Positions 1 to 64,000 of a stretch of DNA of 64,000 nt are shown piece by piece. Origin of the DNA: Colwellia sp. Arc7-635 (GTDB lineage Bacteria; Pseudomonadota; Gammaproteobacteria; Enterobacterales; Alteromonadaceae); contig NZ_CP034660.1 in assembly GCF_003971255.1 (NCBI RefSeq), forward strand, positions 186,001 to 250,000, given 5' to 3'. Positions within the stretch are counted from its first letter, which is position 1. The number at the start of each line of letters is the position of its first letter. Under the pieces are notes generated by a model. The model was not told where the DNA came from. It worked only from the letters and a program-made list of their open reading frames with translations, and did no database searches. A program made the position numbers and the translations under genes.

Positions 1-33
1 ATGATGAAAATCGCTCATACCGAGGAGCTATAA
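1..33 (+). CDS. possible 3' end of an upstream gene (partial)
   Basis: Frame 1 is open from the first base and ends in TAA at 31-33, one base before the next start codon. If it is a gene, only its last ten codons are inside the window. A GAGGAG ribosome binding site for the following gene lies within it (22-27). Ten codons give no family assignment, and frame 3 is also open here, so this may be chance. Confidence 0.2.
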   Translation: MMKIAHTEEL

Positions 34-34
34 C

Positions 35-838
35 ATGGCTAAAATACTGTATTTAATTGCTGGTATGGGTTTGTTTTATACGCAGTTAACACATGCGGGC
101 AGCGCACAAGACAATACGATAACACTGCCCATAGAGCAGGTAGAAGTTTTTGCTAAGCAGGTTGAACATTATGCTGCAGGGCAAGGTGCGAGGGCTTTTA
201 TTATTGCGCGTGTTGGCCGTCCTGAAAGTGAGTTACCTAAGGGCATTAAATTTACCCATACCGCGGTAGCCTTGTATTCAGAAATAAGCTTAGACTCAGG
301 TGAAAAAGTGAAAGGCTATGCCATTCATAATCTTTATCAAAAAGCAGGACAACGTGATAAAAGTGAATTAATTATTGATTATCCCGTTGATTTTTTTTGG
401 GGCGTGAGTGCTTTGAAAGCCGGTATTATTATTCCTAATGCTGATGTTCAGCAGCGGATAATCGAAGTTATTGCTAGTGGTAAAGATAAGAAGCTACATA
501 ACGAAAACTATTCAGTGATTGCTAACCCTTTTAACAATGACTTTCAAAACTGTACTGAACATACCTTGAATATTATTAATGCCGGTATTTATCAAACAAC
601 GGATATAAAAACGCTAAAAAGCAGTGCTGAACAGCACTTTCAAGCGCAGCGAGTGAAGATTAACCCATTAAAATTGTTGTTAGGAAATATTTTTGTTGAT
701 GATGTTTCTACTAAAGATCATCGTGGTAAAGTCAGTACCACAACGTTCTCAACCATTGGCCAGTATTTACGAGAGAATGATTTGTTGGCAAAAGCCGTAG
801 TGCTAAATAGTCAGGGTGAAATTACGACTTTGCTTTAG
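35..838 (+). CDS. exported DUF2145 family protein
   Basis: A 267-residue protein with an N-terminal signal peptide (hydrophobic residues 4-17, probable cleavage after THA). I recognise the DUF2145 pattern: a conserved stretch around FTHTAVALYS, then YAIHNLYQ, and later NCTEHTLN. The conserved His in the first block and Cys in the last would fit a papain/NlpC-like arrangement, but that catalytic reading is inference. The start ATG has GAGGAG seven bases upstream. It is followed by its own terminator and converges on the next gene. Function is unknown; the location is presumably periplasmic. Confidence 0.65.
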   Translation: MAKILYLIAGMGLFYTQLTHAGSAQDNTITLPIEQVEVFAKQVEHYAAGQGARAFIIARVGRPESELPKGIKFTHTAVALYSEISLDSGEKVKGYAIHNLYQKAGQRDKSELIIDYPVDFFWGVSALKAGIIIPNADVQQRIIEVIASGKDKKLHNENYSVIANPFNNDFQNCTEHTLNIINAGIYQTTDIKTLKSSAEQHFQAQRVKINPLKLLLGNIFVDDVSTKDHRGKVSTTTFSTIGQYLRENDLLAKAVVLNSQGEITTLL

Positions 839-850
839 TGAGCAATAATA

Positions 851-886
851 AAAAACGCGATAAGAACTCAGTCTTACCGCGTTTTT
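851..886 (+). terminator. rho-independent terminator, probably bidirectional
   Basis: A stem of AAAAACGCG (851-859) pairs with CGCGTTTTT (878-886). The stem continues inward as TAAGA/TCTTA around a six-base loop, with one mismatch between the two parts. The T-run follows the stem on the plus strand and an equivalent A-run precedes it, so it can stop transcription from both sides. It ends the gene at 35-838. Confidence 0.8.
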
Positions 887-1037
887 CGCTATATTTAGCG
901 TCGAATTATTTTACGAGAATTTATCGCTTATTACTCTTACTAAGCTTTACCTTAATAAGGTAGATTCGTTTGCTTCATTTTGAGCTCTATTTTTCACTTT
1001 AACCTGAAAAATGAAGAGATAATTACCCAACTTGCTA

Positions 1038-1937
1038 TTACAAGTTCAACTCTACAGAGATAGGGCAATGATCACTCAGTGTTTGGCTAAGCTCTTTCGT
1101 GTATTTTGGTTTGAATACTAATTGATCAAATGAATTTATCACATAGCGCGCTTTTGCTTTAGGGTCAAAAATGATGTGGTCGATATAGTCTTTGTAATAA
1201 CCGCCCCAACATTTCGATTCGGCGTCGATGGTAGGCGCCCAGAGAGCTTCTGCGCCTTCATCATCAATCGTTTGCCATAAGCCTTGTATTTCGGTGTGGT
1301 TTAATGAGATATCTTTCACAAATCGACGGTTAAAATCGCCTAATAAAAGAAAAGGAACGCCTTCTTGTGCACGAGCATCAACCCATGCTTCTAATGGTTT
1401 TGCTTGTCTCGCAAGTTCGGCACAGGCCGTTTTTGCATAGAGTTCTTTTTCGTTGCTGCTCGGCATTTTAGCAATACTGGCTTGATCAAGTGCTTTATCA
1501 AAACAACCAGACTTCATGTGTACTGCTAACAAACGAACGCTCTTACCGTTTTTAGTTAATGTAACGTCCATACCGCGGCGGGCAAGACCTTGATCAAGTT
1601 CACGATATTCAACGGCCGTCGCTTTATAGCCACTACTTTTTCTGACAGCTACGCCGACACGTTGAACCCAATCTTTAGTGGTGAAGAAATAATCATACTC
1701 ATCACCAAAAACTTTAGCGGCCCACTTTTCACTTTCCACTTCTTGTAGGGCAATAACATCGGCATCTAATTCGCGAGCATAACGTGCTAGCTTCTGATAA
1801 TCAGCGGCTTTACGTTGGTTATATTCATGAGAACCTAACCAGGCTATGTTCCAAGACGCTACTTTCAGGGTTTCAGCAAAAGTAGCTGAACTCAAAAATG
1901 TTAGGGCGATGATAAGAAGACTAATAAATTTTGTCAT
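1038..1937 (-). CDS. exported endonuclease/exonuclease/phosphatase family protein
   Basis: A 299-residue protein with a clear signal peptide ending in ATFA (about residue 21). The EEP (DNase I-like) fold motifs appear in order: SWNIAWLG, LQEVE (metal-binding Glu), VHMKSGC, LGDFNR (Asp/Asn), DYIDHI and the C-terminal SDHCP with the catalytic His. All metal and catalytic residues of the fold seem present, so a secreted or periplasmic phosphodiesterase or nuclease is likely. The substrate cannot be told. Three Cys in the mature part could form disulfides. It stands alone and converges on the DUF2145 gene. Confidence 0.8.
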   Translation of the reverse strand: MTKFISLLIIALTFLSSATFAETLKVASWNIAWLGSHEYNQRKAADYQKLARYARELDADVIALQEVESEKWAAKVFGDEYDYFFTTKDWVQRVGVAVRKSSGYKATAVEYRELDQGLARRGMDVTLTKNGKSVRLLAVHMKSGCFDKALDQASIAKMPSSNEKELYAKTACAELARQAKPLEAWVDARAQEGVPFLLLGDFNRRFVKDISLNHTEIQGLWQTIDDEGAEALWAPTIDAESKCWGGYYKDYIDHIIFDPKAKARYVINSFDQLVFKPKYTKELSQTLSDHCPISVELNL

Positions 1938-2190
1938 TTCGTTATTCTAGGTAATTCATTGGGCAGCTATAGTAACCGCTAGCAATACAAATTCAAGTAA
2001 AGTGTTAAGCATGCATGGTAGCTATCACTTTTATATTTTCGTATGACTAAAATGAATTAAGCAGATGTTTGACTGTGTGCTCAAGTGACCATTATTAATG
2101 GGATGGATATCACTTTTACGCTTTTTTAATATTATTCTCATCATTTCAATTTAATTTAACCCCATTTATCTTATTGCATCGTTTTACTTA

Positions 2191-2456
2191 TATACCCAAG
2201 CCACTTGAAGATGCAGGATTCAGCAAATCGAGAAAGGGTTAGCACCAAGGCATTGATTGAAGAGAATGGTTGTTCCATTGTCGAAATCAATAACGCCGGA
2301 GATGACCCTTTATCGGCTTGCCCGAAGGGAGCTAAGCTAGAAAACCAGCTCCGCGTTGCAGCACTTGATAAGGGAATAACCATTGTCTTCGTGCTGCGCC
2401 TTGATCTGATTTCCTAGCTTAGCTCTGAAACGGCATCTGCAAGTGGTTTGGGTATA
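2191..2456. repeat. MITE-like palindromic element with 24-bp terminal inverted repeats
   Basis: The ends are 24-base inverted repeats (2191-2214 and 2433-2456) with two mismatches: the left reads TATACCCAAGCCACTTGAAG and on to ATGC, and the right is its complement. Inside, more arms pair: about 2242-2275 with 2373-2405 (AAGGC, GAAGA and AATGGTT-TTCC blocks complementary in the same order), and GAGCTAAGCTAGAAAA with TTTCCTAGCTTAGCTC. Almost the whole 266 bases can therefore fold back on itself. The 70-codon open frames inside it on both strands look like by-products of the palindrome. No transposase is present, so it would be non-autonomous. It fills most of the 611-base gap between 1937 and 2549. 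Confidence 0.7.
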
Positions 2457-2482
2457 AGTCAGGAATTGGCCACTGGCTTAGC

Positions 2483-2530
2483 GTGTGATCACACCTCTTT
2501 AATTGACAGAATTTTTTAGTCACATAGAAA
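2483..2530 (+). promoter_or_regulatory. candidate operator palindrome and promoter before the tonB-sigma trio
   Basis: A perfect 12-base palindrome GTGTGATCACAC lies at 2483-2494. It is followed by TTGACA (2503-2508), a 16-base spacer and TAGAAA (2525-2530), a weak sigma-70-like pair. The transcript would start very close to the ribosome binding site of the gene at 2549. The palindrome shares half-sites with CRP-type boxes but lacks the usual six-base centre, so the regulator is unknown. Confidence 0.3.
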
Positions 2531-2548
2531 CAATATTGAGGAAATAAC

Positions 2549-3157
2549 ATGAAAAAAGTAATAACGATAACTATGCTAGCGAGTGCAACAACATTTGGTT
2601 TATTCGCATTTATGTCTTATTTAGTGAGTAATGATCAAGTATTGCCACCAGAAATATTACCTGATGTGATTGTTGAGGTAGCACAATTGCAAGAAGAAAA
2701 GCCTGCAAAAGTGATTACGCGATTTACAAATGTGCCACCGCCAATGCCTAAACCTATGCCGAGAACATTTGAAACCATAGTAGAAACTAATGTTGAAGGT
2801 GGTTATGATTATGAAAGTCCTGTTATTAACCTTAATAATGACGGACCAAGTTTAACCTTGGGTAACAATACTCGTGATAACGATGCACGTCCTGTTGTTC
2901 GCATCAATCCAAAATACCCCATAGATGCAGCACGTGATGGCACGGAAGGTTGGGTGAAATTACGTTTTGATATTAATGCCTTAGGTAGCGTGACTAACAT
3001 TGAAGTTATTGACGCCCAGCCGAAACGGGTATTTAATAAAGCGGCTAGACAAGCGCTAAAAAAATGGAAATATCGTGCTAAATCAACAGCAGGCAAGACA
3101 GTGGCACAACAAGGTTTGACCGTGCAGCTAGATTTTAATATCGATCAACAAAGTTAG
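2549..3157 (+). CDS. TonB family protein (first of two flanking an ECF sigma gene)
   Basis: A 202-residue protein with one N-terminal membrane segment (about 5-27), a short Pro-rich stretch (PPPMPKPMP, about 64-72) and a C-terminal TonB domain (about 115-200: RINPKYP, DGTEGWVKLRF and ALKKWKY). The topology matches an energy transducer anchored in the inner membrane. The Pro-rich spacer is much shorter than in classical TonB, so reaching outer-membrane receptors is uncertain. No exbB or exbD lies nearby. GAGGAA precedes the ATG. The next gene starts ten bases after the stop, so the three genes 2549-4455 are probably one operon. Confidence 0.8.
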   Translation: MKKVITITMLASATTFGLFAFMSYLVSNDQVLPPEILPDVIVEVAQLQEEKPAKVITRFTNVPPPMPKPMPRTFETIVETNVEGGYDYESPVINLNNDGPSLTLGNNTRDNDARPVVRINPKYPIDAARDGTEGWVKLRFDINALGSVTNIEVIDAQPKRVFNKAARQALKKWKYRAKSTAGKTVAQQGLTVQLDFNIDQQS

Positions 3158-3166
3158 GACAACAAT

Positions 3167-3745
3167 TTGCAGTTACCCTCAATGATCAAAGGTTGGTATA
3201 ACCCAAAAGCCAGTCCAGAAAGGTTACTGACAAATTATATGGCAACCGGTAAAAACAAGTATTTGTCTTTGCTGGTTGCGCAATTTAATTTGTCGTTATA
3301 TCACTACTTATTGAGCCAATCGAATAAAGAACTGGCAGAAGATGTGGTACAAACGACCTGGTTGAAAGTAATGAAAATAACTAAGCATAGTGACTCTGGT
3401 ATTAGCCAACAAACTAATGTTAAAAGTTGGTTATTTACCATTGCCCGTAATACCTTGATTGATGAATTTCGTCGTCAGAAAAAATGGCAAAGTCAGTTGT
3501 TAGATGAAAATAAAATGCTGACCGCAAGCCTGGAAAAATCAATACAAGCGTCGAGTAGATTAACGCAATTTAATGCGGCGCTAGCACAATTACCTTTTTT
3601 ACAGAGAGAGGCTTTTATTTTCCAGCAGGAAGGTTTTTCTGTGTTAGAAATCTCGGCATTAACCGACGACAGCTTTGAAACCATTAAAAGTCGTTTACGT
3701 TATGCCCGTAATAATTTAAGCCATTTGTTAGGAACCCCATCATGA
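3167..3745 (+). CDS. ECF-type RNA polymerase sigma factor
   Basis: A 192-residue protein with the two-domain layout of group 4 sigma factors. Region 2 spans about 45-105 (EDVVQTTWLKVMK, then SWLFTIARNTLIDEFRR, the -10 recognition and core-binding part). Region 4 spans about 135-190 (LAQLPFLQREAFIFQQEGFS, then a helix-turn-helix with ETIKSRLRYAR). I used the TTG at 3167 because AGGA (3156-3159) lies seven bases before it; the ATG at 3182 has no such site. Its stop overlaps the next start (ATGA), indicating translational coupling to a TonB-like protein with an anti-sigma-like N-terminus. The trigger and regulon are unknown. Confidence 0.85.
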   Translation: MQLPSMIKGWYNPKASPERLLTNYMATGKNKYLSLLVAQFNLSLYHYLLSQSNKELAEDVVQTTWLKVMKITKHSDSGISQQTNVKSWLFTIARNTLIDEFRRQKKWQSQLLDENKMLTASLEKSIQASSRLTQFNAALAQLPFLQREAFIFQQEGFSVLEISALTDDSFETIKSRLRYARNNLSHLLGTPS

Positions 3746-4455
3746 GTGCCGATAAATTTGATAATGAGCTCTCTGATCTTTATCAGCAAAGAAAGCAACA
3801 AACCCAAGCGCCAACATTTGCGGGTGAACAAGCTGTTAGACCAGTTAAATCAATACGTTCGCCATGGCATATCTTAGCCTTATTGATGACCGGAGGAGCT
3901 GCATCTTTTGGCATTATGGCGCTGGTAACACATTTTGCTAAACCGCCAGTACATGGCGTTAGTGAGCAATACAAAGAGCATTCAGTACGGATAGTTGAGC
4001 TAAATGAAGTTAGCACCAAAGAGCTGGTCATATCCCCAACTAAGCCACCATTACCGCCTAAACCAACAAGTACAGCTCCTGAACTTTCAAATAATAGTCG
4101 TTTAAGCCAAGCAGAACTTACACCCGCTCAACCAGCGTTATCGATTAATCAGGCCTTAAGTCATACGGTCAACGTACCGAAAATAAACCAACCGGTTATT
4201 GCTCTAGCTCCTACTCATCGTGTTATGCCGGTCTACCCAAAGTCGGCGCTATATACGCGTAAATCAGGGACGGTAAAATTACAGTATCGAATTTCGAATG
4301 AAGGTAAAGTGATTGATATTACAGGGCTTAATCAACATGGCGACCGATTATTAGAACGTTCAGCTAAACAAGCATTAAGTCAATGGCGTTATCCTGAAGA
4401 AAGTGGCAGTGATCAGTTATTGGAAGTTGAATTTGAGTTCAACTTAGCACAATAA
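3742..4455 (+). CDS. membrane protein with anti-sigma-like N-terminus and C-terminal TonB domain
   Basis: A 237-residue single-pass protein. Residues 1-45 are cytoplasmic and start with FDNELSDLYQQRK, which resembles the first helix of many anti-sigma factors (ELxxLYxxx). A membrane segment follows (about 47-67), then a Pro-rich spacer (PTKPPLPPKP, about 93-103) and a TonB domain (about 150-236: RVMPVYPKSALYTRKSGTVK and LSQWRYPEE). It overlaps the sigma gene by four bases. Family knowledge says an ECF sigma is usually followed by its membrane anti-sigma. I infer that this protein holds the sigma and carries a TonB-like periplasmic sensor. A plain TonB paralogue is the alternative. Confidence 0.7.
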   Translation: MSADKFDNELSDLYQQRKQQTQAPTFAGEQAVRPVKSIRSPWHILALLMTGGAASFGIMALVTHFAKPPVHGVSEQYKEHSVRIVELNEVSTKELVISPTKPPLPPKPTSTAPELSNNSRLSQAELTPAQPALSINQALSHTVNVPKINQPVIALAPTHRVMPVYPKSALYTRKSGTVKLQYRISNEGKVIDITGLNQHGDRLLERSAKQALSQWRYPEESGSDQLLEVEFEFNLAQ

Positions 4456-4568
4456 ATAATATAGATTTTAATATGAGATATTTATACTTGATATGTTTTT
4501 TGTTGATGAAGTGAGTAAGTAAATTATCATTGATATTATGCTGTAATAATAAAACTTAAGGTCTAACG

Positions 4569-4994
4569 TTAGGTTTTAGGGATACTCACTTTGTTATAAA
4601 GCCATTTCACGATATCTCGCCATGTTAATATACCAACGGGTTTATTTTGGCTATTGATGACGGGCAAACAAGAAACGCCAGTATCATGGAATATCTTTAT
4701 TGCTTCACCGAAAGAGCTCAATTGTTGTATCGCGACGAGCTTTTTTGAGACAATTTGATGAACACGCTTATTTAACATCGCTAAATCTTTGTCATTAGCT
4801 GTTGGCAATTCTTGATTAGAGTTTGTTGCTTTAAAATAGTCTCTTTCAGAAATAACTGCGACGAGTTCATTATTATTATTTACTACCATTAAGTGATGAA
4901 ATTTATGCTTAATAAATAGCGCTCTTACCGTAATGAGTCTTTCATCCATATTAATGCAGGTGACATTACTAGACATTATATCTTCAACTTTCAT
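4569..4994 (-). CDS. CBS-pair domain protein
   Basis: A 141-residue cytoplasmic protein made only of two CBS domains. The first spans about 1-60 (VEDIMSSNVTCINMDERL and VAVISERDYFK) and the second about 78-135 (VAIQQLSSFGEAIKIF and PVGILTWRDIVKWL). Stand-alone CBS pairs bind adenine nucleotides and act as energy or redox sensors on a partner protein. No partner is obvious: it lies alone between the tonB trio and the ABC exporter. The AT-rich gap behind its start has no clear operator. Confidence 0.8.
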   Translation of the reverse strand: MKVEDIMSSNVTCINMDERLITVRALFIKHKFHHLMVVNNNNELVAVISERDYFKATNSNQELPTANDKDLAMLNKRVHQIVSKKLVAIQQLSSFGEAIKIFHDTGVSCLPVINSQNKPVGILTWRDIVKWLYNKVSIPKT

Positions 4995-5144
4995 CTCTTA
5001 TTACCTTGATATACTTTACTAACGTGTAGATAAAATAACGCTACAGACCTAATAGTCTGAACTATCGACGCAAAACTAGCATAACATTTGAAAATGATTG
5101 TCTCTAATCTTAATAGCGTTATGTTTTTTTATCTATAAAATAAC

Positions 5145-6677
5145 TTAACCCGTTTTTTTAGCTCTTATCGATAGTATGAGTAGCCCAAGTGAAATAACTA
5201 GAAAATAATAGGGCATACCCGCTTGCCAACTGGCTACGCTATTAACACCAAAAAAGTCGACGTATAATGCCGCTTGAATGGGGCCCAGATACCAAATCGC
5301 AGGATAGAGCACTTCAAACATGCGCTTTGTTCCTGTGAATGTGCCACAAAAATAAGCAAGTGCGACAGTAAATGCAATAGCAATACTTAGCTGGATGAGT
5401 AGAAGCCACTCTGCCAAAGCGGTAAAGCGAATTATCCCTCCTAAACTGACCAATACTAATAATAGGTATGCAGAAGAATAGCTAGCTAAGCTTGATAATA
5501 CTAGCGTTTTTCTGCTGTAGGCGACCAACTCTAAAGTGTTCGCTTGCTTTTCCATTTGCCCAAGCTGCGAAATAACTAATGCACACCACAGCCATGAAAT
5601 AGGTAAAACAATGCTGATGAGTAAGTCGATACTGATAAAAAGCTGGATAACGTTGAGCGTAAATAAACCTATTAACCAGTAAATTGAATGGCCTTTAAGG
5701 AGTAATTTTAGTTCTAAACGTAATAAGCGTGTAAAAGAAAAATGTTGAGTTAGTGTGACAAATAAAGCGTCGAGACCACTCATCACTTTTGTGGTTAACA
5801 GACGGTTCAACCATGATGTCTTTTTATGTTTAACGAGGCTAGTTTGGCTAAAGCGATCAAAGAATATAAAGGCAAATATAAAGCAAAGTAAGGAGATTAA
5901 TAATAAAGGTATTGCTCCCCATAAATGTGCAGTTGTCGGCTCTATACCTTGCCAAACAAAGGTTTTAATCGATTCTGCATTATCAACGGCGCTCACGCCT
6001 ATATTTGTTGACCCCGTATTCAGTGGAAAGCGTTCTGCGACTTCAGCATCTAAATTATTAAGAAGCATACCGATGCCAGAAACGCTTTCAATGGTTTGTA
6101 CAATAGAGCCAACCCATAAGAAGAAATAAACCAGATTACCTAGCCCACCTTTAAGCCATTTACTGGCTTCAAACATAATCGCGATAGATGAGATTGCTAA
6201 TAATACCGGCAGTACAAAAATGATTTGCGGCCATATTAATGCCCAAAGGTCGATGAAATAACTTTCGCCGTAGTAAAGCTGAATAACGATGCTACTTAAC
6301 AGCATTGTCAGCACAATAGTCATTAAAATAATGACATTGGTGCACCATTTGGCAAACAAAAAATTAAACTTACTGATAGGTGTTGCAGCAATCAACTCAC
6401 AGGTCATGGATGTTCGATCCAACTCAAGTGCATTTTTTACCAGATAAAAGCAAATAAGAGGTAAGAATAAAACATTTAACATGGCTAAGCAGATACCTAT
6501 CCATGCGCTATTATAAATGCCGCGATAACCGTTAATAACTAATGTTTGATAGTGAGCATCGGGTGCGGGAAAAAATAATAATGTTAATACTGACATGGCT
6601 AATAACGTAACCACAAAGCTTTGTTGGCGACTGCGCTGTTTAAAATCAGTGATAATACACAACCATATTTGAGGCAT
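5145..6677 (-). CDS. ABC-2 type transporter permease
   Basis: A 510-residue, strongly hydrophobic protein with about twelve predicted membrane segments in two halves, separated by a loop near residues 285-315. It opens with a short cytoplasmic stretch (ITDFKQRSRQQS) typical of ABC-2 permeases. The central part has a long periplasmic loop (about 210-240). Its start overlaps the stop of the ATPase gene by one base (TAATG), so the two form an exporter. The substrate is unknown. The gene is not NosY- or CcmB-like as far as I can see. Confidence 0.75.
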   Translation of the reverse strand: MPQIWLCIITDFKQRSRQQSFVVTLLAMSVLTLLFFPAPDAHYQTLVINGYRGIYNSAWIGICLAMLNVLFLPLICFYLVKNALELDRTSMTCELIAATPISKFNFLFAKWCTNVIILMTIVLTMLLSSIVIQLYYGESYFIDLWALIWPQIIFVLPVLLAISSIAIMFEASKWLKGGLGNLVYFFLWVGSIVQTIESVSGIGMLLNNLDAEVAERFPLNTGSTNIGVSAVDNAESIKTFVWQGIEPTTAHLWGAIPLLLISLLCFIFAFIFFDRFSQTSLVKHKKTSWLNRLLTTKVMSGLDALFVTLTQHFSFTRLLRLELKLLLKGHSIYWLIGLFTLNVIQLFISIDLLISIVLPISWLWCALVISQLGQMEKQANTLELVAYSRKTLVLSSLASYSSAYLLLVLVSLGGIIRFTALAEWLLLIQLSIAIAFTVALAYFCGTFTGTKRMFEVLYPAIWYLGPIQAALYVDFFGVNSVASWQAGMPYYFLVISLGLLILSIRAKKTG

Positions 6678-7582
6678 TAACTTACCCTCACAATGTCAGT
6701 TTGGTTTTGTTGAACACTAGTAAAATAGAGGTAAGCATCTTCTAGTGAAGGAGGTCTTGACAGGGCTCTAGCATCTGGGCAATGGTCAGCAACGATATTC
6801 AACTCAACCATGTTACCTTTGCGAATACTATGGCTAACAATAAATTCATGTTGGATGCTCGTCAGGTCACTAACATTAGTGATTAAGCGCCAACATTTAT
6901 TGGCTACTTTATCTAGTAACTCGCTTGGGGATGCTGATTGAATTAACTGTCCTGAGCGCATAATAGCGATGCGGTCTGCAATGGTTTCAATATCGCTCAC
7001 GATATGTGTTGAAAATATGATGCAACGCTCATCGGCTAATTCGGTTAATAGCTGGCGAAAGCTTGCTCGTTCTTGAGGGTCTAAACCTACAGTGGGTTCA
7101 TCGATAATCAATAATTTGGGATCATTCAATAGTGCTTGTGCGATCCCTATACGTTGCTTCATGCCTCCAGAGTAATTTTTTAATGGCATGTTGGCTGCGT
7201 GTGTCAGATTAAGTTTATTGAGTAAATCGTTGATTTTGTGATTAGCGGTGGCTTGTTTTATGTCTTTTAACCCAGCCATGTACTGCAAAAATTCGATGGC
7301 AGTTAATTGCTCATAGACACCAAAATACTGTGGTAGGTAACCAAGTTCGTTGCGTAATGCCTGTGGCGAATGAGTGATATTTTCGCCGCGCCAGAATATT
7401 TCCCCTTGGCTTGGCTGCATAATGGTGGCAAGTATGCGCATTAGACTAGATTTACCAGCGCCATTGGGACCTAGCAAGCCTAAAATTCCCGGTTCAACTT
7501 TTAACGACAGTGACTTGATCACCCAATTAGTATCTTTGTTGTTTTGGTATTTGTGACTAAGTGATTGAATATCCAATAACAT
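6677..7582 (-). CDS. ABC transporter ATP-binding protein
   Basis: With the ATG at 7582 this is 301 residues. A GGAAGAG site lies about eight bases upstream, and the 24 extra codons back to 7654 are hydrophobic and unlike an ATPase N-terminus. Walker A is GPNGAGKS (38-45), followed by a Q-loop (LPQYFGVYE), signature YSGGMKQR, Walker B LLIIDEPTVGLDP and H-loop STHIVSDIE. This is the DRA/CcmA-like class that pairs with ABC-2 permeases. A C-terminal domain of about 90 residues follows the nucleotide-binding core. Substrate is unknown; efflux is likely from the class. Confidence 0.85.
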   Translation of the reverse strand: MLLDIQSLSHKYQNNKDTNWVIKSLSLKVEPGILGLLGPNGAGKSSLMRILATIMQPSQGEIFWRGENITHSPQALRNELGYLPQYFGVYEQLTAIEFLQYMAGLKDIKQATANHKINDLLNKLNLTHAANMPLKNYSGGMKQRIGIAQALLNDPKLLIIDEPTVGLDPQERASFRQLLTELADERCIIFSTHIVSDIETIADRIAIMRSGQLIQSASPSELLDKVANKCWRLITNVSDLTSIQHEFIVSHSIRKGNMVELNIVADHCPDARALSRPPSLEDAYLYFTSVQQNQTDIVRVS

Positions 7583-7864
7583 TATATTTCTCTTCCTGAC
7601 TAAGATGATAATGAATTGCAAATACCACGCCACGAATAAATGATTAAAAATCAATTGCTTGTGTTTTTGTTGTATTTGAGGAAATAAGATGTTTATCGGA
7701 TTTGGCTAAATGTTGGTGTAAAAAGTAACCGTGATAAGTTTATTTCAGAGTTATAAAAAACAGTTTTAATGCTTATTACAGTGCTAGAAAATACCGTGAT
7801 TTGATAATAACAGCACCGTCGAGTTAGTCAGGTGCTTGATGCTTAGTTGTCGAAATTAGTTGTG
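7583..7864. other. intergenic region between the copper operon and the ABC exporter
   Basis: The 282 bases hold the end of the minus-strand copper efflux operon and the promoter side of the ABC exporter. I see one terminator-like hairpin (7812-7835) and AT-rich sequence otherwise. No small gene or recognisable operator was found. Confidence 0.5.
7812..7835 (-). terminator. probable terminator of the copper efflux operon
   Basis: On the minus strand AGCACC pairs with GGTGCT across a 12-base loop and is followed by the T-rich GTTATTATC. It lies about 30 bases after the stop of the last PepSY gene. The stem is short, so efficiency is uncertain. Confidence 0.45.
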
Positions 7865-8587
7865 CTAGCGCTTTATGCGATAGCTACCCTTACGCAGCAT
7901 ATGAATAGTCCATATCAGTCCAGAAAGTGCCAGCCACAAGGTGACAAAAGCAAATAAGATCATTTGGACACTATTGAAACTGCCTGCTTCACCATAATCC
8001 ATAAAGTGCAGCATAAAGAAAAAATCAGCAAAGCGTTTATCGCTATTACTATGGCCTACTAAACGGCCTGAGCCTTGTTCGATATAAACACTAGTGGCTA
8101 AATCATCAGCAAAATTAATTTGCCAAGTGGGATTTCTTTGTTTGTTATAATCCGCGATTGGGGGCGTTAATAGGGTTGTCGATATAATATCGCCACTGCC
8201 GCTGTAACTTGCTTTAGCAATAGCACTAGCGAGTGCTTCATCAACCACAGTTAACTCACCTGTAATAGCATTAATCAGGTGATAGCTGTTAACAAAATGA
8301 CGATACAAACCTTGCTGTTGAGTCAGAAGATAATAGGGCGTTGATAGCAATTTTGTTTGTTTAAGTGCGAGCGTATCCGGATAGCGTTTTAGTATATTTT
8401 CGACCGGTAATAAATCTTTTTCTGCGATGATTGGGGGCTGTGCTATAACCGCTTGGCGATAAGCATTACCGCGTGCTTTTTTGTGATCCATCACGTTAAA
8501 CACTAAGCCACTGACAATCCAAATTAGCAATTGTAAACCGACAAATAATGAAGCCCACTTGTGAATTTTACGGGTCCAAAACATCAT
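7865..8587 (-). CDS. PepSY domain membrane protein (second of a pair)
   Basis: A 240-residue protein with an N-terminal membrane helix (about 11-32: KWASLFVGLQLLIWIVSG), a periplasmic PepSY-like region and a C-terminal helix (about 205-230) ending in a basic tail. It overlaps the preceding gene by four bases (ATGA), so translation is coupled. It is clearly homologous to its neighbour (matching KIHKW.../KLHKW..., SYSGSGD/YYSGDGK, FMLHFMDYGEAGSF/FRLHIMDYGDDADA). Such proteins are common at the end of metal or siderophore gene clusters. A role in metal handling is inferred from the operon only. Confidence 0.75.
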   Translation of the reverse strand: MMFWTRKIHKWASLFVGLQLLIWIVSGLVFNVMDHKKARGNAYRQAVIAQPPIIAEKDLLPVENILKRYPDTLALKQTKLLSTPYYLLTQQQGLYRHFVNSYHLINAITGELTVVDEALASAIAKASYSGSGDIISTTLLTPPIADYNKQRNPTWQINFADDLATSVYIEQGSGRLVGHSNSDKRFADFFFMLHFMDYGEAGSFNSVQMILFAFVTLWLALSGLIWTIHMLRKGSYRIKR

Positions 8588-9417
8588 GATGGCTCTCCCG
8601 ATGATAAGGTTTTATTTTGCGGGCTTAACTTGGTGGTGCTATCAGCATCAGAATTTTTTTTTCGTGGTTTAAATTTTTGTTTAGTTATTGGCTTTATTAC
8701 TTTGAAATAGGTCAGCACTAAACCGCTGAAAGCGGCAAAAACGGCAAGTAAGGCAACAATAAATAATAACCAATTGCTAGCATCTGCATCGTCACCATAG
8801 TCCATAATATGGAGACGGAACATCCAATCAAATAAACGCCAAAACTCGTGACGTTTAGTCACTACTTCGCCACTACTTGCCGAAATATATAAAGCAGGAG
8901 CGCCAAAGTTATCGAAATTAATACGCCAGGCCGGTAAATGACGAGTACTTAATTCAAAAGGGGGATTGGTGGTAATGAGTTCACTATCAATGACTTTGCC
9001 ATCACCAGAATAATAAAATTTTGCTACAGCTAGGGCTTGCTCCTGAGCTAAAGGCGACAGTAATTTACCGTTACTGGCATCAACCATCATTTGCTTTTCA
9101 GCAACGCTAAAGCGATAGACTTCACGATTAAGTAACAGTCCAACACTTACGTTTTTTGCCGCAGGGTATTGTTGAAATAGTGTTTGTGAAGAATAAGTTA
9201 AATGCGCTGCTTTTATTTTACTTTGGTGATTGATAATAAGGCTATCACCGTGAATATAGTCAATATCAAAAAAGACCATATAAGCACCGGTGACAGACCA
9301 AATAACAAATTGTGAACCAATAAGTAACATCAGCCATTTATGTAACTTATGGCTGATGTTAAACAGTTTTAGTGGTTTTCTTCTGCTTTTTCTTGCGTTA
9401 ATTGCGTCGTTCTCCAC
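8584..9417 (-). CDS. PepSY domain membrane protein (first of a pair)
   Basis: A 277-residue protein with the same plan as the next gene: N-terminal helix (about 27-50), PepSY-like periplasmic part, conserved LHIMDYGDDAD, a C-terminal helix (about 215-240) and a Lys/Ser-rich cytoplasmic tail. The only early start in frame is GTG at 9417. This makes the gene overlap the end of the CusA-like gene by 49 bases without an evident ribosome binding site, so the exact start is uncertain. The two genes look like an old tandem duplication inside the copper efflux operon. Confidence 0.7.
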   Translation of the reverse strand: MENDAINARKSRRKPLKLFNISHKLHKWLMLLIGSQFVIWSVTGAYMVFFDIDYIHGDSLIINHQSKIKAAHLTYSSQTLFQQYPAAKNVSVGLLLNREVYRFSVAEKQMMVDASNGKLLSPLAQEQALAVAKFYYSGDGKVIDSELITTNPPFELSTRHLPAWRINFDNFGAPALYISASSGEVVTKRHEFWRLFDWMFRLHIMDYGDDADASNWLLFIVALLAVFAAFSGLVLTYFKVIKPITKQKFKPRKKNSDADSTTKLSPQNKTLSSGEPS

Positions 9418-12400
9418 AATAAATATACTGCTGGTAGCACGAGTAGTGTTAATACTATTGCGCTGACCATACCGCCTACCATAGGCGCAGCTATACGACT
9501 CATAACTTCTGAGCCAGTACCGTCGCCATATAGTATCGGCAAAAGTCCAATAATAACAGTGGCAACTGTCATCATGACCGGACGAACGCGCATGCCAGCG
9601 CCTTGTATGATTGCTGCAACTAATGCGTTAATTGTGAAAGGTTTATTATCATTTTTGTGCTGCTCGATAGCTTCATTATAAGCCTGATTTAGATACACTA
9701 ACATGATGACACCAATTTCAACGGCGACACCTGCTAAGGCAATAAAACCAACCCCAACGGCAACCGAAAAATTAAAGCCTTCAAGGTACATTAGCCAAAT
9801 ACCGCCGATCATGGCTAATGGTAAAGTGGCAATAATAATGGCAACTTCAGCAATATTGCGAAAGTTGAGGTACAACAAGATAATAATAATCGCTAAGGTT
9901 AGCGGTAGAACATAAGTGAGTTTTGCTTTTGCTCGCTCCATATATTCATACTGGCCTGCCCAAGTGATCGAGTAACCTGTTGGTACAACAAGCTCTTGTG
10001 CTAGGCGTTCTTTTGCACGTTCAACATAGGTACCAACATCTACATTTTCAATATCTATGAGGCTCCAACCATTAATGCGGGCATTTTCACTTTTGATGCT
10101 TGGCGGACCGTCTTCAACATAAACATCAGCAACATCGGCTAAGGCGATACGTTGTCCAGCGGGCGTGACTATGGGCAGTAATTTTAATTGCTCAGGTGAA
10201 TCACGATAATCTTGTGGATAACGTAAATTGACCGGATAACGCTCTAAGCCTTCAACCGTTTGGGTCACATTCATACCACCGATAGCGGTTGCAACAACTT
10301 GTTGAACATCGGCAATATTTAAGCCATAACGTGCTGCTCTATTACGATTAATATCGACTTTAATGTAGCGTCCACCAGCGACTCGTTCGGAGTATACTGA
10401 TGCGGTTCCTGGCACATCTTTCAGTATTTTTTCAATATCTAAGCCTATTTTCTGGATAACTTTTAAGTCAGTTCCTGCTATTTTAATGCCCACAGGTGTC
10501 TTAATGCCTGTGGCTAGCATATCAATACGCGTTTTAATCGGCATGACCCAAGTATTCGTTAGTCCAGGAAAATTCACCACAGCATCCAATTCTTTACGTA
10601 TGCTTTCCTTGGTGACGCCTGCTCGCCATTGCGCTTCGGGTTTAAATTGAATGAAGGTTTCTATCATCGTTAGTGGCGCTGGATCCGTTGCGGTTTCTGC
10701 TCGTCCCACTTTACCAAAGACAGTTTTTACTTCTGGAATAGTGCGAATTAATTTATCAGTTTGTTGCAATATTTCACGGGCCTTACCAATTGATACGCCA
10801 GGATAAGTGCTTGGCATATACATTAAGTCGCCTTCATCGAGTGGTGGAATAAACTCACTACCGATTTTATCGAGTGGCCAAAAGCCAATCAAAGTGATAC
10901 AAAAGGCGACCAGTAAAGTACTTTTTGGAAAGCGTAGTACCGTTTTTAGCAGTGGCATGTAAGCGGCAATTAATGCTCGATTGACTGGGTTTTTGCGCTC
11001 TGAAATAACCTTGCCACGAATAAAATAGCCCATTAACACAGGTATTAAAGTGATCGCCAATCCTGCTGATGCCGCCATTGCATAAGTTTTGGTGTAGGCT
11101 AGCGGCGAAAACATTTTTCCTTCTTGCGCCTCTAAAATAAATACCGGCATAAAACTTACGGTAATAATTAACAAACTAAAAAATAATGCAGGGCCGACTT
11201 CTGAGGCCGACTTAGCCACTATTTGCCAACGATTCTCATCGGTTAGCGGTGTTTTCTCCATATGTTTATGCATATTTTCTATCATGACTATCGCGCCATC
11301 GGTCATGGCACCGATGGCAATAGCTATCCCTCCAAGTGACATGATGTTGGCGTTTATGCCTTGAAAATACATGATAATAAAAGAAACTAAAATACCAACG
11401 GGCAAGCTAATAACTGCGACAATGGAAGAGCGAACATGAAATAGGAACACCACGCAAACAATGGCTACTACGGCTAGTTCTTCAAGGAGCTTTGACCATA
11501 AATTGTCAACGGCTCGTTCGATTAAACCAGAGCGGTCATAGACTGTGACCACTTCAACGCCATCGGGCAAGCCTTGCTGTAAATCTTTTAGTTTTGCTTT
11601 CACACCGGCAATAGTTTCTTGTGCATTAGCGCCGAAACGCATAACAACAATACCGCCTACCGTTTCACCTTCACCGTTAAGTTCGGCAATACCGCGGCGC
11701 ATTTGTGGCCCTAAACTAATATCAGCGACATCTTTTAACTGCAATGGCACGCCTTTAACATTCATCCCGAGCGGAATAGCAGAGAGATCGTCAATATTTT
11801 TAATGTAACCGGATGCCGTGACCATATATTCTGCTTCGGCCATTTCCACCACCGAGGCTCCAACTTCTTGGTTACCTTGCTTTATCGCTGTTTGAATTAA
11901 GCTTAATGGAATACCATAAGCTCTTAATTTATCGGGATTAACTGATATTTGATATTGTTTGACCATGCCGCCAATTGCCGCGACTTCTGAAACACCTGAG
12001 ACGGTTTGTAATTCAAATTTTAAAAACCAATCTTGCAGCGAGCGTAATTGGCTAATGTCATGCTGACCGGTTCTATCAACTAAGGCATAAAGATAAACCC
12101 AACCGACGCCTGTTGCATCAGGCCCTAGCTGAGGTTTGGCATTACTTGGTAGATTTGGCGCAACTTGTGACAAATATTCCAGCACGCGACTACGCGCCCA
12201 ATATAGGTCAGTTTTATCATCAAAAATGACATAAACATAAGAATCACCGAAAAATGAATATCCTCTAACGGTTCTAGCACCAGGAACAGATAACATGGCC
12301 GTCGTTAATGGGTAAGTGACTTGATCTTCAACCACTTGTGGCGCTTGTCCAGGATAGCTGGTTTTGATAATTACTTGCACATCAGACAAGTCTGGAATGG

Positions 12401-12512
12401 CATCAATCGGGGTGTTTTTAAAAGCAAAAATACCTGCGCCGACAATGACTAATGTCAGCAGTAAGACAAAAAATCGATTGAATACCGACCAATGAATAAT
12501 ACGTTCTATCAT
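9369..12512 (-). CDS. cusA: CusA-like copper/silver efflux RND pump
   Basis: At 1047 residues it matches the usual CusA length. It has the RND plan of two sets of six membrane helices and two large periplasmic loops (about 35-340 and 560-870). The heavy-metal subfamily signature AMTDGAIVMIEN carries the proton-relay Asp. By hand comparison with E. coli CusA the three porter methionines are kept, in LMYMPS, LTMIETFIQ and RIDMLATG. This supports Cu(I)/Ag(I) rather than Zn/Co. It lies 21 bases after cusB in one operon and forms the inner-membrane part of the tripartite pump. Confidence 0.92.
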   Translation of the reverse strand: MIERIIHWSVFNRFFVLLLTLVIVGAGIFAFKNTPIDAIPDLSDVQVIIKTSYPGQAPQVVEDQVTYPLTTAMLSVPGARTVRGYSFFGDSYVYVIFDDKTDLYWARSRVLEYLSQVAPNLPSNAKPQLGPDATGVGWVYLYALVDRTGQHDISQLRSLQDWFLKFELQTVSGVSEVAAIGGMVKQYQISVNPDKLRAYGIPLSLIQTAIKQGNQEVGASVVEMAEAEYMVTASGYIKNIDDLSAIPLGMNVKGVPLQLKDVADISLGPQMRRGIAELNGEGETVGGIVVMRFGANAQETIAGVKAKLKDLQQGLPDGVEVVTVYDRSGLIERAVDNLWSKLLEELAVVAIVCVVFLFHVRSSIVAVISLPVGILVSFIIMYFQGINANIMSLGGIAIAIGAMTDGAIVMIENMHKHMEKTPLTDENRWQIVAKSASEVGPALFFSLLIITVSFMPVFILEAQEGKMFSPLAYTKTYAMAASAGLAITLIPVLMGYFIRGKVISERKNPVNRALIAAYMPLLKTVLRFPKSTLLVAFCITLIGFWPLDKIGSEFIPPLDEGDLMYMPSTYPGVSIGKAREILQQTDKLIRTIPEVKTVFGKVGRAETATDPAPLTMIETFIQFKPEAQWRAGVTKESIRKELDAVVNFPGLTNTWVMPIKTRIDMLATGIKTPVGIKIAGTDLKVIQKIGLDIEKILKDVPGTASVYSERVAGGRYIKVDINRNRAARYGLNIADVQQVVATAIGGMNVTQTVEGLERYPVNLRYPQDYRDSPEQLKLLPIVTPAGQRIALADVADVYVEDGPPSIKSENARINGWSLIDIENVDVGTYVERAKERLAQELVVPTGYSITWAGQYEYMERAKAKLTYVLPLTLAIIIILLYLNFRNIAEVAIIIATLPLAMIGGIWLMYLEGFNFSVAVGVGFIALAGVAVEIGVIMLVYLNQAYNEAIEQHKNDNKPFTINALVAAIIQGAGMRVRPVMMTVATVIIGLLPILYGDGTGSEVMSRIAAPMVGGMVSAIVLTLLVLPAVYLLWRTTQLTQEKAEENH

Positions 12513-12533
12513 AATAAATTCCTTGGGCGCGGG

Positions 12534-14048
12534 TTAATGCATTTCACTGGCATTAGGATGAATAGTAATAACAGTGAACTCACCATTTTCGATAGCAAAA
12601 GTGAAGTTTATCTCCATGCCTTCACTAAACTGAGACAGCGTAATATTGCTGGCAACATAAAAGTCTAAAGTGGCAGCAGGGCGTTGCCATTTTTCGATTG
12701 GTCCACGGCTGATATTGACTATGCGATTGCTGACATCAATGCTGTTAATTGTGCCGCTGACTTGCGCATGAGCAACCGGTTGTGCAACATTTTCCATATC
12801 CATATCCATATCCATATCCATATCCATAGCAGACATGCGCTTGAAATCGGAAGTTTTGCTAGATTCAGAATCTAATAAAAACTGTGCAGAGGTAACGATA
12901 GTATCGTCTGAAGATAAACCAGATAAAATTTCAATTTTTTTGCCGTCACTGCGACCAACATCAACAGCGATAGATTTAAATTGTCCTTCGCCCAAGGCCA
13001 ACACAACCCGGTCTTGTGTACCGGTTCTGATCAACGCTTCTTTAGCTATCACGATGGTATTTTCTGTTGGTTTGCCATGAATAATCACTTGCGTAAACAT
13101 ATTAGGTTTGAGGGCTAAATTTTTGTTGTCGAAGCGCAAACGAACTTTCATTGTGCGAGTTTGGCTATCAAGTGTTGGATAAATATAATCAACAGTACCT
13201 TGCCAATCTTTGCCCGGTACAAAATCTAAGGTCATTGATACTTGGTCATTTAAGAAGACAAAACCTGCTTGGCGTTCTAATACTTCAGCCTCGACCCAAA
13301 CCTCGGTTAAATCTCCAATTGAAAATAGCATAGTGCCAGGTTGTACATAAAAACCTTCTCGTATTGATAAGTTTTCAACTACACCCGATTGCGGGGCGTA
13401 AAAAGTTACCTGTTGCTGCACTTTATGGCTTTCTTGTAATGCCGTAATCGCACTATTAGGAATATTTAATGCTAACAGTCGATTTTTTGCGGCTTTGATC
13501 AAACGGGTGTTTTTCCGGTTTAGCGCCAGAACAAACTCTTCTTGTGCGTTAACCAATTCAGGAGAATATAAAGAATAAATCGCTTGGCCTTTTTCGACAG
13601 TATCGCCCACTGAATTAATATTAAGTTTTTCTACCCAACCACTAACGCGTGGGTGTATATGTACCAGTCTGTCTTGATTGTAGTTTACGTAGCCCACTGT
13701 TTTTATTTCTGTTTCAAGTGGTGCTAATTGTACCTTCTCGGTACGCACACCAATGTTATTAACAACACTAGGGTTGATTTTAACAGTGCCAGGGCCTTCT
13801 CCTGCAGTGTTTTCGTTTTCATATACCGGTACTAAATCCATGCCCATAGGTGATAAGCCAGGTTTGTCACGACGAAAGTTAGCGTCCATCGGGGCAACCC
13901 AGTACTTTGGTTGTTTAGTTTCATTTGTTGCCACCATCGTTTTGTCATGATCAGCACTGAAAAAATGTAAAGTGAGCCAACCGCCAATGAGTAAACTGCT
14001 TAAGCTAAGCGTGATACCTTGAATAAGCGAGATATTATTTTTTTTCAT
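12534..14048 (-). CDS. cusB: CusB-like adaptor with N-terminal metal-binding motif and degenerate C-terminal CusF-like domain
   Basis: A 504-residue adaptor with an N-terminal anchor (about 11-28). A heavy-metal-binding domain (about 49-77) contains YWVAPMDANF and PGLSPMGMDLVPV. The adaptor core spans about 80-395 (lipoyl/barrel-sandwich parts such as VQPGTMLFSIGDLTEVW). A Met-Asp run (about 407-418) and a CusF-like domain (about 430-500: GTINSIDVSNRIVNIS) follow. In my hand alignment to E. coli CusF, ligands H36, W44, M47 and M49 fall on Arg, Arg, Ala and Leu, so this domain may no longer bind copper. The Met-Asp run is coded by a hexanucleotide repeat. Confidence 0.88.
   Translation of the reverse strand: MKKNNISLIQGITLSLSSLLIGGWLTLHFFSADHDKTMVATNETKQPKYWVAPMDANFRRDKPGLSPMGMDLVPVYENENTAGEGPGTVKINPSVVNNIGVRTEKVQLAPLETEIKTVGYVNYNQDRLVHIHPRVSGWVEKLNINSVGDTVEKGQAIYSLYSPELVNAQEEFVLALNRKNTRLIKAAKNRLLALNIPNSAITALQESHKVQQQVTFYAPQSGVVENLSIREGFYVQPGTMLFSIGDLTEVWVEAEVLERQAGFVFLNDQVSMTLDFVPGKDWQGTVDYIYPTLDSQTRTMKVRLRFDNKNLALKPNMFTQVIIHGKPTENTIVIAKEALIRTGTQDRVVLALGEGQFKSIAVDVGRSDGKKIEILSGLSSDDTIVTSAQFLLDSESSKTSDFKRMSAMDMDMDMDMDMENVAQPVAHAQVSGTINSIDVSNRIVNISRGPIEKWQRPAATLDFYVASNITLSQFSEGMEINFTFAIENGEFTVITIHPNASEMH
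12794..12828 (-). repeat. in-frame hexanucleotide tandem repeat in cusB
   Basis: CCATAT is repeated 5.8 times without a mismatch. Read on the coding strand it gives alternating Met and Asp codons (ATG GAT). The unit is two codons, so gain or loss of copies changes the length of a Met-Asp run without a frameshift. It sits in the linker between the adaptor core and the CusF-like domain. Confidence 0.9.
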
Positions 14049-14052
14049 GATG

Positions 14053-15492
14053 CTATTCCTGTCTCAGCTGAGCTGATTTTATTTGGCGGTTTGAAAGAGG
14101 TGGCTGTGCTTGGCTAAATACATAATTAAGTGCGAGGTGAAGCTTTTGCTGCTCAACAGTAATGGCGATAAAATCGGTGGCAGCATTGAGTTCATCGATA
14201 CGGGCACGAACAATATCGCCAAAGTCACCGGTGTCATTGGTATAAGCATTCAGTGCAATGTCGGCTTGTTGATGAAACTGAGGTAGCAACTTGTCTTGAT
14301 AGAGTGCTTTGCGTTTAATAAGTTGTAATAAACGTCCTTTAGTCGCTGAAAAAGAACCCAGTAATTGGCGTAAACGCAGCTGCTTTTCGGTTTTAACCGC
14401 TTCGGTTTTCGATACCGCTGCCTTGAGCTCTTGATCTTGTTTATTCTCAGTGAACAGCGGTACATCAAAGGTAATGCCAAGCGAGAATAAGTCGGCACGA
14501 CTATTATTAAAGGCATCGTCACCGCGATAACCATAACTAGCGCTAACTCCCCACTCAGGCTGATACTTTTGTTTTGCGAGTGCTTTATCAAACGCCGTGG
14601 CTTTGATTTTATTATCCAGTGCGATCACCGAAGGGTGTTCAGAGAAGTAACCTAATAGCACAGTGTTAGCATCATGCGCAGGAGCCATAATTAATGCTTT
14701 TTTTTGTAACTCTATTTCAGGTAGTTTCGATGAAAGTTTAATGTTTTGACGATTGAATTCACTTGCATTGGTTGAAGTTAGCCATTGATCTAACTGGCCA
14801 AGATAGCTATTTTTTAACTGATTAAACTGGACGAGTTTATCGTCAATACGGCTGAGTTCTAGCTCTGCTCGAACAATATCTTGTTGTTGCGCTTGTCCAA
14901 TTGTTGAAGAATAACGTGCTTCGGCGACATCAATTAACTGGGTAAATAAACTTTTATTCTGTTCAATTAGAGCGATGCTTTGCTGCATTTGATAAGCGTT
15001 AAGCCACAGTGTTCCTACCGTTACCGCGACCTGTGCTTGACGGTCTTGGCGTAGATACGGATATTGCATGCTTTGGGTTTTTAATTGTTGATTCATGAGC
15101 GCTAAGGTATCGCCACGAGGAAACAACTGGCTAACACCTACTTGAAATTGCGTCATGGGCTCTTGCGAAAAACTGAAACTATCAGCAGCAATATTGGCAA
15201 TGCCGATTGATACTTTAGGATCAGGTAAAGTATTGGCAGCAATACTCAGTGCTTCCAATGCTTGTTGTTGATGAATATTACCGGTTAACCATGGATCTAG
15301 TGTTTGTGCCTGCTTTACTGCTTGCTCAAGGCTTAAGGGTTTAAGCTTGATTTTTGGGCTATTGGCATGAACACCAGAGCTAAATATTAATGGTACGGTC
15401 ATTAAAAGTAGTCGAGATGAAACCATAACTAGCCGAGTTAATTTATCGGTAGCCGTATATTTACACTGTAAGTAGTGAGGTAATGCTCGCAT
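14053..15492 (-). CDS. cusC: TolC-family outer-membrane factor of the copper efflux system
   Basis: A 479-residue outer-membrane efflux protein. It has a signal sequence within the first 45 residues (helix around SSRLLLMTVPLIF, cleavage after VHA), then LSLEQAVKQAQTLDPWL and the long heptad-rich helices of the family. The start at 15492 has AAGAG eight bases upstream; the ATG at 15426 would give a more usual signal peptide but has a poorer site. It lies four bases before cusB. CusA, CusB and this protein would form the trans-envelope channel. No lipobox Cys is visible, unlike E. coli CusC. Confidence 0.85.
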   Translation of the reverse strand: MRALPHYLQCKYTATDKLTRLVMVSSRLLLMTVPLIFSSGVHANSPKIKLKPLSLEQAVKQAQTLDPWLTGNIHQQQALEALSIAANTLPDPKVSIGIANIAADSFSFSQEPMTQFQVGVSQLFPRGDTLALMNQQLKTQSMQYPYLRQDRQAQVAVTVGTLWLNAYQMQQSIALIEQNKSLFTQLIDVAEARYSSTIGQAQQQDIVRAELELSRIDDKLVQFNQLKNSYLGQLDQWLTSTNASEFNRQNIKLSSKLPEIELQKKALIMAPAHDANTVLLGYFSEHPSVIALDNKIKATAFDKALAKQKYQPEWGVSASYGYRGDDAFNNSRADLFSLGITFDVPLFTENKQDQELKAAVSKTEAVKTEKQLRLRQLLGSFSATKGRLLQLIKRKALYQDKLLPQFHQQADIALNAYTNDTGDFGDIVRARIDELNAATDFIAITVEQQKLHLALNYVFSQAQPPLSNRQIKSAQLRQE

Positions 15493-15587
15493 TGTGTCGC
15501 TCTTATCAAATTATCTATTTGAAGGTGCGTTTAATAACCTCTGAGCAGGTCAGATTTAGGTTATATAGTGAATAAACGCTGAGTATA

Positions 15588-16001
15588 TTATCGAAGTTCG
15601 TCTAAATTTAGACGCACTGATCCTAAAGAGTTAAATAATAGGAGGTTTGAAAAGGTAGGTAAGAAATTGTGTTTCGGGTAAAGCAATATTTGGGGGTTAC
15701 TGTTAGTACTGAGATAGATAGCGTTGAGTGTTGTATAGCTATTAGTGAAAGAATTAGCATGGCATCCGGTGATGGCACAATCGCAGTTTTCCTGACAACA
15801 ATCTGCCATTGTATTTTCTGATGACATGTCACCCATCATCATACGCATATTGTGCTCTTGAGTTGTCATGTCATCTGACATTGACATGCTAGACATATTC
15901 ATCATATCGCAAGGCATAGTGACACTCGCTGATGATTGGCCAATCAGGCTCAGCATCAACATAATAACAACAATGAATTTTTGAGAAAAATATGTTTTCA
16001 C
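15588..16001 (-). CDS. small exported Met/Cys-rich putative copper-binding protein
   Basis: A 137-residue protein with a signal peptide (about 1-25, ending SSA). Residues 28-75 are extremely Met-rich (MPCDMMNMSSMSMSDDM and NMRMMMGDMS) and run into a Cys cluster (CCQENCDCAITGC). The rest has no recognisable motif. It is the first gene of the copper efflux operon, 95 bases before cusC. Met and Cys clusters of this type are usual Cu(I)/Ag(I) ligands, so a periplasmic copper scavenger or donor is likely. The start ATG is preceded by a short AT-rich leader. Confidence 0.75.
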   Translation of the reverse strand: MKTYFSQKFIVVIMLMLSLIGQSSASVTMPCDMMNMSSMSMSDDMTTQEHNMRMMMGDMSSENTMADCCQENCDCAITGCHANSFTNSYTTLNAIYLSTNSNPQILLYPKHNFLPTFSNLLLFNSLGSVRLNLDELR

Positions 16002-16248
16002 AATAATATCTAATCTACCAAAGGGTTAATTTAAGCGGTATGAATAAACTTAAATGAGCATAATTAATATAGCTGTAGCCTAATTGTCCGTTAGCTCCGT
16101 TAAAAACGCAAGGGCTTAAGCATTTGCCATCATGTTTGTACTGTTATCGATTAGGCTTTATTATCTTCTTTATAAAGCATCAGTTATTTATAAACGATGC
16201 TATCGATTAAGTTACCTGCGTTATCGACTAATTAAGGCTTGAATACCT

Positions 16249-16671
16249 ATGAACATTATGACCGAGCAACTGCCAATTTCTATTCAAGTAAGTGATAATT
16301 TAATTGTTGAAATAAGTCATATTGCAGCGATCAGTAATAAACTCGAAGCACAGCTAAACTTTCACACCATGACCGCTAATTGGTATGGTGATGAAGATAA
16401 TATGCTAGAAATTAACTTCTTCCTACTTTGTGTAAATGAACTTGAACATTACGAAAAATCTAGTGATAGCGACTTTAATAACGAATTTTTAGCGGATGAT
16501 GTCATGATAACTTTATCATTAGCTAAACTGGTAGATTGTTATGTCGCAATAACCGAGTCAGAGTTATTGTTATTGCAGAAAACGCCTAAATTACTATCGG
16601 GTTATTTAGGTAAAAAGCTGACTAAGGTACTTAATTTGATTGCTGAGCGTTACGATTTGGAAAAAATTTAA
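16249..16671 (+). CDS. hypothetical protein, acidic
   Basis: A 140-residue protein with no signal peptide or membrane segment. It is acidic, with an EYEKSSDSDFNNEF-type loop in the middle and a helical C-terminus (KKLTKVLNLIAERYDLEKI). I recognise no domain. The start could also be the ATG at 16258. It is divergent from the copper operon across a 247-base region in which I see no clear metalloregulator palindrome. A stable hairpin follows the stop and the small-RNA-like units begin 160 bases later. Confidence 0.6.
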   Translation: MNIMTEQLPISIQVSDNLIVEISHIAAISNKLEAQLNFHTMTANWYGDEDNMLEINFFLLCVNELEHYEKSSDSDFNNEFLADDVMITLSLAKLVDCYVAITESELLLLQKTPKLLSGYLGKKLTKVLNLIAERYDLEKI

Positions 16672-16675
16672 CATG

Positions 16676-16702
16676 GTTACCTTTATCATTATGATAGGTA
16701 AC
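16676..16702 (+). terminator. hairpin after the hypothetical gene
   Basis: GTTACCT (16676-16682) pairs with AGGTAAC (16696-16702), and the partly self-complementary loop (TTATCATTATGAT) extends the stem. The tail is A-rich with scattered T, so it is a weak intrinsic terminator at best and may instead protect the 3' end. Confidence 0.4.
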
Positions 16703-16834
16703 AAATAAATTTTATTGTCATCACTGTTCTACTTTTTAATCTGTCGATTATAGGTAAATAGGTAAAGTGAGTGCTCTGTTTTTGAACTCATAAAGTTTAT
16801 TTGATCTATTGTTGAATTATTTTTTAATAAAAGT

Positions 16835-16861
16835 GAACTAACGTCTACGAAGGCACTCATA
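16835..16861 (+). promoter_or_regulatory. ECF/RpoE-type promoter of small-RNA unit 1
   Basis: GAACTA at 16835-16840, exactly 16 bases, then TCATA at 16857-16861. The same geometry (GAACTW-N16-TCNNA) precedes two related units downstream. The AAC core at -35 with a TC.. -10 is the pattern of RpoE-like extracytoplasmic sigma factors. The sigma assignment is inference. Confidence 0.55.
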
Positions 16862-16866
16862 CTTAA

Positions 16867-16947
16867 TAAGAGACTCCCCTCGGTTTTATTTTTATTAGTG
16901 TTTTTATATTATTGTTATACGCTGCTCATTTGAGTGGCGTTTTTTTT
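16867..16947 (+). ncRNA. candidate small RNA, copy 1 of 3
   Basis: The unit would start about six bases after the -10 box. It carries the shared 5' block AAGAGACT-CCCCTCGGTT, then a T-rich middle (TTTTTATTAGTGTTTTTAT, nearly identical in copy 3), and ends in a terminator. The terminator stem is ACGC-TG-CTCA/TGAG-TG-GCGT followed by eight T (16919-16947). No open frame with a ribosome binding site is visible, and the next gene is convergent, so it is not a leader. Copy 1 lacks two bases (TC) within the C-rich block. Predicted length is about 80 nt. Confidence 0.6.
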
Positions 16948-17037
16948 GCTTGTGAGTTTATGATTTCAATAAATAGTCTTAGGATTTAGGTGATATTCAG
17001 CATAGGAAAACTATTTGATTATTTTTAAACGTATTTT

Positions 17038-17064
17038 GAACTTATCCCAAAAATAGTGTTCTGA
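17038..17064 (+). promoter_or_regulatory. ECF/RpoE-type promoter of small-RNA unit 2
   Basis: GAACTT at 17038-17043, 16 bases, then TCTGA at 17060-17064. Of the three copies this is closest to the known RpoE consensus (GAACTT and TCTGA). The match in spacing with copies 1 and 3 is exact. Confidence 0.6.
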
Positions 17065-17069
17065 CTTAA

Positions 17070-17140
17070 TAAGAGACTCTCCCCTCGGTTATTATTTTAT
17101 GTTTTGTAATACGCTCCTAATTATAAGGAGCGTTTTTTTT
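17070..17140 (+). ncRNA. candidate small RNA, copy 2 of 3
   Basis: The shared 5' block reads AAGAGACTCTCCCCTCGGTT. The middle is shorter than in copies 1 and 3. The terminator has a perfect eight-base stem ACGCTCCT (17111-17118) with AGGAGCGT (17126-17133), running into eight T. It lies about 200 bases after copy 1 in the same direction and is followed by the convergent gltS-like genes, so it must be a stand-alone transcript if it is expressed. Predicted length is about 70 nt. Confidence 0.6.
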
Positions 17141-17203
17141 GCCTGTTTTTTAAGTGCCAGATTTTTAAGTCGCTGCAATGGCGACTAATTAAAATAAAAG
17201 CCA

Positions 17204-17761
17204 TTAACCACTAACAAATGGAAAGCTTAAATATAACTGTATAATTAGAGCATTGGTTATATCGATAAAAAAGGCACCGACTAAAGGTACGACTAAAAAG
17301 GCTTGTGGTGAAGGCCCATGTCGTGAAACTAAAGATTCCATATTCGCTACCGCCGTAGGTGTTGCTCCCAAACCAAAGCCACAATGACCCCCAGCCATAA
17401 TGGCAGCGTCATAGTTTTTACCCATGACTCTAAACGTGATGAAGTAGGCAAAAAGCATTAACATTAACGCTTGTAGTAAAATCATAAAGATCATCGGACC
17501 GGCTAAACTGACTAATTCCCATATTTTTAGTGACATTAACGCCATCGCTAAAAATATTGATAATGCCATGGTGCCCCATAAGTCGATACACGCGCGACTA
17601 ACTTTATAAAGCTTTGTAAATTCAGTCAGATTAGTGATAACAACACCAAATAATAATGGGATCAAAAACGCGGGCAAAATAACATCAATTGTTTTTAATG
17701 CCTCGTAGCCCATGCGACCTAGATACATACACAATAGAATAACAAACAAGGTCTCCATCAT
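17204..17761 (-). CDS. gltS: sodium/glutamate symporter, C-terminal half (split GltS)
   Basis: A 185-residue membrane protein that matches the second half of GltS. The matching parts include LSIFLAMALMSLKIWEL, the second pore loop with AGGHCGFGLGATPTAVANM, and the end with VGAFFIDITNALIIQLYL. It starts at ATGATGG, overlapping the stop of the N-terminal half by four bases, and AGGA lies five bases before the second ATG. Together the two proteins have the full set of GltS motifs at about 404 residues, the normal length. Either a two-subunit transporter, a programmed -1 frameshift at A-AAA-TGA, or a single-base mutation or sequencing error is possible. Confidence 0.85.
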   Translation of the reverse strand: MMETLFVILLCMYLGRMGYEALKTIDVILPAFLIPLLFGVVITNLTEFTKLYKVSRACIDLWGTMALSIFLAMALMSLKIWELVSLAGPMIFMILLQALMLMLFAYFITFRVMGKNYDAAIMAGGHCGFGLGATPTAVANMESLVSRHGPSPQAFLVVPLVGAFFIDITNALIIQLYLSFPFVSG

Positions 17762-18417
17762 TTTCCTAGGGTCACTAAATCATGATCTTCAGGATCGAAT
17801 GTTACGGTGTCGTCGAGTTCTTCGTGGTATGAACTATCAGCTTTTAAGTTATATTTTTTAATCAACCTTTTACTAACGGGCCCGCCAACCAAGCCTCCGA
17901 GAATAAGCCCAAGTGTTGCTGCGGCCATTGCTAGTTCAAATACGCTACTATGCATTCCGTATTCGTTAATAAACAAATCGGCGTATGTTGCGCCACTTCC
18001 ATGTCCACCTGATAAGGTAACTGAACCACCGACTAAGCCCATTATTGGCTCCATTCCTGTTGCGACGGCTATTGATACGCCAACGGCATTTTGTACCAGT
18101 AGATATAATGTTGCGATAGCAAAGAAAATCGCTACTTTAGGCCCACCTTTAATTAATAAACTAAAGCTCGCGCCCAGTCCTACTGTCGTGAAAAATACCG
18201 TCATGAGTGGGTTCTTGAATGCCATATCAAATTGAAAGTTAATATCAAAATAGCTATGCGCAATGGCCGCGATAAGAGAAAAAGCGATGCCACCAACGAC
18301 GGGCTCAGGAATGTTATTGTTTTTAAGAAAAGTTATTTTACTATTAAGGTAATAGCCAGAAAAAAGTATGACTAAGGCAACTAAGAGTGTCTCTGCGGTC
18401 GAAATTTCAATATTCAT
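17758..18417 (-). CDS. gltS: sodium/glutamate symporter, N-terminal half (split GltS)
   Basis: A 219-residue membrane protein matching the first half of GltS. It has NIPEPVVGGIAFSLIAA, the TVGLGASFSLLIKGGPKV region, LVQNAVGVSIA and the first pore loop GGSVTLSGGHGSGATYADLF. It ends in a hydrophilic tail (about 190-219) equal to the central cytoplasmic loop of GltS, so the break falls between the two inverted-topology halves. The frame ends GGA AAA TGA and the second half starts inside it. Transport of glutamate with sodium across the inner membrane is the family function. Confidence 0.85.
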   Translation of the reverse strand: MNIEISTAETLLVALVILFSGYYLNSKITFLKNNNIPEPVVGGIAFSLIAAIAHSYFDINFQFDMAFKNPLMTVFFTTVGLGASFSLLIKGGPKVAIFFAIATLYLLVQNAVGVSIAVATGMEPIMGLVGGSVTLSGGHGSGATYADLFINEYGMHSSVFELAMAAATLGLILGGLVGGPVSKRLIKKYNLKADSSYHEELDDTVTFDPEDHDLVTLGK

Positions 18418-18466
18418 ATGAGTACTGTATCTTTTTAAAGGGGAGTTATTACTATTCGCACATGAA

Positions 18467-18493
18467 GCTAATCCTAATTAACATAGGATTAGC
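18467..18493. repeat. perfect inverted repeat upstream of split gltS
   Basis: GCTAATCCTA (18467-18476) and TAGGATTAGC (18484-18493) are perfectly complementary around a seven-base centre. It lies about 50 bases before the gltS start and has no T-run on either strand, so an operator or a leader hairpin is more likely than a terminator. The rest of the 426 bases up to 18843 is AT-rich with no gene that I can see. Confidence 0.5.
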
Positions 18494-18843
18494 AGGTAAC
18501 AAATTAGCCAGTGTTATTAATGGAAACTCTCTTGGTAATTGGAGGTTTCACTTGTAAAAATTGCTATAAGTATATTTTTAGCGCCGGAGCTTAGCATATA
18601 CCCGCAACCAATCAATAAGCATGTTGTAACATGGAAAATTATTGTTAGGTAGCTTGTCAGCTAAGCCAGTCACTGTTGTTAACTATCTATTTGAAACTTC
18701 AATAAAATAAAGGAACCCGTAACTTATTATGGCTAGCTGATATGAACCGAATCTGATAATCAATATTGTTATTATAGCGGCATGGGTTTAACTACATTAT
18801 TCTTACTAAGCATGAACACTCAGCATTAATATTAATTAAAATT

Positions 18844-18870
18844 GAACTATGTTTAGGTAATGCGCTCTTA
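18844..18870 (+). promoter_or_regulatory. ECF/RpoE-type promoter of small-RNA unit 3
   Basis: GAACTA at 18844-18849, 16 bases, then TCTTA at 18866-18870. It has the same spacing as the promoters of copies 1 and 2, although the spacer sequences themselves are unrelated. This argues that the boxes are under selection. Confidence 0.55.
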
Positions 18871-18875
18871 CTTAG

Positions 18876-18956
18876 CAAGAGATTCTCCCCTCGGTTTTGT
18901 TTTTATTAGTGTTTTTATTAGTGTTATAAGCTCCTCGATTGAGGGGCTTTTTTTTT
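18876..18956 (+). ncRNA. candidate small RNA, copy 3 of 3
   Basis: The 5' block is AAGAGATTCTCCCCTCGGTT. The T-rich middle is nearly the same as in copy 1. The terminator stem is AAGCTCCTC (18928-18936) with GAGGGGCTT (18941-18949, one G-U pair), running into nine T. The next plus-strand gene, ahpC, begins almost 300 bases later behind its own OxyR-type site, so this unit ends before it. The copies flank the split gltS genes (two on one side, one on the other), all reading in the same direction. Confidence 0.6.
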
Positions 18957-19131
18957 GCCTTATTCATCAAATCTGACAACTTATAGCTATGAGTTGTCCA
19001 CACCATTTTATTCTGCCAAGACTCCTCACACCTATATCTAGGTGTAGTGACTTAACTGCTTTGTATGAGGCTTTTCTTTATGAGTTATTGCTCTGACAAC
19101 TTTTATATATTTTTGCATTTATCATATATCC

Positions 19132-19146
19132 ATAGATAGAAGCTAT
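19132..19146 (+). promoter_or_regulatory. OxyR binding site before ahpC
   Basis: ATAGATAGAAGCTAT fits the OxyR core consensus ATAGnTnnnAnCTAT at every fixed position. It lies 103 bases before the ahpC start codon. The oxyR gene itself is three genes away. Peroxide induction of ahpC and ahpF through this site is the expected effect. Confidence 0.75.
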
Positions 19147-19248
19147 CGATATGATAAATTCAAACGATTGTTCCTATTTCAAGGTTAGACGTATCATTAT
19201 CCCAACTTAACAAGTACACACATTTTTAAAAAACTATTGGAGATAAAC

Positions 19249-19818
19249 ATGTATAACTCAATTATCAACTCAACGATTCAACCTTTCAACGCAACAGCAT
19301 TTAGCAACGGCGAATTCATTGAAGTATCAGAAGCAGATGTTGCAGGTAAATGGGCAGTATTTTTCTTCTACCCAGCTGACTTTACATTTGTCTGCCCAAC
19401 TGAGTTAGGCGACATGGCTGACCATTACGCTCAACTACAAGAAATGGGCGTTGAAGTTTACTCAGTATCAACTGACACACACTTTACACACAAAGCATGG
19501 CACGGTAGTTCAGACACTATTGGTAAAATTACTTACCCAATGATTGGTGACCCAACAGGTAAAATTACGCGTAACTTTGGTGTCATGATTGAAGATGATG
19601 GTTTAGCACTTCGTGGTACGTTTGTTGTTAACCCTGAAGGCGAAGTTAAAATTGCCGAAATACATGACCTAGGTATAGGCCGTTCAGCGAAAGAGTTAGT
19701 GCGTAAAATTCAAGCCGCACAATATGTAGCTGACCACGACGGTGAAGTATGTCCAGCAGCATGGCAGCCAGGTGCAGAAACGTTAACGCCATCATTAGAC
19801 TTAGTTGGCAAAATCTAA
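19249..19818 (+). CDS. ahpC: alkyl hydroperoxide reductase peroxidase subunit
   Basis: A 189-residue typical 2-Cys peroxiredoxin. The peroxidatic cysteine is C49 in FTFVCPTE and the resolving cysteine is C168 in EVCPAAW. The C-terminal LDLVGKI tail ends as in E. coli AhpC. The start is ATG 19249 with GGAG six bases upstream; the longer frame from TTG 19237 would place the ribosome binding site inside the gene. It reduces hydrogen and organic peroxides and is recycled by AhpF, encoded 99 bases downstream. An OxyR box lies upstream and a partial terminator hairpin follows. Confidence 0.95.
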
Positions 19819-19833
19819 ACTGCAGCTAACATC

Positions 19834-19866
19834 ACCGCGGTATGACTGAAAGTATCGCGGTATTTT
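19834..19866 (+). terminator. hairpin between ahpC and ahpF, possible attenuator
   Basis: ACCGCGGTA (19834-19842) pairs with TATCGCGGT (19853-19861) with one G-T or mismatched position, followed by ATTTTCC. The tail is short, so some transcripts would read on into ahpF. This would give more AhpC than AhpF, as is usual for the pair. Confidence 0.5.
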
Positions 19867-19917
19867 CCAAAAAATAAATAAAAATCATATTCATCAGTAT
19901 TCTCGAAGGAATAAACC

Positions 19918-21519
19918 ATGCTAGATACGAACTTAAAGCAACAACTAAAGACCTATTTACAAAATTTAACCTCGGCTGTTGAATTATCAGTATTTTTAGG
20001 CGAAGACTTAAAATCAAAAGAATTAGCGACCTTGGTGACAGAAATTGCTGAAATATCAGCATTAGTAACGGTTGTTGCAGCAGATGCTAGCAATGAACGT
20101 GTGCCATCAATGTTAGTCAAATCGGTAAAAACCGGCGGCGAAATGCGCTTTGCTGGTGTACCGATGGGGCATGAATTTACCTCATTAGTGTTAGCCCTAT
20201 TACATAGTGGCGGACACCCAATTAAGCTTGATAAAGCGGTTATCGAACAAGTAGCTGCACTCGAAGGCGAGTATAGCTTTGAAACTTATATCTCGTTAAG
20301 TTGCCAAAATTGTCCAGACGTTGTGCAAGCGCTTAATATGATGGCGGCGATTAACCCACAAATTAAACATGTGATGGTTGATGGCTCACTATTTCAAGAA
20401 GAAGTTTACAAACGCGATATTCTTTCTGTGCCTGCTGTGTACTTAAACGGCAAAGCTTTTGCTCAGGGCAGAATGACCGTCACTGAGATCTTAAATAAAG
20501 TAGATACAAATGCTGGCGCGAGACAAGCAAAAGCAATAGACAACAAAGAAGCATTTGATTTATTAGTGATTGGTGGCGGCCCAGCGGGTGCGGCATCAGC
20601 AATATATAGTGCTCGTAAAGGTATACGCACTGGTATCGTTGCAGACCGCTTTGGTGGTCAAGTGCAAGATACGATGGCGATTGAAAACTTTATTTCTGTC
20701 AGTGCTACCGAAGGTCCCAAACTTGTAGCGAGTTTAGAAAACCATGTTAATGACTATGATGTTGATATTATGAATAATCAACGGGTCAAAAATATTATTG
20801 AAAGTGATGTTGAAGGTGGCTTAATTACCGTTGAATTAGAAAACGGAGCGACATTACAAACACGTTCAACCGTTATTGCAACCGGTGCAAGATGGAGAGA
20901 AATGAACGTTACAGGTGAACAAGAATACCGCGGTAAAGGTGTGGCTTATTGCCCGCATTGTGACGGCCCTTTATTTAAAGGAAAATCAGTCGCCGTTATT
21001 GGTGGTGGTAATTCAGGTATTGAGGCTGCCATCGACCTTGCTGGATTAGTTGAACATGTAACCGTCTTGGAATTTGATACCGTATTACGTGCTGATGCTG
21101 TATTACAAAATAAAGCGCGTTCGTTACCTAATGTCGATATTATTGTTAATGCGCAAACGACAGAAGTATTAGGCAATGGTAAGCATGTAACGGGGCTTAA
21201 TTACCTTAATCGAGCAACAAATGCGCAAGAAACTATCGAACTTGCCGGCATATTTGTCCAAATTGGCTTAGTACCTAATTCACAATTTTTAAAAGGTACA
21301 ATTGATTTAACTGAGCGCGGTGAAGTGATCGTTAATCAAAAAGGTGAAACTAATATCGCTGGTGTTTATGCGGCAGGAGATGTAACTAATACACCTTTTA
21401 AGCAAATCATTATTGCGATGGGTAGTGGGGCAACCGCCGCTTTAGGTGCTTTTGATTACTTGATCAGAACACCAAACCCTTTAGAAAACACTGAAAGTGC
21501 TAGTGAAGCTGCCGCGTAG
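19918..21519 (+). CDS. ahpF: alkyl hydroperoxide reductase flavoprotein subunit
   Basis: A 533-residue protein in the usual AhpF order. It starts with an N-terminal thioredoxin-like pair of folds (about 1-195) with the CQNC redox centre (about 129-132). The FAD domain follows with [11 protein letters not shown] (about 219), then the CPHC centre (about 345-348, in [11 protein letters not shown]) and the NADH-binding [12 protein letters not shown]. The C-terminal FAD motif is [13 protein letters not shown]. It passes electrons from NADH through FAD and two disulfides to AhpC. An AAGGA site precedes the ATG. It probably shares the OxyR-controlled transcript with ahpC and is closed by a strong terminator. 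Confidence 0.95.
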
Positions 21520-21585
21520 TTCACGAGTAAAAATCTATTAAAGATGGTATTGAAAGTTAAGTACTACCAAGATAAAAAACACGCG

Positions 21586-21624
21586 AAAAAAAACGCTATC
21601 GTCATCAACGATAGCGTTTTTTTT
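21586..21624. terminator. strong bidirectional terminator between ahpF and oxyR
   Basis: An A8 run, CGCTATCG, a seven-base loop, CGATAGCG and a T8 run form a perfectly symmetric hairpin. It separates two convergent genes and would work for both. Confidence 0.9.
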
Positions 21625-21708
21625 ATTATTAATTAACGTTAACTTTATAGTATTAGGCAAATTTAGATATTTCGAAATACGGTAATAATCTAGGCAATAC
21701 TCTTCGTA

Positions 21709-22608
21709 TTAATCAAAAAGGCCGTTTACTGCTTGCCTCACTTCACTGACAATCGCTCTGACACTTTCCATTCTGGTGTAACCAGCACGACAAAGTAAGG
21801 CTATTTCGCGTATGGGTTGTGGACTATCAAACGGAATATAACGAATGTGCTGCTGGGGAGCATAATTAATGGTGGCCAATTGCGGTAACAAAGTAATGCC
21901 CATATTACTCGCCACCATATAACGCAAGGTTTCAAGACTGGTAGCACGAAAGCTATGATCTTCTTCTGCACCGGCACTAAAACAATAACCCATCGCTTGA
22001 TCTCGTAAGCAATGACCATCTTCTAAAGTAAGAATTTTTTGATTGTGTAAATCATCAAAACTGACCTTGGTTTTATCTGCAAGTGCATGTGAAGGTGACG
22101 TTGCCATCACTAAAGGCTCGTTAAATAAATCATAACGCTCAAAACGAGACATTTCAGGTAACCAAGGCAGAATTAAGATATCGAGCTTGCCAGTTTCTAA
22201 TTGTTGCAGCAAATCTTGTGTTCTATTTTCATGTAAATAGAAGTTTATTCTCGTTAGCTTACTATTCAAGGCTGGCATGATATGCGGCAATATATAGGGG
22301 GCTAAAGTGGGAATTAAGCCAATATGTAAATCACCTGAAAGTGGATCAAGTAACGCTTTTGCTGCTTCTTCAAAATTATTTGCTGCGTTCAAAACCTGCA
22401 TAGCCTGTTGGACAAGTTTTTCTCCAGCAGGAGTTAACATAACATTGCGGGGTTGGCGCTCAATTAACGTTAGCTTTAATCGTTGCTCTAGCTTTTGGAT
22501 TTGACCACTTAATGTCGGCTGACTGACAAAGCAGGCGTCAGCGGCATGACCAAAATGTTTATATTCAGCAATGGCGGTGAGATATTCTAAATCACGTATT
22601 TTTATCAT
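21709..22608 (-). CDS. oxyR: hydrogen peroxide sensor and transcription regulator OxyR
   Basis: A 299-residue LysR-type regulator. The winged helix-turn-helix (about 1-60) includes FGHAADACFVSQPTLSGQI. The sensor domain has the OxyR redox pair: C200 in DGHCLRDQ and C209 in MGYCF, equal to C199 and C208 of E. coli OxyR. Oxidation to a disulfide switches it on. It sits convergent to ahpF, a likely target. A perfect OxyR box overlaps its start codon, which predicts autoregulation. I see no Shine-Dalgarno sequence before the ATG. Confidence 0.93.
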   Translation of the reverse strand: MIKIRDLEYLTAIAEYKHFGHAADACFVSQPTLSGQIQKLEQRLKLTLIERQPRNVMLTPAGEKLVQQAMQVLNAANNFEEAAKALLDPLSGDLHIGLIPTLAPYILPHIMPALNSKLTRINFYLHENRTQDLLQQLETGKLDILILPWLPEMSRFERYDLFNEPLVMATSPSHALADKTKVSFDDLHNQKILTLEDGHCLRDQAMGYCFSAGAEEDHSFRATSLETLRYMVASNMGITLLPQLATINYAPQQHIRYIPFDSPQPIREIALLCRAGYTRMESVRAIVSEVRQAVNGLFD

Positions 22609-22621
22609 AGTTAATATCTAT
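22607..22621 (-). promoter_or_regulatory. OxyR-type site overlapping the oxyR start codon
   Basis: ATAGTTAATATCTAT fits the ATAGnTnnnAnCTAT core at every fixed position. Two of its bases belong to the oxyR start codon (CAT at 22606-22608 on this strand). Binding here would block oxyR transcription or elongation, in line with the known negative autoregulation of oxyR in enteric bacteria. Confidence 0.6.
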
Positions 22622-22893
22622 TGATATAAGTATATTGATTGTTTTGTCGATATTAACCTGTGTTTTTGGCTTTAGCCAGCTTCATAGTACGATAGTTTTT
22701 ATTTTAACCATTAAGTGCGAGCAGATAATTAATCAATTTGTGCTCCGAATCACGGCCAAGTTTTAGCGTGACATTCGGCTAAATATAACACTATATGTGA
22801 TGTCAGATAAGGTAGGAATATAGGCTATCCTTTGCGAGTAGACTTTTAAATGATAAAGCATGACAAATACTAATTATGAAACTCGTTTTTATT

Positions 22894-22914
22894 AAACATT
22901 GTTTAACAATGTTT
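22894..22914. repeat. perfect inverted repeat between oxyR and the chemoreceptor gene
   Basis: AAACATTGTT and AACAATGTTT are perfect complements around a single T, followed by TTATTT. It may be an operator for the chemoreceptor gene, which begins 90 bases later, or a hairpin. The rest of the 396-base gap is AT-rich and holds only the OxyR site. Confidence 0.45.
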
Positions 22915-23004
22915 TTATTTATAATTTTATAAAATACTCGATTGAAATATAGCAGAGTATTAAAATTAATTTTATACTCATGACACATTCCTTCATAAGA
23001 CTAA

Positions 23005-24861
23005 ATGTTGAATTATTATATGAAACTTACCATTAAACAAAAACTGTACGTGATTGTCTCCTTGGTTATCTTGGGGCTTTTTGGTCTATATCTCGAAAAT
23101 GCCGCTAATGAAAATAATGTCAATAATTTAGTTGAAATTAAATCAGAGCTAAAAGAATTACAAATATCGATGCTGCAATTACGCCGTACTGAAAAAGATT
23201 TTTTGTTACGTAAAGATATAAAATATGGTGAAACGTTTAGTACGACATTCAAGCATTCTTTAAAGTTGGTGAGCAACCTAGAGCAACGTTTAGCTGACGC
23301 TGATATATCTGCAAAAGAATTATCAGCAATTAAAACTAGTCTGCAAAGTTATCAACAGGCCTTTGAGCAATTAGTTACGGTTTCAGTAGAAAAGGGGTTA
23401 GATAAAGACTCAGGAGTTTATGGCAAACTTAGAGCTGCTACTCACGCACTAGAAACCAGTCTAAAAACTGTTCAGGATTTTGAATCAAATACGCTGTTAC
23501 TAACCTTAAGGCGCCATGAAAAAGATTTTATGTTACGTAATGATGAAAAATACCTTGGCCGCTTGTTGGCTACGGCTGACAAACTTGCTAGCCGTTTGGA
23601 AGACCCCAGTACTAAGCAACTATTAGTATCCTATAAAGCTGAATTTAATAAGTTTGTTGATATATCTAAGCAAATAGGACTCGATTATAAATCTGGTATT
23701 CTTGGTAATGTACGCGCTGCGGTTCATCGTGTTGAACGTGATCTCGATAAAGAAATTATTATTTTAAATAAGTATATCGCTGAAGAAATTGAGCAAAGCC
23801 ACACCCAACATTTGATTATAACGCTTCTCGTTTCACTGTTAATTACTGCTGTTGTTAGTATTGTTGCTAAGCAAATAATTACACCATTAAATAATTTCTC
23901 AAAGCGTATATCTGAAATTAGAAAAGGTAATGATCTGACTCAACGTACCGAAGATAGTCATGATGAAATAGGCGCGATTTCGAAAGAATTTAATATCTTC
24001 ATGGCACATTTTCAGACTCTGATTCAAAGTATTAATCAAACCGTAGATGCGCTTAGTGCTTCATCTTCTGTAGTTTCAAGAAGCGTTGCTAAAACGACAG
24101 AGGGAATAGTAAACCAGTCACGTGAAAGTGATATGGTAGCCACCGCTGTCACCGAAATGGGGATCGTTGCTAGTGAAATCGCTAATAATGCCCATTTGAC
24201 TAAAGATAGAACCGATGAGGCATCGATTAAAGCGGTTGAAGGTAAGGAAAAACTCGATAGTACCGTGGTAAATATTAATCAGCTATCTGAGCAATTGATT
24301 CATGCTGGTGAAGAAATTGTGCAATTACAAGAGAAAAGTAATGGTATTTCTTCGGTACTTGAAGTGATTAAAGGCATTGCTGACCAAACAAACTTATTAG
24401 CTTTAAACGCTGCTATTGAAGCGGCCAGAGCGGGTGAACAAGGGCGTGGTTTTGCTGTTGTTGCCGATGAGGTTAGAACCTTAGCGGTAAGAACACAAGA
24501 TTCTACAGCAGAAATAACATCTATTATCAATGAGTTGCAGGTTACCACCTCAGATATCGTTAAAACGGTGGGTATTTGTAAAGAACAAGGCTTAAATAGT
24601 GTTACCCAAGCACAAGATACTGAGCAGGTGCTTAATGAAATTATCACTGATGTTAATGCTATCGCAGAAATGACCGTGCTAGTGGCAACGGCGGTCGAAC
24701 AGCAATCGATTGTGGTGAAAGAGGTCGATGAGAATATCATTCGCATTCGTGATATTGGTGAGCAAGTTGCACAAGACTCGAAGGAAAATTCGCGAGCCAG
24801 TGAAGATGTTGCAGCCCTTGCTAGCGATCTTCATAAAGAAGCAAGTATTTTTAAGATATAA
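23005..24861 (+). CDS. methyl-accepting chemotaxis protein with HBM-type sensor
   Basis: A 618-residue transmembrane chemoreceptor. TM1 is about 13-30 and TM2 about 262-284. The periplasmic part is all-helical and built of two similar modules, each with the motif LRR-x-EKDF-(L/M)LR (near residues 54 and 170), typical of the helical bimodular sensor. A HAMP domain (about 285-340) and the signalling hairpin follow, with the highly conserved tip [20 protein letters not shown] and [15 protein letters not shown]. The ligand is unknown; HBM sensors studied so far bind organic acids. The ATG at 23020 is an alternative start. No pentapeptide for CheR is seen at the end. Confidence 0.9.
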
Positions 24862-24890
24862 GCTTTAATTAGCATAGCAAATGTTAACAA

Positions 24891-24927
24891 ACCCATCAGA
24901 AGTTAGTATTTCTGGTGGGTTTTTTTA
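24891..24927 (+). terminator. rho-independent terminator after the chemoreceptor gene
   Basis: ACCCATCAGAA (24891-24901) pairs with TTCTGGTGGGT (24910-24920) with one mismatch or G-T pair, and runs into eight T. Confidence 0.85.
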
Positions 24928-25040
24928 TATCTAGGCATTCATTATTTTTATTATGTTTTTACGTTCTATTCAATATTACATTTTATATCAAACAATAGTG
25001 GTTATTTGCTCTACAGGAACTACTTGCGTTTATTTACAGC

Positions 25041-25056
25041 CTGTATACAATGACAG
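25041..25056 (+). promoter_or_regulatory. SOS box 1 upstream of lexA
   Basis: CTGTATACAATGACAG has the LexA CTG-N10-CAG core with an AT-rich centre. It is 52 bases before the lexA start. Confidence 0.8.
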
Positions 25057-25061
25057 TCATA

Positions 25062-25077
25062 CTGTTTAAAAATACAG
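25062..25077 (+). promoter_or_regulatory. SOS box 2 upstream of lexA
   Basis: CTGTTTAAAAATACAG is a second CTG-N10-CAG operator, preceded by TA as in the full consensus. Its centre is 21 bases from that of box 1, so two LexA dimers would bind the same face of the helix. Two boxes before lexA are also found in E. coli. Confidence 0.85.
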
Positions 25078-25107
25078 GCTTGAACTTAACTCGCTTAAGG
25101 AATAACT

Positions 25108-25722
25108 ATGCGCCCTTTAACACCTCGACAACAGCAGATTTTTGATCTGATCAGAGAGAAAATTTCTGATACCGGTATGCCGCCAACGCGTGCCGAAATT
25201 GCTAGATTTTTTGGCTTTAAGTCAGCGAATGCAGCGGAAGAACACTTAAAAGCGCTAGCCAAAAAGGGCTACATCGAGATGCTACCAGGCACGTCTCGTG
25301 GTATTCGCCTTACTGAAGAGTTTATTGAAGAAGACGGTTTACCGTTAATTGGCCGTGTTGCTGCTGGAGAGCCTATTTTGGCGCAAGAGCATGTTGAACA
25401 GCACTACAAAATTGACGGTAGCTTATTTCATCCCGCCGCGGATTACTTGTTACGTGTTCAAGGTGAAAGCATGAAAGATATCGGCATTATGGACGGAGAC
25501 TTACTGGCTGTTCATCAAACTAGTGAAGTGCAAAATGGCCAAGTCATTGTTGCCCGTGTTGAAGACGATGTTACTGTTAAACGTTTTAAGCGTGATGGAA
25601 ATATCGTTTATTTACATGCAGAGAATAAAGAATTTTCACCTATTACAGTAGATTTAACATCGCAAAGCTTTAATGTTGAAGGCATTGCTGTTGGCGTTAT
25701 CCGAGCTGAAAACTGGATGTAG
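25108..25722 (+). CDS. lexA: SOS repressor LexA
   Basis: A 204-residue LexA. The winged helix-turn-helix starts [14 protein letters not shown] and includes [20 protein letters not shown]. The autocleavage site is A86-G87 in VAAGEP, and the catalytic dyad is S121 (GESMKD) and K158 (VTVKRF). All active residues are present, so RecA-stimulated self-cleavage should occur. Two SOS boxes lie just upstream for autoregulation. AAGGA precedes the ATG. No dinF or sulA follows; the DinF-like MATE gene is 11 kb away. Confidence 0.97.
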
Positions 25723-25744
25723 CTATTCGCGTTATTCAAATGTT

Positions 25745-25795
25745 ATTACAAGCAGGTTTGACTGATTTATTCGTTTAAATCTGCTGTAATTTCCC
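25745..25795 (+). terminator. probable lexA terminator
   Basis: ATTACA-GCAG-TTT (25745-25759) pairs with AAA-CTGC-GTAAT (25777-25790) with small bulges, followed by a pyrimidine-rich TTCCCTTTTC. The stem is long but the tail is imperfect. Confidence 0.5.
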
Positions 25796-26103
25796 TTTTC
25801 TTATTATGTATTTTAGTATTTAACAGGGTATTTTTTATGCTAAAGGTTATTATTCATAACTTCACCTACAATTTATTCAGTTAAAAATTTTTAGTCTCAT
25901 TCTTTTCAAAATTCATTCTAGAACCATTTCCTTGTATCTATAAAACTTTTAATTTTGCTAAGTAGTATATTAACTATCTCAATTGGCAAGTGCCTTATAA
26001 CTGCTTTGCTGTGAATATTTAAGCACTTTTTTCTGTTCTATAGATTAGTCTAAATTTAGCCTTATCTTACTTTTATCCTTTATCGCTCTTCTAAGCTTTA
26101 TTT

Positions 26104-26122
26104 GTTTAGAATAATTCTCATT
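26104..26122 (+). promoter_or_regulatory. Fur-like iron box
   Basis: The 15 bases AGAATAATTCTCATT (26108-26122) equal the right three quarters of the classical Fur operator form AATGAGAATAATTCTCATT; the left four bases are poor. It is about 400 bases before coxB, so its target could be the oxidase promoter or an unseen short transcript. Confidence 0.4.
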
Positions 26123-26325
26123 CTCGTGATCTTATGTAGCGTATAGATTGTTTTTTATACAGGTTGACGCTGTGGTGATTATTTATTATTCAGTGTGAAA
26201 AATGAGCGCAGGTCAAAAAATAAACATAGGCGCCACCCTTTTAAAAATGCACTATTCACTACCTTTAGGGTTTTTACTCTATTGTATTTATTGGTTTTTA
26301 TTTTGCCTGCTTTTGAAATTTTAAA

Positions 26326-26339
26326 TTGACCCAGATCAA
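26326..26339 (+). promoter_or_regulatory. FNR/ANR-like box before coxB
   Basis: TTGACCCAGATCAA differs from TTGAT-N4-ATCAA at one position. It is 179 bases before the coxB start. Oxygen-dependent control of an aa3 oxidase operon by an FNR-type regulator is plausible, but the site is a prediction. Confidence 0.5.
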
Positions 26340-26517
26340 CTTTTAAGTAATTCTAGACTAGAAAACGTACAAACATAACAATAGGGCGTAATTGATAGCT
26401 GTATAAAAATACGTCACTTAATATAATAATAAATGTATGCGCTAAATAGCTAGTTTTCATTGTGCGATAGTGATCAAATTGTGCTATTTAGCCTTAAAAG
26501 GGTGAAGGAGATGTCGA

Positions 26518-28080
26518 GTGAAAAGACGTAACCTAGGTTTGTTGTTACTGGGAGGAATGCTGTCTAGTTCGGCTTGGGCTGATATGGCACTGAACTTGAC
26601 CAAGGGTGTGACGGAAGTAAGCAGAGACGTATATGATTTGCATATGTTGGTGCTCTACATCTGTACTGCTATTGGTGTTGTAGTATTTGGCGCTATGTTT
26701 TGGTCTATGGTGTTTCACCGTAAATCAAAGGGCTTCAAACCCGCAACCTTCCATGAAAGCACGAAAGTTGAAATTCTTTGGACGGCTATTCCTGTCGTTA
26801 TTCTAATCGCTATGGCAGTTCCTGCCACATATACGCTCATCGACATGGAAAATAACGATGATGCGGATATTACCATTCAAGTCACTGGTTCTCAGTGGAA
26901 GTGGCACTATAAATACTTTGACCAAGATCTTGAGTTTTATTCTGTCCTTTCTACACCGCGCGAACAATATGAAAACCAAGATGGTACGTCGGCAGAAAAA
27001 GGCGAACACTACCTACTTGAAGTAGACCGACCTTTAGTTATTCCAACCAATAAAAAAGTTCGTTTTGTTATCACTTCCGATGACGTTATTCATGCTTGGT
27101 GGGTGCCCGCATTTGCGATAAAGCAAGATGCTAATCCAGGTTTCATCAATGAGTCATGGACTAAGGTTGATAAACCCGGTGTTTACCGTGGTCAATGTGC
27201 TGAGCTGTGTGGTAAAGATCACGGGTTTATGCCGATTGTTGTGGAAGTAAAAACTGAAGAAAATTATGCCATATGGCTTGATGATCAGAAAAAAATGCAG
27301 GCTAACGCAGCTGCGGCTGAAGCGGCGTCATTAAATGCTTCAGTACCACTTGAAGAGCTCATGCAGTTAGGTGAAACAACTTACACAGCTTATTGTGCGG
27401 CTTGTCATCAAGTTAGTGGCCAAGGTTTACCACCTGCATTTCCGGCACTTAAAGGTAGCGCTATAGCGACTACCGGACCTGCCAGTGAACATATTAATGT
27501 TGTATTTAATGGTCGAGCGGGTACCGGTATGCAAGGTTATGGTAAGCAGTTAACTTTAAAAGAAATTGCTGCGGTTGTGACTTACGAGCGTAATGCTTGG
27601 GGTAACAATACGGGCGATGCTGTGCAAGCAGCAGATGTAAATGCTGCTACAAGCGGGGCTGCTGCAAGTGTTGCCGATACGGCTGAAAAAGTGGTTGAAA
27701 ATGTTAAAACTGCTGTCGCAGAAAAGGCTGCTGAAGTGATGCCTGCGGAAGATTTATCTAAGGTTTATAGCAAAGATGAATTGATGACTATGGGTGAAAA
27801 AGTCTACATGACAGCCTGTGTGGCTTGTCATCAAGCGAGTGGTCAAGGAATGGCACCGGTGTTCCCGGCTTTAAAAGGCAGTGCTATTGCCACAGGTGAT
27901 ATAGCTGTACATGTCGATATGGTGCTTAACGGCAGCAAGAAAAATCCAGCGATGGCGGCATTTGGCGGCCAATTAACGAAAACGCAAATTGCTGCGGTAG
28001 TCACTTATGAGCGTAACGCTTGGGGTAACAACACCGGTGATTTAGTCCAGCCAGCAGATGTTGCTGCTAGTGCGAAGTAG
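26518..28080 (+). CDS. coxB: cytochrome c oxidase subunit II with two fused cytochrome c domains
   Basis: A 520-residue protein. The GTG start is set by AAGGAG seven bases before it; the ATG at 26511 is out of frame. A signal peptide (about 1-21, ending AWA) and two membrane helices (about 40-62 and 85-105) precede the CuA domain. Its ligands are C227, C231, H235 and M238 in CAELCGKDHGFM. Two class I cytochrome c domains follow, with CAACH at C293 and CVACH at C434. Each ends in TYERNAWGNNTGD, so they are a tandem duplication joined by an Ala-rich linker. It takes electrons into the CuA centre of the aa3-type oxidase. Confidence 0.95.
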   Translation: MKRRNLGLLLLGGMLSSSAWADMALNLTKGVTEVSRDVYDLHMLVLYICTAIGVVVFGAMFWSMVFHRKSKGFKPATFHESTKVEILWTAIPVVILIAMAVPATYTLIDMENNDDADITIQVTGSQWKWHYKYFDQDLEFYSVLSTPREQYENQDGTSAEKGEHYLLEVDRPLVIPTNKKVRFVITSDDVIHAWWVPAFAIKQDANPGFINESWTKVDKPGVYRGQCAELCGKDHGFMPIVVEVKTEENYAIWLDDQKKMQANAAAAEAASLNASVPLEELMQLGETTYTAYCAACHQVSGQGLPPAFPALKGSAIATTGPASEHINVVFNGRAGTGMQGYGKQLTLKEIAAVVTYERNAWGNNTGDAVQAADVNAATSGAAASVADTAEKVVENVKTAVAEKAAEVMPAEDLSKVYSKDELMTMGEKVYMTACVACHQASGQGMAPVFPALKGSAIATGDIAVHVDMVLNGSKKNPAMAAFGGQLTKTQIAAVVTYERNAWGNNTGDLVQPADVAASAK

Positions 28081-28092
28081 GGAGGCGTTATA

Positions 28093-29697
28093 ATGACTAC
28101 AGATGTAATTAATGATCAATCCGAACATGATTCACACGACGGTGATCACCACGATCATAAAATGACTGGCCTTAAACGCTGGTTGTATACCACTAACCAT
28201 AAAGATATCGGCTCGATGTACTTATGGTTCTCATTTATCATGTTTTTGACTGGCGGCGCTATGGCGCTGGTTATCCGTGCAGAACTATTTCAGCCGGGAC
28301 TACAAATAGTTGAACCTGATTTCTTTAACCAAATGACCACCGTACATGGTTTGATCATGGTTTTTGGCGCGATAATGCCAGCCTTTACTGGTTTGGCTAA
28401 CTGGATGTTGCCTATGATGGTAGGTGCGCCAGATATGGCGCTACCACGTTTGAATAACTGGAGCTTTTGGATACTACCTTTTGCTTTTGCTATTCTTCTG
28501 TCATCTTTCTTTATGGAAAGTGGCGCACCAAATTTTGGTTGGACATTCTACGCACCACTATCAACAACCTACAGTAACGGTAGTACAGCATTTTTTGTTT
28601 TTGCTGTTCATATCATGGGTATCTCGTCAATTATGGGCGCTATTAATATTGTAGTGACCATTATGAATATGCGTGCTCCAGGTATGACCTATATGAAAAT
28701 GCCATTGTTTGTTTGGACATTTTTTATTACGGCATACTTGTTAATCGCGGTGATGCCGGTGCTCGCGGGTACCGTTACTATGGTGTTAACTGATACTTAC
28801 TTTGGTACGAGTTTCTTTGACGCTGCCGGTGGTGGTGACCCAGTAATGTTCCAGCATATTTTCTGGTTCTTTGGTCATCCTGAAGTGTACATCATGATTT
28901 TGCCAGCGTTTGGTATCGTATCTACTACCATTCCAGCGTTTTCTCGTAAAAAGCTCTTTGGTTATAGCTCAATGGTTTACGCAACTGCATCAATTGCTTT
29001 CTTGTCGTTCATTGTTTGGGCTCACCATATGTTTACCACCGGTATGCCGTTATTTGGTGAACTGTTCTTTATGTATTGCACCATGTTAATTGCGGTGCCG
29101 ACAGGTGTGAAAGTCTTTAACTGGGCAGCAACTATGTGGCGTGGCTCGATTAGTTTCGAAACCCCAATGTTGTTTTCTATTGCCTTCGTTATTTTGTTCA
29201 CTATTGGTGGTTTCTCTGGCTTGATGCTAGCAATGACCCCGGTTGATTTTCAATATCACGACACTTACTTTGTTGTAGCTCACTTTCACTATGTTTTAGT
29301 GACAGGAGCATTGTTCTCTATTTTTGCTGGCGCTTATTATTGGTTACCAAAATGGACGGGATACATGTACAACGACACCTTAAGCAAGTGGCATTTTTGG
29401 TGTTCATTAGTTTCAGTGAACTTATTGTTCTTCCCAATGCATTTCTTAGGATTAGCCGGTATGCCGCGTCGTATTCCTGATTATGCTTTACAGTTTGCTG
29501 ATTTTAACAAGTGGGTCAGTATTGGTGGTTTTGCCTTTGGTATTTCACAATTAATTTTCTTGGTGCTAGTCATCAAGTGTATTAGGGGTGGAGAAAAAGC
29601 ACCGATGAAACCTTGGGATGGAGCTGAAGGCCTAGAGTGGACAGTGCCTAGCCCTGCGCCATACCATACCTTTACCACACCGCCAAAAATTGATTAA
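28093..29697 (+). CDS. coxA: cytochrome c oxidase subunit I
   Basis: A 534-residue heme-copper oxidase catalytic subunit with twelve membrane helices. It has the binuclear-centre motifs WFFGHPEVYIMILPAFG (His cross-linked to Tyr), AHHMF (two CuB His) and VVAHFHYVLVTGA (heme ligands). The Glu of the D channel appears within HPEVY, as in type A oxidases. The N-terminus is His-rich (HDSHDGDHHDHK), a possible copper-binding tail. GGAGG lies seven bases before the ATG and the gene follows coxB by 12 bases. It carries heme a, heme a3 and CuB, and reduces oxygen to water while pumping protons. Confidence 0.97.
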   Translation: MTTDVINDQSEHDSHDGDHHDHKMTGLKRWLYTTNHKDIGSMYLWFSFIMFLTGGAMALVIRAELFQPGLQIVEPDFFNQMTTVHGLIMVFGAIMPAFTGLANWMLPMMVGAPDMALPRLNNWSFWILPFAFAILLSSFFMESGAPNFGWTFYAPLSTTYSNGSTAFFVFAVHIMGISSIMGAINIVVTIMNMRAPGMTYMKMPLFVWTFFITAYLLIAVMPVLAGTVTMVLTDTYFGTSFFDAAGGGDPVMFQHIFWFFGHPEVYIMILPAFGIVSTTIPAFSRKKLFGYSSMVYATASIAFLSFIVWAHHMFTTGMPLFGELFFMYCTMLIAVPTGVKVFNWAATMWRGSISFETPMLFSIAFVILFTIGGFSGLMLAMTPVDFQYHDTYFVVAHFHYVLVTGALFSIFAGAYYWLPKWTGYMYNDTLSKWHFWCSLVSVNLLFFPMHFLGLAGMPRRIPDYALQFADFNKWVSIGGFAFGISQLIFLVLVIKCIRGGEKAPMKPWDGAEGLEWTVPSPAPYHTFTTPPKID

Positions 29698-29708
29698 TTG
29701 GAGCTAAA

Positions 29709-30293
29709 ATGACTAACGGTGAATCGCAAGATAAGTTGTCGAAACAAGCAAAATCAAAAGTGCATGATGCCTCAGTGAAAAAAACAGTTAAAAAGCTGAT
29801 GTTAATTGTGTTTGGTATGTTTGGTTTTGGTTTTGCGATGGTGCCGTTATATGACGTGTTTTGTGATATCACTGGCTTAAATGGAAAAACCTCTAACGTT
29901 GCGGCAAGTTATAACGCTGCAACGATAGATACCAAGCGTACAATTACAGTGCAATTTTTGACTCGAACTGCTAAAGGAATTCCTTGGAAATTTGAGCCCA
30001 TGATTAATGAAGTAAAAGTACATCCTGGTGAGCGAAAAACCGTTAAATTTTATGCCAAAAATGAATCTGTAAGCGATATTGTCGGGCAAGCAGTACCGTC
30101 AGTATCACCGGGACGAGCAGCTGTTTATTTTCAAAAAATAGAATGTTTTTGTTTTAATAGTCAGCCGTTAAAAGCCAGTGAAGATGTTGAAATGGGTTTA
30201 CAATTTTATGTTGATTTAGACATACCCGATGATGTTTCTACTATCACGCTTTCTTACACCTTATACGATATTACAAGCTCAGTTGATTCTTAA
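29709..30293 (+). CDS. ctaG: cytochrome c oxidase assembly protein Cox11/CtaG
   Basis: A 194-residue protein with one membrane helix near residues 28-50 and a periplasmic immunoglobulin-like domain. The family motif VPLYDVFCDITGLNG follows the helix, and CFCFNSQPL carries the copper-binding Cys pair. It delivers copper to the CuB site of subunit I. It sits 11 bases after coxA, in the position usual for proteobacterial oxidase operons. An eight-base-pair hairpin overlaps its stop codon. Confidence 0.93.
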   Translation: MTNGESQDKLSKQAKSKVHDASVKKTVKKLMLIVFGMFGFGFAMVPLYDVFCDITGLNGKTSNVAASYNAATIDTKRTITVQFLTRTAKGIPWKFEPMINEVKVHPGERKTVKFYAKNESVSDIVGQAVPSVSPGRAAVYFQKIECFCFNSQPLKASEDVEMGLQFYVDLDIPDDVSTITLSYTLYDITSSVDS

Positions 30294-30308
30294 GTGCTTA
30301 GCACTTAA
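30290..30308 (+). repeat. hairpin between cox11 and coxC
   Basis: TTAAGTGC and GCACTTAA are perfect complements around TTA. The cox11 stop codon lies in the first arm, and the coxC ribosome binding site (GAGGGGA) begins three bases after the second. It has no T-run. It could be a processing or stability element or tune coxC translation. Confidence 0.6.
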
Positions 30309-30323
30309 ATGAGGGGAACAACA

Positions 30324-31208
30324 ATGACAACGAAAGAATACGAAAATTATTACGTACCAGCGCAAAGCAAATGGCCAATTATTGGTGCTATTGCACTGTT
30401 TTTAATTGCGGTTGGTGCCGCTAATTATGTTTCAAATTTGAATAACCCTGAAGCCGCCGGTGGTGGTTGGATTTTATTGGCCGGTATAGCGCTGATTATT
30501 TATATGGTATTTGGTTGGTTTAACAATGTTATTACTGAGTCAATGTCAGGAAAATATAGTCATCAAATGGATAATTCATTCCGCCAAGGCATGAGTTGGT
30601 TTATTTTTTCAGAAGTGATGTTTTTTGCCGCGTTTTTTGGCGCATTGCTTTACGCCCGTACCTTTTCAGTACCTTGGTTAGGTGGTGCCGGTAATAATGC
30701 CGCGACTGCCGCGATATTATGGCCTGAATTTACAGCGACTTGGCCATTGATTAAAACCCCAGATGGCACTGAAACTACGGCGATGGGTTGGTATGGCTTA
30801 CCACTTATAAACACTATTTTATTATTAACATCGTCAATCACAGCCCATTTTGCTCATGTTTCATTAGAGCAAGGAAAACGTGGTTTATTGAAGTTTTGGC
30901 TAGGACTTACCGTAGTATTGGGTATCGTGTTTTTGTATTGCCAAGGCTTAGAATATGCCCATGGTTATGCTAATGAAATGAAGCTGTATCTGGATAGTGG
31001 AATTTATGGCAACACCTTTTATTTGCTGACAGGCTTTCACGGCATGCATGTAACCTTAGGGACTATTATGCTGTTGGTGATGCTTATTCGGGTATTTAAA
31101 GGTCACTTTACGCCGGATAACCATTTTGCATTTCAAGCCGCGAGTTGGTACTGGCATTTTGTTGATGTGGTATGGGTAATACTGTTTGTTTTTGTCTACA
31201 TTATTTAA
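30324..31208 (+). CDS. coxC: cytochrome c oxidase subunit III
   Basis: A 294-residue integral membrane protein with seven helices. It contains the family features FFAAFFGALLYAR, HFAHVSLEQGKRG, FYLLTGFHGMHVTLGT and the C-terminal WHFVDVVWVILF. I take ATG 30324 because GAGGGGA lies just before it; the ATG at 30309 would put this site inside the gene. It supports subunit I stability and proton uptake. It is the last structural gene of the operon. Confidence 0.95.
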   Translation: MTTKEYENYYVPAQSKWPIIGAIALFLIAVGAANYVSNLNNPEAAGGGWILLAGIALIIYMVFGWFNNVITESMSGKYSHQMDNSFRQGMSWFIFSEVMFFAAFFGALLYARTFSVPWLGGAGNNAATAAILWPEFTATWPLIKTPDGTETTAMGWYGLPLINTILLLTSSITAHFAHVSLEQGKRGLLKFWLGLTVVLGIVFLYCQGLEYAHGYANEMKLYLDSGIYGNTFYLLTGFHGMHVTLGTIMLLVMLIRVFKGHFTPDNHFAFQAASWYWHFVDVVWVILFVFVYII

Positions 31209-31278
31209 AGTTTTATGCGCATTTACTGAAGCTAAAATTTTAAGCTGCGAGTTTGGTAGAACAAGATGATAGAGCGGT

Positions 31279-31318
31279 AGGAAGTGCTTGTTGATTTCAT
31301 TATTATTCAGCACTTCCT
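31279..31318. repeat. inverted repeat between coxC and the DUF2909 gene
   Basis: AGGAAGTGCT (31279-31288) and AGCACTTCCT (31309-31318) are perfect complements with a 20-base loop. It lies between convergent genes, so it probably helps end transcription, although a T-run is missing. Confidence 0.5.
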
Positions 31319-31331
31319 GTTAACAACTTTA

Positions 31332-31541
31332 TTATAACGGGCTTGGGTTAGGCGTAATAACACCGGTGAGAATACCCAGTAAAAGTAATAGTACGAGCAG
31401 CACAGAGGTTATTACTCGTCGACCTATAAATTTTGACATCGGTGGCTTGTTCGGATCATTTTTGTTCATTGTAAACAAGGCTCTAAAAAGGTTGTAAACC
31501 ATAAAGGCTAACAAGCCGACAACAATAATTTTAATTAACAC
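31332..31541 (-). CDS. DUF2909 family small membrane protein
   Basis: A 69-residue protein with two membrane helices (about 3-24 and 46-64) and a short polar loop MNKNDPNKPP between them, the DUF2909 pattern. It is encoded against the direction of the oxidase genes, between coxC and surf1, where this family is commonly found. Its function is unknown. A link to oxidase assembly is suggested only by the location. Confidence 0.75.
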   Translation of the reverse strand: MLIKIIVVGLLAFMVYNLFRALFTMNKNDPNKPPMSKFIGRRVITSVLLVLLLLLGILTGVITPNPSPL

Positions 31542-31602
31542 AGCATTCTCTCTTTTATAGTTTATTTTAGTGAGTTATCAGTTAGTCAATATGCGGTAGC
31601 CT

Positions 31603-32355
31603 ATGAATTGTGCATCACTTAAGTATCAGTTAAAGCAACTTAATTGGCTGATAGTTATCTTTACCTTGCTAGTATTTTTGTTATTAATCAAGCTCGGATT
31701 TTGGCAAGTTGACCGAGCCCTTGAAAAAGAACAACGCCAAGAGCGCATTAGCGAATTAAGCCAGCGCGAAGCTTTATCTTTAGAACAAGTATTAGCGCTT
31801 AATGGCATGCAAGACGGTATTAACGATTTACCTATTCAGTTATCAGGTACTTTTAATGGTGATAAGGTTTTTCTACTGGATAATCAGCCAAATAAAGGAC
31901 GCTTGGGTTATCGTGTTTACCAAATTATTACGCATGAAAGCGATGCGGTTTTGGTCAATCTAGGTTGGGTGCAAGGTTCAATCGATCGAAATATACTACC
32001 AGAAATTGTACCTATTGTTGGGCAACATACTATCAGAGGGCATGTCAGAGAAATTGAGGTTGGAATTCAATTACAGGCGCAAAATTTAACAAATTCAACA
32101 TGGCCGTTAAGGGTGCAGCAAATTGAATTAGATAAGTTTTCGCAACTAATTGGCAAGAAACTATTGCCCTTTGTTGTCTACTTAGATAAAAAAGAGACTA
32201 TTGGTTATAAAAAGAACTGGCAGCCGATTGTGATGCCACCAGAAAAACATCGAGCATATGCTTTTCAATGGTTCAGTTTAGCCTTAGCTTGGATAAGTCT
32301 GATGATATGGGCGGCAATGAAAATGAGCAAAAAAACTGACGATAATCATAAATAA
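31603..32355 (+). CDS. SURF1 family oxidase assembly protein
   Basis: A 250-residue protein with membrane helices at both ends (about 15-33 and 222-240) and a periplasmic domain between. SURF1 signatures are FWQVDRALEKE near the first helix, LDNQPNKGRLGYRV, VLVNLGWVQGS and the C-terminal HRAYAFQWFSLALAW. SURF1 proteins help insert heme a into subunit I. It starts the second part of the oxidase locus, with the heme A synthesis genes following. Confidence 0.9.
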   Translation: MNCASLKYQLKQLNWLIVIFTLLVFLLLIKLGFWQVDRALEKEQRQERISELSQREALSLEQVLALNGMQDGINDLPIQLSGTFNGDKVFLLDNQPNKGRLGYRVYQIITHESDAVLVNLGWVQGSIDRNILPEIVPIVGQHTIRGHVREIEVGIQLQAQNLTNSTWPLRVQQIELDKFSQLIGKKLLPFVVYLDKKETIGYKKNWQPIVMPPEKHRAYAFQWFSLALAWISLMIWAAMKMSKKTDDNHK

Positions 32356-32410
32356 TTAAAACGTAAGAAAAATACCGAAACCGAATAATAAGAATAAAAG
32401 GCTGAGTTGT

Positions 32411-32971
32411 ATGAGTTCTTTAGAATTAAATAAATCGCGCCGCAGTATGCTAATTCTCCTAGCGGTATTTATCATTCCCATCGTGTTAGCCAAACTGGCA
32501 TTGCACCAACAGTGGTTCAATTATGGTGTGACTAACCAAGGGCAATTGATCGAAAATGAATTAACCTTAGCTAAACTTGGGCTCAGTGTTGATAAGTTTA
32601 ACCATCAATGGCTGATGTTATATACCATGCCAGCAAGCTGCGACGAGCAATGCGAAAAAACGCTGGTCAGTGTCAATAATACCTATATCGCCCTAGGGAA
32701 AGAAATGCCAAGAGTTAAACCTGTGGCATTAACTCAACAAGACTTAAGTACAGCGCAAGTTGAAAAAATTCAAATTAAAAAATGGCATATTCAAGCCATG
32801 CCAGCATTATCAAAAACTGTTATTGAACAATCACAAGTATTGATTGTTGATCCGTTAGGTAACGTGATTCTTAGTCATGTGCCACCAAAAGATGCTGAAC
32901 AATTACCGGCATTTGGGAAAGCAATACTGGCGGACTTTAAAAAATTACTTAAGTATTCAAGGATTGGCTAA
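32411..32971 (+). CDS. single-pass membrane protein with thioredoxin/Sco-like fold
   Basis: A 186-residue protein with one N-terminal helix (about 12-30) and a periplasmic domain. The line WLMLYTMPASCDEQCEKTL places a C-x3-C motif where Sco and thioredoxin-like proteins have theirs, and VLIVDPLGNVILSH resembles the matching strand. The Sco His ligand is not obvious. Proteins like this are standard between surf1 and ctaA in gammaproteobacterial oxidase clusters and are presumed to act in assembly. The stop codon directly touches the ctaA start. Confidence 0.75.
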   Translation: MSSLELNKSRRSMLILLAVFIIPIVLAKLALHQQWFNYGVTNQGQLIENELTLAKLGLSVDKFNHQWLMLYTMPASCDEQCEKTLVSVNNTYIALGKEMPRVKPVALTQQDLSTAQVEKIQIKKWHIQAMPALSKTVIEQSQVLIVDPLGNVILSHVPPKDAEQLPAFGKAILADFKKLLKYSRIG

Positions 32972-33979
32972 ATGAGAACGCAAAGCTCTTCTGATATCAG
33001 AAAAATTGTTTTTGTCAGTATTTTATTAGCTATTTTAGTTGTGAGTTTAGGCGCTTACACACGTTTAACGCATGCAGGACTTGGCTGTCCTGATTGGCCA
33101 GGTTGTTATGGTTTATTAGATGTGCCTGAAACGAGTGAACAAATAGCGACTGCAGAGCGAGCGTTTCCTGATCGTCCGGTTGAACCACACAAAGCATGGA
33201 ATGAAATGATCCATCGTTATTTTGCTGGTTCACTCGGTTTATTGATTTTACTTATCGCATTAATATCAATAAAACGCCGATCACAAGGTGGCCCTGTGGG
33301 TTTGCCGATATTGATTTTGCTGGTGGTCATTTTTCAAGCCGCACTCGGGATGTGGACAGTCACTATGAAGCTAATGCCGGTTGTAGTGATGGGGCATTTA
33401 TTAGGAGGCTTTACAACGTTATGTTTATTGCTTCTACTGTATTTACGTTTGAGCGATTACCGAGTTCCTGGTGGCGACTTTGCCCTGAAAAAATATGCTA
33501 AATTTGGCGTTGTAGGTATTTTTATTCTAGCCGGACAGATTGGTTTAGGAGGTTGGACTTCCTCTAACTACGCTGCATTAACTTGTACTGAATTACCCAT
33601 TTGCCAGGCAGGGTGGGCAGATCAAATTAACTTTGAACATGCTTTTGATCTTGTGCCACCAGAGAAAGAAAGTTATGAATTTGGTCATCTTGATCATGCT
33701 TCACGGATCACTATTCATGTTATGCACCGTTTTGGCGCGATAGTTACCAGTCTTTACTTACTCTGGTTTGCAGTGAGTATTTTTCGTAAAGCTCAATCAC
33801 CCTTTTTTAAAAATGCGGCACTGAGCCTAGGTTTTATTCTCAGTGTTCAGGTTGGCTTAGGTATAAGTAATGTTTGGTTTTCATTACCACTCAGTGTTGC
33901 TGTCAGCCACAATGTGGTTGCTGCGATGTTAATGATGTCATTGATTTCCATGACATATAGTTTAAAACGTAAAGTTTAG
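32972..33979 (+). CDS. ctaA: heme A synthase
   Basis: A 335-residue COX15/CtaA family protein with eight membrane helices. Motifs include LGAYTRLTHAGLGCPDWPGCYG, with a Cys pair in the first loop and its repeat TSSNYAALTCTELPICQ in the second half. The heme-ligand His residues are in EMIHRYFAGSLG, VMGHLLGG, HVMHRFGA and SHNVVAA. It oxidises the methyl group of heme O to make heme A for subunit I. It begins immediately after the previous stop and is followed by ctaB. Confidence 0.95.
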   Translation: MRTQSSSDIRKIVFVSILLAILVVSLGAYTRLTHAGLGCPDWPGCYGLLDVPETSEQIATAERAFPDRPVEPHKAWNEMIHRYFAGSLGLLILLIALISIKRRSQGGPVGLPILILLVVIFQAALGMWTVTMKLMPVVVMGHLLGGFTTLCLLLLLYLRLSDYRVPGGDFALKKYAKFGVVGIFILAGQIGLGGWTSSNYAALTCTELPICQAGWADQINFEHAFDLVPPEKESYEFGHLDHASRITIHVMHRFGAIVTSLYLLWFAVSIFRKAQSPFFKNAALSLGFILSVQVGLGISNVWFSLPLSVAVSHNVVAAMLMMSLISMTYSLKRKV

Positions 33980-33988
33980 GAGCATATT

Positions 33989-34906
33989 ATGAGTCAAAGT
34001 AACGTAATCGTATCGAGTCATAGCGCACCTAGTACACCTATTTGGCGTGATTATTATGAAATCACCAAACCTCGTGTAGTAGCATTGTTAGTCTTAACTG
34101 CATTAGTGGGTATGTGTTTATCCGTCCCAGGTATTATTCCGTGGCAAGTATTAGTGCCTTCAATGATTGGTATTGGTTTTTTATCTTCTGCCGCTGCGGC
34201 GATTAACCATATTGTTGATGAGCGTATCGATAGTGTTATGGGGCGCACGCATAACCGTCCTTTACCTAACGGTCGATTAACTGCGCGTAGTGCGACCATA
34301 TTTGCCGTGTTGTTGGCTGTAACAGGATTTGTGGTGTTATATGGCTTTGTTAATCCATTAACTGCCTGGCTCACATTGTCGGGGTTAGTGGGTTACAGTT
34401 TTGTTTACACAATGTACTTAAAGCGTGCAACACCACAAAATATCACGATTGGCGGCTTAGCTGGCGCAATTCCTCCTTTATTAGGTTGGACCGCTATGAC
34501 CAATGAAGTGCACCCTAATGCTTTATTATTAGTGCTATTGATTTTTACATGGACCCCGCCACATTTTTGGGCTCTAGCTATTCATCGAAAAGACGAGTAC
34601 GCGAAAGTTAATATTCCTATGTTGCCAGTGACTCACGGAATTGATTTCACTAAAACTCAAATTTTGTTGTACACGGTTTTATTATTTGTCGTGGGGTTAC
34701 TGCCTTATTTAGTTGGTATGAGTAATTGGTTATACTTGATCGGTGCAGTAGTACTCAATTCAGTATTTTTTGCTTATGCATGGAAATTAAAATTTAACGC
34801 AGACGAGAATACAGCCATGGAGACTTTTAAGTTTTCTATTGTTCATTTGATGGCATTATTCATTATTCTCTTACTCGATCATTACTTTTTACCGGTGACA
34901 GGTTAA
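33989..34906 (+). CDS. ctaB: protoheme IX farnesyltransferase (heme O synthase)
   Basis: A 305-residue UbiA-type prenyltransferase with about nine membrane helices. The two Asp-rich motifs are [15 protein letters not shown] and, later, [15 protein letters not shown]; the family stretch [15 protein letters not shown] opens the protein. It adds a farnesyl group to heme B, giving heme O, the substrate of CtaA. GGAGC precedes the ATG. Its stop overlaps the start of the SCO gene by one base (TAATG). Confidence 0.95.
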
Positions 34907-35568
34907 TGAATAAAATTATTACGCTAATAGTAGCGTTAGGGGCATTGGCTGCGGGCGTTATGCTGTTTGGTCAAGTAAATAAACAATCGCCTGTCGAATT
35001 TGCTTTGCATTATCAACAAGCACGAGAAATTAATAATTTTGAATTAACCGATCATCTTGGCGAAAAATTTAATAACGAATCATTAAAAGGGCAGTGGAGC
35101 TGGGTGTTTTTTGGTTACACGTCATGCCCTGATGTTTGTCCGACCACACTTCAAGAAATGAACTTTATTTATGACGACTTAAAGGCGATAGCGACTAATA
35201 GCCAAGTGCTTTTGGTCTCTGTTGACCCTAAACGTGATACACAGGACAAGTTAGCAAGCTACATCGGTTATTTTAATCCTGAATTTAAGGCTCTGTATGG
35301 TGATCATGGAATGTTGTTTCCTTTCGCTCGTAATTTAGGTTTGATGTACGCGATTACTGAACCAGAGCAAAGCGATGATGAAAATAACCCGAGCGATAAT
35401 GTGCAAAGTTATTTGGTTGATCATAGTGCATCATTGGTATTAATTAATCCGGCAGGTAAGGTAGAAGCTATTTTTAAGCCTAAGCAAGCATTAGGGGTAG
35501 TACCGGTGATTGAGGGTGATAAACTGGTCAGCGATTTTGATAAAATTGTTAAGCTTTATAATAACTAA
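34906..35568 (+). CDS. SCO family copper chaperone
   Basis: A 220-residue protein with an N-terminal membrane anchor (about 4-22) and a thioredoxin-like domain. It carries the copper site FFGYTSCPDVCPTT (Cys pair C-x3-C) and the distant His in VDHSASLVLI. SCO proteins load the CuA centre of subunit II. It ends the oxidase assembly run. A hairpin follows at 35583-35622. Confidence 0.92.
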   Translation: MNKIITLIVALGALAAGVMLFGQVNKQSPVEFALHYQQAREINNFELTDHLGEKFNNESLKGQWSWVFFGYTSCPDVCPTTLQEMNFIYDDLKAIATNSQVLLVSVDPKRDTQDKLASYIGYFNPEFKALYGDHGMLFPFARNLGLMYAITEPEQSDDENNPSDNVQSYLVDHSASLVLINPAGKVEAIFKPKQALGVVPVIEGDKLVSDFDKIVKLYNN

Positions 35569-35582
35569 ACCCAGTGATTAAC

Positions 35583-35630
35583 GAGATAAGTATTACTGCT
35601 TTTATTTCTTTAGCCTTATCTCTTCATTTT
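35583..35630 (+). terminator. probable terminator of the oxidase assembly genes
   Basis: GAGATAAG (35583-35590) pairs perfectly with CTTATCTC (35615-35622) across a T-rich loop, followed by TTCATTTT. A further TTATCTCG near 35650 could compete for the first arm. Confidence 0.5.
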
Positions 35631-35771
35631 CGGTAAATGATAAGTTGTTATCTCGCTATTACTACTATGTTTCAAGTCAATCTAACCTAGATATAAACTA
35701 ACTTAAGTCTGACCATAAATCTGTACCAGTCATAATTAAGTTAGCTATTTCAAATGTTTTACGCAAAATGA

Positions 35772-36821
35772 TTAAAGTGGATACCACAAGTTGTTTTCTT
35801 TTAGAATAAACCAAGGTTTTGAATACCAATAATAACGTCCAGGTTCGCTCAGGCTAGGTGCGGTGCAATTACAACGTACGCGACCTGTCGGTAAAGGTGC
35901 GCTGTAATCAATAGTGAATATTTCATCACCTTGCCACTGTATTTTTTGACGGCCTAAGCCTGAAATATAACAATGCAACTGCTCAGGATCGAAGTCATCA
36001 ACGTCGACATTAAAGCTAACTGAAGTCGACTCACCTTGTTGAAAAACAGTTTCTTGATTTTTACCTTCTAAGCTAATGCTAAAAGGCAGTGCATTGAGCT
36101 TATCGCGTAGGCTTGATAATTGATCGTAAGGTTGCGACACCGGAAAACGAGGAATAGTTGTTATATCAGTATTCAAGCCAACCGCACCAGATTGCTGAGT
36201 AAAGGCAACAAAATTATTTTCCTGCACCCATTGCTGAATTGCCGGGCTATATTCACCATAAGGATAAGCAAAGTAACGCCAACTTTGGCCAGTGTTATCG
36301 GCAATCATTTCTTCAGCGCTTAATAATGTTTCAGTATTTTTTGCTAACCAAGCTTGCTGAGTCATTCCTTCAGGTATGCGAGTTAATGAGTCGTGTGTCA
36401 TGCCGTGATTAGCAATAATGACTCCGTCATCCGCCATTGTTTTCAACTGCTGCCAAGACAAGTAATGGTTAGACTTTCGATTGACAATGCTCGGGTTGAT
36501 AAAAATGGTAAAAGGGAAGTTATGTTTATCTAGAATAGGTTTACCGTTGGTTAGAATATCGAGGTAAGCATCATCAAAGGTGATCACCACAGACTTATTT
36601 GGCAGTGTTTTTTGTTGTTTAATTGATTCCATCAAAGTAGACAAGGCGATAACAGTAAAATTATTGTCTTCAAGATATTGCATGTGCAATGAAAACTGCT
36701 CAGGAGAGATGCTCGTGCTAGCGGGAGTGGTCACGCTAACATGGTGATATTGTAAAATGACAGTGGCAAAACTAGTCATATGAAGACAATAGCACAGTGC
36801 TGCCAACAGACGGTATTTCAT
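35772..36821 (-). CDS. exported polysaccharide deacetylase family protein
   Basis: A 349-residue protein with a signal peptide (about 1-19). A NodB-type carbohydrate esterase 4 domain spans about 70-215. The first motif is VVITFDDAY (catalytic and metal Asp), the second is NHGMTHDSL with the His pair (H-x3-H), and RYFAYPYGEYS follows. The C-terminal 130 residues look like an added beta-rich domain with paired Cys. Metal ligands are intact, so removal of acetyl groups from an exported polysaccharide or peptidoglycan is likely. It stands alone, divergent from the MATE gene. Confidence 0.82.
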   Translation of the reverse strand: MKYRLLAALCYCLHMTSFATVILQYHHVSVTTPASTSISPEQFSLHMQYLEDNNFTVIALSTLMESIKQQKTLPNKSVVITFDDAYLDILTNGKPILDKHNFPFTIFINPSIVNRKSNHYLSWQQLKTMADDGVIIANHGMTHDSLTRIPEGMTQQAWLAKNTETLLSAEEMIADNTGQSWRYFAYPYGEYSPAIQQWVQENNFVAFTQQSGAVGLNTDITTIPRFPVSQPYDQLSSLRDKLNALPFSISLEGKNQETVFQQGESTSVSFNVDVDDFDPEQLHCYISGLGRQKIQWQGDEIFTIDYSAPLPTGRVRCNCTAPSLSEPGRYYWYSKPWFILKENNLWYPL

Positions 36822-36921
36822 GATAATCTTCCTAAGATATTGATAGGGTTATAAGCCACGCTTAAAATAGCTTTTTTTCCACTATTTATACACCCCATTT
36901 GCCAACAAAGGTCAGCTTTTT

Positions 36922-38253
36922 TTGAAATTCAATGATATAGAACGGCATAAGCAGCTATTTATTCTTGCTTTACCGATGATTTTGTCAAATATCACCGCAC
37001 CATTATTGGGTTTAGTTGATACCGCTGTTATTGGTCATCTTGAATATTCTTATTATTTAGGCGGTAGCACGGTTGGGGCAATGATCATTGTTTTCATTAC
37101 CTGGTTATGTGGCTTTTTACGGATGTCGACTACTGGCTTGTCTGCTCAGGCGTTTGGCCAAAAAAATAATGAATTAAACTGTTTGATATTACTGCGCGGA
37201 ATTATTGTTGCGTTCGCGATAGGTATAATGGTTATTTTATTTCAGCATTACTATTTAGAGCTAGCGCTATCATTAGCTGGAGGTTCTGAAAAGGTACAAT
37301 TCTACGCTCGAGAATATAGTGCTATTCGTATTTGGGGCTTACCCGCTGCTTTGGCTAATTTAGTTGTTTTAGGTTGGTTATTAGGTAACCACAAAGCCAA
37401 AATTGTGATGTGGTTAATCATAGCGACCAATCTGATTAATTTACTCCTAGATCTACTGTTTGTTATTGGTTTTTCTTGGCAGGTTAAAGGCGTAGCATTA
37501 GCCACGCTGATTGCTGAATATAGTGGGTTAATCATTGGTTTATCACTGATATATGCCAATTTTAAAGATAGATTTATTGAAGTGTTCTCTTCAACAAAAA
37601 ATATGTTTGATGCCATTGTCGAACGCGTGGCTTTAATTAGTTACTTTAAACTTAATCGAGATATTTTAATTCGCACTCTATGTTTAGAGATTTGCTTTGT
37701 TTTTATGACCTTTCAGGGGGCTAGATTAGGTGATGATGTGGTTGCCGCTAATGCTATTTTGATGAACTTTTTGTTATTAATATCATTTGGTTTAGATGGC
37801 ATAGCAAACGCTGCGGAGGTGATGGTAGGTAAAGCGAAAGGTGAGAGTAACCATAAAAGCATGACCGTGAGTGTTAATATAGCGCTTTTTTGGACCGCTT
37901 TATTTGCGGTGGTGTACAGCTTGTTATTTTACCTAGCAGGTAATTATTTCATTTTAACTATCTCGAATATACCGGCTGTGGTCGAGTATGCTCAACAGTA
38001 CCTTTTTTGGATTATCGCTTTACCATTGCTTGCTTGTTGGTGTTATTTATATGATGGCGTATACGTAGGTTTAATGCAGGCACACATCATGAGAAACAGT
38101 ATGTTAATAGCTACGTTTGGCTGTTTTTTTCCCGTATGGTGGTTATTAAAAGATTATGGTAATCATGGTTTATGGGCTGCATTTTCAATATTTATGCTAG
38201 CACGGGGTGTTACATTAGCCTGGCATTACCAACGCAATAAGCAGAACTTTTAG
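36922..38253 (+). CDS. MATE family efflux transporter (DinF-like)
   Basis: A 443-residue protein with twelve membrane helices. It opens FILALPMILSNITAPLLGLVDTAVIGHL, the MATE signature of the DinF branch (shown here as the motif around LLGLVDTAVIGH). The TTG at 36922 is the only early start that keeps the first helix; AAAGG lies about ten bases before it. No SOS box was seen upstream, unlike E. coli dinF, which follows lexA. Transport of drugs or organic cations driven by Na+ or H+ is the family role; the substrate is not known. Confidence 0.85.
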   Translation: MKFNDIERHKQLFILALPMILSNITAPLLGLVDTAVIGHLEYSYYLGGSTVGAMIIVFITWLCGFLRMSTTGLSAQAFGQKNNELNCLILLRGIIVAFAIGIMVILFQHYYLELALSLAGGSEKVQFYAREYSAIRIWGLPAALANLVVLGWLLGNHKAKIVMWLIIATNLINLLLDLLFVIGFSWQVKGVALATLIAEYSGLIIGLSLIYANFKDRFIEVFSSTKNMFDAIVERVALISYFKLNRDILIRTLCLEICFVFMTFQGARLGDDVVAANAILMNFLLLISFGLDGIANAAEVMVGKAKGESNHKSMTVSVNIALFWTALFAVVYSLLFYLAGNYFILTISNIPAVVEYAQQYLFWIIALPLLACWCYLYDGVYVGLMQAHIMRNSMLIATFGCFFPVWWLLKDYGNHGLWAAFSIFMLARGVTLAWHYQRNKQNF

Positions 38254-38279
38254 TGTGAAATTGGCTTTTTTATCTCAAG

Positions 38280-38516
38280 TTAGTTTTTAGTACGATTGAA
38301 CATATGATAAAGACGATTAGCAAATAAACCGATATAACCATAAGCGGCAAGTAAGGCCCCAAATGCTAAAATAACAACACCTAGTATTTGCCAAAGGTGG
38401 CTTTGATAAAGCCCTAGAAAGATAAAACAAGCACCTAAAGCAAAAAGACCAAGTCCACTGAGAAAACGCTGCATGCTACGTTGTGGATCTTGGCCTAGTT
38501 TTTCTAGTAACGACAT
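38280..38516 (-). CDS. small hypothetical membrane protein
   Basis: A 78-residue protein with two membrane helices (about 19-38 and 43-63) and basic ends. No family was recognised. It lies 31 bases after nfuA on the same strand and may be cotranscribed with it. Confidence 0.6.
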   Translation of the reverse strand: MSLLEKLGQDPQRSMQRFLSGLGLFALGACFIFLGLYQSHLWQILGVVILAFGALLAAYGYIGLFANRLYHMFNRTKN

Positions 38517-38547
38517 TAAAACTGTCTACTAATGACTAGCATGAATG

Positions 38548-39129
38548 CTAGTAATATGAATGCTCACCACGTTCGTGTTCAGTCATATCTTTAACACCTT
38601 TAATTTCATCACCCATCATATCGATTAGTTGCTTTTCAATGCCATCTTTAACCGTAACATCGATTTGGGCACAACCGTTACAGCCGCCACCAAATTGTAA
38701 TACAGCATAACCGTCTTCTGTGATTTCCATTAATGTACATTCGCCGCCATGACCAGCAAGCTGCGGGTTAACTTCAGCTTTTAAGAAGTAGTCAACACGT
38801 TCAAATAAAGGTGCGTCGTCACCCACTTTACGCAACTTAGCGTTAGGCGCTTTTAGGGTTAACTGAGAGCCCATTTGATCTGTCGTAAAGTCAATTTCAG
38901 CTTCTTCTAAAAATAACTTACTATCAGCGTCGATGTAAGCTGAAAAGTGCTCAAACTTTAGTTCAATGTCGTCAGCTTCGATAGCGTCAGCTGGACAGTA
39001 CGATACACCACATTCTGCGCTTGCTGTGCCTGGGTTTACAACAAACACTCGGATACTCGTACCTTCGGCTTGGCCAGAAAGTAATTTTGTAAAGTGCTCT
39101 TGTGCAGTTTCTGAAATATTTACCATCAT
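38548..39129 (-). CDS. nfuA: Fe/S biogenesis protein NfuA
   Basis: A 193-residue protein of usual NfuA length. The N-terminal A-type-like domain (about 1-95) contains [18 protein letters not shown]; its Cys are partly kept. The C-terminal Nfu domain (about 110-193) has the cluster-binding CNGC in [18 protein letters not shown] and ends RGEHSYY exactly as in E. coli. It carries 4Fe-4S clusters to client enzymes, especially under oxidative stress or iron limitation. The second of the two adjacent ATG codons may be the true start. In E. coli it follows bioH-gntX; here an M14 gene intervenes. Confidence 0.95.
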
Positions 39130-39361
39130 ACTATTTTACTCTTCACTACTGGGATTGAACTTTTCAATACCCGACTATTTTACTCAAGTATGATCATTTT
39201 ACTCTGCTCTGTCATTTGGCGCTAGTCTTAGATGGTATAAATTAGATAGCGTGATTATGAAAAAAGATTCGCAGAGCAAAAAAATTTCAATTGTGACGAG
39301 ATAACTAGTTCATTTGCCATTATTTTGTTATTTTATCCGCAATCGAATAAGGAAAATTTAT

Positions 39362-41914
39362 ATGTTGTTATCGTTGAGTCGGATTTTAGTCATTTTTTTG
39401 TTAAGCGCTTCTTTTAATACTTTCAGTGCAAATGTTAGTACTTACCTGCCAGATGGAGCAGTTTATAATGAGAAAGTGCCAACGCCAGAATCTACTTTAG
39501 GCTTTGGTGTTGGTGAACGTCATCCTCGTCACGACCAAGTATTAAGCTATTTACAACAAGTAGCTATGGTCTCACCTCGAGTGAACATCGCCGAAATGGG
39601 CCGTACTACAGAGTTCCGCTCGCAAGTTTTACTGACTATTTCTAGTCCGGAAAATCTAGCCAATCTTGATGATATTTTAGCACGACGTACTGATATGACG
39701 ATGTCAGCTGAAGATCCCGTTGTTGTTTGGTTAGGTTACAGTGTTCATGGCGATGAAATCAGTGGTACTAATGCTGCGATGGTAGTGGCTTATCATTTAG
39801 CGGCTTCACAAGATAAAAACGTTGCTAATATGCTAAACGACACAATCATCGTTATTGAACCAAGCATTAACCCCGATGGTATGGACAGATTTGTCAATTG
39901 GGTAAACACACATCGTGGTATGACAGAAAACCCTGATCCAAACCATATTGAGCATCATCAGGATTGGCGTACCGGTCGTACTAATCATTTTGGCTTTGAT
40001 TTAAATCGAGATTGGTTGTTATTGTCACAAAAAGAAAGTCAAAATCGTTTACCTTATTTTCATAAATATCAACCGAATGTATTAGGTGACTTTCATGAAA
40101 TGGGCGCTAATAGTAGCTACTTTTTTCAACCTGGTATTCCAACGAGAACACATCCTTTAACACCAGCAAAAAACACCGAATTGACAAAATTACTAGCCAC
40201 TTATCATGCCAAAGCCCTTGATACTAAAGATCGCTTATATTACAGCGAAGAAAGTTTTGATGATTTTTATTATGGCAAAGGCTCAACATACCCTGATATT
40301 AACGGTGGTGTTGGTGTGTTGTTTGAGCAAGCCAGTAGCCGAGGCTTACAACAAAACACGATTAATGGTTTGTTAACCTTTGAATATGGCATACAAAATC
40401 ATGTATTAACGTCGTTATCTACTATAGAAGGTGCTTGGAAGCACCAAGCACAATTTAAGGCTTATCGTCAGAGCTTTTATCAACAGGCGAAACAGCAGGC
40501 TCAAGATGAAAGCTTTAATGGCTATATTTTTACTGAAACTGAAGATAACTATCGTTTACAAAGTTTTTTGAGCAAATTACAACAGCATCAAATTAACGTT
40601 TATCCATTAACGCAAGATTATAAAATTCATCAGCGCAGTTATATTGCCGACAAAAGTTTTTATATTCCATTAGCTCAGCCGCAATATCGAGTGATTAAAG
40701 CGCTTTTTAATCAACAAAAAAACTTTCAAGATAATACTTTTTATGATGTTTCAGGTTGGACATTACCTTTGGCAATGAATATAAAGTTTGCTCAAGTTGG
40801 ACGAACTTGGGGCTTAAAAGTTGCAGAATCACCTTGGCAACCTAATACAGTAAAAGTCCCTGAGGTGAGTGCCACAGCATATGCTTATGTTTTTGAATGG
40901 CATAATTTTTTAGCGCCTAAATTATTAAATAAAATAACAAGTGCGAATATCAAAGCCAAAGTTGCAACGAAAACCTTTTCCGCAACGGTTAACGGAACAA
41001 CGAGAGCTTTTGACAAAGGCACTATTATTGTCCCTGCGGGTATTCAGCAGCTAGAAAACTGGCGCAGTATTCTGGCCGATTTTGCCGAAGATAGCCAAAT
41101 GCCGCTCCTTGCCTTAGACACCGGTTTAACAACCAAAGGTATTGATCTTGGCAGCCGATCTTTTAGTCCCGTAAGCGCGCCGAAAGTATTGATGGTTGGA
41201 GGTAAAGGGGTATCGCAGTATGAAGCAGGAGAAATACTTTACTACCTTGATAATTTATTAGAAATACCGGTAACAGTGGTTGAAATGGATCGTTTATCTG
41301 CTATTAACTTTGCTGATTATAGTCATATTATTATGGTTGATGGTAAATACAACAGCCTCAATAGTAGAGTCTTAAGTAAAGTTCAATCATGGTTAGTTAA
41401 TGGCGGTGTACTCTTTGGTCAAAAGCGTGCAGCACGTTGGTTATCTGACAATGAAATTTTAGAAATGGATTTTGTCAGTAAGAATCATATTGACCAATTA
41501 TTTGATACTGAATCGTTGAACTACGGTGATAAAGAAGTGTTAGCGGGAAGAAAACGTATTGCAGGTGCTATTTTTCAATCCCAATTAGATACTAATCATC
41601 CATTAGCTTATGGTTATCAATTTAGTGAGTTGCCTGTATTTCGAAATAGTACCGTCATTATGGAACAAACAAACGTGCCATTTATTAGCGTCGCTAAATA
41701 TAGTGAAGCACCTTTACTCAGTGGCTACGCCGATAAAAATTTGGTTAATCGTTTAGGGAATAATCCCACGCTAGTTGCACACAATGTTGGTAAGGGTAGA
41801 GTAATTGCGAGTACCGATGACTTAGCTTTTCGCGGTTACTTTTTAGGTAGTATGAAAATCATTGCTAACAGTCTCTTTTTCTCTAAGGCTTTTAGCACCA
41901 GCATGGCAGAATAA
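39362..41914 (+). CDS. exported M14 family zinc carboxypeptidase
   Basis: From ATG 39362 the protein has 850 residues; AAGGA lies nine bases upstream and a signal peptide follows directly (cleavage near FSA, about 24). The M14 domain spans about 45-350. Its zinc ligands are in SVHGDEISG (H and E) and LGDFHEMG (H), and the substrate-binding Asn-Arg is in DLNRDW. A C-terminal half of about 450 residues contains a glutamine-amidotransferase-like region (VLMVGGKGVSQYEAGEILYYL). The protein is presumably secreted or periplasmic and trims peptides. It is inserted between comF and nfuA. Confidence 0.85.
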   Translation: MLLSLSRILVIFLLSASFNTFSANVSTYLPDGAVYNEKVPTPESTLGFGVGERHPRHDQVLSYLQQVAMVSPRVNIAEMGRTTEFRSQVLLTISSPENLANLDDILARRTDMTMSAEDPVVVWLGYSVHGDEISGTNAAMVVAYHLAASQDKNVANMLNDTIIVIEPSINPDGMDRFVNWVNTHRGMTENPDPNHIEHHQDWRTGRTNHFGFDLNRDWLLLSQKESQNRLPYFHKYQPNVLGDFHEMGANSSYFFQPGIPTRTHPLTPAKNTELTKLLATYHAKALDTKDRLYYSEESFDDFYYGKGSTYPDINGGVGVLFEQASSRGLQQNTINGLLTFEYGIQNHVLTSLSTIEGAWKHQAQFKAYRQSFYQQAKQQAQDESFNGYIFTETEDNYRLQSFLSKLQQHQINVYPLTQDYKIHQRSYIADKSFYIPLAQPQYRVIKALFNQQKNFQDNTFYDVSGWTLPLAMNIKFAQVGRTWGLKVAESPWQPNTVKVPEVSATAYAYVFEWHNFLAPKLLNKITSANIKAKVATKTFSATVNGTTRAFDKGTIIVPAGIQQLENWRSILADFAEDSQMPLLALDTGLTTKGIDLGSRSFSPVSAPKVLMVGGKGVSQYEAGEILYYLDNLLEIPVTVVEMDRLSAINFADYSHIIMVDGKYNSLNSRVLSKVQSWLVNGGVLFGQKRAARWLSDNEILEMDFVSKNHIDQLFDTESLNYGDKEVLAGRKRIAGAIFQSQLDTNHPLAYGYQFSELPVFRNSTVIMEQTNVPFISVAKYSEAPLLSGYADKNLVNRLGNNPTLVAHNVGKGRVIASTDDLAFRGYFLGSMKIIANSLFFSKAFSTSMAE

Positions 41915-41927
41915 TGCTGATATGCAT

Positions 41928-42698
41928 TTAGCTTGGTAGTGCTAAACAAATACCGAGGAGTGTAATATTTTGCACTCCTCTTTTTTTGAGTAACCGACAA
42001 ATTTCATTGGCTGTTGTGCCAGTGGTAACCACATCATCAATCAAGATGACATGAGTGGGTAATCTTTCATTTTTATTGATTCTAAAAGCATTCTTTAAAT
42101 TTTTCCTGCGTGCAGCCCCTGATTTACCTACCTGATTCTCAGTAAATTTTTCACGGACAATGGTATCCGTTTGATAAGCATAATGAAAAGTTTGCGCAAA
42201 TTTTCTAGCGATAAGGTGTGCCTGATTAAAGCCTCGCTCTTGCCATTTTTTCAAATGCAAAGGTACCGCTAAAACTACCAAGTCTTCTGGCTCAATATCT
42301 GGCTTTTCTATTTGCAAGTACTGACGCCAATGCTCAGCCATTAAATAGGCGAGTAACTCGGCTAATTCTGTTTTATGTTGATACTTTAACTGCCCAATCC
42401 AAGTGCTAAATGGCCAGACATAAGGCGCTATAGCTAACAGATGCTCAAAGTGTTTGGTTTGAATTAATTTATTAATCGCTGGCCATGACAATAAATCATA
42501 ACCGACAACATTATGATCAAAATAAGCTAAATCAGCTTGGCAATACTGACAAAGTAAAGGGTGGTGTTGGCAAGGGCAGCCACATAAAGTACAACAGCTA
42601 AGTAATAGCTTTAACTTTCTAATATGTTGGTTGAGTATATGCTTTAAATTTAACATCATGTCGTGATTGTGCTTGCTGCTAAATTCCATTTTCAGCAT
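41928..42698 (-). CDS. comF: ComF family protein (GntX-like)
   Basis: A 256-residue phosphoribosyltransferase-like protein. An N-terminal zinc-finger-like Cys group (CTLCGCPC and LCQYC, about 36-56) is followed by the family motifs PLHLKKWQERGFNQAHLIAR and the PRPP loop VILIDDVVTTGTT (about 217-229). ComF proteins act in DNA uptake or use of external DNA. The extra N-terminal residues before the ATG pair at residues 14-15 may not be translated. It is divergent from bioH, the arrangement seen in enteric bacteria. Confidence 0.85.
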   Translation of the reverse strand: MLKMEFSSKHNHDMMLNLKHILNQHIRKLKLLLSCCTLCGCPCQHHPLLCQYCQADLAYFDHNVVGYDLLSWPAINKLIQTKHFEHLLAIAPYVWPFSTWIGQLKYQHKTELAELLAYLMAEHWRQYLQIEKPDIEPEDLVVLAVPLHLKKWQERGFNQAHLIARKFAQTFHYAYQTDTIVREKFTENQVGKSGAARRKNLKNAFRINKNERLPTHVILIDDVVTTGTTANEICRLLKKRGVQNITLLGICLALPS

Positions 42699-42743
42699 CC
42701 ATTGGTTAAACTATGCGCCCAGTAAATATTGAGCACACTTAGT

Positions 42744-43538
42744 ATGAAAGAAAGCATGGCAGAAAGTTTAAAAATTGCGAGTCAAGGTCAAGGCATACCA
42801 TTAGTGCTCATTCATGGCTGGGGCTTGAATGCAGCGGTATTTCAACCTTGTATCGAGCAGTTGCAAGATCACTTTGAAGTGATCTCGGTTGACTTACCTG
42901 GCTTTGCGACGAATAAAGCTTATCAACTTAGCGAATATTCGTTAATAGAGTTAGCTGATATTATTGAAAAAGCAGTGGCTAAACCGGCCGTTTATTTAGG
43001 TTGGTCTTTAGGGGGACTAGTCGCTAGTCAGATTGCTATTCAACACCCAGAAAGTGTCTTGGGTTTGGTGACTATGGCAAGTTCACCTCAATTTGTAGAG
43101 CGCAATAATTGGCCGGGTATTAAAGCAAGTGTATTAGCTATGTTTCATCAACAACTAGCTAAAGATACAACAAAAACTATCAGTAACTTTTTGAAGATTC
43201 AAGCGATGGGTAGCCCACATGTTCGACAAGATATTAAGCAAATTCGTGACTTAGTTATGCAGCACGAGCAACCGACTCAGCAGGTTTTAGATGATTCACT
43301 TCGTTTACTCGAAACATCGAACTTATCGGGGCAATTAAAGACTATCAATCACCCATTTTTAAGGCTTTATGGCAAACTCGATGGTTTAGTGCCAAAGCAA
43401 GTTATTCCAATGATTGACGCCCTTGCACCCAAGAGTCAATGCTATATTTTTCAACAAGCTTCGCATGCGCCGTTTATATCTCATCAGAGCGAGTTTTTAA
43501 TAGTCTTGAAAAACTGGTTAAATGAATATCTGAATTAG
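42744..43538 (+). CDS. bioH: pimeloyl-ACP methyl ester esterase BioH
   Basis: An alpha/beta hydrolase of about 264 residues. It has the oxyanion segment LVLIHGWGLNAAVF, nucleophile elbow GWSLGG, acid in YGKLDGLVP and catalytic His in ASHAPFIS. HGWGLN and the close length match BioH rather than generic hydrolases. It releases pimeloyl-ACP from its methyl ester in biotin synthesis. I choose ATG 42744; ATG 42756 and TTG 42729 are alternatives and none has a strong ribosome binding site. No other bio gene is in the window. Confidence 0.88.
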   Translation: MKESMAESLKIASQGQGIPLVLIHGWGLNAAVFQPCIEQLQDHFEVISVDLPGFATNKAYQLSEYSLIELADIIEKAVAKPAVYLGWSLGGLVASQIAIQHPESVLGLVTMASSPQFVERNNWPGIKASVLAMFHQQLAKDTTKTISNFLKIQAMGSPHVRQDIKQIRDLVMQHEQPTQQVLDDSLRLLETSNLSGQLKTINHPFLRLYGKLDGLVPKQVIPMIDALAPKSQCYIFQQASHAPFISHQSEFLIVLKNWLNEYLN

Positions 43539-43715
43539 TCAGTATTAGTTTACTTTTTGATGTTTTTGGTTAATAATTAAGCAAGTGATTTAATGTTCTA
43601 GATCTATGGTTATATTTCATTTTGACATTTGACTGTTTTATTTAAACATCAGTATTGATTCGATATTGATTCGGTATCGCTTAGAACGTTATTAAAAATT
43701 TCTCTAGGAGGACTC

Positions 43716-44012
43716 ATGGAAATTCAATCAGCCTTTAATGCCGGTGTACAAGGCTTTCAAAAAGCAACAGAAGATGCAGAACGAGCTGCTGCCAGCATAG
43801 CATCTAATATTGCCATTGCCCCTGATGATTTCGGTATTGGGCAAGAAAATAATGTTAAGGCAACAGAGCAAAATCAAAACAATGGAGATCTTGCTGATCT
43901 CAATCAATCTATTGTTGCTCTTCGCGTTGCAGAATTTCAAGCTAAAGGCTCTGCTGAGGTTGTTGATGCAGCGGATGAGAATTTAGGAACTTTACTGGAC
44001 GTACGCGTTTAA
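43716..44012 (+). CDS. small protein resembling flagellar rod/hook protein ends
   Basis: A 98-residue protein. The N-terminus (AFNAGVQGFQKATEDAERAA and on to SIASNIA) looks like the first helix of rod and hook proteins. The C-terminus (IVALRVAEFQAKGSAEVVDA, then ENLGTLLDV) looks like their last helix. The middle is short, acidic and Asn/Gln-rich. It has an excellent AGGAGG ribosome binding site and lies six bases before a metalloprotease-like gene, so the two are one unit. No other flagellar gene is in the window. The resemblance is by eye and the function unknown. Confidence 0.6.
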   Translation: MEIQSAFNAGVQGFQKATEDAERAAASIASNIAIAPDDFGIGQENNVKATEQNQNNGDLADLNQSIVALRVAEFQAKGSAEVVDAADENLGTLLDVRV

Positions 44013-44017
44013 TAATC

Positions 44018-45001
44018 ATGAACATCAATTCGCAAGGCTACAACTTACCCATACCAACTGCAGCCAATCTGCAGACGGATAGCTTGCGTCGTGATAATCA
44101 GCAACGAGAAGTTATCGCTAAGCCTGAACCTTCTAGCCAATCAGGCGCTGAAAAAGGTGTCGCTTCTGATAAAGAGCGTGGACGTACTCCTGCACAAAAT
44201 AATGAGCAAGTCGATTTTTCCAGCCTGCGTAAGCAAGCAGAGCGTGCTAATGATGTTATAGGTGGTGGTTCAGAGCGCTCAGGACAAGGTTCTTCGCAAG
44301 ATTCGTCACAAGACTCTTCACAAGGTAACAGCGAACAGAGCAGTAATAGCACTGGGCAAGGAAGTGAAGCTAAAGAGTCAGCAGAAAGTACAGAACAATC
44401 TAAAGAAGCTTTATTCGCAGAACAGCAAGAAGTAAAAAGTTTAAAAAGACGAGATCAAGAAGTTCGTTCACACGAGCTAGCACATGCTGCTGTTGGTGGC
44501 GCTTATACAGGTTCACCAAGTTATTCATTCGCACAAGGTCCTGACGGTAAAAAATATGCTGTTAGCGGCGAAGTATCCGTTGATCTAGCGCCTATCGATG
44601 GTAACCCTAGTGCAACTATTGCTAAGATGCAAAAAGTACAATCTGCGGCTTTAGCGCCAGCTAATCCGTCGATTCAAGATACACGAGTTGCAGCGTCTGC
44701 AGCGAAGTTGATTGCGCAGGCTCAATCAGAACTATCAGCAATCACATTAGAAGATCCGAACGCAAAACAAGACTTTGTCGGCTTAATTAAGCCTAATGAT
44801 ATTTTTGCTGAAGAAGAGAGTAGTGAAGCCAGTAATGAGTTTGATCAATTTGTTCAGCAAACCTTGTCTGCACAAGAGCAAATAGCGCCGAGCAGAACGC
44901 TAGAAGTGGATGAAAGAGCCAGCCGTATCGAGCAGTTTTACTCTACGATTAATCAAGCCTATGAAAAACCATCTAGCTATCAATTTGATTTAACTGCTTA
45001 A
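44018..45001 (+). CDS. putative metalloprotease, SprA-related (CJM1_0395-like) family
   Basis: A 327-residue protein. The first 130 residues are low-complexity and Ser/Gln/Glu-rich with repeated GQGSSQDSSQDSSQ. The conserved core (about 145-245) starts RDQEVRSHELAHAAVGG, holding an HExxH zinc motif (HELAH), then GSPSYSFAQGPDGKKYAVSG and DTRVAASAAKLIAQAQ. This is the family annotated as putative metalloprotease. No signal peptide is seen. It ends just before a perfect palindromic terminator. Proteolysis has not been shown for the family as far as I know. Confidence 0.75.
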   Translation: MNINSQGYNLPIPTAANLQTDSLRRDNQQREVIAKPEPSSQSGAEKGVASDKERGRTPAQNNEQVDFSSLRKQAERANDVIGGGSERSGQGSSQDSSQDSSQGNSEQSSNSTGQGSEAKESAESTEQSKEALFAEQQEVKSLKRRDQEVRSHELAHAAVGGAYTGSPSYSFAQGPDGKKYAVSGEVSVDLAPIDGNPSATIAKMQKVQSAALAPANPSIQDTRVAASAAKLIAQAQSELSAITLEDPNAKQDFVGLIKPNDIFAEEESSEASNEFDQFVQQTLSAQEQIAPSRTLEVDERASRIEQFYSTINQAYEKPSSYQFDLTA

Positions 45002-45043
45002 GCAACAATTACTGCAATGATTTTCTTCAATTAATTTCATTCG

Positions 45044-45089
45044 CCACTTAACAAAAAAGCCTGCAATTGCAGGCTTTTTTGTTAAGTGG
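45044..45089. terminator. perfect 23-bp palindromic bidirectional terminator
   Basis: CCACTTAAC, A6, GCCTGCAA and their exact complements TTGCAGGC, T6, GTTAAGTGG form a 46-base perfect palindrome centred on 45066/45067. It separates the convergent metalloprotease-like gene and pyrE and would stop both. Confidence 0.9.
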
Positions 45090-45127
45090 TATCTATTATT
45101 TTATTTCAAGTGTTGCTTGAAATTTTG

Positions 45128-45772
45128 TTAAATACCGTAACTCTCACGGTACTTTTTAATACTTACTAAGCTATCAGCCATATCTGTTTTTTCTTCCAAA
45201 TAAGTGATTAAATCAGCTAGTGTGACAATAGAAATTACTTTGGTATTAAAATCACGCTCTACTTCTTGAATTGCAGAAAGTTCAGCTTTGCCTTTTTCTT
45301 GACGGTCTAAAGCGATTAACACACCTGAGAGCTCAGCACCGTGGGCTTGAATAATCTCCATAGACTCACGAATCGCGGTGCCTGCAGTAATCACGTCATC
45401 AACTAGCATGACTTTACCTTCAAGGGCTGAACCTACTAGGCTACCACCTTCACCGTGTGTTTTTGCTTCTTTACGATTAAAGCAATAAGGCATGTCAATA
45501 TCGTAGCTATCAGCTAGTGCCACTGCTGTAGTGGTCGCAATTGGAATGCCTTTATAGGCAGGGCCAAACAACAAGTTATAATCAATTGCAGAATCTTGTA
45601 ATGCTGCAGCGTAAAAACGGCCTAAACGGGCTAAATCACGGCCGGTATTAAATAAACCTGCATTGAAAAAGTAAGGGCTTGTGCGACCTGACTTTAAAGT
45701 AAATTCGCCAAAACGTAACACTTGTTTAGATAAAGCAAACTCGATAAATTCACGTTGGTAATCTTTCATCAT
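45128..45772 (-). CDS. pyrE: orotate phosphoribosyltransferase
   Basis: A 214-residue type I phosphoribosyltransferase of usual PyrE length. Motifs are [18 protein letters not shown] at the N-terminus, [25 protein letters not shown] (flexible loop) and the PRPP loop [13 protein letters not shown]. It joins orotate and PRPP to make OMP in pyrimidine synthesis. It lies 17 bases after rph on the same strand, as in E. coli. No leader-peptide attenuator was recognised in the short gap. Confidence 0.97.
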
Positions 45773-45789
45773 TAGCTCCTAATAGTGGC

Positions 45790-46503
45790 TTAGTTTAAAG
45801 CGGCTTTTTGAATATCAAATAGTTCGTTAATACTGCTTTTAGCAAGTGCTAGCATTGCTTGCATCTCGTCAAAGCTAAACGGTTCTTCTTCCGCGGTGCC
45901 TTGCACTTCGATCAACTTGCCCGTTTCAGTCATTACTACGTTCATATCAGTATCAGCAGCTGAATCTTCGATATAATCTAAATCAGAAACCGCTTCGCCT
46001 TTATAAATACCAACAGAAACAGCAGCAATCATGTGCTTAAGCGGGTTATTGTTAATAATGCCTTTAGCGCGCATATGATTTAATGCATCAACTAAAGCGA
46101 CACAAGCGCCAGTAATTGATGCAGTACGAGTACCCCCGTCAGCTTGAATAACATCACAATCAATCGTAATAGTATTCTCACCCAGTGCGACTAAATCTAC
46201 TGCTGCACGTAATGAACGGGCGATTAAACGAGAAATTTCCAACGTACGGCCACTTTGTTTACCATTAGCCGCTTCACGACGCATACGCGTGTGAGTAGAG
46301 CGAGGTAGCATGCCATATTCTGCTGTGATCCAACCTTTACCTTGGCCTTTCAAAAAGCGCGGTACGCCAGTTTCAACCGTTGCGGTACATATAACTTTGG
46401 TATCACCAAACTCAATAAGCACTGAGCCTTCTGCATGAGCTGTAAATTGACGAGTAATGGTTACAGGACGTATTTGTCCTAAAGTTCGGCCGCTTGGACG
46501 CAT
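45790..46503 (-). CDS. rph: ribonuclease PH
   Basis: From ATG 46503 the protein has 237 residues, starting MRPSGRT as expected; GGAAA lies about eight bases upstream. The longer frame to 46566 adds 21 residues not found in the family. Conserved parts are [54 protein letters not shown] and [11 protein letters not shown]. It trims tRNA 3' ends by phosphorolysis and acts in rRNA decay. The C-terminus looks complete, without the frameshift known in E. coli K-12. It is cotranscribed with pyrE. Confidence 0.97.
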
Positions 46504-46670
46504 GTTGAATTTCCTATCGTAGTATAATTGCTGCGCATTATAATCGTTCGTATAACAATTTGACATAATGACGTATCAAGTATTTTGAAATATAGTTAAT
46601 TAAAATAAGGTCATTCTATTAAGTATTTGTCGTTAATCGACATTGAATGCCATCTAAATAGAGAATATTT

Positions 46671-47219
46671 ATGAAATTTCAGTTATTTATCATGTTGTTT
46701 TTATCAAGTTTATTGATCACCAACCAAATTCATGCGGAGCAGTCGGTATATCCGTCTATAATAGAATCAGCGAAAGACTTACCGCTTTATAGCAAAGTAT
46801 ACGACGATAAACGCGATCCTTTTAAAGATGCGCAAGCTGCCATTGCTTTAGCGCAAAAAACTAATCGGAATGTCTTAATTGAAATTGGCGGAAACTGGTG
46901 TACTTGGTGCCATAAGATGGATGCATTTTTAGCAAAAAATCCAAAGGTTTATCAAGAGCTACATGATAAGTACGTCTTGCTAAAAATTAGTGTCAGTGAC
47001 AGCAATGAGAACGAAGCTTTTATGAAGTCGTTACCACCAGTGCAAGGTTACCCGCATATGTATGTGTCGACGAATACCGGCACCATGCTATTGTCAAAAG
47101 ATACTGCAGAATTGCTTAATAATTTAGAGTATTCCACAGAGTACTGGCTGACATTTTTGGCGAAATGGCAGGTAACAAATAATAAGGAAAATATTGATGA
47201 TTCAACTGCAAAAGGCTAA
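46671..47219 (+). CDS. exported thioredoxin-fold protein
   Basis: A 182-residue protein with a signal peptide (about 1-22, ending IHA). Its thioredoxin-like domain has the active site GGNWCTWCHKM (C-T-W-C, about 82-85) and the cis-Pro region VQGYPHMYV. It overlaps the next gene by 23 bases. The grouping with a Tat-type subunit and a GMC dehydrogenase suggests it helps mature or reduce those periplasmic proteins, which is inference. The gene begins a three-gene cluster set between rph and yicC. Confidence 0.8.
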   Translation: MKFQLFIMLFLSSLLITNQIHAEQSVYPSIIESAKDLPLYSKVYDDKRDPFKDAQAAIALAQKTNRNVLIEIGGNWCTWCHKMDAFLAKNPKVYQELHDKYVLLKISVSDSNENEAFMKSLPPVQGYPHMYVSTNTGTMLLSKDTAELLNNLEYSTEYWLTFLAKWQVTNNKENIDDSTAKG

Positions 47220-47982
47220 GCCTTTGACTGCAAAGAAAGTCGCTCGAAAGAAAGTACTTGGCAAAGCTGTATCGCAAGTGAATTCATTTTTTGATGACAG
47301 TTTTCGCACACCTAAATGGCTTCAAAAAAAGGTATCGCGTCGTAGTGTTTTAAAATCTGCGGCAGGTGCGACCATGGTCGCGGCCATGCCAATGCAAGCT
47401 TGGTCTGCGCTAGCCAATGATCAATTTACCCAAGTGTTAAAAACTGACCCATGGTTAACGTTAAATGCGGTACTAGATCATTTACTTCCGGCATCGCCAA
47501 CGGGTCCCAGTGCAAAAGAAATTCAAGCCAGTCAGTATCTCTATAATGTCGTATTCCAACAACCGACTGATGATAGTGAAATTGAATTTATTTATAAAGG
47601 CGTCGGTTGGTTGAATAGCTTTAGTAATAGCCAATTGCAGAAAAATTTTGTCGTATTAACTTTTGATGAAAAAGAAAATCTATTGCAGGCTATTAGTAAG
47701 TCTACAGCAGGTGAAAACTGGTTGAGTAACTTAGTCGGTTATATTTTTGAAGCTATGCTCACACCGCCAAGTTATGGTGGTAATCCTAATGGCATAGGCT
47801 GGCAGTGGTTAGATCACCAAGCGGGGTTTCCGTTGCCACCAGTCGGTAAGCGTTATTACGAATTACCAGGCCAACAAGCGATTAGCAAGAATAACAAAGC
47901 CGCGCTTTCGAATGAAATAAGCACCGAAGTGGTTAGTCACCAGCAATACACTCGCAAACAAGTAGGAACTCGAAAAGCATGA
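47197..47982 (+). CDS. gluconate 2-dehydrogenase subunit 3-like protein with Tat signal
   Basis: A 261-residue protein. ATG 47197 has AAGGA eight bases upstream; a TTG one codon earlier is also in frame. A twin-arginine signal SRRSVLKSAAGATMVAAMP lies unusually far in, around residues 48-66. The mature part contains LNAVLDHLLPASPTGPSAKE, LVGYIFEAMLTPPSYGG and GIGWQWLDHQAGFP, typical of the small (gamma) subunit of membrane-bound sugar or alcohol dehydrogenases. Its stop overlaps the GMC gene start (ATGA), so the two likely form one enzyme exported by Tat as a complex. Confidence 0.82.
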   Translation: MIQLQKAKPLTAKKVARKKVLGKAVSQVNSFFDDSFRTPKWLQKKVSRRSVLKSAAGATMVAAMPMQAWSALANDQFTQVLKTDPWLTLNAVLDHLLPASPTGPSAKEIQASQYLYNVVFQQPTDDSEIEFIYKGVGWLNSFSNSQLQKNFVVLTFDEKENLLQAISKSTAGENWLSNLVGYIFEAMLTPPSYGGNPNGIGWQWLDHQAGFPLPPVGKRYYELPGQQAISKNNKAALSNEISTEVVSHQQYTRKQVGTRKA

Positions 47983-49703
47983 AATATGATATTTGTATAG
48001 TGGGTAGTGGCGCTGGCGCATCACCAGTGGCTTATACTTTAGCTGAAGCAGGCGCGAAAGTTTTAGTGCTAGAAAAAGGTGCTTGGCTAACAGAAAAAGA
48101 ATTCTACAAAGATGAATTAGCGATTAGCTTACGTGATGTTTACAACCCAAAGCTTGAAGATGAACAGCACGTTATCGAAGAAGAATACATTAACGAAGCC
48201 GGCGAAACTTTTTGGGACGGTGAAGCGACGAGTGAGTCAGGTTGGAGCTTTTGGAACGGCACGGTTGTTGGCGGTTCGTCAAATTTTATGAGTGGCTATT
48301 TTCATCGCTTAAAGCCAGTCGATTTTCGTTTAAAAACAGAATTTGGTGCCATTGAAGGTGCTAATGTTGAAGATTGGCCAATCAGTTACAACGAGCTAGA
48401 GCCTTACTATGCCATGGTTGAAAAAGTTGTTGGTGTATCTGGCAGAGTTACTGAACATCCTCATCAAGAACCTCGCTCAACTGACTTTCCTTATCCTCCC
48501 GTGGCAGAACACACGATTTCTTCATGGATAGATAAAAGTTCGAAAGCCATTGGTTATCACTCGGTGCCGGTACCACGCGCTATATTGTCACAGCCTGCCA
48601 TGGGCCGAAATAGTTGTGAATACTCAGGTTATTGCAGTAGTTATGGCTGTTCATCGGGCGCGAAAGGTAGCGGCCGAGCAGCATTATTAAATCACGCGGT
48701 AGCGACAGGTAATTGCACGATAAAACCACATGCGAAAGTTTATAAAATTGCCACCGACAGCGAAGGCGAAATATCTGGTGTACATTACTATGACAAAGCG
48801 GGACGTGAACATAGCGTACAAGCGAAATATTATGTTGTAGCGTGTCAAGCAGTTGAAACATCACGTTTGTTACTGGCTTCTAAAGGCGAAAAATTTCCCA
48901 ATGGCTTAGCTAATAATTCAGGACATGTCGGTAAAAACTTAATATTTAGTGGCGGCGGAACGGGTCGTGGTGATTTCTTTTATAAAGATTTAACGGCAGA
49001 AAAACAGGCACAGTTGAAACAAGTAGGCCCGTTTATTAATCGAGCATTACAAGATTGGTATCAAATTGACGACAAAGCTTTTACGGGTATTAATCGCGAC
49101 GGTAAAGCTAAAGGTGGCACGATAGACTTCTTGTTTTATCAAAACCCTGTTTCACGAGCACAAAGTACAAAATGGCAATACGATGCAAGCCAAGACAGTG
49201 AAAAGCTCTTATGGGGTGAGGCACTTAAACAAAGTATGAAAACTGAGTTCACCACTTATAAAACTTTACGTTTCGAAGTGTTTAACGACTGGTTACCAAC
49301 GGACGACTGTTTTGTCAGCTTAGATGATGAAGTCACTGATAAATGGGATGACCCTGTAGCAAAAATACGCATTGGGGCACATAATCACGATTTAGATGTT
49401 GGCGAGTATTTGGCTGAAAAAGCAGAGAAACTGTTAGGTGAAATGGGCGCAACAAATATTTCATCATCAGTGAGTAGCGCACCGGCCTCAAACTTGATGG
49501 CTGGCGGCTGTCGTTTTGGTAACGATCCTAAAACATCAGTACTGAACAAAAACTGCCAAGCACATGAAGTTGATAACCTTTTTGTGACTGATGCTTCGTT
49601 TATGCCAACCGGTGGCAGTGTACCTTATACGTTTACCATCTACGCAAATTCGTTTCGTGTTGCTGACCATATTAAAGCGCGCTGGCAGCAAGCAAACGCC
49701 TAA
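47979..49703 (+). CDS. GMC family oxidoreductase (dehydrogenase large subunit)
   Basis: A 574-residue flavoprotein. The FAD motif ICIVGSGAGASPVAYTLAEA lies right at the N-terminus, and the second GMC motif is near FWNGTVVGGSSNFMSGYF. The C-terminus has NLFVTDASFMPTGGSVPYT, where the usual active-site His-Asn/His pattern is partly replaced (TGGS and PYTF). It has no signal of its own, so export would depend on the Tat signal of the preceding subunit. The substrate is probably a sugar or alcohol. A cytochrome subunit is missing here; the CSYGCSSG segment is an odd Cys-rich insert. Confidence 0.85.
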   Translation: MKYDICIVGSGAGASPVAYTLAEAGAKVLVLEKGAWLTEKEFYKDELAISLRDVYNPKLEDEQHVIEEEYINEAGETFWDGEATSESGWSFWNGTVVGGSSNFMSGYFHRLKPVDFRLKTEFGAIEGANVEDWPISYNELEPYYAMVEKVVGVSGRVTEHPHQEPRSTDFPYPPVAEHTISSWIDKSSKAIGYHSVPVPRAILSQPAMGRNSCEYSGYCSSYGCSSGAKGSGRAALLNHAVATGNCTIKPHAKVYKIATDSEGEISGVHYYDKAGREHSVQAKYYVVACQAVETSRLLLASKGEKFPNGLANNSGHVGKNLIFSGGGTGRGDFFYKDLTAEKQAQLKQVGPFINRALQDWYQIDDKAFTGINRDGKAKGGTIDFLFYQNPVSRAQSTKWQYDASQDSEKLLWGEALKQSMKTEFTTYKTLRFEVFNDWLPTDDCFVSLDDEVTDKWDDPVAKIRIGAHNHDLDVGEYLAEKAEKLLGEMGATNISSSVSSAPASNLMAGGCRFGNDPKTSVLNKNCQAHEVDNLFVTDASFMPTGGSVPYTFTIYANSFRVADHIKARWQQANA

Positions 49704-49902
49704 CTTAGTCTCAGTATGTTATCGATAGGCTAACTTTGTCGTCTGATGACTAAACAGTCTTTTGACGTGTGCGGCTATATCACTATTGTTAGCAAGATTA
49801 TCATTACATAATCTTGCTAACTTCATTTGATTAAAGTAGATACCAAGTAGTAGCTAGGGCATAATTCACCATAATGTTAATTTTAACTAGTTAGGCGATT
49901 CT

Positions 49903-50766
49903 ATGATCCATAGTATGACAGCATTCTCACGTCATGAAATAAAAGGCGATTGGGGCAATGCAGTATGGGAAATTCGTTCTGTAAATCAACGATTTCTTGA
50001 AACCTATTTCAGACTTCCTGAGCAATTTCGTAGTATTGAACCCGTCTTAAGAGAACGATTTCGCAAGCAATTGAATCGCGGAAAAGTTGAATGTAATTTA
50101 CGCTTTAATGCCAACCCTGCCGCAAAAAGTAACGTTACACTAAATGAAAGCTTAGCTGCAGAATTAATGAAGCATGCTAATACTATTGCTGGTTTAGCAG
50201 ATAATGCTACAGTAAACCCAGTAGAAATTATGCGCTGGCCTGGTGTTATGGAAGCAGAAGAAGCTGACATGAGCACTATTCAAGCAGAAATTTTGGCTGG
50301 CTTTGACCAAGCATTAAAAGACTTCATTGTTTCTCGTACTGATGAAGGTGAAAACCTTAAAGTACTCATTGAACAGCGCTTAGATGGCATTATCGAACAA
50401 GCCGATATCGTTAAAGGCCACATGCCAGAAATCATCGCATGGCAGCGTAAGCGCATTACCGACAAGTTTGCTGATGCCAACATTGAACTAGAATCTTCAC
50501 GCGTTGAACAAGAACTGGTATTACTAGCGCAGAAAATGGATGTTGATGAAGAAATTGACCGTCTATTTAGCCACGTAAAAGAAACTCGCAGCATCTTGAA
50601 AAAAGGAGGCGCACAAGGCCGACGTTTAGACTTTATGATGCAAGAGTTCAACCGCGAAGCGAATACTTTAGGCTCTAAATCTATTAATGCTGATATCACT
50701 AATTCAGCGGTAGAGTTAAAAGTTCTAATTGAGCAAATGCGTGAGCAGATCCAGAATATAGAATAG
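49903..50766 (+). CDS. yicC: YicC/YloC family endoribonuclease
   Basis: A 287-residue protein of the usual YicC length. It opens MIHSMTAFSRHE and contains EIRSVNQRFLETYFRLPEQF, RKQLNRGKVECNLR and the C-terminal SRVEQELVLLAQKMDVDEE and GRRLDFMMQEFNREANTL. YicC proteins are endoribonucleases that affect small-RNA decay. In enteric bacteria yicC is adjacent and divergent to rph; here the same genes are parted by a three-gene dehydrogenase cluster. It is followed by a clear terminator. Confidence 0.93.
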   Translation: MIHSMTAFSRHEIKGDWGNAVWEIRSVNQRFLETYFRLPEQFRSIEPVLRERFRKQLNRGKVECNLRFNANPAAKSNVTLNESLAAELMKHANTIAGLADNATVNPVEIMRWPGVMEAEEADMSTIQAEILAGFDQALKDFIVSRTDEGENLKVLIEQRLDGIIEQADIVKGHMPEIIAWQRKRITDKFADANIELESSRVEQELVLLAQKMDVDEEIDRLFSHVKETRSILKKGGAQGRRLDFMMQEFNREANTLGSKSINADITNSAVELKVLIEQMREQIQNIE

Positions 50767-50791
50767 TGTTTTAGTTTATTTTAAATCACTG

Positions 50792-50832
50792 AAAGCCATA
50801 GTTAACACTTAAGTTTAGCTATGGCTTTTTTT
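50792..50832 (+). terminator. rho-independent terminator after yicC
   Basis: AAAGCCATAG (50792-50801) pairs with CTATGGCTTT (50819-50828), and the T-run continues to 50832. Confidence 0.85.
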
Positions 50833-50933
50833 ATGCCGTATCCGTTATATTCAGATAGAAAAACCTGAGATTGCTTGGTATAACTTACTCTTAGTTTACG
50901 TTAAATCGTTATTTTCAATTGGGATGCCTTCAT

Positions 50934-51605
50934 ATGATCACACTATCCATAGAGCAATGCCGCATTATTGGTATCATGCTAGAAAAAGAAACCACTACGC
51001 CTGAGCAATATCCACTTTCAATCAACGGCATCACGACAGCGTGTAATCAAAAAAGTAACCGTGAGCCTGTTATGTCACTTAGTGAAGCTGACGTGCAAAA
51101 CAGTGTCGATGAACTAGTAAAAATGAACTTGTTGATGATAGATCACAAAGCTTCAGGTCGTGTGAGTAAATATTTTCATCGTTTTTGTGACACCGAATTT
51201 GGATATTTAAAATTCACTGCCCAGCAACGAGCTATTATCTGCCTGTTATTGCTCAGAGGGCCGCAAACGCCGGGCGAGTTAAGAACACGCAGTAATCGTC
51301 TTGCTGACTTTGCCGATGTAAGTGAAGTTGAAAGTGCGTTAAATCAATTACAAAATTTAAATAATCAAACACTGGTTAAAAAACTAGAGCGAGAACCAGG
51401 TAAGCGCGAATCTCGCTATGTGCAGTTATTTTCAGATTTTGAATACAGTAACGTAGTTGAAGCTGAAACAATTAATGCCCAGTTACAAGTATCGTCATCA
51501 GAGGATGGTAAACAATTAGCTCAGCGAGTTACGGCATTAGAACAGCAAGTTACGGCATTAACCGAACAAATAGCCTGCTTAACTGAACTGCTCGAAGATA
51601 AGTAA
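50934..51605 (+). CDS. YceH family (DUF480) protein
   Basis: A 223-residue protein from ATG 50934 (the TTG at 50919 adds five residues). Two winged-helix domains are visible: EQCRIIGIMLEKETTTPEQY with SINGITTACNQKSNREPVM, and RAIICLLLLRGPQTPGELR. The C-terminus is a short coiled coil with the repeat VTALEQQVTALTEQ. The DUF480 family is widely conserved without a settled function; its fold suggests DNA binding. It stands alone after the yicC terminator. Confidence 0.88.
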   Translation: MITLSIEQCRIIGIMLEKETTTPEQYPLSINGITTACNQKSNREPVMSLSEADVQNSVDELVKMNLLMIDHKASGRVSKYFHRFCDTEFGYLKFTAQQRAIICLLLLRGPQTPGELRTRSNRLADFADVSEVESALNQLQNLNNQTLVKKLEREPGKRESRYVQLFSDFEYSNVVEAETINAQLQVSSSEDGKQLAQRVTALEQQVTALTEQIACLTELLEDK

Positions 51606-51737
51606 TTATTACTTTTCTATGTTTGAGTTAATCTATTGAGCTGTTGATTGAAAATGATGGCATTTAGGCTGTAGCGTATTGCTTTAGTTTAGCTTCACGC
51701 GGTCTTTGTCGAATCTTACTCGAATCCATGTCTCAGC

Positions 51738-52142
51738 TTATTGAGAATGCACCAACCCAGTTTCATCATTTTCAAAGCCATGACAAATATAACCTGCTAA
51801 CTGGCGTTTTTTCTTTGATATTTGATGAAAATGCTCAAAGCCGACTGAAAAGGCAAATGGGTTGGCATTGTAGTCGGCATACGATTGATCATTGCCGTTC
51901 TTTGCTTCCCTAACGCCAGAAGCGAATGAGCTTAAAAAGTCGTCGCGATTATTGAGTAGAATAACCGTAGCGCCGGTATCGCTTTCAACAAGCTCTAATG
52001 CGCCTAGCTCAATATACTTATCAACTACTGTATTATTGAAAAAACCACCATATTGTTCGGTTTCACCATCATAAGTAACGGCTGAGTCATTTGTTGCTTC
52101 CATTAAAGAGACAAATAACTCTCTTACTTTTTTTGAAATCAC
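51738..52142 (-). CDS. hypothetical protein
   Basis: A 134-residue soluble protein. It begins MISKKVRELFVSLMEATND and contains GGFFNNTVVDKYIELGALEL, then a polar middle and a final Lys-rich turn followed by AGYICHG. No family is recognised and no signal or membrane segment is seen. TTGTTCC-type AT-rich sequence precedes the start; the ribosome binding site on the coding strand is AAGGAACAAGGTG. Confidence 0.6.
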   Translation of the reverse strand: MISKKVRELFVSLMEATNDSAVTYDGETEQYGGFFNNTVVDKYIELGALELVESDTGATVILLNNRDDFLSSFASGVREAKNGNDQSYADYNANPFAFSVGFEHFHQISKKKRQLAGYICHGFENDETGLVHSQ

Positions 52143-52260
52143 ACCTTGTTCCTTTTTACTTAATAGCTGAGTCGTTTACTACTATTTGCACCCACACCCA
52201 CAATACAAGGTTGAGGCTGACAGTTACCGCCAGCCATTAACCATTTTAATTAGAGTGAAT

Positions 52261-53412
52261 CTAACTGCCTAATATTTTAAGCGGTAGCGACAAAGCGTCA
52301 TTCGCTGTTTGGCCCACCAGCCAAATAATGGCACTTAAACCACCAACCGTCACAACATACCAGACAGCTGATACGATTTGTGCGTAGCGATTAAGCGGCA
52401 GTAATTGGCTAAGGTGTCGACGTTTATATTCAAAGAATATTTCAATACTACCAATAGCCAACAAAAAGCCTAATAGTGCTAAACCAAAGTAATAACTGAT
52501 ATAAATACCTAGCACTGCGCCTAACGCACAGGCAATTAAACCGACTTTAGAATTGATGGAGAAAGCGATACTTTTAAGTACGTGCCCACCGTCTAATGGC
52601 AATATAGGTAACATGTTGAATAAGTTGAGTAGGGCATTAAATACCGCTAAGCCGGCCAATATTTCAATGTCGGTCAGCCAATAACCGATTAAGCAGGCAA
52701 TCGACAGTATTAAGCCGAAGAAGGGACCCATAATTGAAATGACAATATCTTGCCAGCGTGTATTAATTTTGTCATCGCTTAATGCTAAGCCACCAACAAA
52801 GGGAATGAGGTATATACCTTTGGTTTTTAGGCCAAAGTATTTCATTGCTTTGATGTGACCATATTCATGAAAAACTAAACAAAGAATGAGCGCGATAGCG
52901 AATTCGATAGAAAATAACCAACTATAAGCCGCCAAACTACCGGCAGCAAAAAGCACTTTAATCACTTTGGCGCTTTTTAATAGTTTTAAACCCAGACCTG
53001 CCATACCGACTAAGCTAAATTTAATCGGTTGTTTTTCACCTAGGGTAATTTGACGTTGTTCTATGTCTTTTTCAAGTAGCGTATTGTCGTGTATTAGCTC
53101 GTTATTAATTAATAATTGAAATTGCAGTGCAAAAGGTTGCCATTGCAACGAACCGTTAAGTTCAATGGGCAGCTCGCCTTGCTCATTTTGTAGGGAAAAT
53201 TTATGTGAAAATACATCACCGTCGGCATTGGCATTAATTTGTGAGACACATTGGTCGTCCCAAAACAATTCTTGCCATCCGGCCATTGAACCTTCTAACC
53301 TTAGTTTTTTGCCTAAACACTCTATTTCTAATAATTGCACTTCATTACCTTTGCACTCAAAACCTTGCCCGATTATCGCTATATTTATGGAGGCGGCAAG
53401 GTTTATCGACAA
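52261..53412 (-). CDS. site-2 protease family (M50) membrane metalloprotease
   Basis: A 383-residue protein. An N-terminal soluble part of about 140 residues is beta-rich and unlike PDZ. The membrane core has the zinc motif CLVFHEYGHIKAMKYFG (HExxH, near residue 185) and the third ligand in NMLPILPLDGGHVLKS, both intact. About six helices follow the general M50 plan, close to the SpoIVFB/Rip3 branch. Substrates are unknown. It is flanked by unrelated genes on the same strand and has no anti-sigma gene beside it. Confidence 0.85.
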   Translation of the reverse strand: MSINLAASINIAIIGQGFECKGNEVQLLEIECLGKKLRLEGSMAGWQELFWDDQCVSQINANADGDVFSHKFSLQNEQGELPIELNGSLQWQPFALQFQLLINNELIHDNTLLEKDIEQRQITLGEKQPIKFSLVGMAGLGLKLLKSAKVIKVLFAAGSLAAYSWLFSIEFAIALILCLVFHEYGHIKAMKYFGLKTKGIYLIPFVGGLALSDDKINTRWQDIVISIMGPFFGLILSIACLIGYWLTDIEILAGLAVFNALLNLFNMLPILPLDGGHVLKSIAFSINSKVGLIACALGAVLGIYISYYFGLALLGFLLAIGSIEIFFEYKRRHLSQLLPLNRYAQIVSAVWYVVTVGGLSAIIWLVGQTANDALSLPLKILGS

Positions 53413-53497
53413 AAAATTACTGAATACTTATTATGGTCATAAATTTATCTCTTACATCAGTGTAGAAGTCCATTTCGATGCAGTATTTATTAGGGGC

Positions 53498-54799
53498 TTA
53501 CTCTATACCCATGCAGTTTGCGTAATAAGTGACTGTTGCTGGCCAATCAGAAAACACACCTACTACACCCACATCTTTTGCTAAAACGTCTAATAATATT
53601 AGTACATCAGCTTCGTTATTTATCGCATCCGTTATGCTTTGGTAGTACCAACCACCACCGTTAGCCAGTAAGCCTGAGCGTTCAAGTGACCACGCTATAA
53701 TGTTAAGTTCAGCTGCTTTGGCGGCATTTGCGTATGCAGAAGGGATGATTTTACCTTCAGAGTTTAAGGTAACTAGCATCCATAATGGCGGTGCAATGTA
53801 CTCAATACCTTGGCTTTTTAGTTGTTCCATACTGGGTGTCCAAGTTGCTGAATTTTGAGGGTCAAAACCGGCATCAGTATTTCTACCGTCAAGAAATACT
53901 GCTTGTTTGCCAAATTCGGCATTGTTGGCTATCCAGTATTCAACATCTTCAAGATTAAAAGATTGTGGAAAGACTTGTGAAGCGGGTACGCCAGCCGCGG
54001 TGTATTCGTCTAGCATTTTTTGCGCATAATCGGCTTGGCTAAAGCCGTCAAATGGCATTGATACACTGGCCGACTTTAATTCCGGTGTCATTTTTACTCC
54101 AGCATTTTTAAACATTTCGATACTTTCGGCATGAGTCATTACCGTACCATCACCGGAATATAAGTCAGTACGCCAATCAGGTGTACCGGCTAAATAAGCC
54201 TCTACTGTGGTTGCTTGCAAGTTCGCACCATCCATTTTACCTTTCAATGTTTTAAATTCAGCAAGTGTAATATCACTTGTACAACATTGAGCGTTTGCTG
54301 TTATGCCATTAGCCGGATCAGCAGGCGAAAATGGTACGGAGCATTTTTCAGCAAGCTCAGGAATAGCTAATATATTGGTTGTGGTCGCTAAGTCACATTG
54401 CGAATGACGACACACTAGGGCTTGGTCTGCGGTAAATGTAACGTCGCATTCGACAATGCCTGCGCCTGAATCTATCGCAGCTTGGTAAGACTCTTTCGTA
54501 TGTTCAGGAAATTGCATGGAGGCACCACGATGCCCGATCGAGAAATCTGAGCGATAAAAGGTCTTGTCTTTACATTGTGCTAGTTTGGTTTTTAGCGTGC
54601 TGTCTTGCATTTCGTTAATCAAAAATAAGGGTCTAACACCAACTTTAGCCACAACTTTATTTGTGGTATCAACAATTGCTTTAGCCGGCGCTTCAACAAT
54701 AGCGTTACTGTTACTGTCATTATTGTTACAGCCTACTTGCAGAAAAGAGGCGGTTAACACGAGTATAATCCATTGCTTTTTGGGCAAGTTAGTTTGCAT
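53498..54799 (-). CDS. glycerophosphodiester phosphodiesterase lipoprotein
   Basis: A 433-residue protein with a lipoprotein signal (FLQVGC, lipidated Cys at residue 24) and an Asn/Asp/Ser linker. The GDPD domain spans about 85-430. [20 protein letters not shown] holds the catalytic His-Arg and metal Glu, [20 protein letters not shown] has Glu-Asp and the second His, and [11 protein letters not shown] has the later Glu. All catalytic residues are kept, resembling periplasmic GlpQ. It would split glycerophosphodiesters into glycerol-3-phosphate and an alcohol. Several Cys could form disulfides. Confidence 0.85.
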
Positions 54800-55225
54800 A
54801 TCAGTGCCTTATATTTACCATCATAGGAAAGTGCATCAGTTAACTTAAAAGATAACTGAACAGATAATGTAGAGATACACGATGCTAGATGAGGATTATG
54901 ACAATTTAGCGATATTTTTATGGCAAACTGATGATTATAAAGAATATTACTGACTAGTTTACAGTTGAACGCAGCATGAGGTGCTTGAGAGCGGAAAAGT
55001 TACTTAGAGGATATTTATCAATTAGATAAAGAAAAACTAATGAGGTTTTAAATGGAAATCACCACGTAACAAGCAATAATAACAGGCTATTTTGATTTGT
55101 ATGAGCTCTGCGCTCACAAGGCAATAAAGCACTGATACGCAGAACGACTGCTTATGTGGCAGTTGTTCTGCGTTTATATTGGCATTGGCTATGAACAGAT
55201 AAACGCAGCGGTAAAGGTTATTGCG
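54800..55225. other. intergenic region between the GDPD and helicase genes
   Basis: The 426 bases hold the GDPD promoter side and the downstream flank of the helicase gene, both on the minus strand. Two hairpins are visible: TCAGTTA/TAACTGA near 54837-54860 and the longer one at 55137-55173. No gene, repeat copy or operator was recognised. Confidence 0.45.
55137..55173. repeat. 15-bp inverted repeat downstream of the DEAD-box helicase gene
   Basis: ACGCAGAACGACTGC (55137-55151) and GCAGTTGTTCTGCGT (55159-55173) are complementary with one mismatch or G-T pair and a seven-base loop. It lies just after the helicase stop on the minus strand. There is no T-run on that strand, so it may stop RNA decay rather than transcription. 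Confidence 0.6.
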
Positions 55226-56548
55226 CTATTCAAGTTCAGAATGGCCAGCCCAAATATCAGCATTTATTGTGGTTTTCTTTTTACGCTTTTTCTTACCGGT
55301 GCCTTCAGGTTTGGCCATCGGCTTATTTTCAGCTATAAGTTCGGCAAGCAATGCTGCATTTTCAACTTCATCGACTTCGAAACCTTCCACTTGTTCGCGT
55401 TCAAGTCGAATTTTGTTCTTCTTCTCGATAACGCTAAAGTGATGATAATCTTCATAGTCGATTAACGATAAAGCTAAACCCACTTCACCAGCACGACCAC
55501 TTCGGCCAATACGGTGCATATAGTCTGATGGACTTCTGGGTAAGTTAAAGTTGATCACGACGGGCAGTTTTTCAATATCTAAACCACGGGCAGCAATATC
55601 GGTGGCTATTAACACCTCAATTTCGCCTGATTTGAATCCGTCAAGTACTCGGCTACGTTCGCCTTGGCCTTTATCGCCATGAAACACAGCGGCGGTAATC
55701 CCACGTTTAGCAAGCTTTTCAGCTAAATGTTCACAGTGGTGCTTAGCATTAACAAAAATCAGTGCTTGTCGCCATTGGTGTTGTTGAATTAAATACGCTA
55801 ACACCGCTGTTTTATCACCTTTGTTAACGGTAAATACACGCTGTACTAAGGTGCTAGCATCAGCGCTTTGTACTTGTATCTCAAACGGATTGTTCAATAA
55901 TTCTTGCGTTAATGATTTTACTTGCTCTGGAAATGTCGCTGAAAAAAGTAAGGTTTGTTTTTTCTTTGGTAATAAAGCTAACAACGCGGATAGTTCTTCG
56001 GTAAAGCCTAAACTTAGCATTCTATCGGCTTCATCAAGTACTAAGGTTGCTACTTTATCGAGTTTAATCGCATTGCTAGAAATTAAATCGAGTAATCGCC
56101 CGGGGGTTGCCACCAAAATATCGGTGCCACCACGTAATGCCAGCATTTGTGTGTTGGCCGAAACACCACCAAAAACCGCGACGGTTTTAATCTTGCCATT
56201 AAGGTGTGCCGCATACGACTTAACACTGTCAGCTACTTGCTTAGCAAGCTCGCGGGTAGGTACTAAAATTAGTCCGGTAACATAATTACCTTGGCTATTT
56301 TTACCCGCAGAGGCTTTTTTAGTTTCAAGTTGTTGCGACAATTGTTGTAAAAGTGGCAATGCAAAAGTGGCTGTTTTACCTGAACCTGTATTGGCCCCTG
56401 CAATTAAATCACGTCCGGCTAATACACTTGGAATAGCTTGCGCTTGAATGGGCGTTGGCTGTTGATATTCCAGTTCAGTTAAGCGAGCTAACAAAGGTGG
56501 AATAAGGCCAAGTTCTGTAAAGTTGGCTGGCGTTGCGACAGTGGTCAT
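55226..56548 (-). CDS. DEAD-box RNA helicase (RhlE-like)
   Basis: A 440-residue protein with the full DEAD-box set. The Q motif is FTELGLIPPLLARL/PTPIQAQAIP, and motif I is ANTGSGKT. Then come PTRELAKQV, TPGRLLD, motif II LDEADRML, motif III SATFP, RGLDIEKLPVVINF and motif VI HRIGRSGRAGEVG. The C-terminus is a Lys-rich tail (GKKKRKKK) that would bind RNA. Length and tail resemble RhlE/SrmB-type helicases in ribosome assembly or cold adaptation; I cannot decide which one. Confidence 0.92.
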   Translation of the reverse strand: MTTVATPANFTELGLIPPLLARLTELEYQQPTPIQAQAIPSVLAGRDLIAGANTGSGKTATFALPLLQQLSQQLETKKASAGKNSQGNYVTGLILVPTRELAKQVADSVKSYAAHLNGKIKTVAVFGGVSANTQMLALRGGTDILVATPGRLLDLISSNAIKLDKVATLVLDEADRMLSLGFTEELSALLALLPKKKQTLLFSATFPEQVKSLTQELLNNPFEIQVQSADASTLVQRVFTVNKGDKTAVLAYLIQQHQWRQALIFVNAKHHCEHLAEKLAKRGITAAVFHGDKGQGERSRVLDGFKSGEIEVLIATDIAARGLDIEKLPVVINFNLPRSPSDYMHRIGRSGRAGEVGLALSLIDYEDYHHFSVIEKKNKIRLEREQVEGFEVDEVENAALLAELIAENKPMAKPEGTGKKKRKKKTTINADIWAGHSELE

Positions 56549-56882
56549 TAATATAAATGGCTCAAAACAAAAATAAGAACCGACTATTTTAACTCATTTA
56601 TGTCCTGTGCGGTTAGTGAAATCGTTTAAAATTTGTCTTAACGATATACAATCCGATTCAAGGCAGCTGTAGTGCGATATTTATACCAATTCTATAATAA
56701 GCTGCATTGAAGGTTTTGAGTCTCAGTGGTATTATTCAGGTGAAATAATGAGTGACCCGCTGTTAGCAGTAAATATTGAAGGTGCTATTGATGTACTTAA
56801 TATTTTCATCTTATCTGAGAAGAGAAAGCGACTTAACTTTTCAACTTACCCATCTATTTGAGTTCTAAATAATTAAACCCTT
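56549..56882. other. intergenic region between two divergent helicase genes
   Basis: The 334 bases contain the promoters of both helicase genes and a possible short gene at 56748-56861. The segment TTTATACCAATTCTATAATA near 56680 looks like the edge of a dispersed repeat, but I found no second copy or opposite end within the window. Confidence 0.35.
56748..56861 (+). CDS. possible 37-residue leader ORF before the SNF2 helicase gene
   Basis: An open frame of 37 codons begins at ATG 56748 with AGGTGA five bases upstream and ends 21 bases before the helicase start. The sequence starts MSDPLLAVNIEGAIDVLNIF and has a basic patch KRKR. The helicase ATG itself has no clear ribosome binding site, so translation of this frame could feed ribosomes to it. 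It may equally be chance or part of a decayed repeat. Confidence 0.25.
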   Translation: MSDPLLAVNIEGAIDVLNIFILSEKRKRLNFSTYPSI

Positions 56883-59800
56883 ATGGCTAAAAACACGTTT
56901 ACACCTGAATTACTCGAACAACACTTTAGCAAAAATGAATGGAAAAAAGGCTCGAGAATTTTTCAAGCTAATGGCATTAAAACTTGCGCCCTTGATGACG
57001 AAACAATTCGAGGTGTAGTTTTTAGTGAGCGCTCTCGCGAAGTTAGCTATTTAACTCGTTTAGTGTTTGATGGTAAGTTTGATGATATTTCCAGCTACTG
57101 TGACTGTTATGTCGGTCGTGACTGTAAACACGGTGCCGCTTTAGCGCAATGCTTTATTGGTGAACATTTTGATCAAAGTAATACTGCCTCATCTGAAAAA
57201 GTGATTGATAAATGGTTGAGCCGTTTTCAAGCTCAGCCTAGCCGGTATCAGTCCAATAGCCAACAAAAGGGGTTGTTGTATTTTTTAAAACCTAATAGTT
57301 ATAACGAGGACGATTATTATACTTTAGGTATTAAGTCAGCTAGAGCAAAGAACAGCGGTGGCTGGAGTCATGCACTGAGTGGTGAACATACTGCGAGCAC
57401 TTTAATTAATAGTGCCTATGCCACTAACGAAGATGTAAACGTACTTACTGAACTTATGCGCACCAACCAGTTCGGCGATAATATTAAGTATTTTGACTTG
57501 TTTGAACGCATTATTAAGACCAACCGCTGCTTTTGGCATACAAATTATGACCTAAATGAAGCGATGACTTTAGGTGAGCCATTAGAAGCGCAATGGCAAT
57601 GGTTGGCATTGGGTAATCAATTACATACTCTGCAGCTTATTTTTAAAGAGTCTTCAAGTAGCATTATCATTATTAAAGCGCAGCCGCTTTGTTATTACGA
57701 TGAAGAAAAAAACTGCTTCGGACAAATCAATACCAATACACAATGTAATTTTGAAGCTGACTTGCTCAATTCTCCTGTCTTTGAAGAAGACAAATTACCT
57801 TGGATCATGAGTAAGTTGTCTATGTCGTTAGGTGAAGCTGTACAGCGTTTACCTAAGCCAAAAACAGAATTCTCGCAAGAGTTAACAAAACCAGAAGTAT
57901 ATTTACATTTTTCTACCCCGGCAGAAGCTAACCCTCAAACGGGTACCGTGCGAGTTAACTTTTCTTACCGTGGCACTTTAGTGAACCCACATAATGAGAG
58001 TTTGACCGTATCGCCAGCAAATTTGACTGATAGCAAAGTAAAACTGTATAGAGATTTAGCCTTTGAGCAAACGGTAATTGATAAACTAACGACCTTAAAG
58101 TTTAGCGCGCAGCCTAAGCCTAAACGTTACACTTTTACCAACGAAGACTATTTGAATAAAGATAAAACACCTAAATATACTATGTTGATGCAAGGACGTT
58201 ATTGTTGGCATCATTTTTTGCATCAAGAACTGCAAGTGCTACAAGAGTTAGATTGGCATATTAGCTTTACTGATGATTTTTACTACAAAGCACTCGCTAC
58301 TGACAGCGTATTTGACGCTGAAGTTATTGAAACCGATGATCACGACTTTTTCTCATTAGGATTAAACTTAACCATTGATGGGAAAAAAATGCCGGCGTTT
58401 CCTATTTTGCTTGGTGCCATTGAACAGTTACCAAGGTCAGTACTTGTTGATCGTGATAAAGAGCAACTGATTGCGCCTGATGCACCGATTTATGTTGATT
58501 TAGAAAATGGCGATTTTGTCGCTTTGCGCTATCAAAGTGTGCAACCAATATTAAAACAATTTATTGAATTGTTTATGCCAAATGCTTTGAATAACGATGG
58601 CACTTTAGAATTGTCGCGTTTTCAAGGGCATCAAACATTGTCGATGTTAGACGACCAAGGATTAATCGCAACAGGTACAGACAAGTTAAGAGCATTAGCT
58701 GATAAGTTAAGAGACTTCCAACAGGTTACCACTGTGCCAGTACCTGAAGGTTTGAATGCAACCCTAAGAACCTATCAGCACCAAGGACTCAACTGGTTAC
58801 AGTTTTTACGAGAGTACCAATTAAACGGTATTCTGGCTGATGACATGGGCTTGGGTAAAACTATTCAAACTTTGGCGCATTTATTAATTGAAAAGCAGCA
58901 AGGTCGACTGAACAAACCGGTATTAATTGTTGCCCCGACCAGTGTTATTTTTAACTGGGCCAATGAAATAGAAAAATTCACCCCTGAGCTTTCTTATCAG
59001 GTATTGCACGGCGGTAAACGTCAACAGTACTTTGATTGCTTTGAACAAGGTGAGGGTGATGAAAATCACGTTGATATTATTATTACTAGTTATGCGTTAA
59101 TCACTAAAGATTTAGATCTTTATCGTGAACAACAGTTTTATTATCTTATTCTTGATGAAGCGCATTATATAAAAAACACCAAAACTAAGTTATACCAAGC
59201 GTTTTTGTTGCTCAAAGCAGAGCATAAATTATGTTTGACCGGTACGCCTATGGAAAACCATTTAGGTGAGTTTTGGGCACAGTTTAACTTTTTACTGCCC
59301 GGCTTTTTAGGCGGACAAAGACAATTTACTAAACTCTTTAGAACACCGATAGAAAAACACGGTGAGCAAGAGCGTAAGCAGTTATTAAATCAACGTATTA
59401 AACCGTTTATTTTACGCAGAACTAAAGACAAAATTGCCACTGAGTTACCATCTAAAACTGAAATTATTCAAACCTTGCGTATCGAAGGTAAACAAGCTGA
59501 GTTGTATGAATCAGTGCGTTTAGCAATGGACAGCCGTTTAAAAGATATTATTGCCGATAAAGGCTTAAAACGTAGCCAAATAGAAGTATTGGATGCGTTA
59601 TTGAAGCTTCGACAAGTATGTAATCACCCTAAGTTGTTATCGCTCGAAGGCGCTAAAAAAGTTAATCAGTCTGCTAAACTCGATTACTTAATGGAAACGC
59701 TACCTGAACAGATTGCTGAAGGACGGAAAATACTGATATTTTCACAGTTCACCAGCATGCTTGCCTTGATAGAAGAGGAATTGGTGGCTGAGGGGATTGG

Positions 59801-60185
59801 TTTTGTTAAATTAACCGGTTCTACCACTAAGCGCCAAGAAGTTGTTGATAAGTTTCAAGAAGGTGAGGTGCCGGTATTTTTAATTAGTTTACGTGCAGGT
59901 GGTGTTGGTTTGAACTTAACAGCGGCCGACACGGTTATTCACTTTGACCCTTGGTGGAACCCAGCAGTAGAGAACCAAGCTACCGACAGGGCTTATCGTA
60001 TCGGGCAAGACAAACCTGTTTTTGTTTATAAGTATATTATTGAAAATTCAATAGAAGAGAAAATTTTGAAGATTCAACAAAACAAAGCAGACTTAGCAAA
60101 AGCCTTGTTATCAGAAGAAGTTAGCGATAATAAACTTAGTTTAACTGATGATATTTTAAGCTCGCTATTGGCGCCAATGAGTTAG
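56883..60185 (+). CDS. SWIM zinc-finger SNF2 family helicase
   Basis: An 1100-residue protein. A SWIM finger sits at the N-terminus (C73-x-C75, C81-x-H83). A long middle region of about 500 residues is poorly conserved. The SNF2 ATPase (about 630-1080) then shows ILADDMGLGKTIQT (Walker A-like motif I), LDEAHYIKN (motif II), LTGTPMENHLGEFW, then KILIFSQFTSML, LISLRAGGVGLNL and ATDRAYRIGQ (motif VI). Such proteins move along DNA or remodel protein-DNA complexes; the bacterial role is not settled. A terminator follows. Confidence 0.9.
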   Translation: MAKNTFTPELLEQHFSKNEWKKGSRIFQANGIKTCALDDETIRGVVFSERSREVSYLTRLVFDGKFDDISSYCDCYVGRDCKHGAALAQCFIGEHFDQSNTASSEKVIDKWLSRFQAQPSRYQSNSQQKGLLYFLKPNSYNEDDYYTLGIKSARAKNSGGWSHALSGEHTASTLINSAYATNEDVNVLTELMRTNQFGDNIKYFDLFERIIKTNRCFWHTNYDLNEAMTLGEPLEAQWQWLALGNQLHTLQLIFKESSSSIIIIKAQPLCYYDEEKNCFGQINTNTQCNFEADLLNSPVFEEDKLPWIMSKLSMSLGEAVQRLPKPKTEFSQELTKPEVYLHFSTPAEANPQTGTVRVNFSYRGTLVNPHNESLTVSPANLTDSKVKLYRDLAFEQTVIDKLTTLKFSAQPKPKRYTFTNEDYLNKDKTPKYTMLMQGRYCWHHFLHQELQVLQELDWHISFTDDFYYKALATDSVFDAEVIETDDHDFFSLGLNLTIDGKKMPAFPILLGAIEQLPRSVLVDRDKEQLIAPDAPIYVDLENGDFVALRYQSVQPILKQFIELFMPNALNNDGTLELSRFQGHQTLSMLDDQGLIATGTDKLRALADKLRDFQQVTTVPVPEGLNATLRTYQHQGLNWLQFLREYQLNGILADDMGLGKTIQTLAHLLIEKQQGRLNKPVLIVAPTSVIFNWANEIEKFTPELSYQVLHGGKRQQYFDCFEQGEGDENHVDIIITSYALITKDLDLYREQQFYYLILDEAHYIKNTKTKLYQAFLLLKAEHKLCLTGTPMENHLGEFWAQFNFLLPGFLGGQRQFTKLFRTPIEKHGEQERKQLLNQRIKPFILRRTKDKIATELPSKTEIIQTLRIEGKQAELYESVRLAMDSRLKDIIADKGLKRSQIEVLDALLKLRQVCNHPKLLSLEGAKKVNQSAKLDYLMETLPEQIAEGRKILIFSQFTSMLALIEEELVAEGIGFVKLTGSTTKRQEVVDKFQEGEVPVFLISLRAGGVGLNLTAADTVIHFDPWWNPAVENQATDRAYRIGQDKPVFVYKYIIENSIEEKILKIQQNKADLAKALLSEEVSDNKLSLTDDILSSLLAPMS

Positions 60186-60200
60186 TTTTTATATCTGTAG

Positions 60201-60236
60201 AGCGTTAGTCATCTATCACTGACTAACGCTTATTAA
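60201..60236 (+). terminator. terminator after the SNF2 helicase gene
   Basis: AGCGTTAGTCA (60201-60211) and TGACTAACGCT (60220-60230) are perfect complements with an eight-base loop, followed by TATTAAATTTT. The stem is strong and the tail moderate. Confidence 0.7.
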
Positions 60237-60355
60237 ATTTTGACCTCTGCACTACCATCAGCAAGCGAATAAAATAGCTTCGTACTCAAAATCAAAAATC
60301 AAAAACTTCATCTCAATTGCTATTAACCATCACCGCAATGGTTATCTACTCACTC

Positions 60356-60961
60356 TTAATTGAGCAGTGATAGATATTTGATACCTGTAGGTGAGTGTAG
60401 CCAGATCACAAGTCCTAGGTTAATCATGACGGTAGCCCAAAAAACACGTCTAAATGCCAGTTTTGAAGATTTGTGACGTAGGTATTGTTGTGCCAATGCC
60501 GCCCCTGGCCAACCACCCGCTAAGGCAAGTAGGTGCAAGGTGCTTTCGGGCGTGCGCCAAACTTCGCGCTGTGCTTTAGATTTATCGGTCGCATAAATGA
60601 CGAAAGTTAAAGTACTTAAGCCGAAATATATCGCCATTAATTTCACTGGCGAATAACCAAGGTAAAACGAAGAGACAATGGTGGCTAAAAATGTGACAGC
60701 TAAATAAATTGAAAATTTATTAATTTGTTTGTTATTTGATTGCTTCAAACTTTCACCCGAGAAAGTGGCATCGCAAGCGCAGTATCTACCGTCTCTATCC
60801 TTGGTGATTGAAAAAGTAATCATGTCATTAACTTGCGGTATTCTTTTTTTATTTGCAAAGGCGGTTTTATGAATAAAAACATCGCTTCCACCGCTATTAG
60901 GTGCAATAAAGCCAAAAGCTTTATCAGCACGCCATTGAGTCAACTTCCCTTTTAAGCGCAT
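60356..60961 (-). CDS. cold-shock domain fused to DUF1294 membrane domain
   Basis: A 201-residue protein. Residues 1-65 form a cold-shock domain (KGKLTQWRADKAFGFIAP and DVFIHKTAF, the two RNA-binding motifs). The rest is a DUF1294 membrane domain with about four helices and the conserved DKSKAQREVWRTPESTLHLL, LAGGWPGAALAQQYLRHK. GGAG lies eight bases before the ATG. A nucleic-acid-binding domain on the cytoplasmic face of a membrane protein is the expected topology. This fusion is known in marine gammaproteobacteria but has no assigned role. Confidence 0.88.
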   Translation of the reverse strand: MRLKGKLTQWRADKAFGFIAPNSGGSDVFIHKTAFANKKRIPQVNDMITFSITKDRDGRYCACDATFSGESLKQSNNKQINKFSIYLAVTFLATIVSSFYLGYSPVKLMAIYFGLSTLTFVIYATDKSKAQREVWRTPESTLHLLALAGGWPGAALAQQYLRHKSSKLAFRRVFWATVMINLGLVIWLHSPTGIKYLSLLN

Positions 60962-61346
60962 TATTGTGCTCCTTTGTCGCTATATCTTCCATGATGAACT
61001 GATTACCCATTTGAATGCTTAATATTCTTTTTTGTGGGAGGCAGTATAAACGCCGTTGCGCTTATTACTACTATCAACAACAGGTTAATCAGGCGAATTA
61101 CAATGTATTGTAATTGACTTATTTAATACAGTTTTTAATCTATAACCATATGATGATTGTTTATGATTAAATTTTATTAAACAATAGTTTATATTTAATG
61201 TAATTAACGATCGACTATCTCACAACATGAAATAAAATACCATAAAGACAGACCAGGTTTTTAGTGCCATACATGTGGAATTATCATTTTTATGGCTAAT
61301 TATTTAATTAGCTTACTAGCGTAGTATTTATGATTGTCATACCATA
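60962..61346. other. AT-rich intergenic region
   Basis: The 385 bases between the cold-shock/DUF1294 gene and the exported unknown protein are very AT-rich and serve two divergent promoters. I see no gene, repeat or recognisable operator. Confidence 0.4.
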
Positions 61347-62498
61347 GTGTCACGTTCACTTTTTCGATTATCTTTTATGCGTCTTTGCTTGGCTTTTCTT
61401 ATTTTTATTGCCGTAACACCTTATTGTGCAGCGCAAACCGCGCCGTTGTTTTTTAATCTTGATAAAACACCTGAACTGGGAAAAATGGCTGATTTTAAAG
61501 CCAGTGCTTTGTGTAATGTCGCTGAGCAAACAAAGCACTATTTAACTGAATTTTCAGCAGATAAATTTGCCGTACATACAGGTAAAGTATTTGATGACAG
61601 TGTTACGTTAGACCGCGTGGCGCAAACGTTAGCGTTTATCTGTAAAACCTATCGAGAAGATGTACGCGCACAACGCCAAAGTCGTTTGCATGATAAGACG
61701 TTTCTTATTAAAAACTTCGCTTTCTATCGCTGGACACCCGATATTGCAACCGCACGGAAAATAGCAATAAAAAGTACAAATGCACGAAAAACTAGCATGC
61801 TTAATGCTATTCCTAATAAGCAAATATTTTTAACTAAGTATTACACTAAACTACTGACTGCGAGTGATGTTAAAACAAGTGTCTATAATCAGGCACTTTA
61901 TGCGTTACCTAACGACGAAGTAGGGCTGACGTTAGCACAAGCGGATAAAAATACCGCATTGACTCGCCATCAGTACACCCGCCAAGAAATTATTGCTGGC
62001 GTTTTAGAGGAAAAAAAATTAGCTAAAGCACTTATCTGGCTAACAGAAGAAGCATTACACGATGTGTTGTTACAAGGCACTGGTGTCGTTGATGTTAACG
62101 GCGTACGACGCTATTTTAATGTCCATCGTAATAACGGAATAGCTTATGACTATGCGATTGGTAAGCGTGAGCAAGCACGCTATTGGTATTTTTCTGAAGT
62201 ACCTAGCATTATGGGTTATGGCGAAACACTGGACAGTAAAATAGCCCTGACACCACAAGTTTCTTTTGCCGGTAATGTTGCCGAACTTGGTTTAGGTAAG
62301 CTTTTTATGGTCAGCTATGAACAAGCAGACGAACAAATATCACGTTTGGGCGTACTTGCTGATCAAGGCGGAGCATTCGACGAGAATTTATTTCAGTTAG
62401 ATTTATTAGTCGACAGCTATTATGGTTGGCAAGATTACCACCAAGCAAATAAAAATTTACCTGATTACGCTAGTGCGTGGCTAATGCTAATAAAGTAA
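61347..62498 (+). CDS. exported protein with possible MltA-like region
   Basis: A 383-residue protein from GTG 61347, or 373 residues from ATG 61377, which starts directly at a signal peptide (cleavage after YCAA). Neither start has a good ribosome binding site. The C-terminal third contains HDVLLQGTGVVDVNGVRRYF and YWYFSEVPSIMGYG, which remind me of the double-psi-barrel part of MltA-type lytic transglycosylases (VQGSG, then a page of sugar-binding residues). The likeness is weak. The N-terminal half is helical with two Cys. A periplasmic peptidoglycan enzyme is possible but unproven. Confidence 0.6.
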   Translation: MSRSLFRLSFMRLCLAFLIFIAVTPYCAAQTAPLFFNLDKTPELGKMADFKASALCNVAEQTKHYLTEFSADKFAVHTGKVFDDSVTLDRVAQTLAFICKTYREDVRAQRQSRLHDKTFLIKNFAFYRWTPDIATARKIAIKSTNARKTSMLNAIPNKQIFLTKYYTKLLTASDVKTSVYNQALYALPNDEVGLTLAQADKNTALTRHQYTRQEIIAGVLEEKKLAKALIWLTEEALHDVLLQGTGVVDVNGVRRYFNVHRNNGIAYDYAIGKREQARYWYFSEVPSIMGYGETLDSKIALTPQVSFAGNVAELGLGKLFMVSYEQADEQISRLGVLADQGGAFDENLFQLDLLVDSYYGWQDYHQANKNLPDYASAWLMLIK

Positions 62499-62506
62499 TT
62501 ATATTA

Positions 62507-62558
62507 CAGTTAAGGTCTTCAATTAATGCTCAGCAATATTAGCTGCAGACTTTAACTG
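62507..62558. repeat. inverted repeat between convergent genes
   Basis: CAGTTAAGGTCT (62507-62518) and AGACTTTAACTG (62547-62558) are complementary with one mismatch around a 28-base loop. No T-run follows. It may mark the ends of the two convergent transcripts. Confidence 0.45.
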
Positions 62559-62655
62559 GTTAGGTAAGAGGGTAAACATTGGCTTGATAAGATAATTAAT
62601 TGCAGGATTCATTCCCAAACCCATCATAGCGTCAATCATAGAATCAATGAAAGGG

Positions 62656-64000
62656 TTAAGCGACCTTACTACAAATATTATCGTTTGCTTTTATTTTACG
62701 GACACTATTTTCTGCTGGCTGATAGTCGAGCGGAGCAGCAATCAACAGTTCGCGAATCTTTGCTTCATCCTCTTCACGCATGGCTTCTTTGAGTTGTTCT
62801 ATTATTACGTCAACAGCACTGTAATGTAATGAGCGTTCGTTAGCCGTTAGAATGCGTTGATGCTGAGTTTTTTCAGCGTTATTACCAATCAATAATTCTT
62901 CGTAAAGCTTTTCACCAGGACGTAAGCCGCTGTAATGTATTTCAATATCGCCATTCGGGGTATTTTCATCTTTAATTGTTAAGCCCATCAAATGAGTCAT
63001 TTTATAAGCTAAATCGACGATCTTAACGGGGTTACCCATATCTAATACAAAAACATCGCCGCCTGTCCCCATTGCACCAGCTTGAATGACTAGCTGTGCA
63101 GCTTCTGGAATGGTCATGAAGTAGCGAATAATATCTGGATGGGTAATAGTAATAGGACCGCCACGCTTAATTTGTTTTTTAAATAACGGCACAACTGAGC
63201 CTGATGAACCCAAAACATTACCAAAACGCACCATAACAAAACGGGTGTTGTGATCTTTTTTTGCAAAACCTTGTAAAACTAATTCTGCCAAACGTTTGGT
63301 AGCACCCATAACATTGGTTGGTCTTACCGCTTTGTCGGTGGAAATAAGGACAAAGGTTTCTACCTGACAGTAAATGGCGGCTTGAGCGATTTCATAGGTA
63401 CCTAAGACGTTATTGGTGACACCTGCAATAACGTTGTTTTCCACCATAGGAACATGTTTGTAGGCGGCTGCATGATAAATAGTTTGCACGTTGTGCTTGC
63501 TAAAAATATGACGCATTAGCATGCCATTTTGTACATTACCAATTAAGGGTTCAACATGAAGGTTATTACTGCTTTCGCTTAGTATTTCACTAAGCTCTTG
63601 GTGAATCTCGTAAAGTAGCGCTTCACTTACATCGAGTAAAATGAGCTCTTTAGGCTTATTCAAAACAATTTGTCGACAGAGTTCCTTGCCGATTGAACCG
63701 CCTGCCCCTGAGACCATAACAATCTTATCAGTAATATTTGCACTGAGTAATTCAGCAATCGGTTGAACTGGCTTACGACCCAATAATTCATCGACAGACA
63801 CTTCTCGCAATTCATCAATGGTGCGCTTACCAGAAACAATATCTGACATTCCGGGTACGATTAATAGTTCAAGTGCATGGGGTTCTATATGCGCGACAAT
63901 CTGCTTTAAGCGAATAGGATCAACTTTTGGTATTGCGATTAATACTTTGAATTGACCATGCTTTTTTACTAACTGCGTAATATGTAGTGGCGAGTAAATC
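62656..64000 (-). CDS. WbpM/CapD-type nucleotide-sugar dehydratase (5' end outside the window)
   Basis: The frame is open to the window edge, so the gene is cut at its 5' side; the ATG at 63849 is internal. About 448 residues are visible. The tail of the N-terminal regulatory domain (VLIAIPKVDPIRLKQIV and LIVPGMSDIVSGKRTIDEL) is joined to a short-chain dehydrogenase domain. That domain has VSGAGGSIGKELCRQI (NAD binding) and STDKAVRPTNVMGATKR, in which Met replaces the usual catalytic Tyr as known in the WbpM/FlaA1 group. These enzymes make 4-keto-6-deoxy UDP-sugars for O-antigen or capsule. Upstream membrane helices are expected beyond 64000. Confidence 0.9.
   Translation of the reverse strand, partial: IYSPLHITQLVKKHGQFKVLIAIPKVDPIRLKQIVAHIEPHALELLIVPGMSDIVSGKRTIDELREVSVDELLGRKPVQPIAELLSANITDKIVMVSGAGGSIGKELCRQIVLNKPKELILLDVSEALLYEIHQELSEILSESSNNLHVEPLIGNVQNGMLMRHIFSKHNVQTIYHAAAYKHVPMVENNVIAGVTNNVLGTYEIAQAAIYCQVETFVLISTDKAVRPTNVMGATKRLAELVLQGFAKKDHNTRFVMVRFGNVLGSSGSVVPLFKKQIKRGGPITITHPDIIRYFMTIPEAAQLVIQAGAMGTGGDVFVLDMGNPVKIVDLAYKMTHLMGLTIKDENTPNGDIEIHYSGLRPGEKLYEELLIGNNAEKTQHQRILTANERSLHYSAVDVIIEQLKEAMREEDEAKIRELLIAAPLDYQPAENSVRKIKANDNICSKVA

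Follow-up and report, generated by a model that had tools for sequence, protein, structure and literature searches.

Cell-surface signalling of the FecIR or FoxI-FoxR type is composed of a TonB-dependent transducer, a FecR-like anti-sigma factor and an ECF sigma factor (PMC11637429). In PUMA3 of Pseudomonas aeruginosa (VreA-VreI-VreR), ECF sigma signalling involves a TonB/TolA-like domain, but this domain is carried by VreA, a separate periplasmic receptor-like protein, and not by the anti-sigma factor (PMC2729926). HasB of Serratia marcescens, a TonB paralogue, is not linked to exbBD, and a sigma/anti-sigma cascade controls its operon; this operon is Fur-regulated and works for a single receptor, and a TonB domain on the anti-sigma is not described there (PMC3602595). 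In CnrY-CnrH, the class II anti-sigma domain is short, cytoplasmic and followed by a single membrane helix (PMC8103513, PMC12153292). A TonB on an anti-sigma factor was not described in the open-access literature searched, and priority is uncertain. The matching of scarce TonB to the dozens of TonB-dependent receptors of bacteria is poorly understood.

The locus presented here belongs to Colwellia sp. Arc7-635 and was analysed in a window of 64,000 nucleotides (NZ_CP034660.1, positions 186,001 to 250,000), to which all coordinates refer. It consists of a tonB gene, an ECF sigma factor gene and a second gene with a TonB domain. Similarly to FecIR and FoxI-FoxR, it combines an ECF sigma with a putative single-pass anti-sigma and a likely link to TonB-dependent receptors. 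Unlike them, the putative anti-sigma carries a TonB domain and no FecR domain, and what the conserved operon provides is a TonB and not a receptor. A TonB/TolA-like domain within ECF sigma signalling is shared with PUMA3, a TonB paralogue unlinked to exbBD in a sigma/anti-sigma operon with HasB, and the short cytoplasmic segment with CnrY, whose periplasmic part is different. In Pseudoalteromonas, Rheinheimera, Alteromonas and others, sister operons share the promoter, the tonB, the sigma and the anti-sigma domain with this locus, whereas the periplasmic sensor there is unrelated and has two invariant cysteines.

Organization of the Operon

The first gene (2549-3157, + strand) encodes TonB1, an energy transducer similar to Vibrio TonB2 (Pfam TonB_C, 1.1e-17). 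After a gap of 9 bases follows the sigma factor gene (3167-3745, +; TTG start, 192 aa), which has regions 2 and 4 only, as expected of an ECF sigma, with both Sigma70_r2 (4.7e-11) and Sigma70_r4_2 (5.7e-7) above the Pfam cut-off. The third gene (3742-4455, +) overlaps it by 4 bases (ATGA) and encodes the second TonB protein, TonB2, a member of the TonB family by its above-cut-off TonB_C match (PF03544, 2.4e-12). The first-pass annotation, made from the sequence alone, had described this tightly spaced trio with its four-base overlap; its coordinates are correct and the Pfam domains agree. The sigma apparently starts with TTG (window 3167), as do most TonB-tailed relatives when read in the same way, and an ATG located a few codons further in is a possible alternative start.

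TonB2 is divided into four parts. Residues 1-40 (3742-3861, +), with the motif LYQQRK..AP, are the putative anti-sigma domain, assigned by homology with the N-termini of the sister anti-sigmas. Residues 41-65 (3862-3936, +) form the single membrane helix, which is of TonB type (ASFGIMAL), is helical in the AlphaFold2 model and marks the start of the alignment with the TonB1 profile. The proline-rich periplasmic linker (residues 66-155; 3937-4206, +) is of low confidence and unstructured in the model. The C-terminal TonB domain (residues 156-237 plus stop; 4207-4455, +) is recognized by both Pfam TonB_C and Foldseek, with a block-mean pLDDT of 83-95 from residue 161 on. Its top Foldseek matches are 2gsk (BtuB:TonB, 6.9e-6) and 6i97 (FoxA:TonB, 7.3e-6). 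Judging from these comparisons, TonB2 is a complete TonB from the membrane helix onward. The architecture proposed in the first-pass annotation (cytoplasmic part, one membrane helix, periplasmic TonB domain) is thus recovered, with a cytoplasmic part of about 40 residues.

A MITE-like repeat of 266 bp (2191-2456, no strand assigned) with terminal inverted repeats TATACCCAA[G/A]CCACTTG is located between the promoter and tonB. The genome has 135 matching repeat ends, among them those at 2191-2207 and 2440-2456, and this number suggests some 60 or more copies of the element. The distance from promoter to ATG is 395 in the window vs. 116-157 in the closest relatives, and the element is absent at the same place in those checked. 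It is outside the conserved system and extends the operon leader to about 360 bases.

Conservation and Distribution

Sigma homologues were found in 105 of the 197 genomes of the same family (41 of 52 genera). The neighbourhoods of 81 loci (80 fetched plus the window) were compared, and a scan of named genomes with the sigma alignment gave 80 named loci. The tonB gene is directly upstream of the sigma in 81/81 and in 78/80 loci, respectively, so the trio is not a chance arrangement. The gene after the sigma is on the same strand in every locus, mostly with an overlap of 4-14 bases; its product is a TonB_C protein in 25 of the 81 loci and a single-pass membrane protein without TonB_C in the other 56. 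Among the named loci, 77 of 80 have an identified downstream type together with the upstream tonB and the promoter (27 TonB-tailed, 50 other). The TonB-tailed form occurs in Colwellia, Cognaticolwellia, Thalassotalea, Thalassomonas, Litorilituus and Pseudocolwellia, and the non-TonB form in Pseudoalteromonas, Rheinheimera, Psychrosphaera, Alishewanella, Alkalimonas, Bowmanella, Alteromonas and a few Thalassotalea. A survey of gene order in related genomes had been suggested with the first-pass annotation; the trio order recurs in the 25 loci and in named genomes, and is conserved across Colwelliaceae-type bacteria.

Genes for receptors lie within 6 kb of the trio in only 6 of the 81 loci, and exbD was near it in none. 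The CusCBA-like genes at 9.4-15.5 kb of the window are not regular neighbours of the trio across loci. An operon linked to a receptor or to copper was therefore rejected, as the trio alone is conserved among the neighbours. Three loci with non-TonB anti-sigmas (L058, L068 and L081) have two tandem tonB-like genes 5' of the sigma, and five TonB-tailed loci (L044, L045, L051, L052 and L053) have a gene for a SIMPL-like (DUF541-like) secreted protein 3' of the trio.

Promoter and Predicted Regulon

An ECF-type promoter, ATTTAACCCC-N16-CGTT, is located at 2154-2191 (+), with a -35-like element at 2156-2163 and a -10-like element at 2180-2183, and is the predicted target of the trio's own sigma. 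Elements with AAC at -35 and CGT at -10 are typical of ECF promoters. In a count of gapped words 5' of tonB, ACCCC-N16-CGTT was found in 52 of the 81 loci, compared with 6 at most after shuffling. Once refined, the motif consists of TTTAACCCC-TTT and, 16 bases past the last C, CGTT (TTTAACCCC..CGTT). It precedes tonB in 80/81 loci at a single fixed spacing, with 79 sites above the build threshold; in the sole exception (L099), the motif is present with a one-base shift. The window promoter has a PWM score of 36.4 vs. a shuffled maximum of 6.0 bits in 810.

With at most one mismatch, the strict pattern has a single site in the 4.74-Mb genome of the window, at the trio. Of 73 exact sites across the 197 family genomes, 58 are at the tonB-sigma operon and 15 are elsewhere, seven of the latter in genomes without a detected sigma. 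With so few sites, a wide sigma regulon was rejected; the distribution is as expected for an autoregulated sigma with very few targets. Given the conserved ECF-type promoter upstream, the operon is very probably autoregulated. As the only genomic site of this promoter is at the trio, the operon looks like a self-contained loop with a TonB as the main output, TonB1 being the predicted cargo. Both the conserved autoregulatory promoter and this predicted output of TonB1 go beyond the first-pass annotation.

A few sites have other neighbours. In two loci of one genus (L172, site 1584; L173, site 1567), an exact site is found just 5' of a similar gene of about 370 aa, lipoprotein-like and with an aspartyl-protease-like start, which is a possible second sigma target. 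In L174, an extra site (1402) is placed 5' of an ExbD-like fragment (ORF 1894-2217) adjoining an apparent TonB-dependent receptor. In one genome (L168, 1817-2275), the promoter is immediately followed by an apparent remnant of a non-TonB anti-sigma, with tonB and the sigma missing.

The N-Terminal Domain of TonB2

The LYQQRK-type motif recurs across the TonB-tailed proteins, and the segment LYQQRK..AP is common to the N-termini of TonB-tailed and non-TonB downstream proteins. A profile of the non-TonB N-termini finds 25/25 TonB-tailed N-termini at 21-35.5 bits (maximum of 1000 shuffled copies, 10.3) and does not match the upstream TonBs. In profile-profile comparisons, the TonB-tailed family proved a mosaic: its N-terminus and helix aligned with the non-TonB family (E 1.7e-10), and its stretch from the helix to the C-terminus with TonB1 (E 2.3e-32); the non-TonB family and TonB1 showed no similarity to each other. 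For the helix, the TonB-tailed proteins scored a median of 6.8 bits against TonB1, compared with -0.65 for the sister helix and 0.9 for shuffled helices, with overlapping individual values.

The first-pass annotation had named a separate conventional anti-sigma elsewhere as one finding that would speak against its proposal. A search of the whole genome with the full non-TonB profile gave a single match, the N-terminus of TonB2 (E 1.5e-8), so no displaced conventional copy of this family is found and that candidate was rejected. In the AlphaFold2 model, a helix spans residues 3-20 of the domain. The sister anti-sigma model has only helices 3-27 and 32-44 in this region, in comparison with the class II domains of CnrY and NepR; by sequence, the domain had no match at E up to 10 among solved chains, CnrY included.

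The gene directly after the sigma thus encodes a protein with N-terminal homology to the sister operons, and TonB2 is very probably the cognate membrane anti-sigma of the trio sigma. Its position, the overlap and general ECF practice point to inhibition of the sigma by the N-terminal domain. FecR domains are absent from the trio proteins (TonB2 shows TonB_C only, at E up to 1), in line with the earlier view of a system without a FecR-like protein, and a FecR-like regulator was rejected.

The Sensor of the Sister Anti-Sigmas

The non-TonB downstream proteins (56 loci) are single-pass proteins of 188-256 aa, with L097 reading as 101 aa. Their periplasmic domain is unrelated to TonB; it comprises one long helix and a small beta fold, and two of its cysteines are invariant. 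Four members tested against Pfam gave no family over the cut-off, and none was FecR-like. The sensor is represented by L110:5379-5978 and 47 aligned relatives, and its model has a mean pLDDT of 84.6. The fold has no match in the PDB below 1e-3; the weak best matches include N-domains of proteasome ATPases and IF-1 (OB folds).

Origin of the TonB Tail

With 28 class-level relatives as the root, the sigma tree places the TonB-tailed loci in one clade (100/96), nested among operons with the other sensor. Similarly, the tails are one group (99/99) with long branches in the tree of TonB domains. According to the rooted sigma tree, the TonB tail is a derived character gained once. Class-level relatives with readable neighbours have a non-TonB membrane protein after the sigma and often a YfbK/von Willebrand-like protein before it. 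Within the family too, in two loci of one genus (L166, 2195-4030; L167, 4264-6084), a YfbK/von Willebrand lipoprotein replaces tonB under the same promoter. From the rooted tree, these neighbours and these two loci, the likely order of gains is a sigma with a membrane anti-sigma, then tonB as cargo, and then a single joining of TonB to the anti-sigma.

The match of the profile to the N-terminus only, the complete TonB behind it and the single origin indicate that an anti-sigma gained a TonB sensor. The proposal of the first-pass annotation, an anti-sigma whose sensor was replaced by TonB, is in this way strengthened: sister operons carry the same N-terminus on a non-TonB protein at the same position, the genome has no other copy of the family, and the rooted tree indicates a single derived gain.

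Discussion

Comparison across loci supports the domain make-up of TonB2, its N-terminal homology, its single derived origin, the predicted autoregulatory promoter and the near-absence of other sites. In the proposed mechanism, the ECF sigma would transcribe the trio as one operon from the dedicated promoter 5' of tonB1. Residues 1-40 of TonB2 would tether the sigma to the membrane, and the remainder of the protein (helix, periplasm-spanning linker and receptor-binding domain) would be the sensor. Most likely, when energised or ligand-loaded TonB-dependent receptors exceed the available TonB1, their TonB boxes would engage the TonB2 domain. Pull or occupancy on TonB2, probably followed by regulated proteolysis, would free the sigma, which would then raise TonB1, sigma and anti-sigma until the demand for TonB is met. 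We infer four of these points: the binding of the sigma to residues 1-40, the role of receptor engagement as signal, the proteolytic step and feedback as the purpose of the loop. With such hedges, the combined explanation of an autoregulated operon, a TonB-tailed anti-sigma and receptor engagement seems reasonably probable.

Receptor engagement as the signal read by TonB2, the second half of the first-pass proposal, is a tentative element, with a little less than an even chance. More doubtful, but possible, is a regulator of TonB supply and demand, in which TonB2 would compete with the working TonB for receptors and free a sigma aimed essentially only at the TonB operon. The genome of the window has 39 plug-domain, 10 TonB_C and 6 ExbD matches; many receptors are thus to be served and TonB demand could well be limiting. 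A TonB-shaped anti-sigma would be suited to sampling this demand, and the resemblance of the modelled TonB2 fold to receptor-bound TonB counts in favour of the explanation.

The tail evolves much faster than TonB1, with a mean identity of 0.35 vs. 0.63 over the TonB domain, and has partly lost the conserved YP and N/Q positions. In detail, the position before the conserved P, which is N/Q in TonB, is mostly Met or Leu; aligned by eye, we take it to be that of Q160 in E. coli TonB (R-N-Q-P in E. coli, RxNPxY in TonB1). The region around Q160 in E. coli TonB touches TonB boxes, so the TonB2 tail may not bind ordinary ones. This loss, the fast divergence and the scarcity of receptors within 6 kb (the 6 of 81 loci above) argue against a simple receptor reading, and the tail could be specialised for certain receptors only, for TonB1 or for some different partner.

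The same divergence and lost positions speak for a tail that is blind to TonB boxes, in an anti-sigma that would read some other periplasmic input, e.g. direct pairing with TonB1, envelope stress or a protease, as the sister sensor presumably does; the sister operons, with the same TonB-producing design, also run with an unrelated sensor. However, the 25 loci retain the fold, the last strand (F-x-F) and an invariant Trp and Gly, the best Foldseek matches are TonBs complexed with receptors, and an entire TonB with helix and linker was acquired, beyond a mere fold. A blind tail is thus considered unlikely, if still a serious contender.

From its complete TonB architecture and TonB-type membrane helix, TonB2 could also be taken for an ordinary second energy transducer, with an N-terminal segment that is a leftover or regulates something else. 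This is very improbable: the N-terminal motif is conserved in TonB-tailed loci while the TonB domain drifts, the genome has no other anti-sigma of the family, and translational overlap with the sigma is found in nearly all loci. FecR-type systems can have a sigma that depends on its membrane regulator for activity, and the N-terminal segment might likewise be needed for sigma activity beyond inhibiting it, but with neither TonB2 nor the four tested sister proteins FecR-like in Pfam, this is also very improbable.

The explanation by a TonB-tailed anti-sigma engaged by receptors has wider consequences. If the tail reads receptor engagement, the operon would provide a genetically encoded readout of how much TonB is needed, and cell-surface signalling could bypass both the FecR domain and the signalling domain of the receptor. 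The two operon forms offer a natural paired comparison, in which one promoter, tonB, sigma and anti-sigma domain are combined with a TonB tail in Colwelliaceae and with another sensor in Pseudoalteromonas, Rheinheimera and others. With a TonB-tailed anti-sigma in an operon that makes TonB, these marine bacteria may gauge their demand for the TonB that powers nutrient uptake through the outer membrane.
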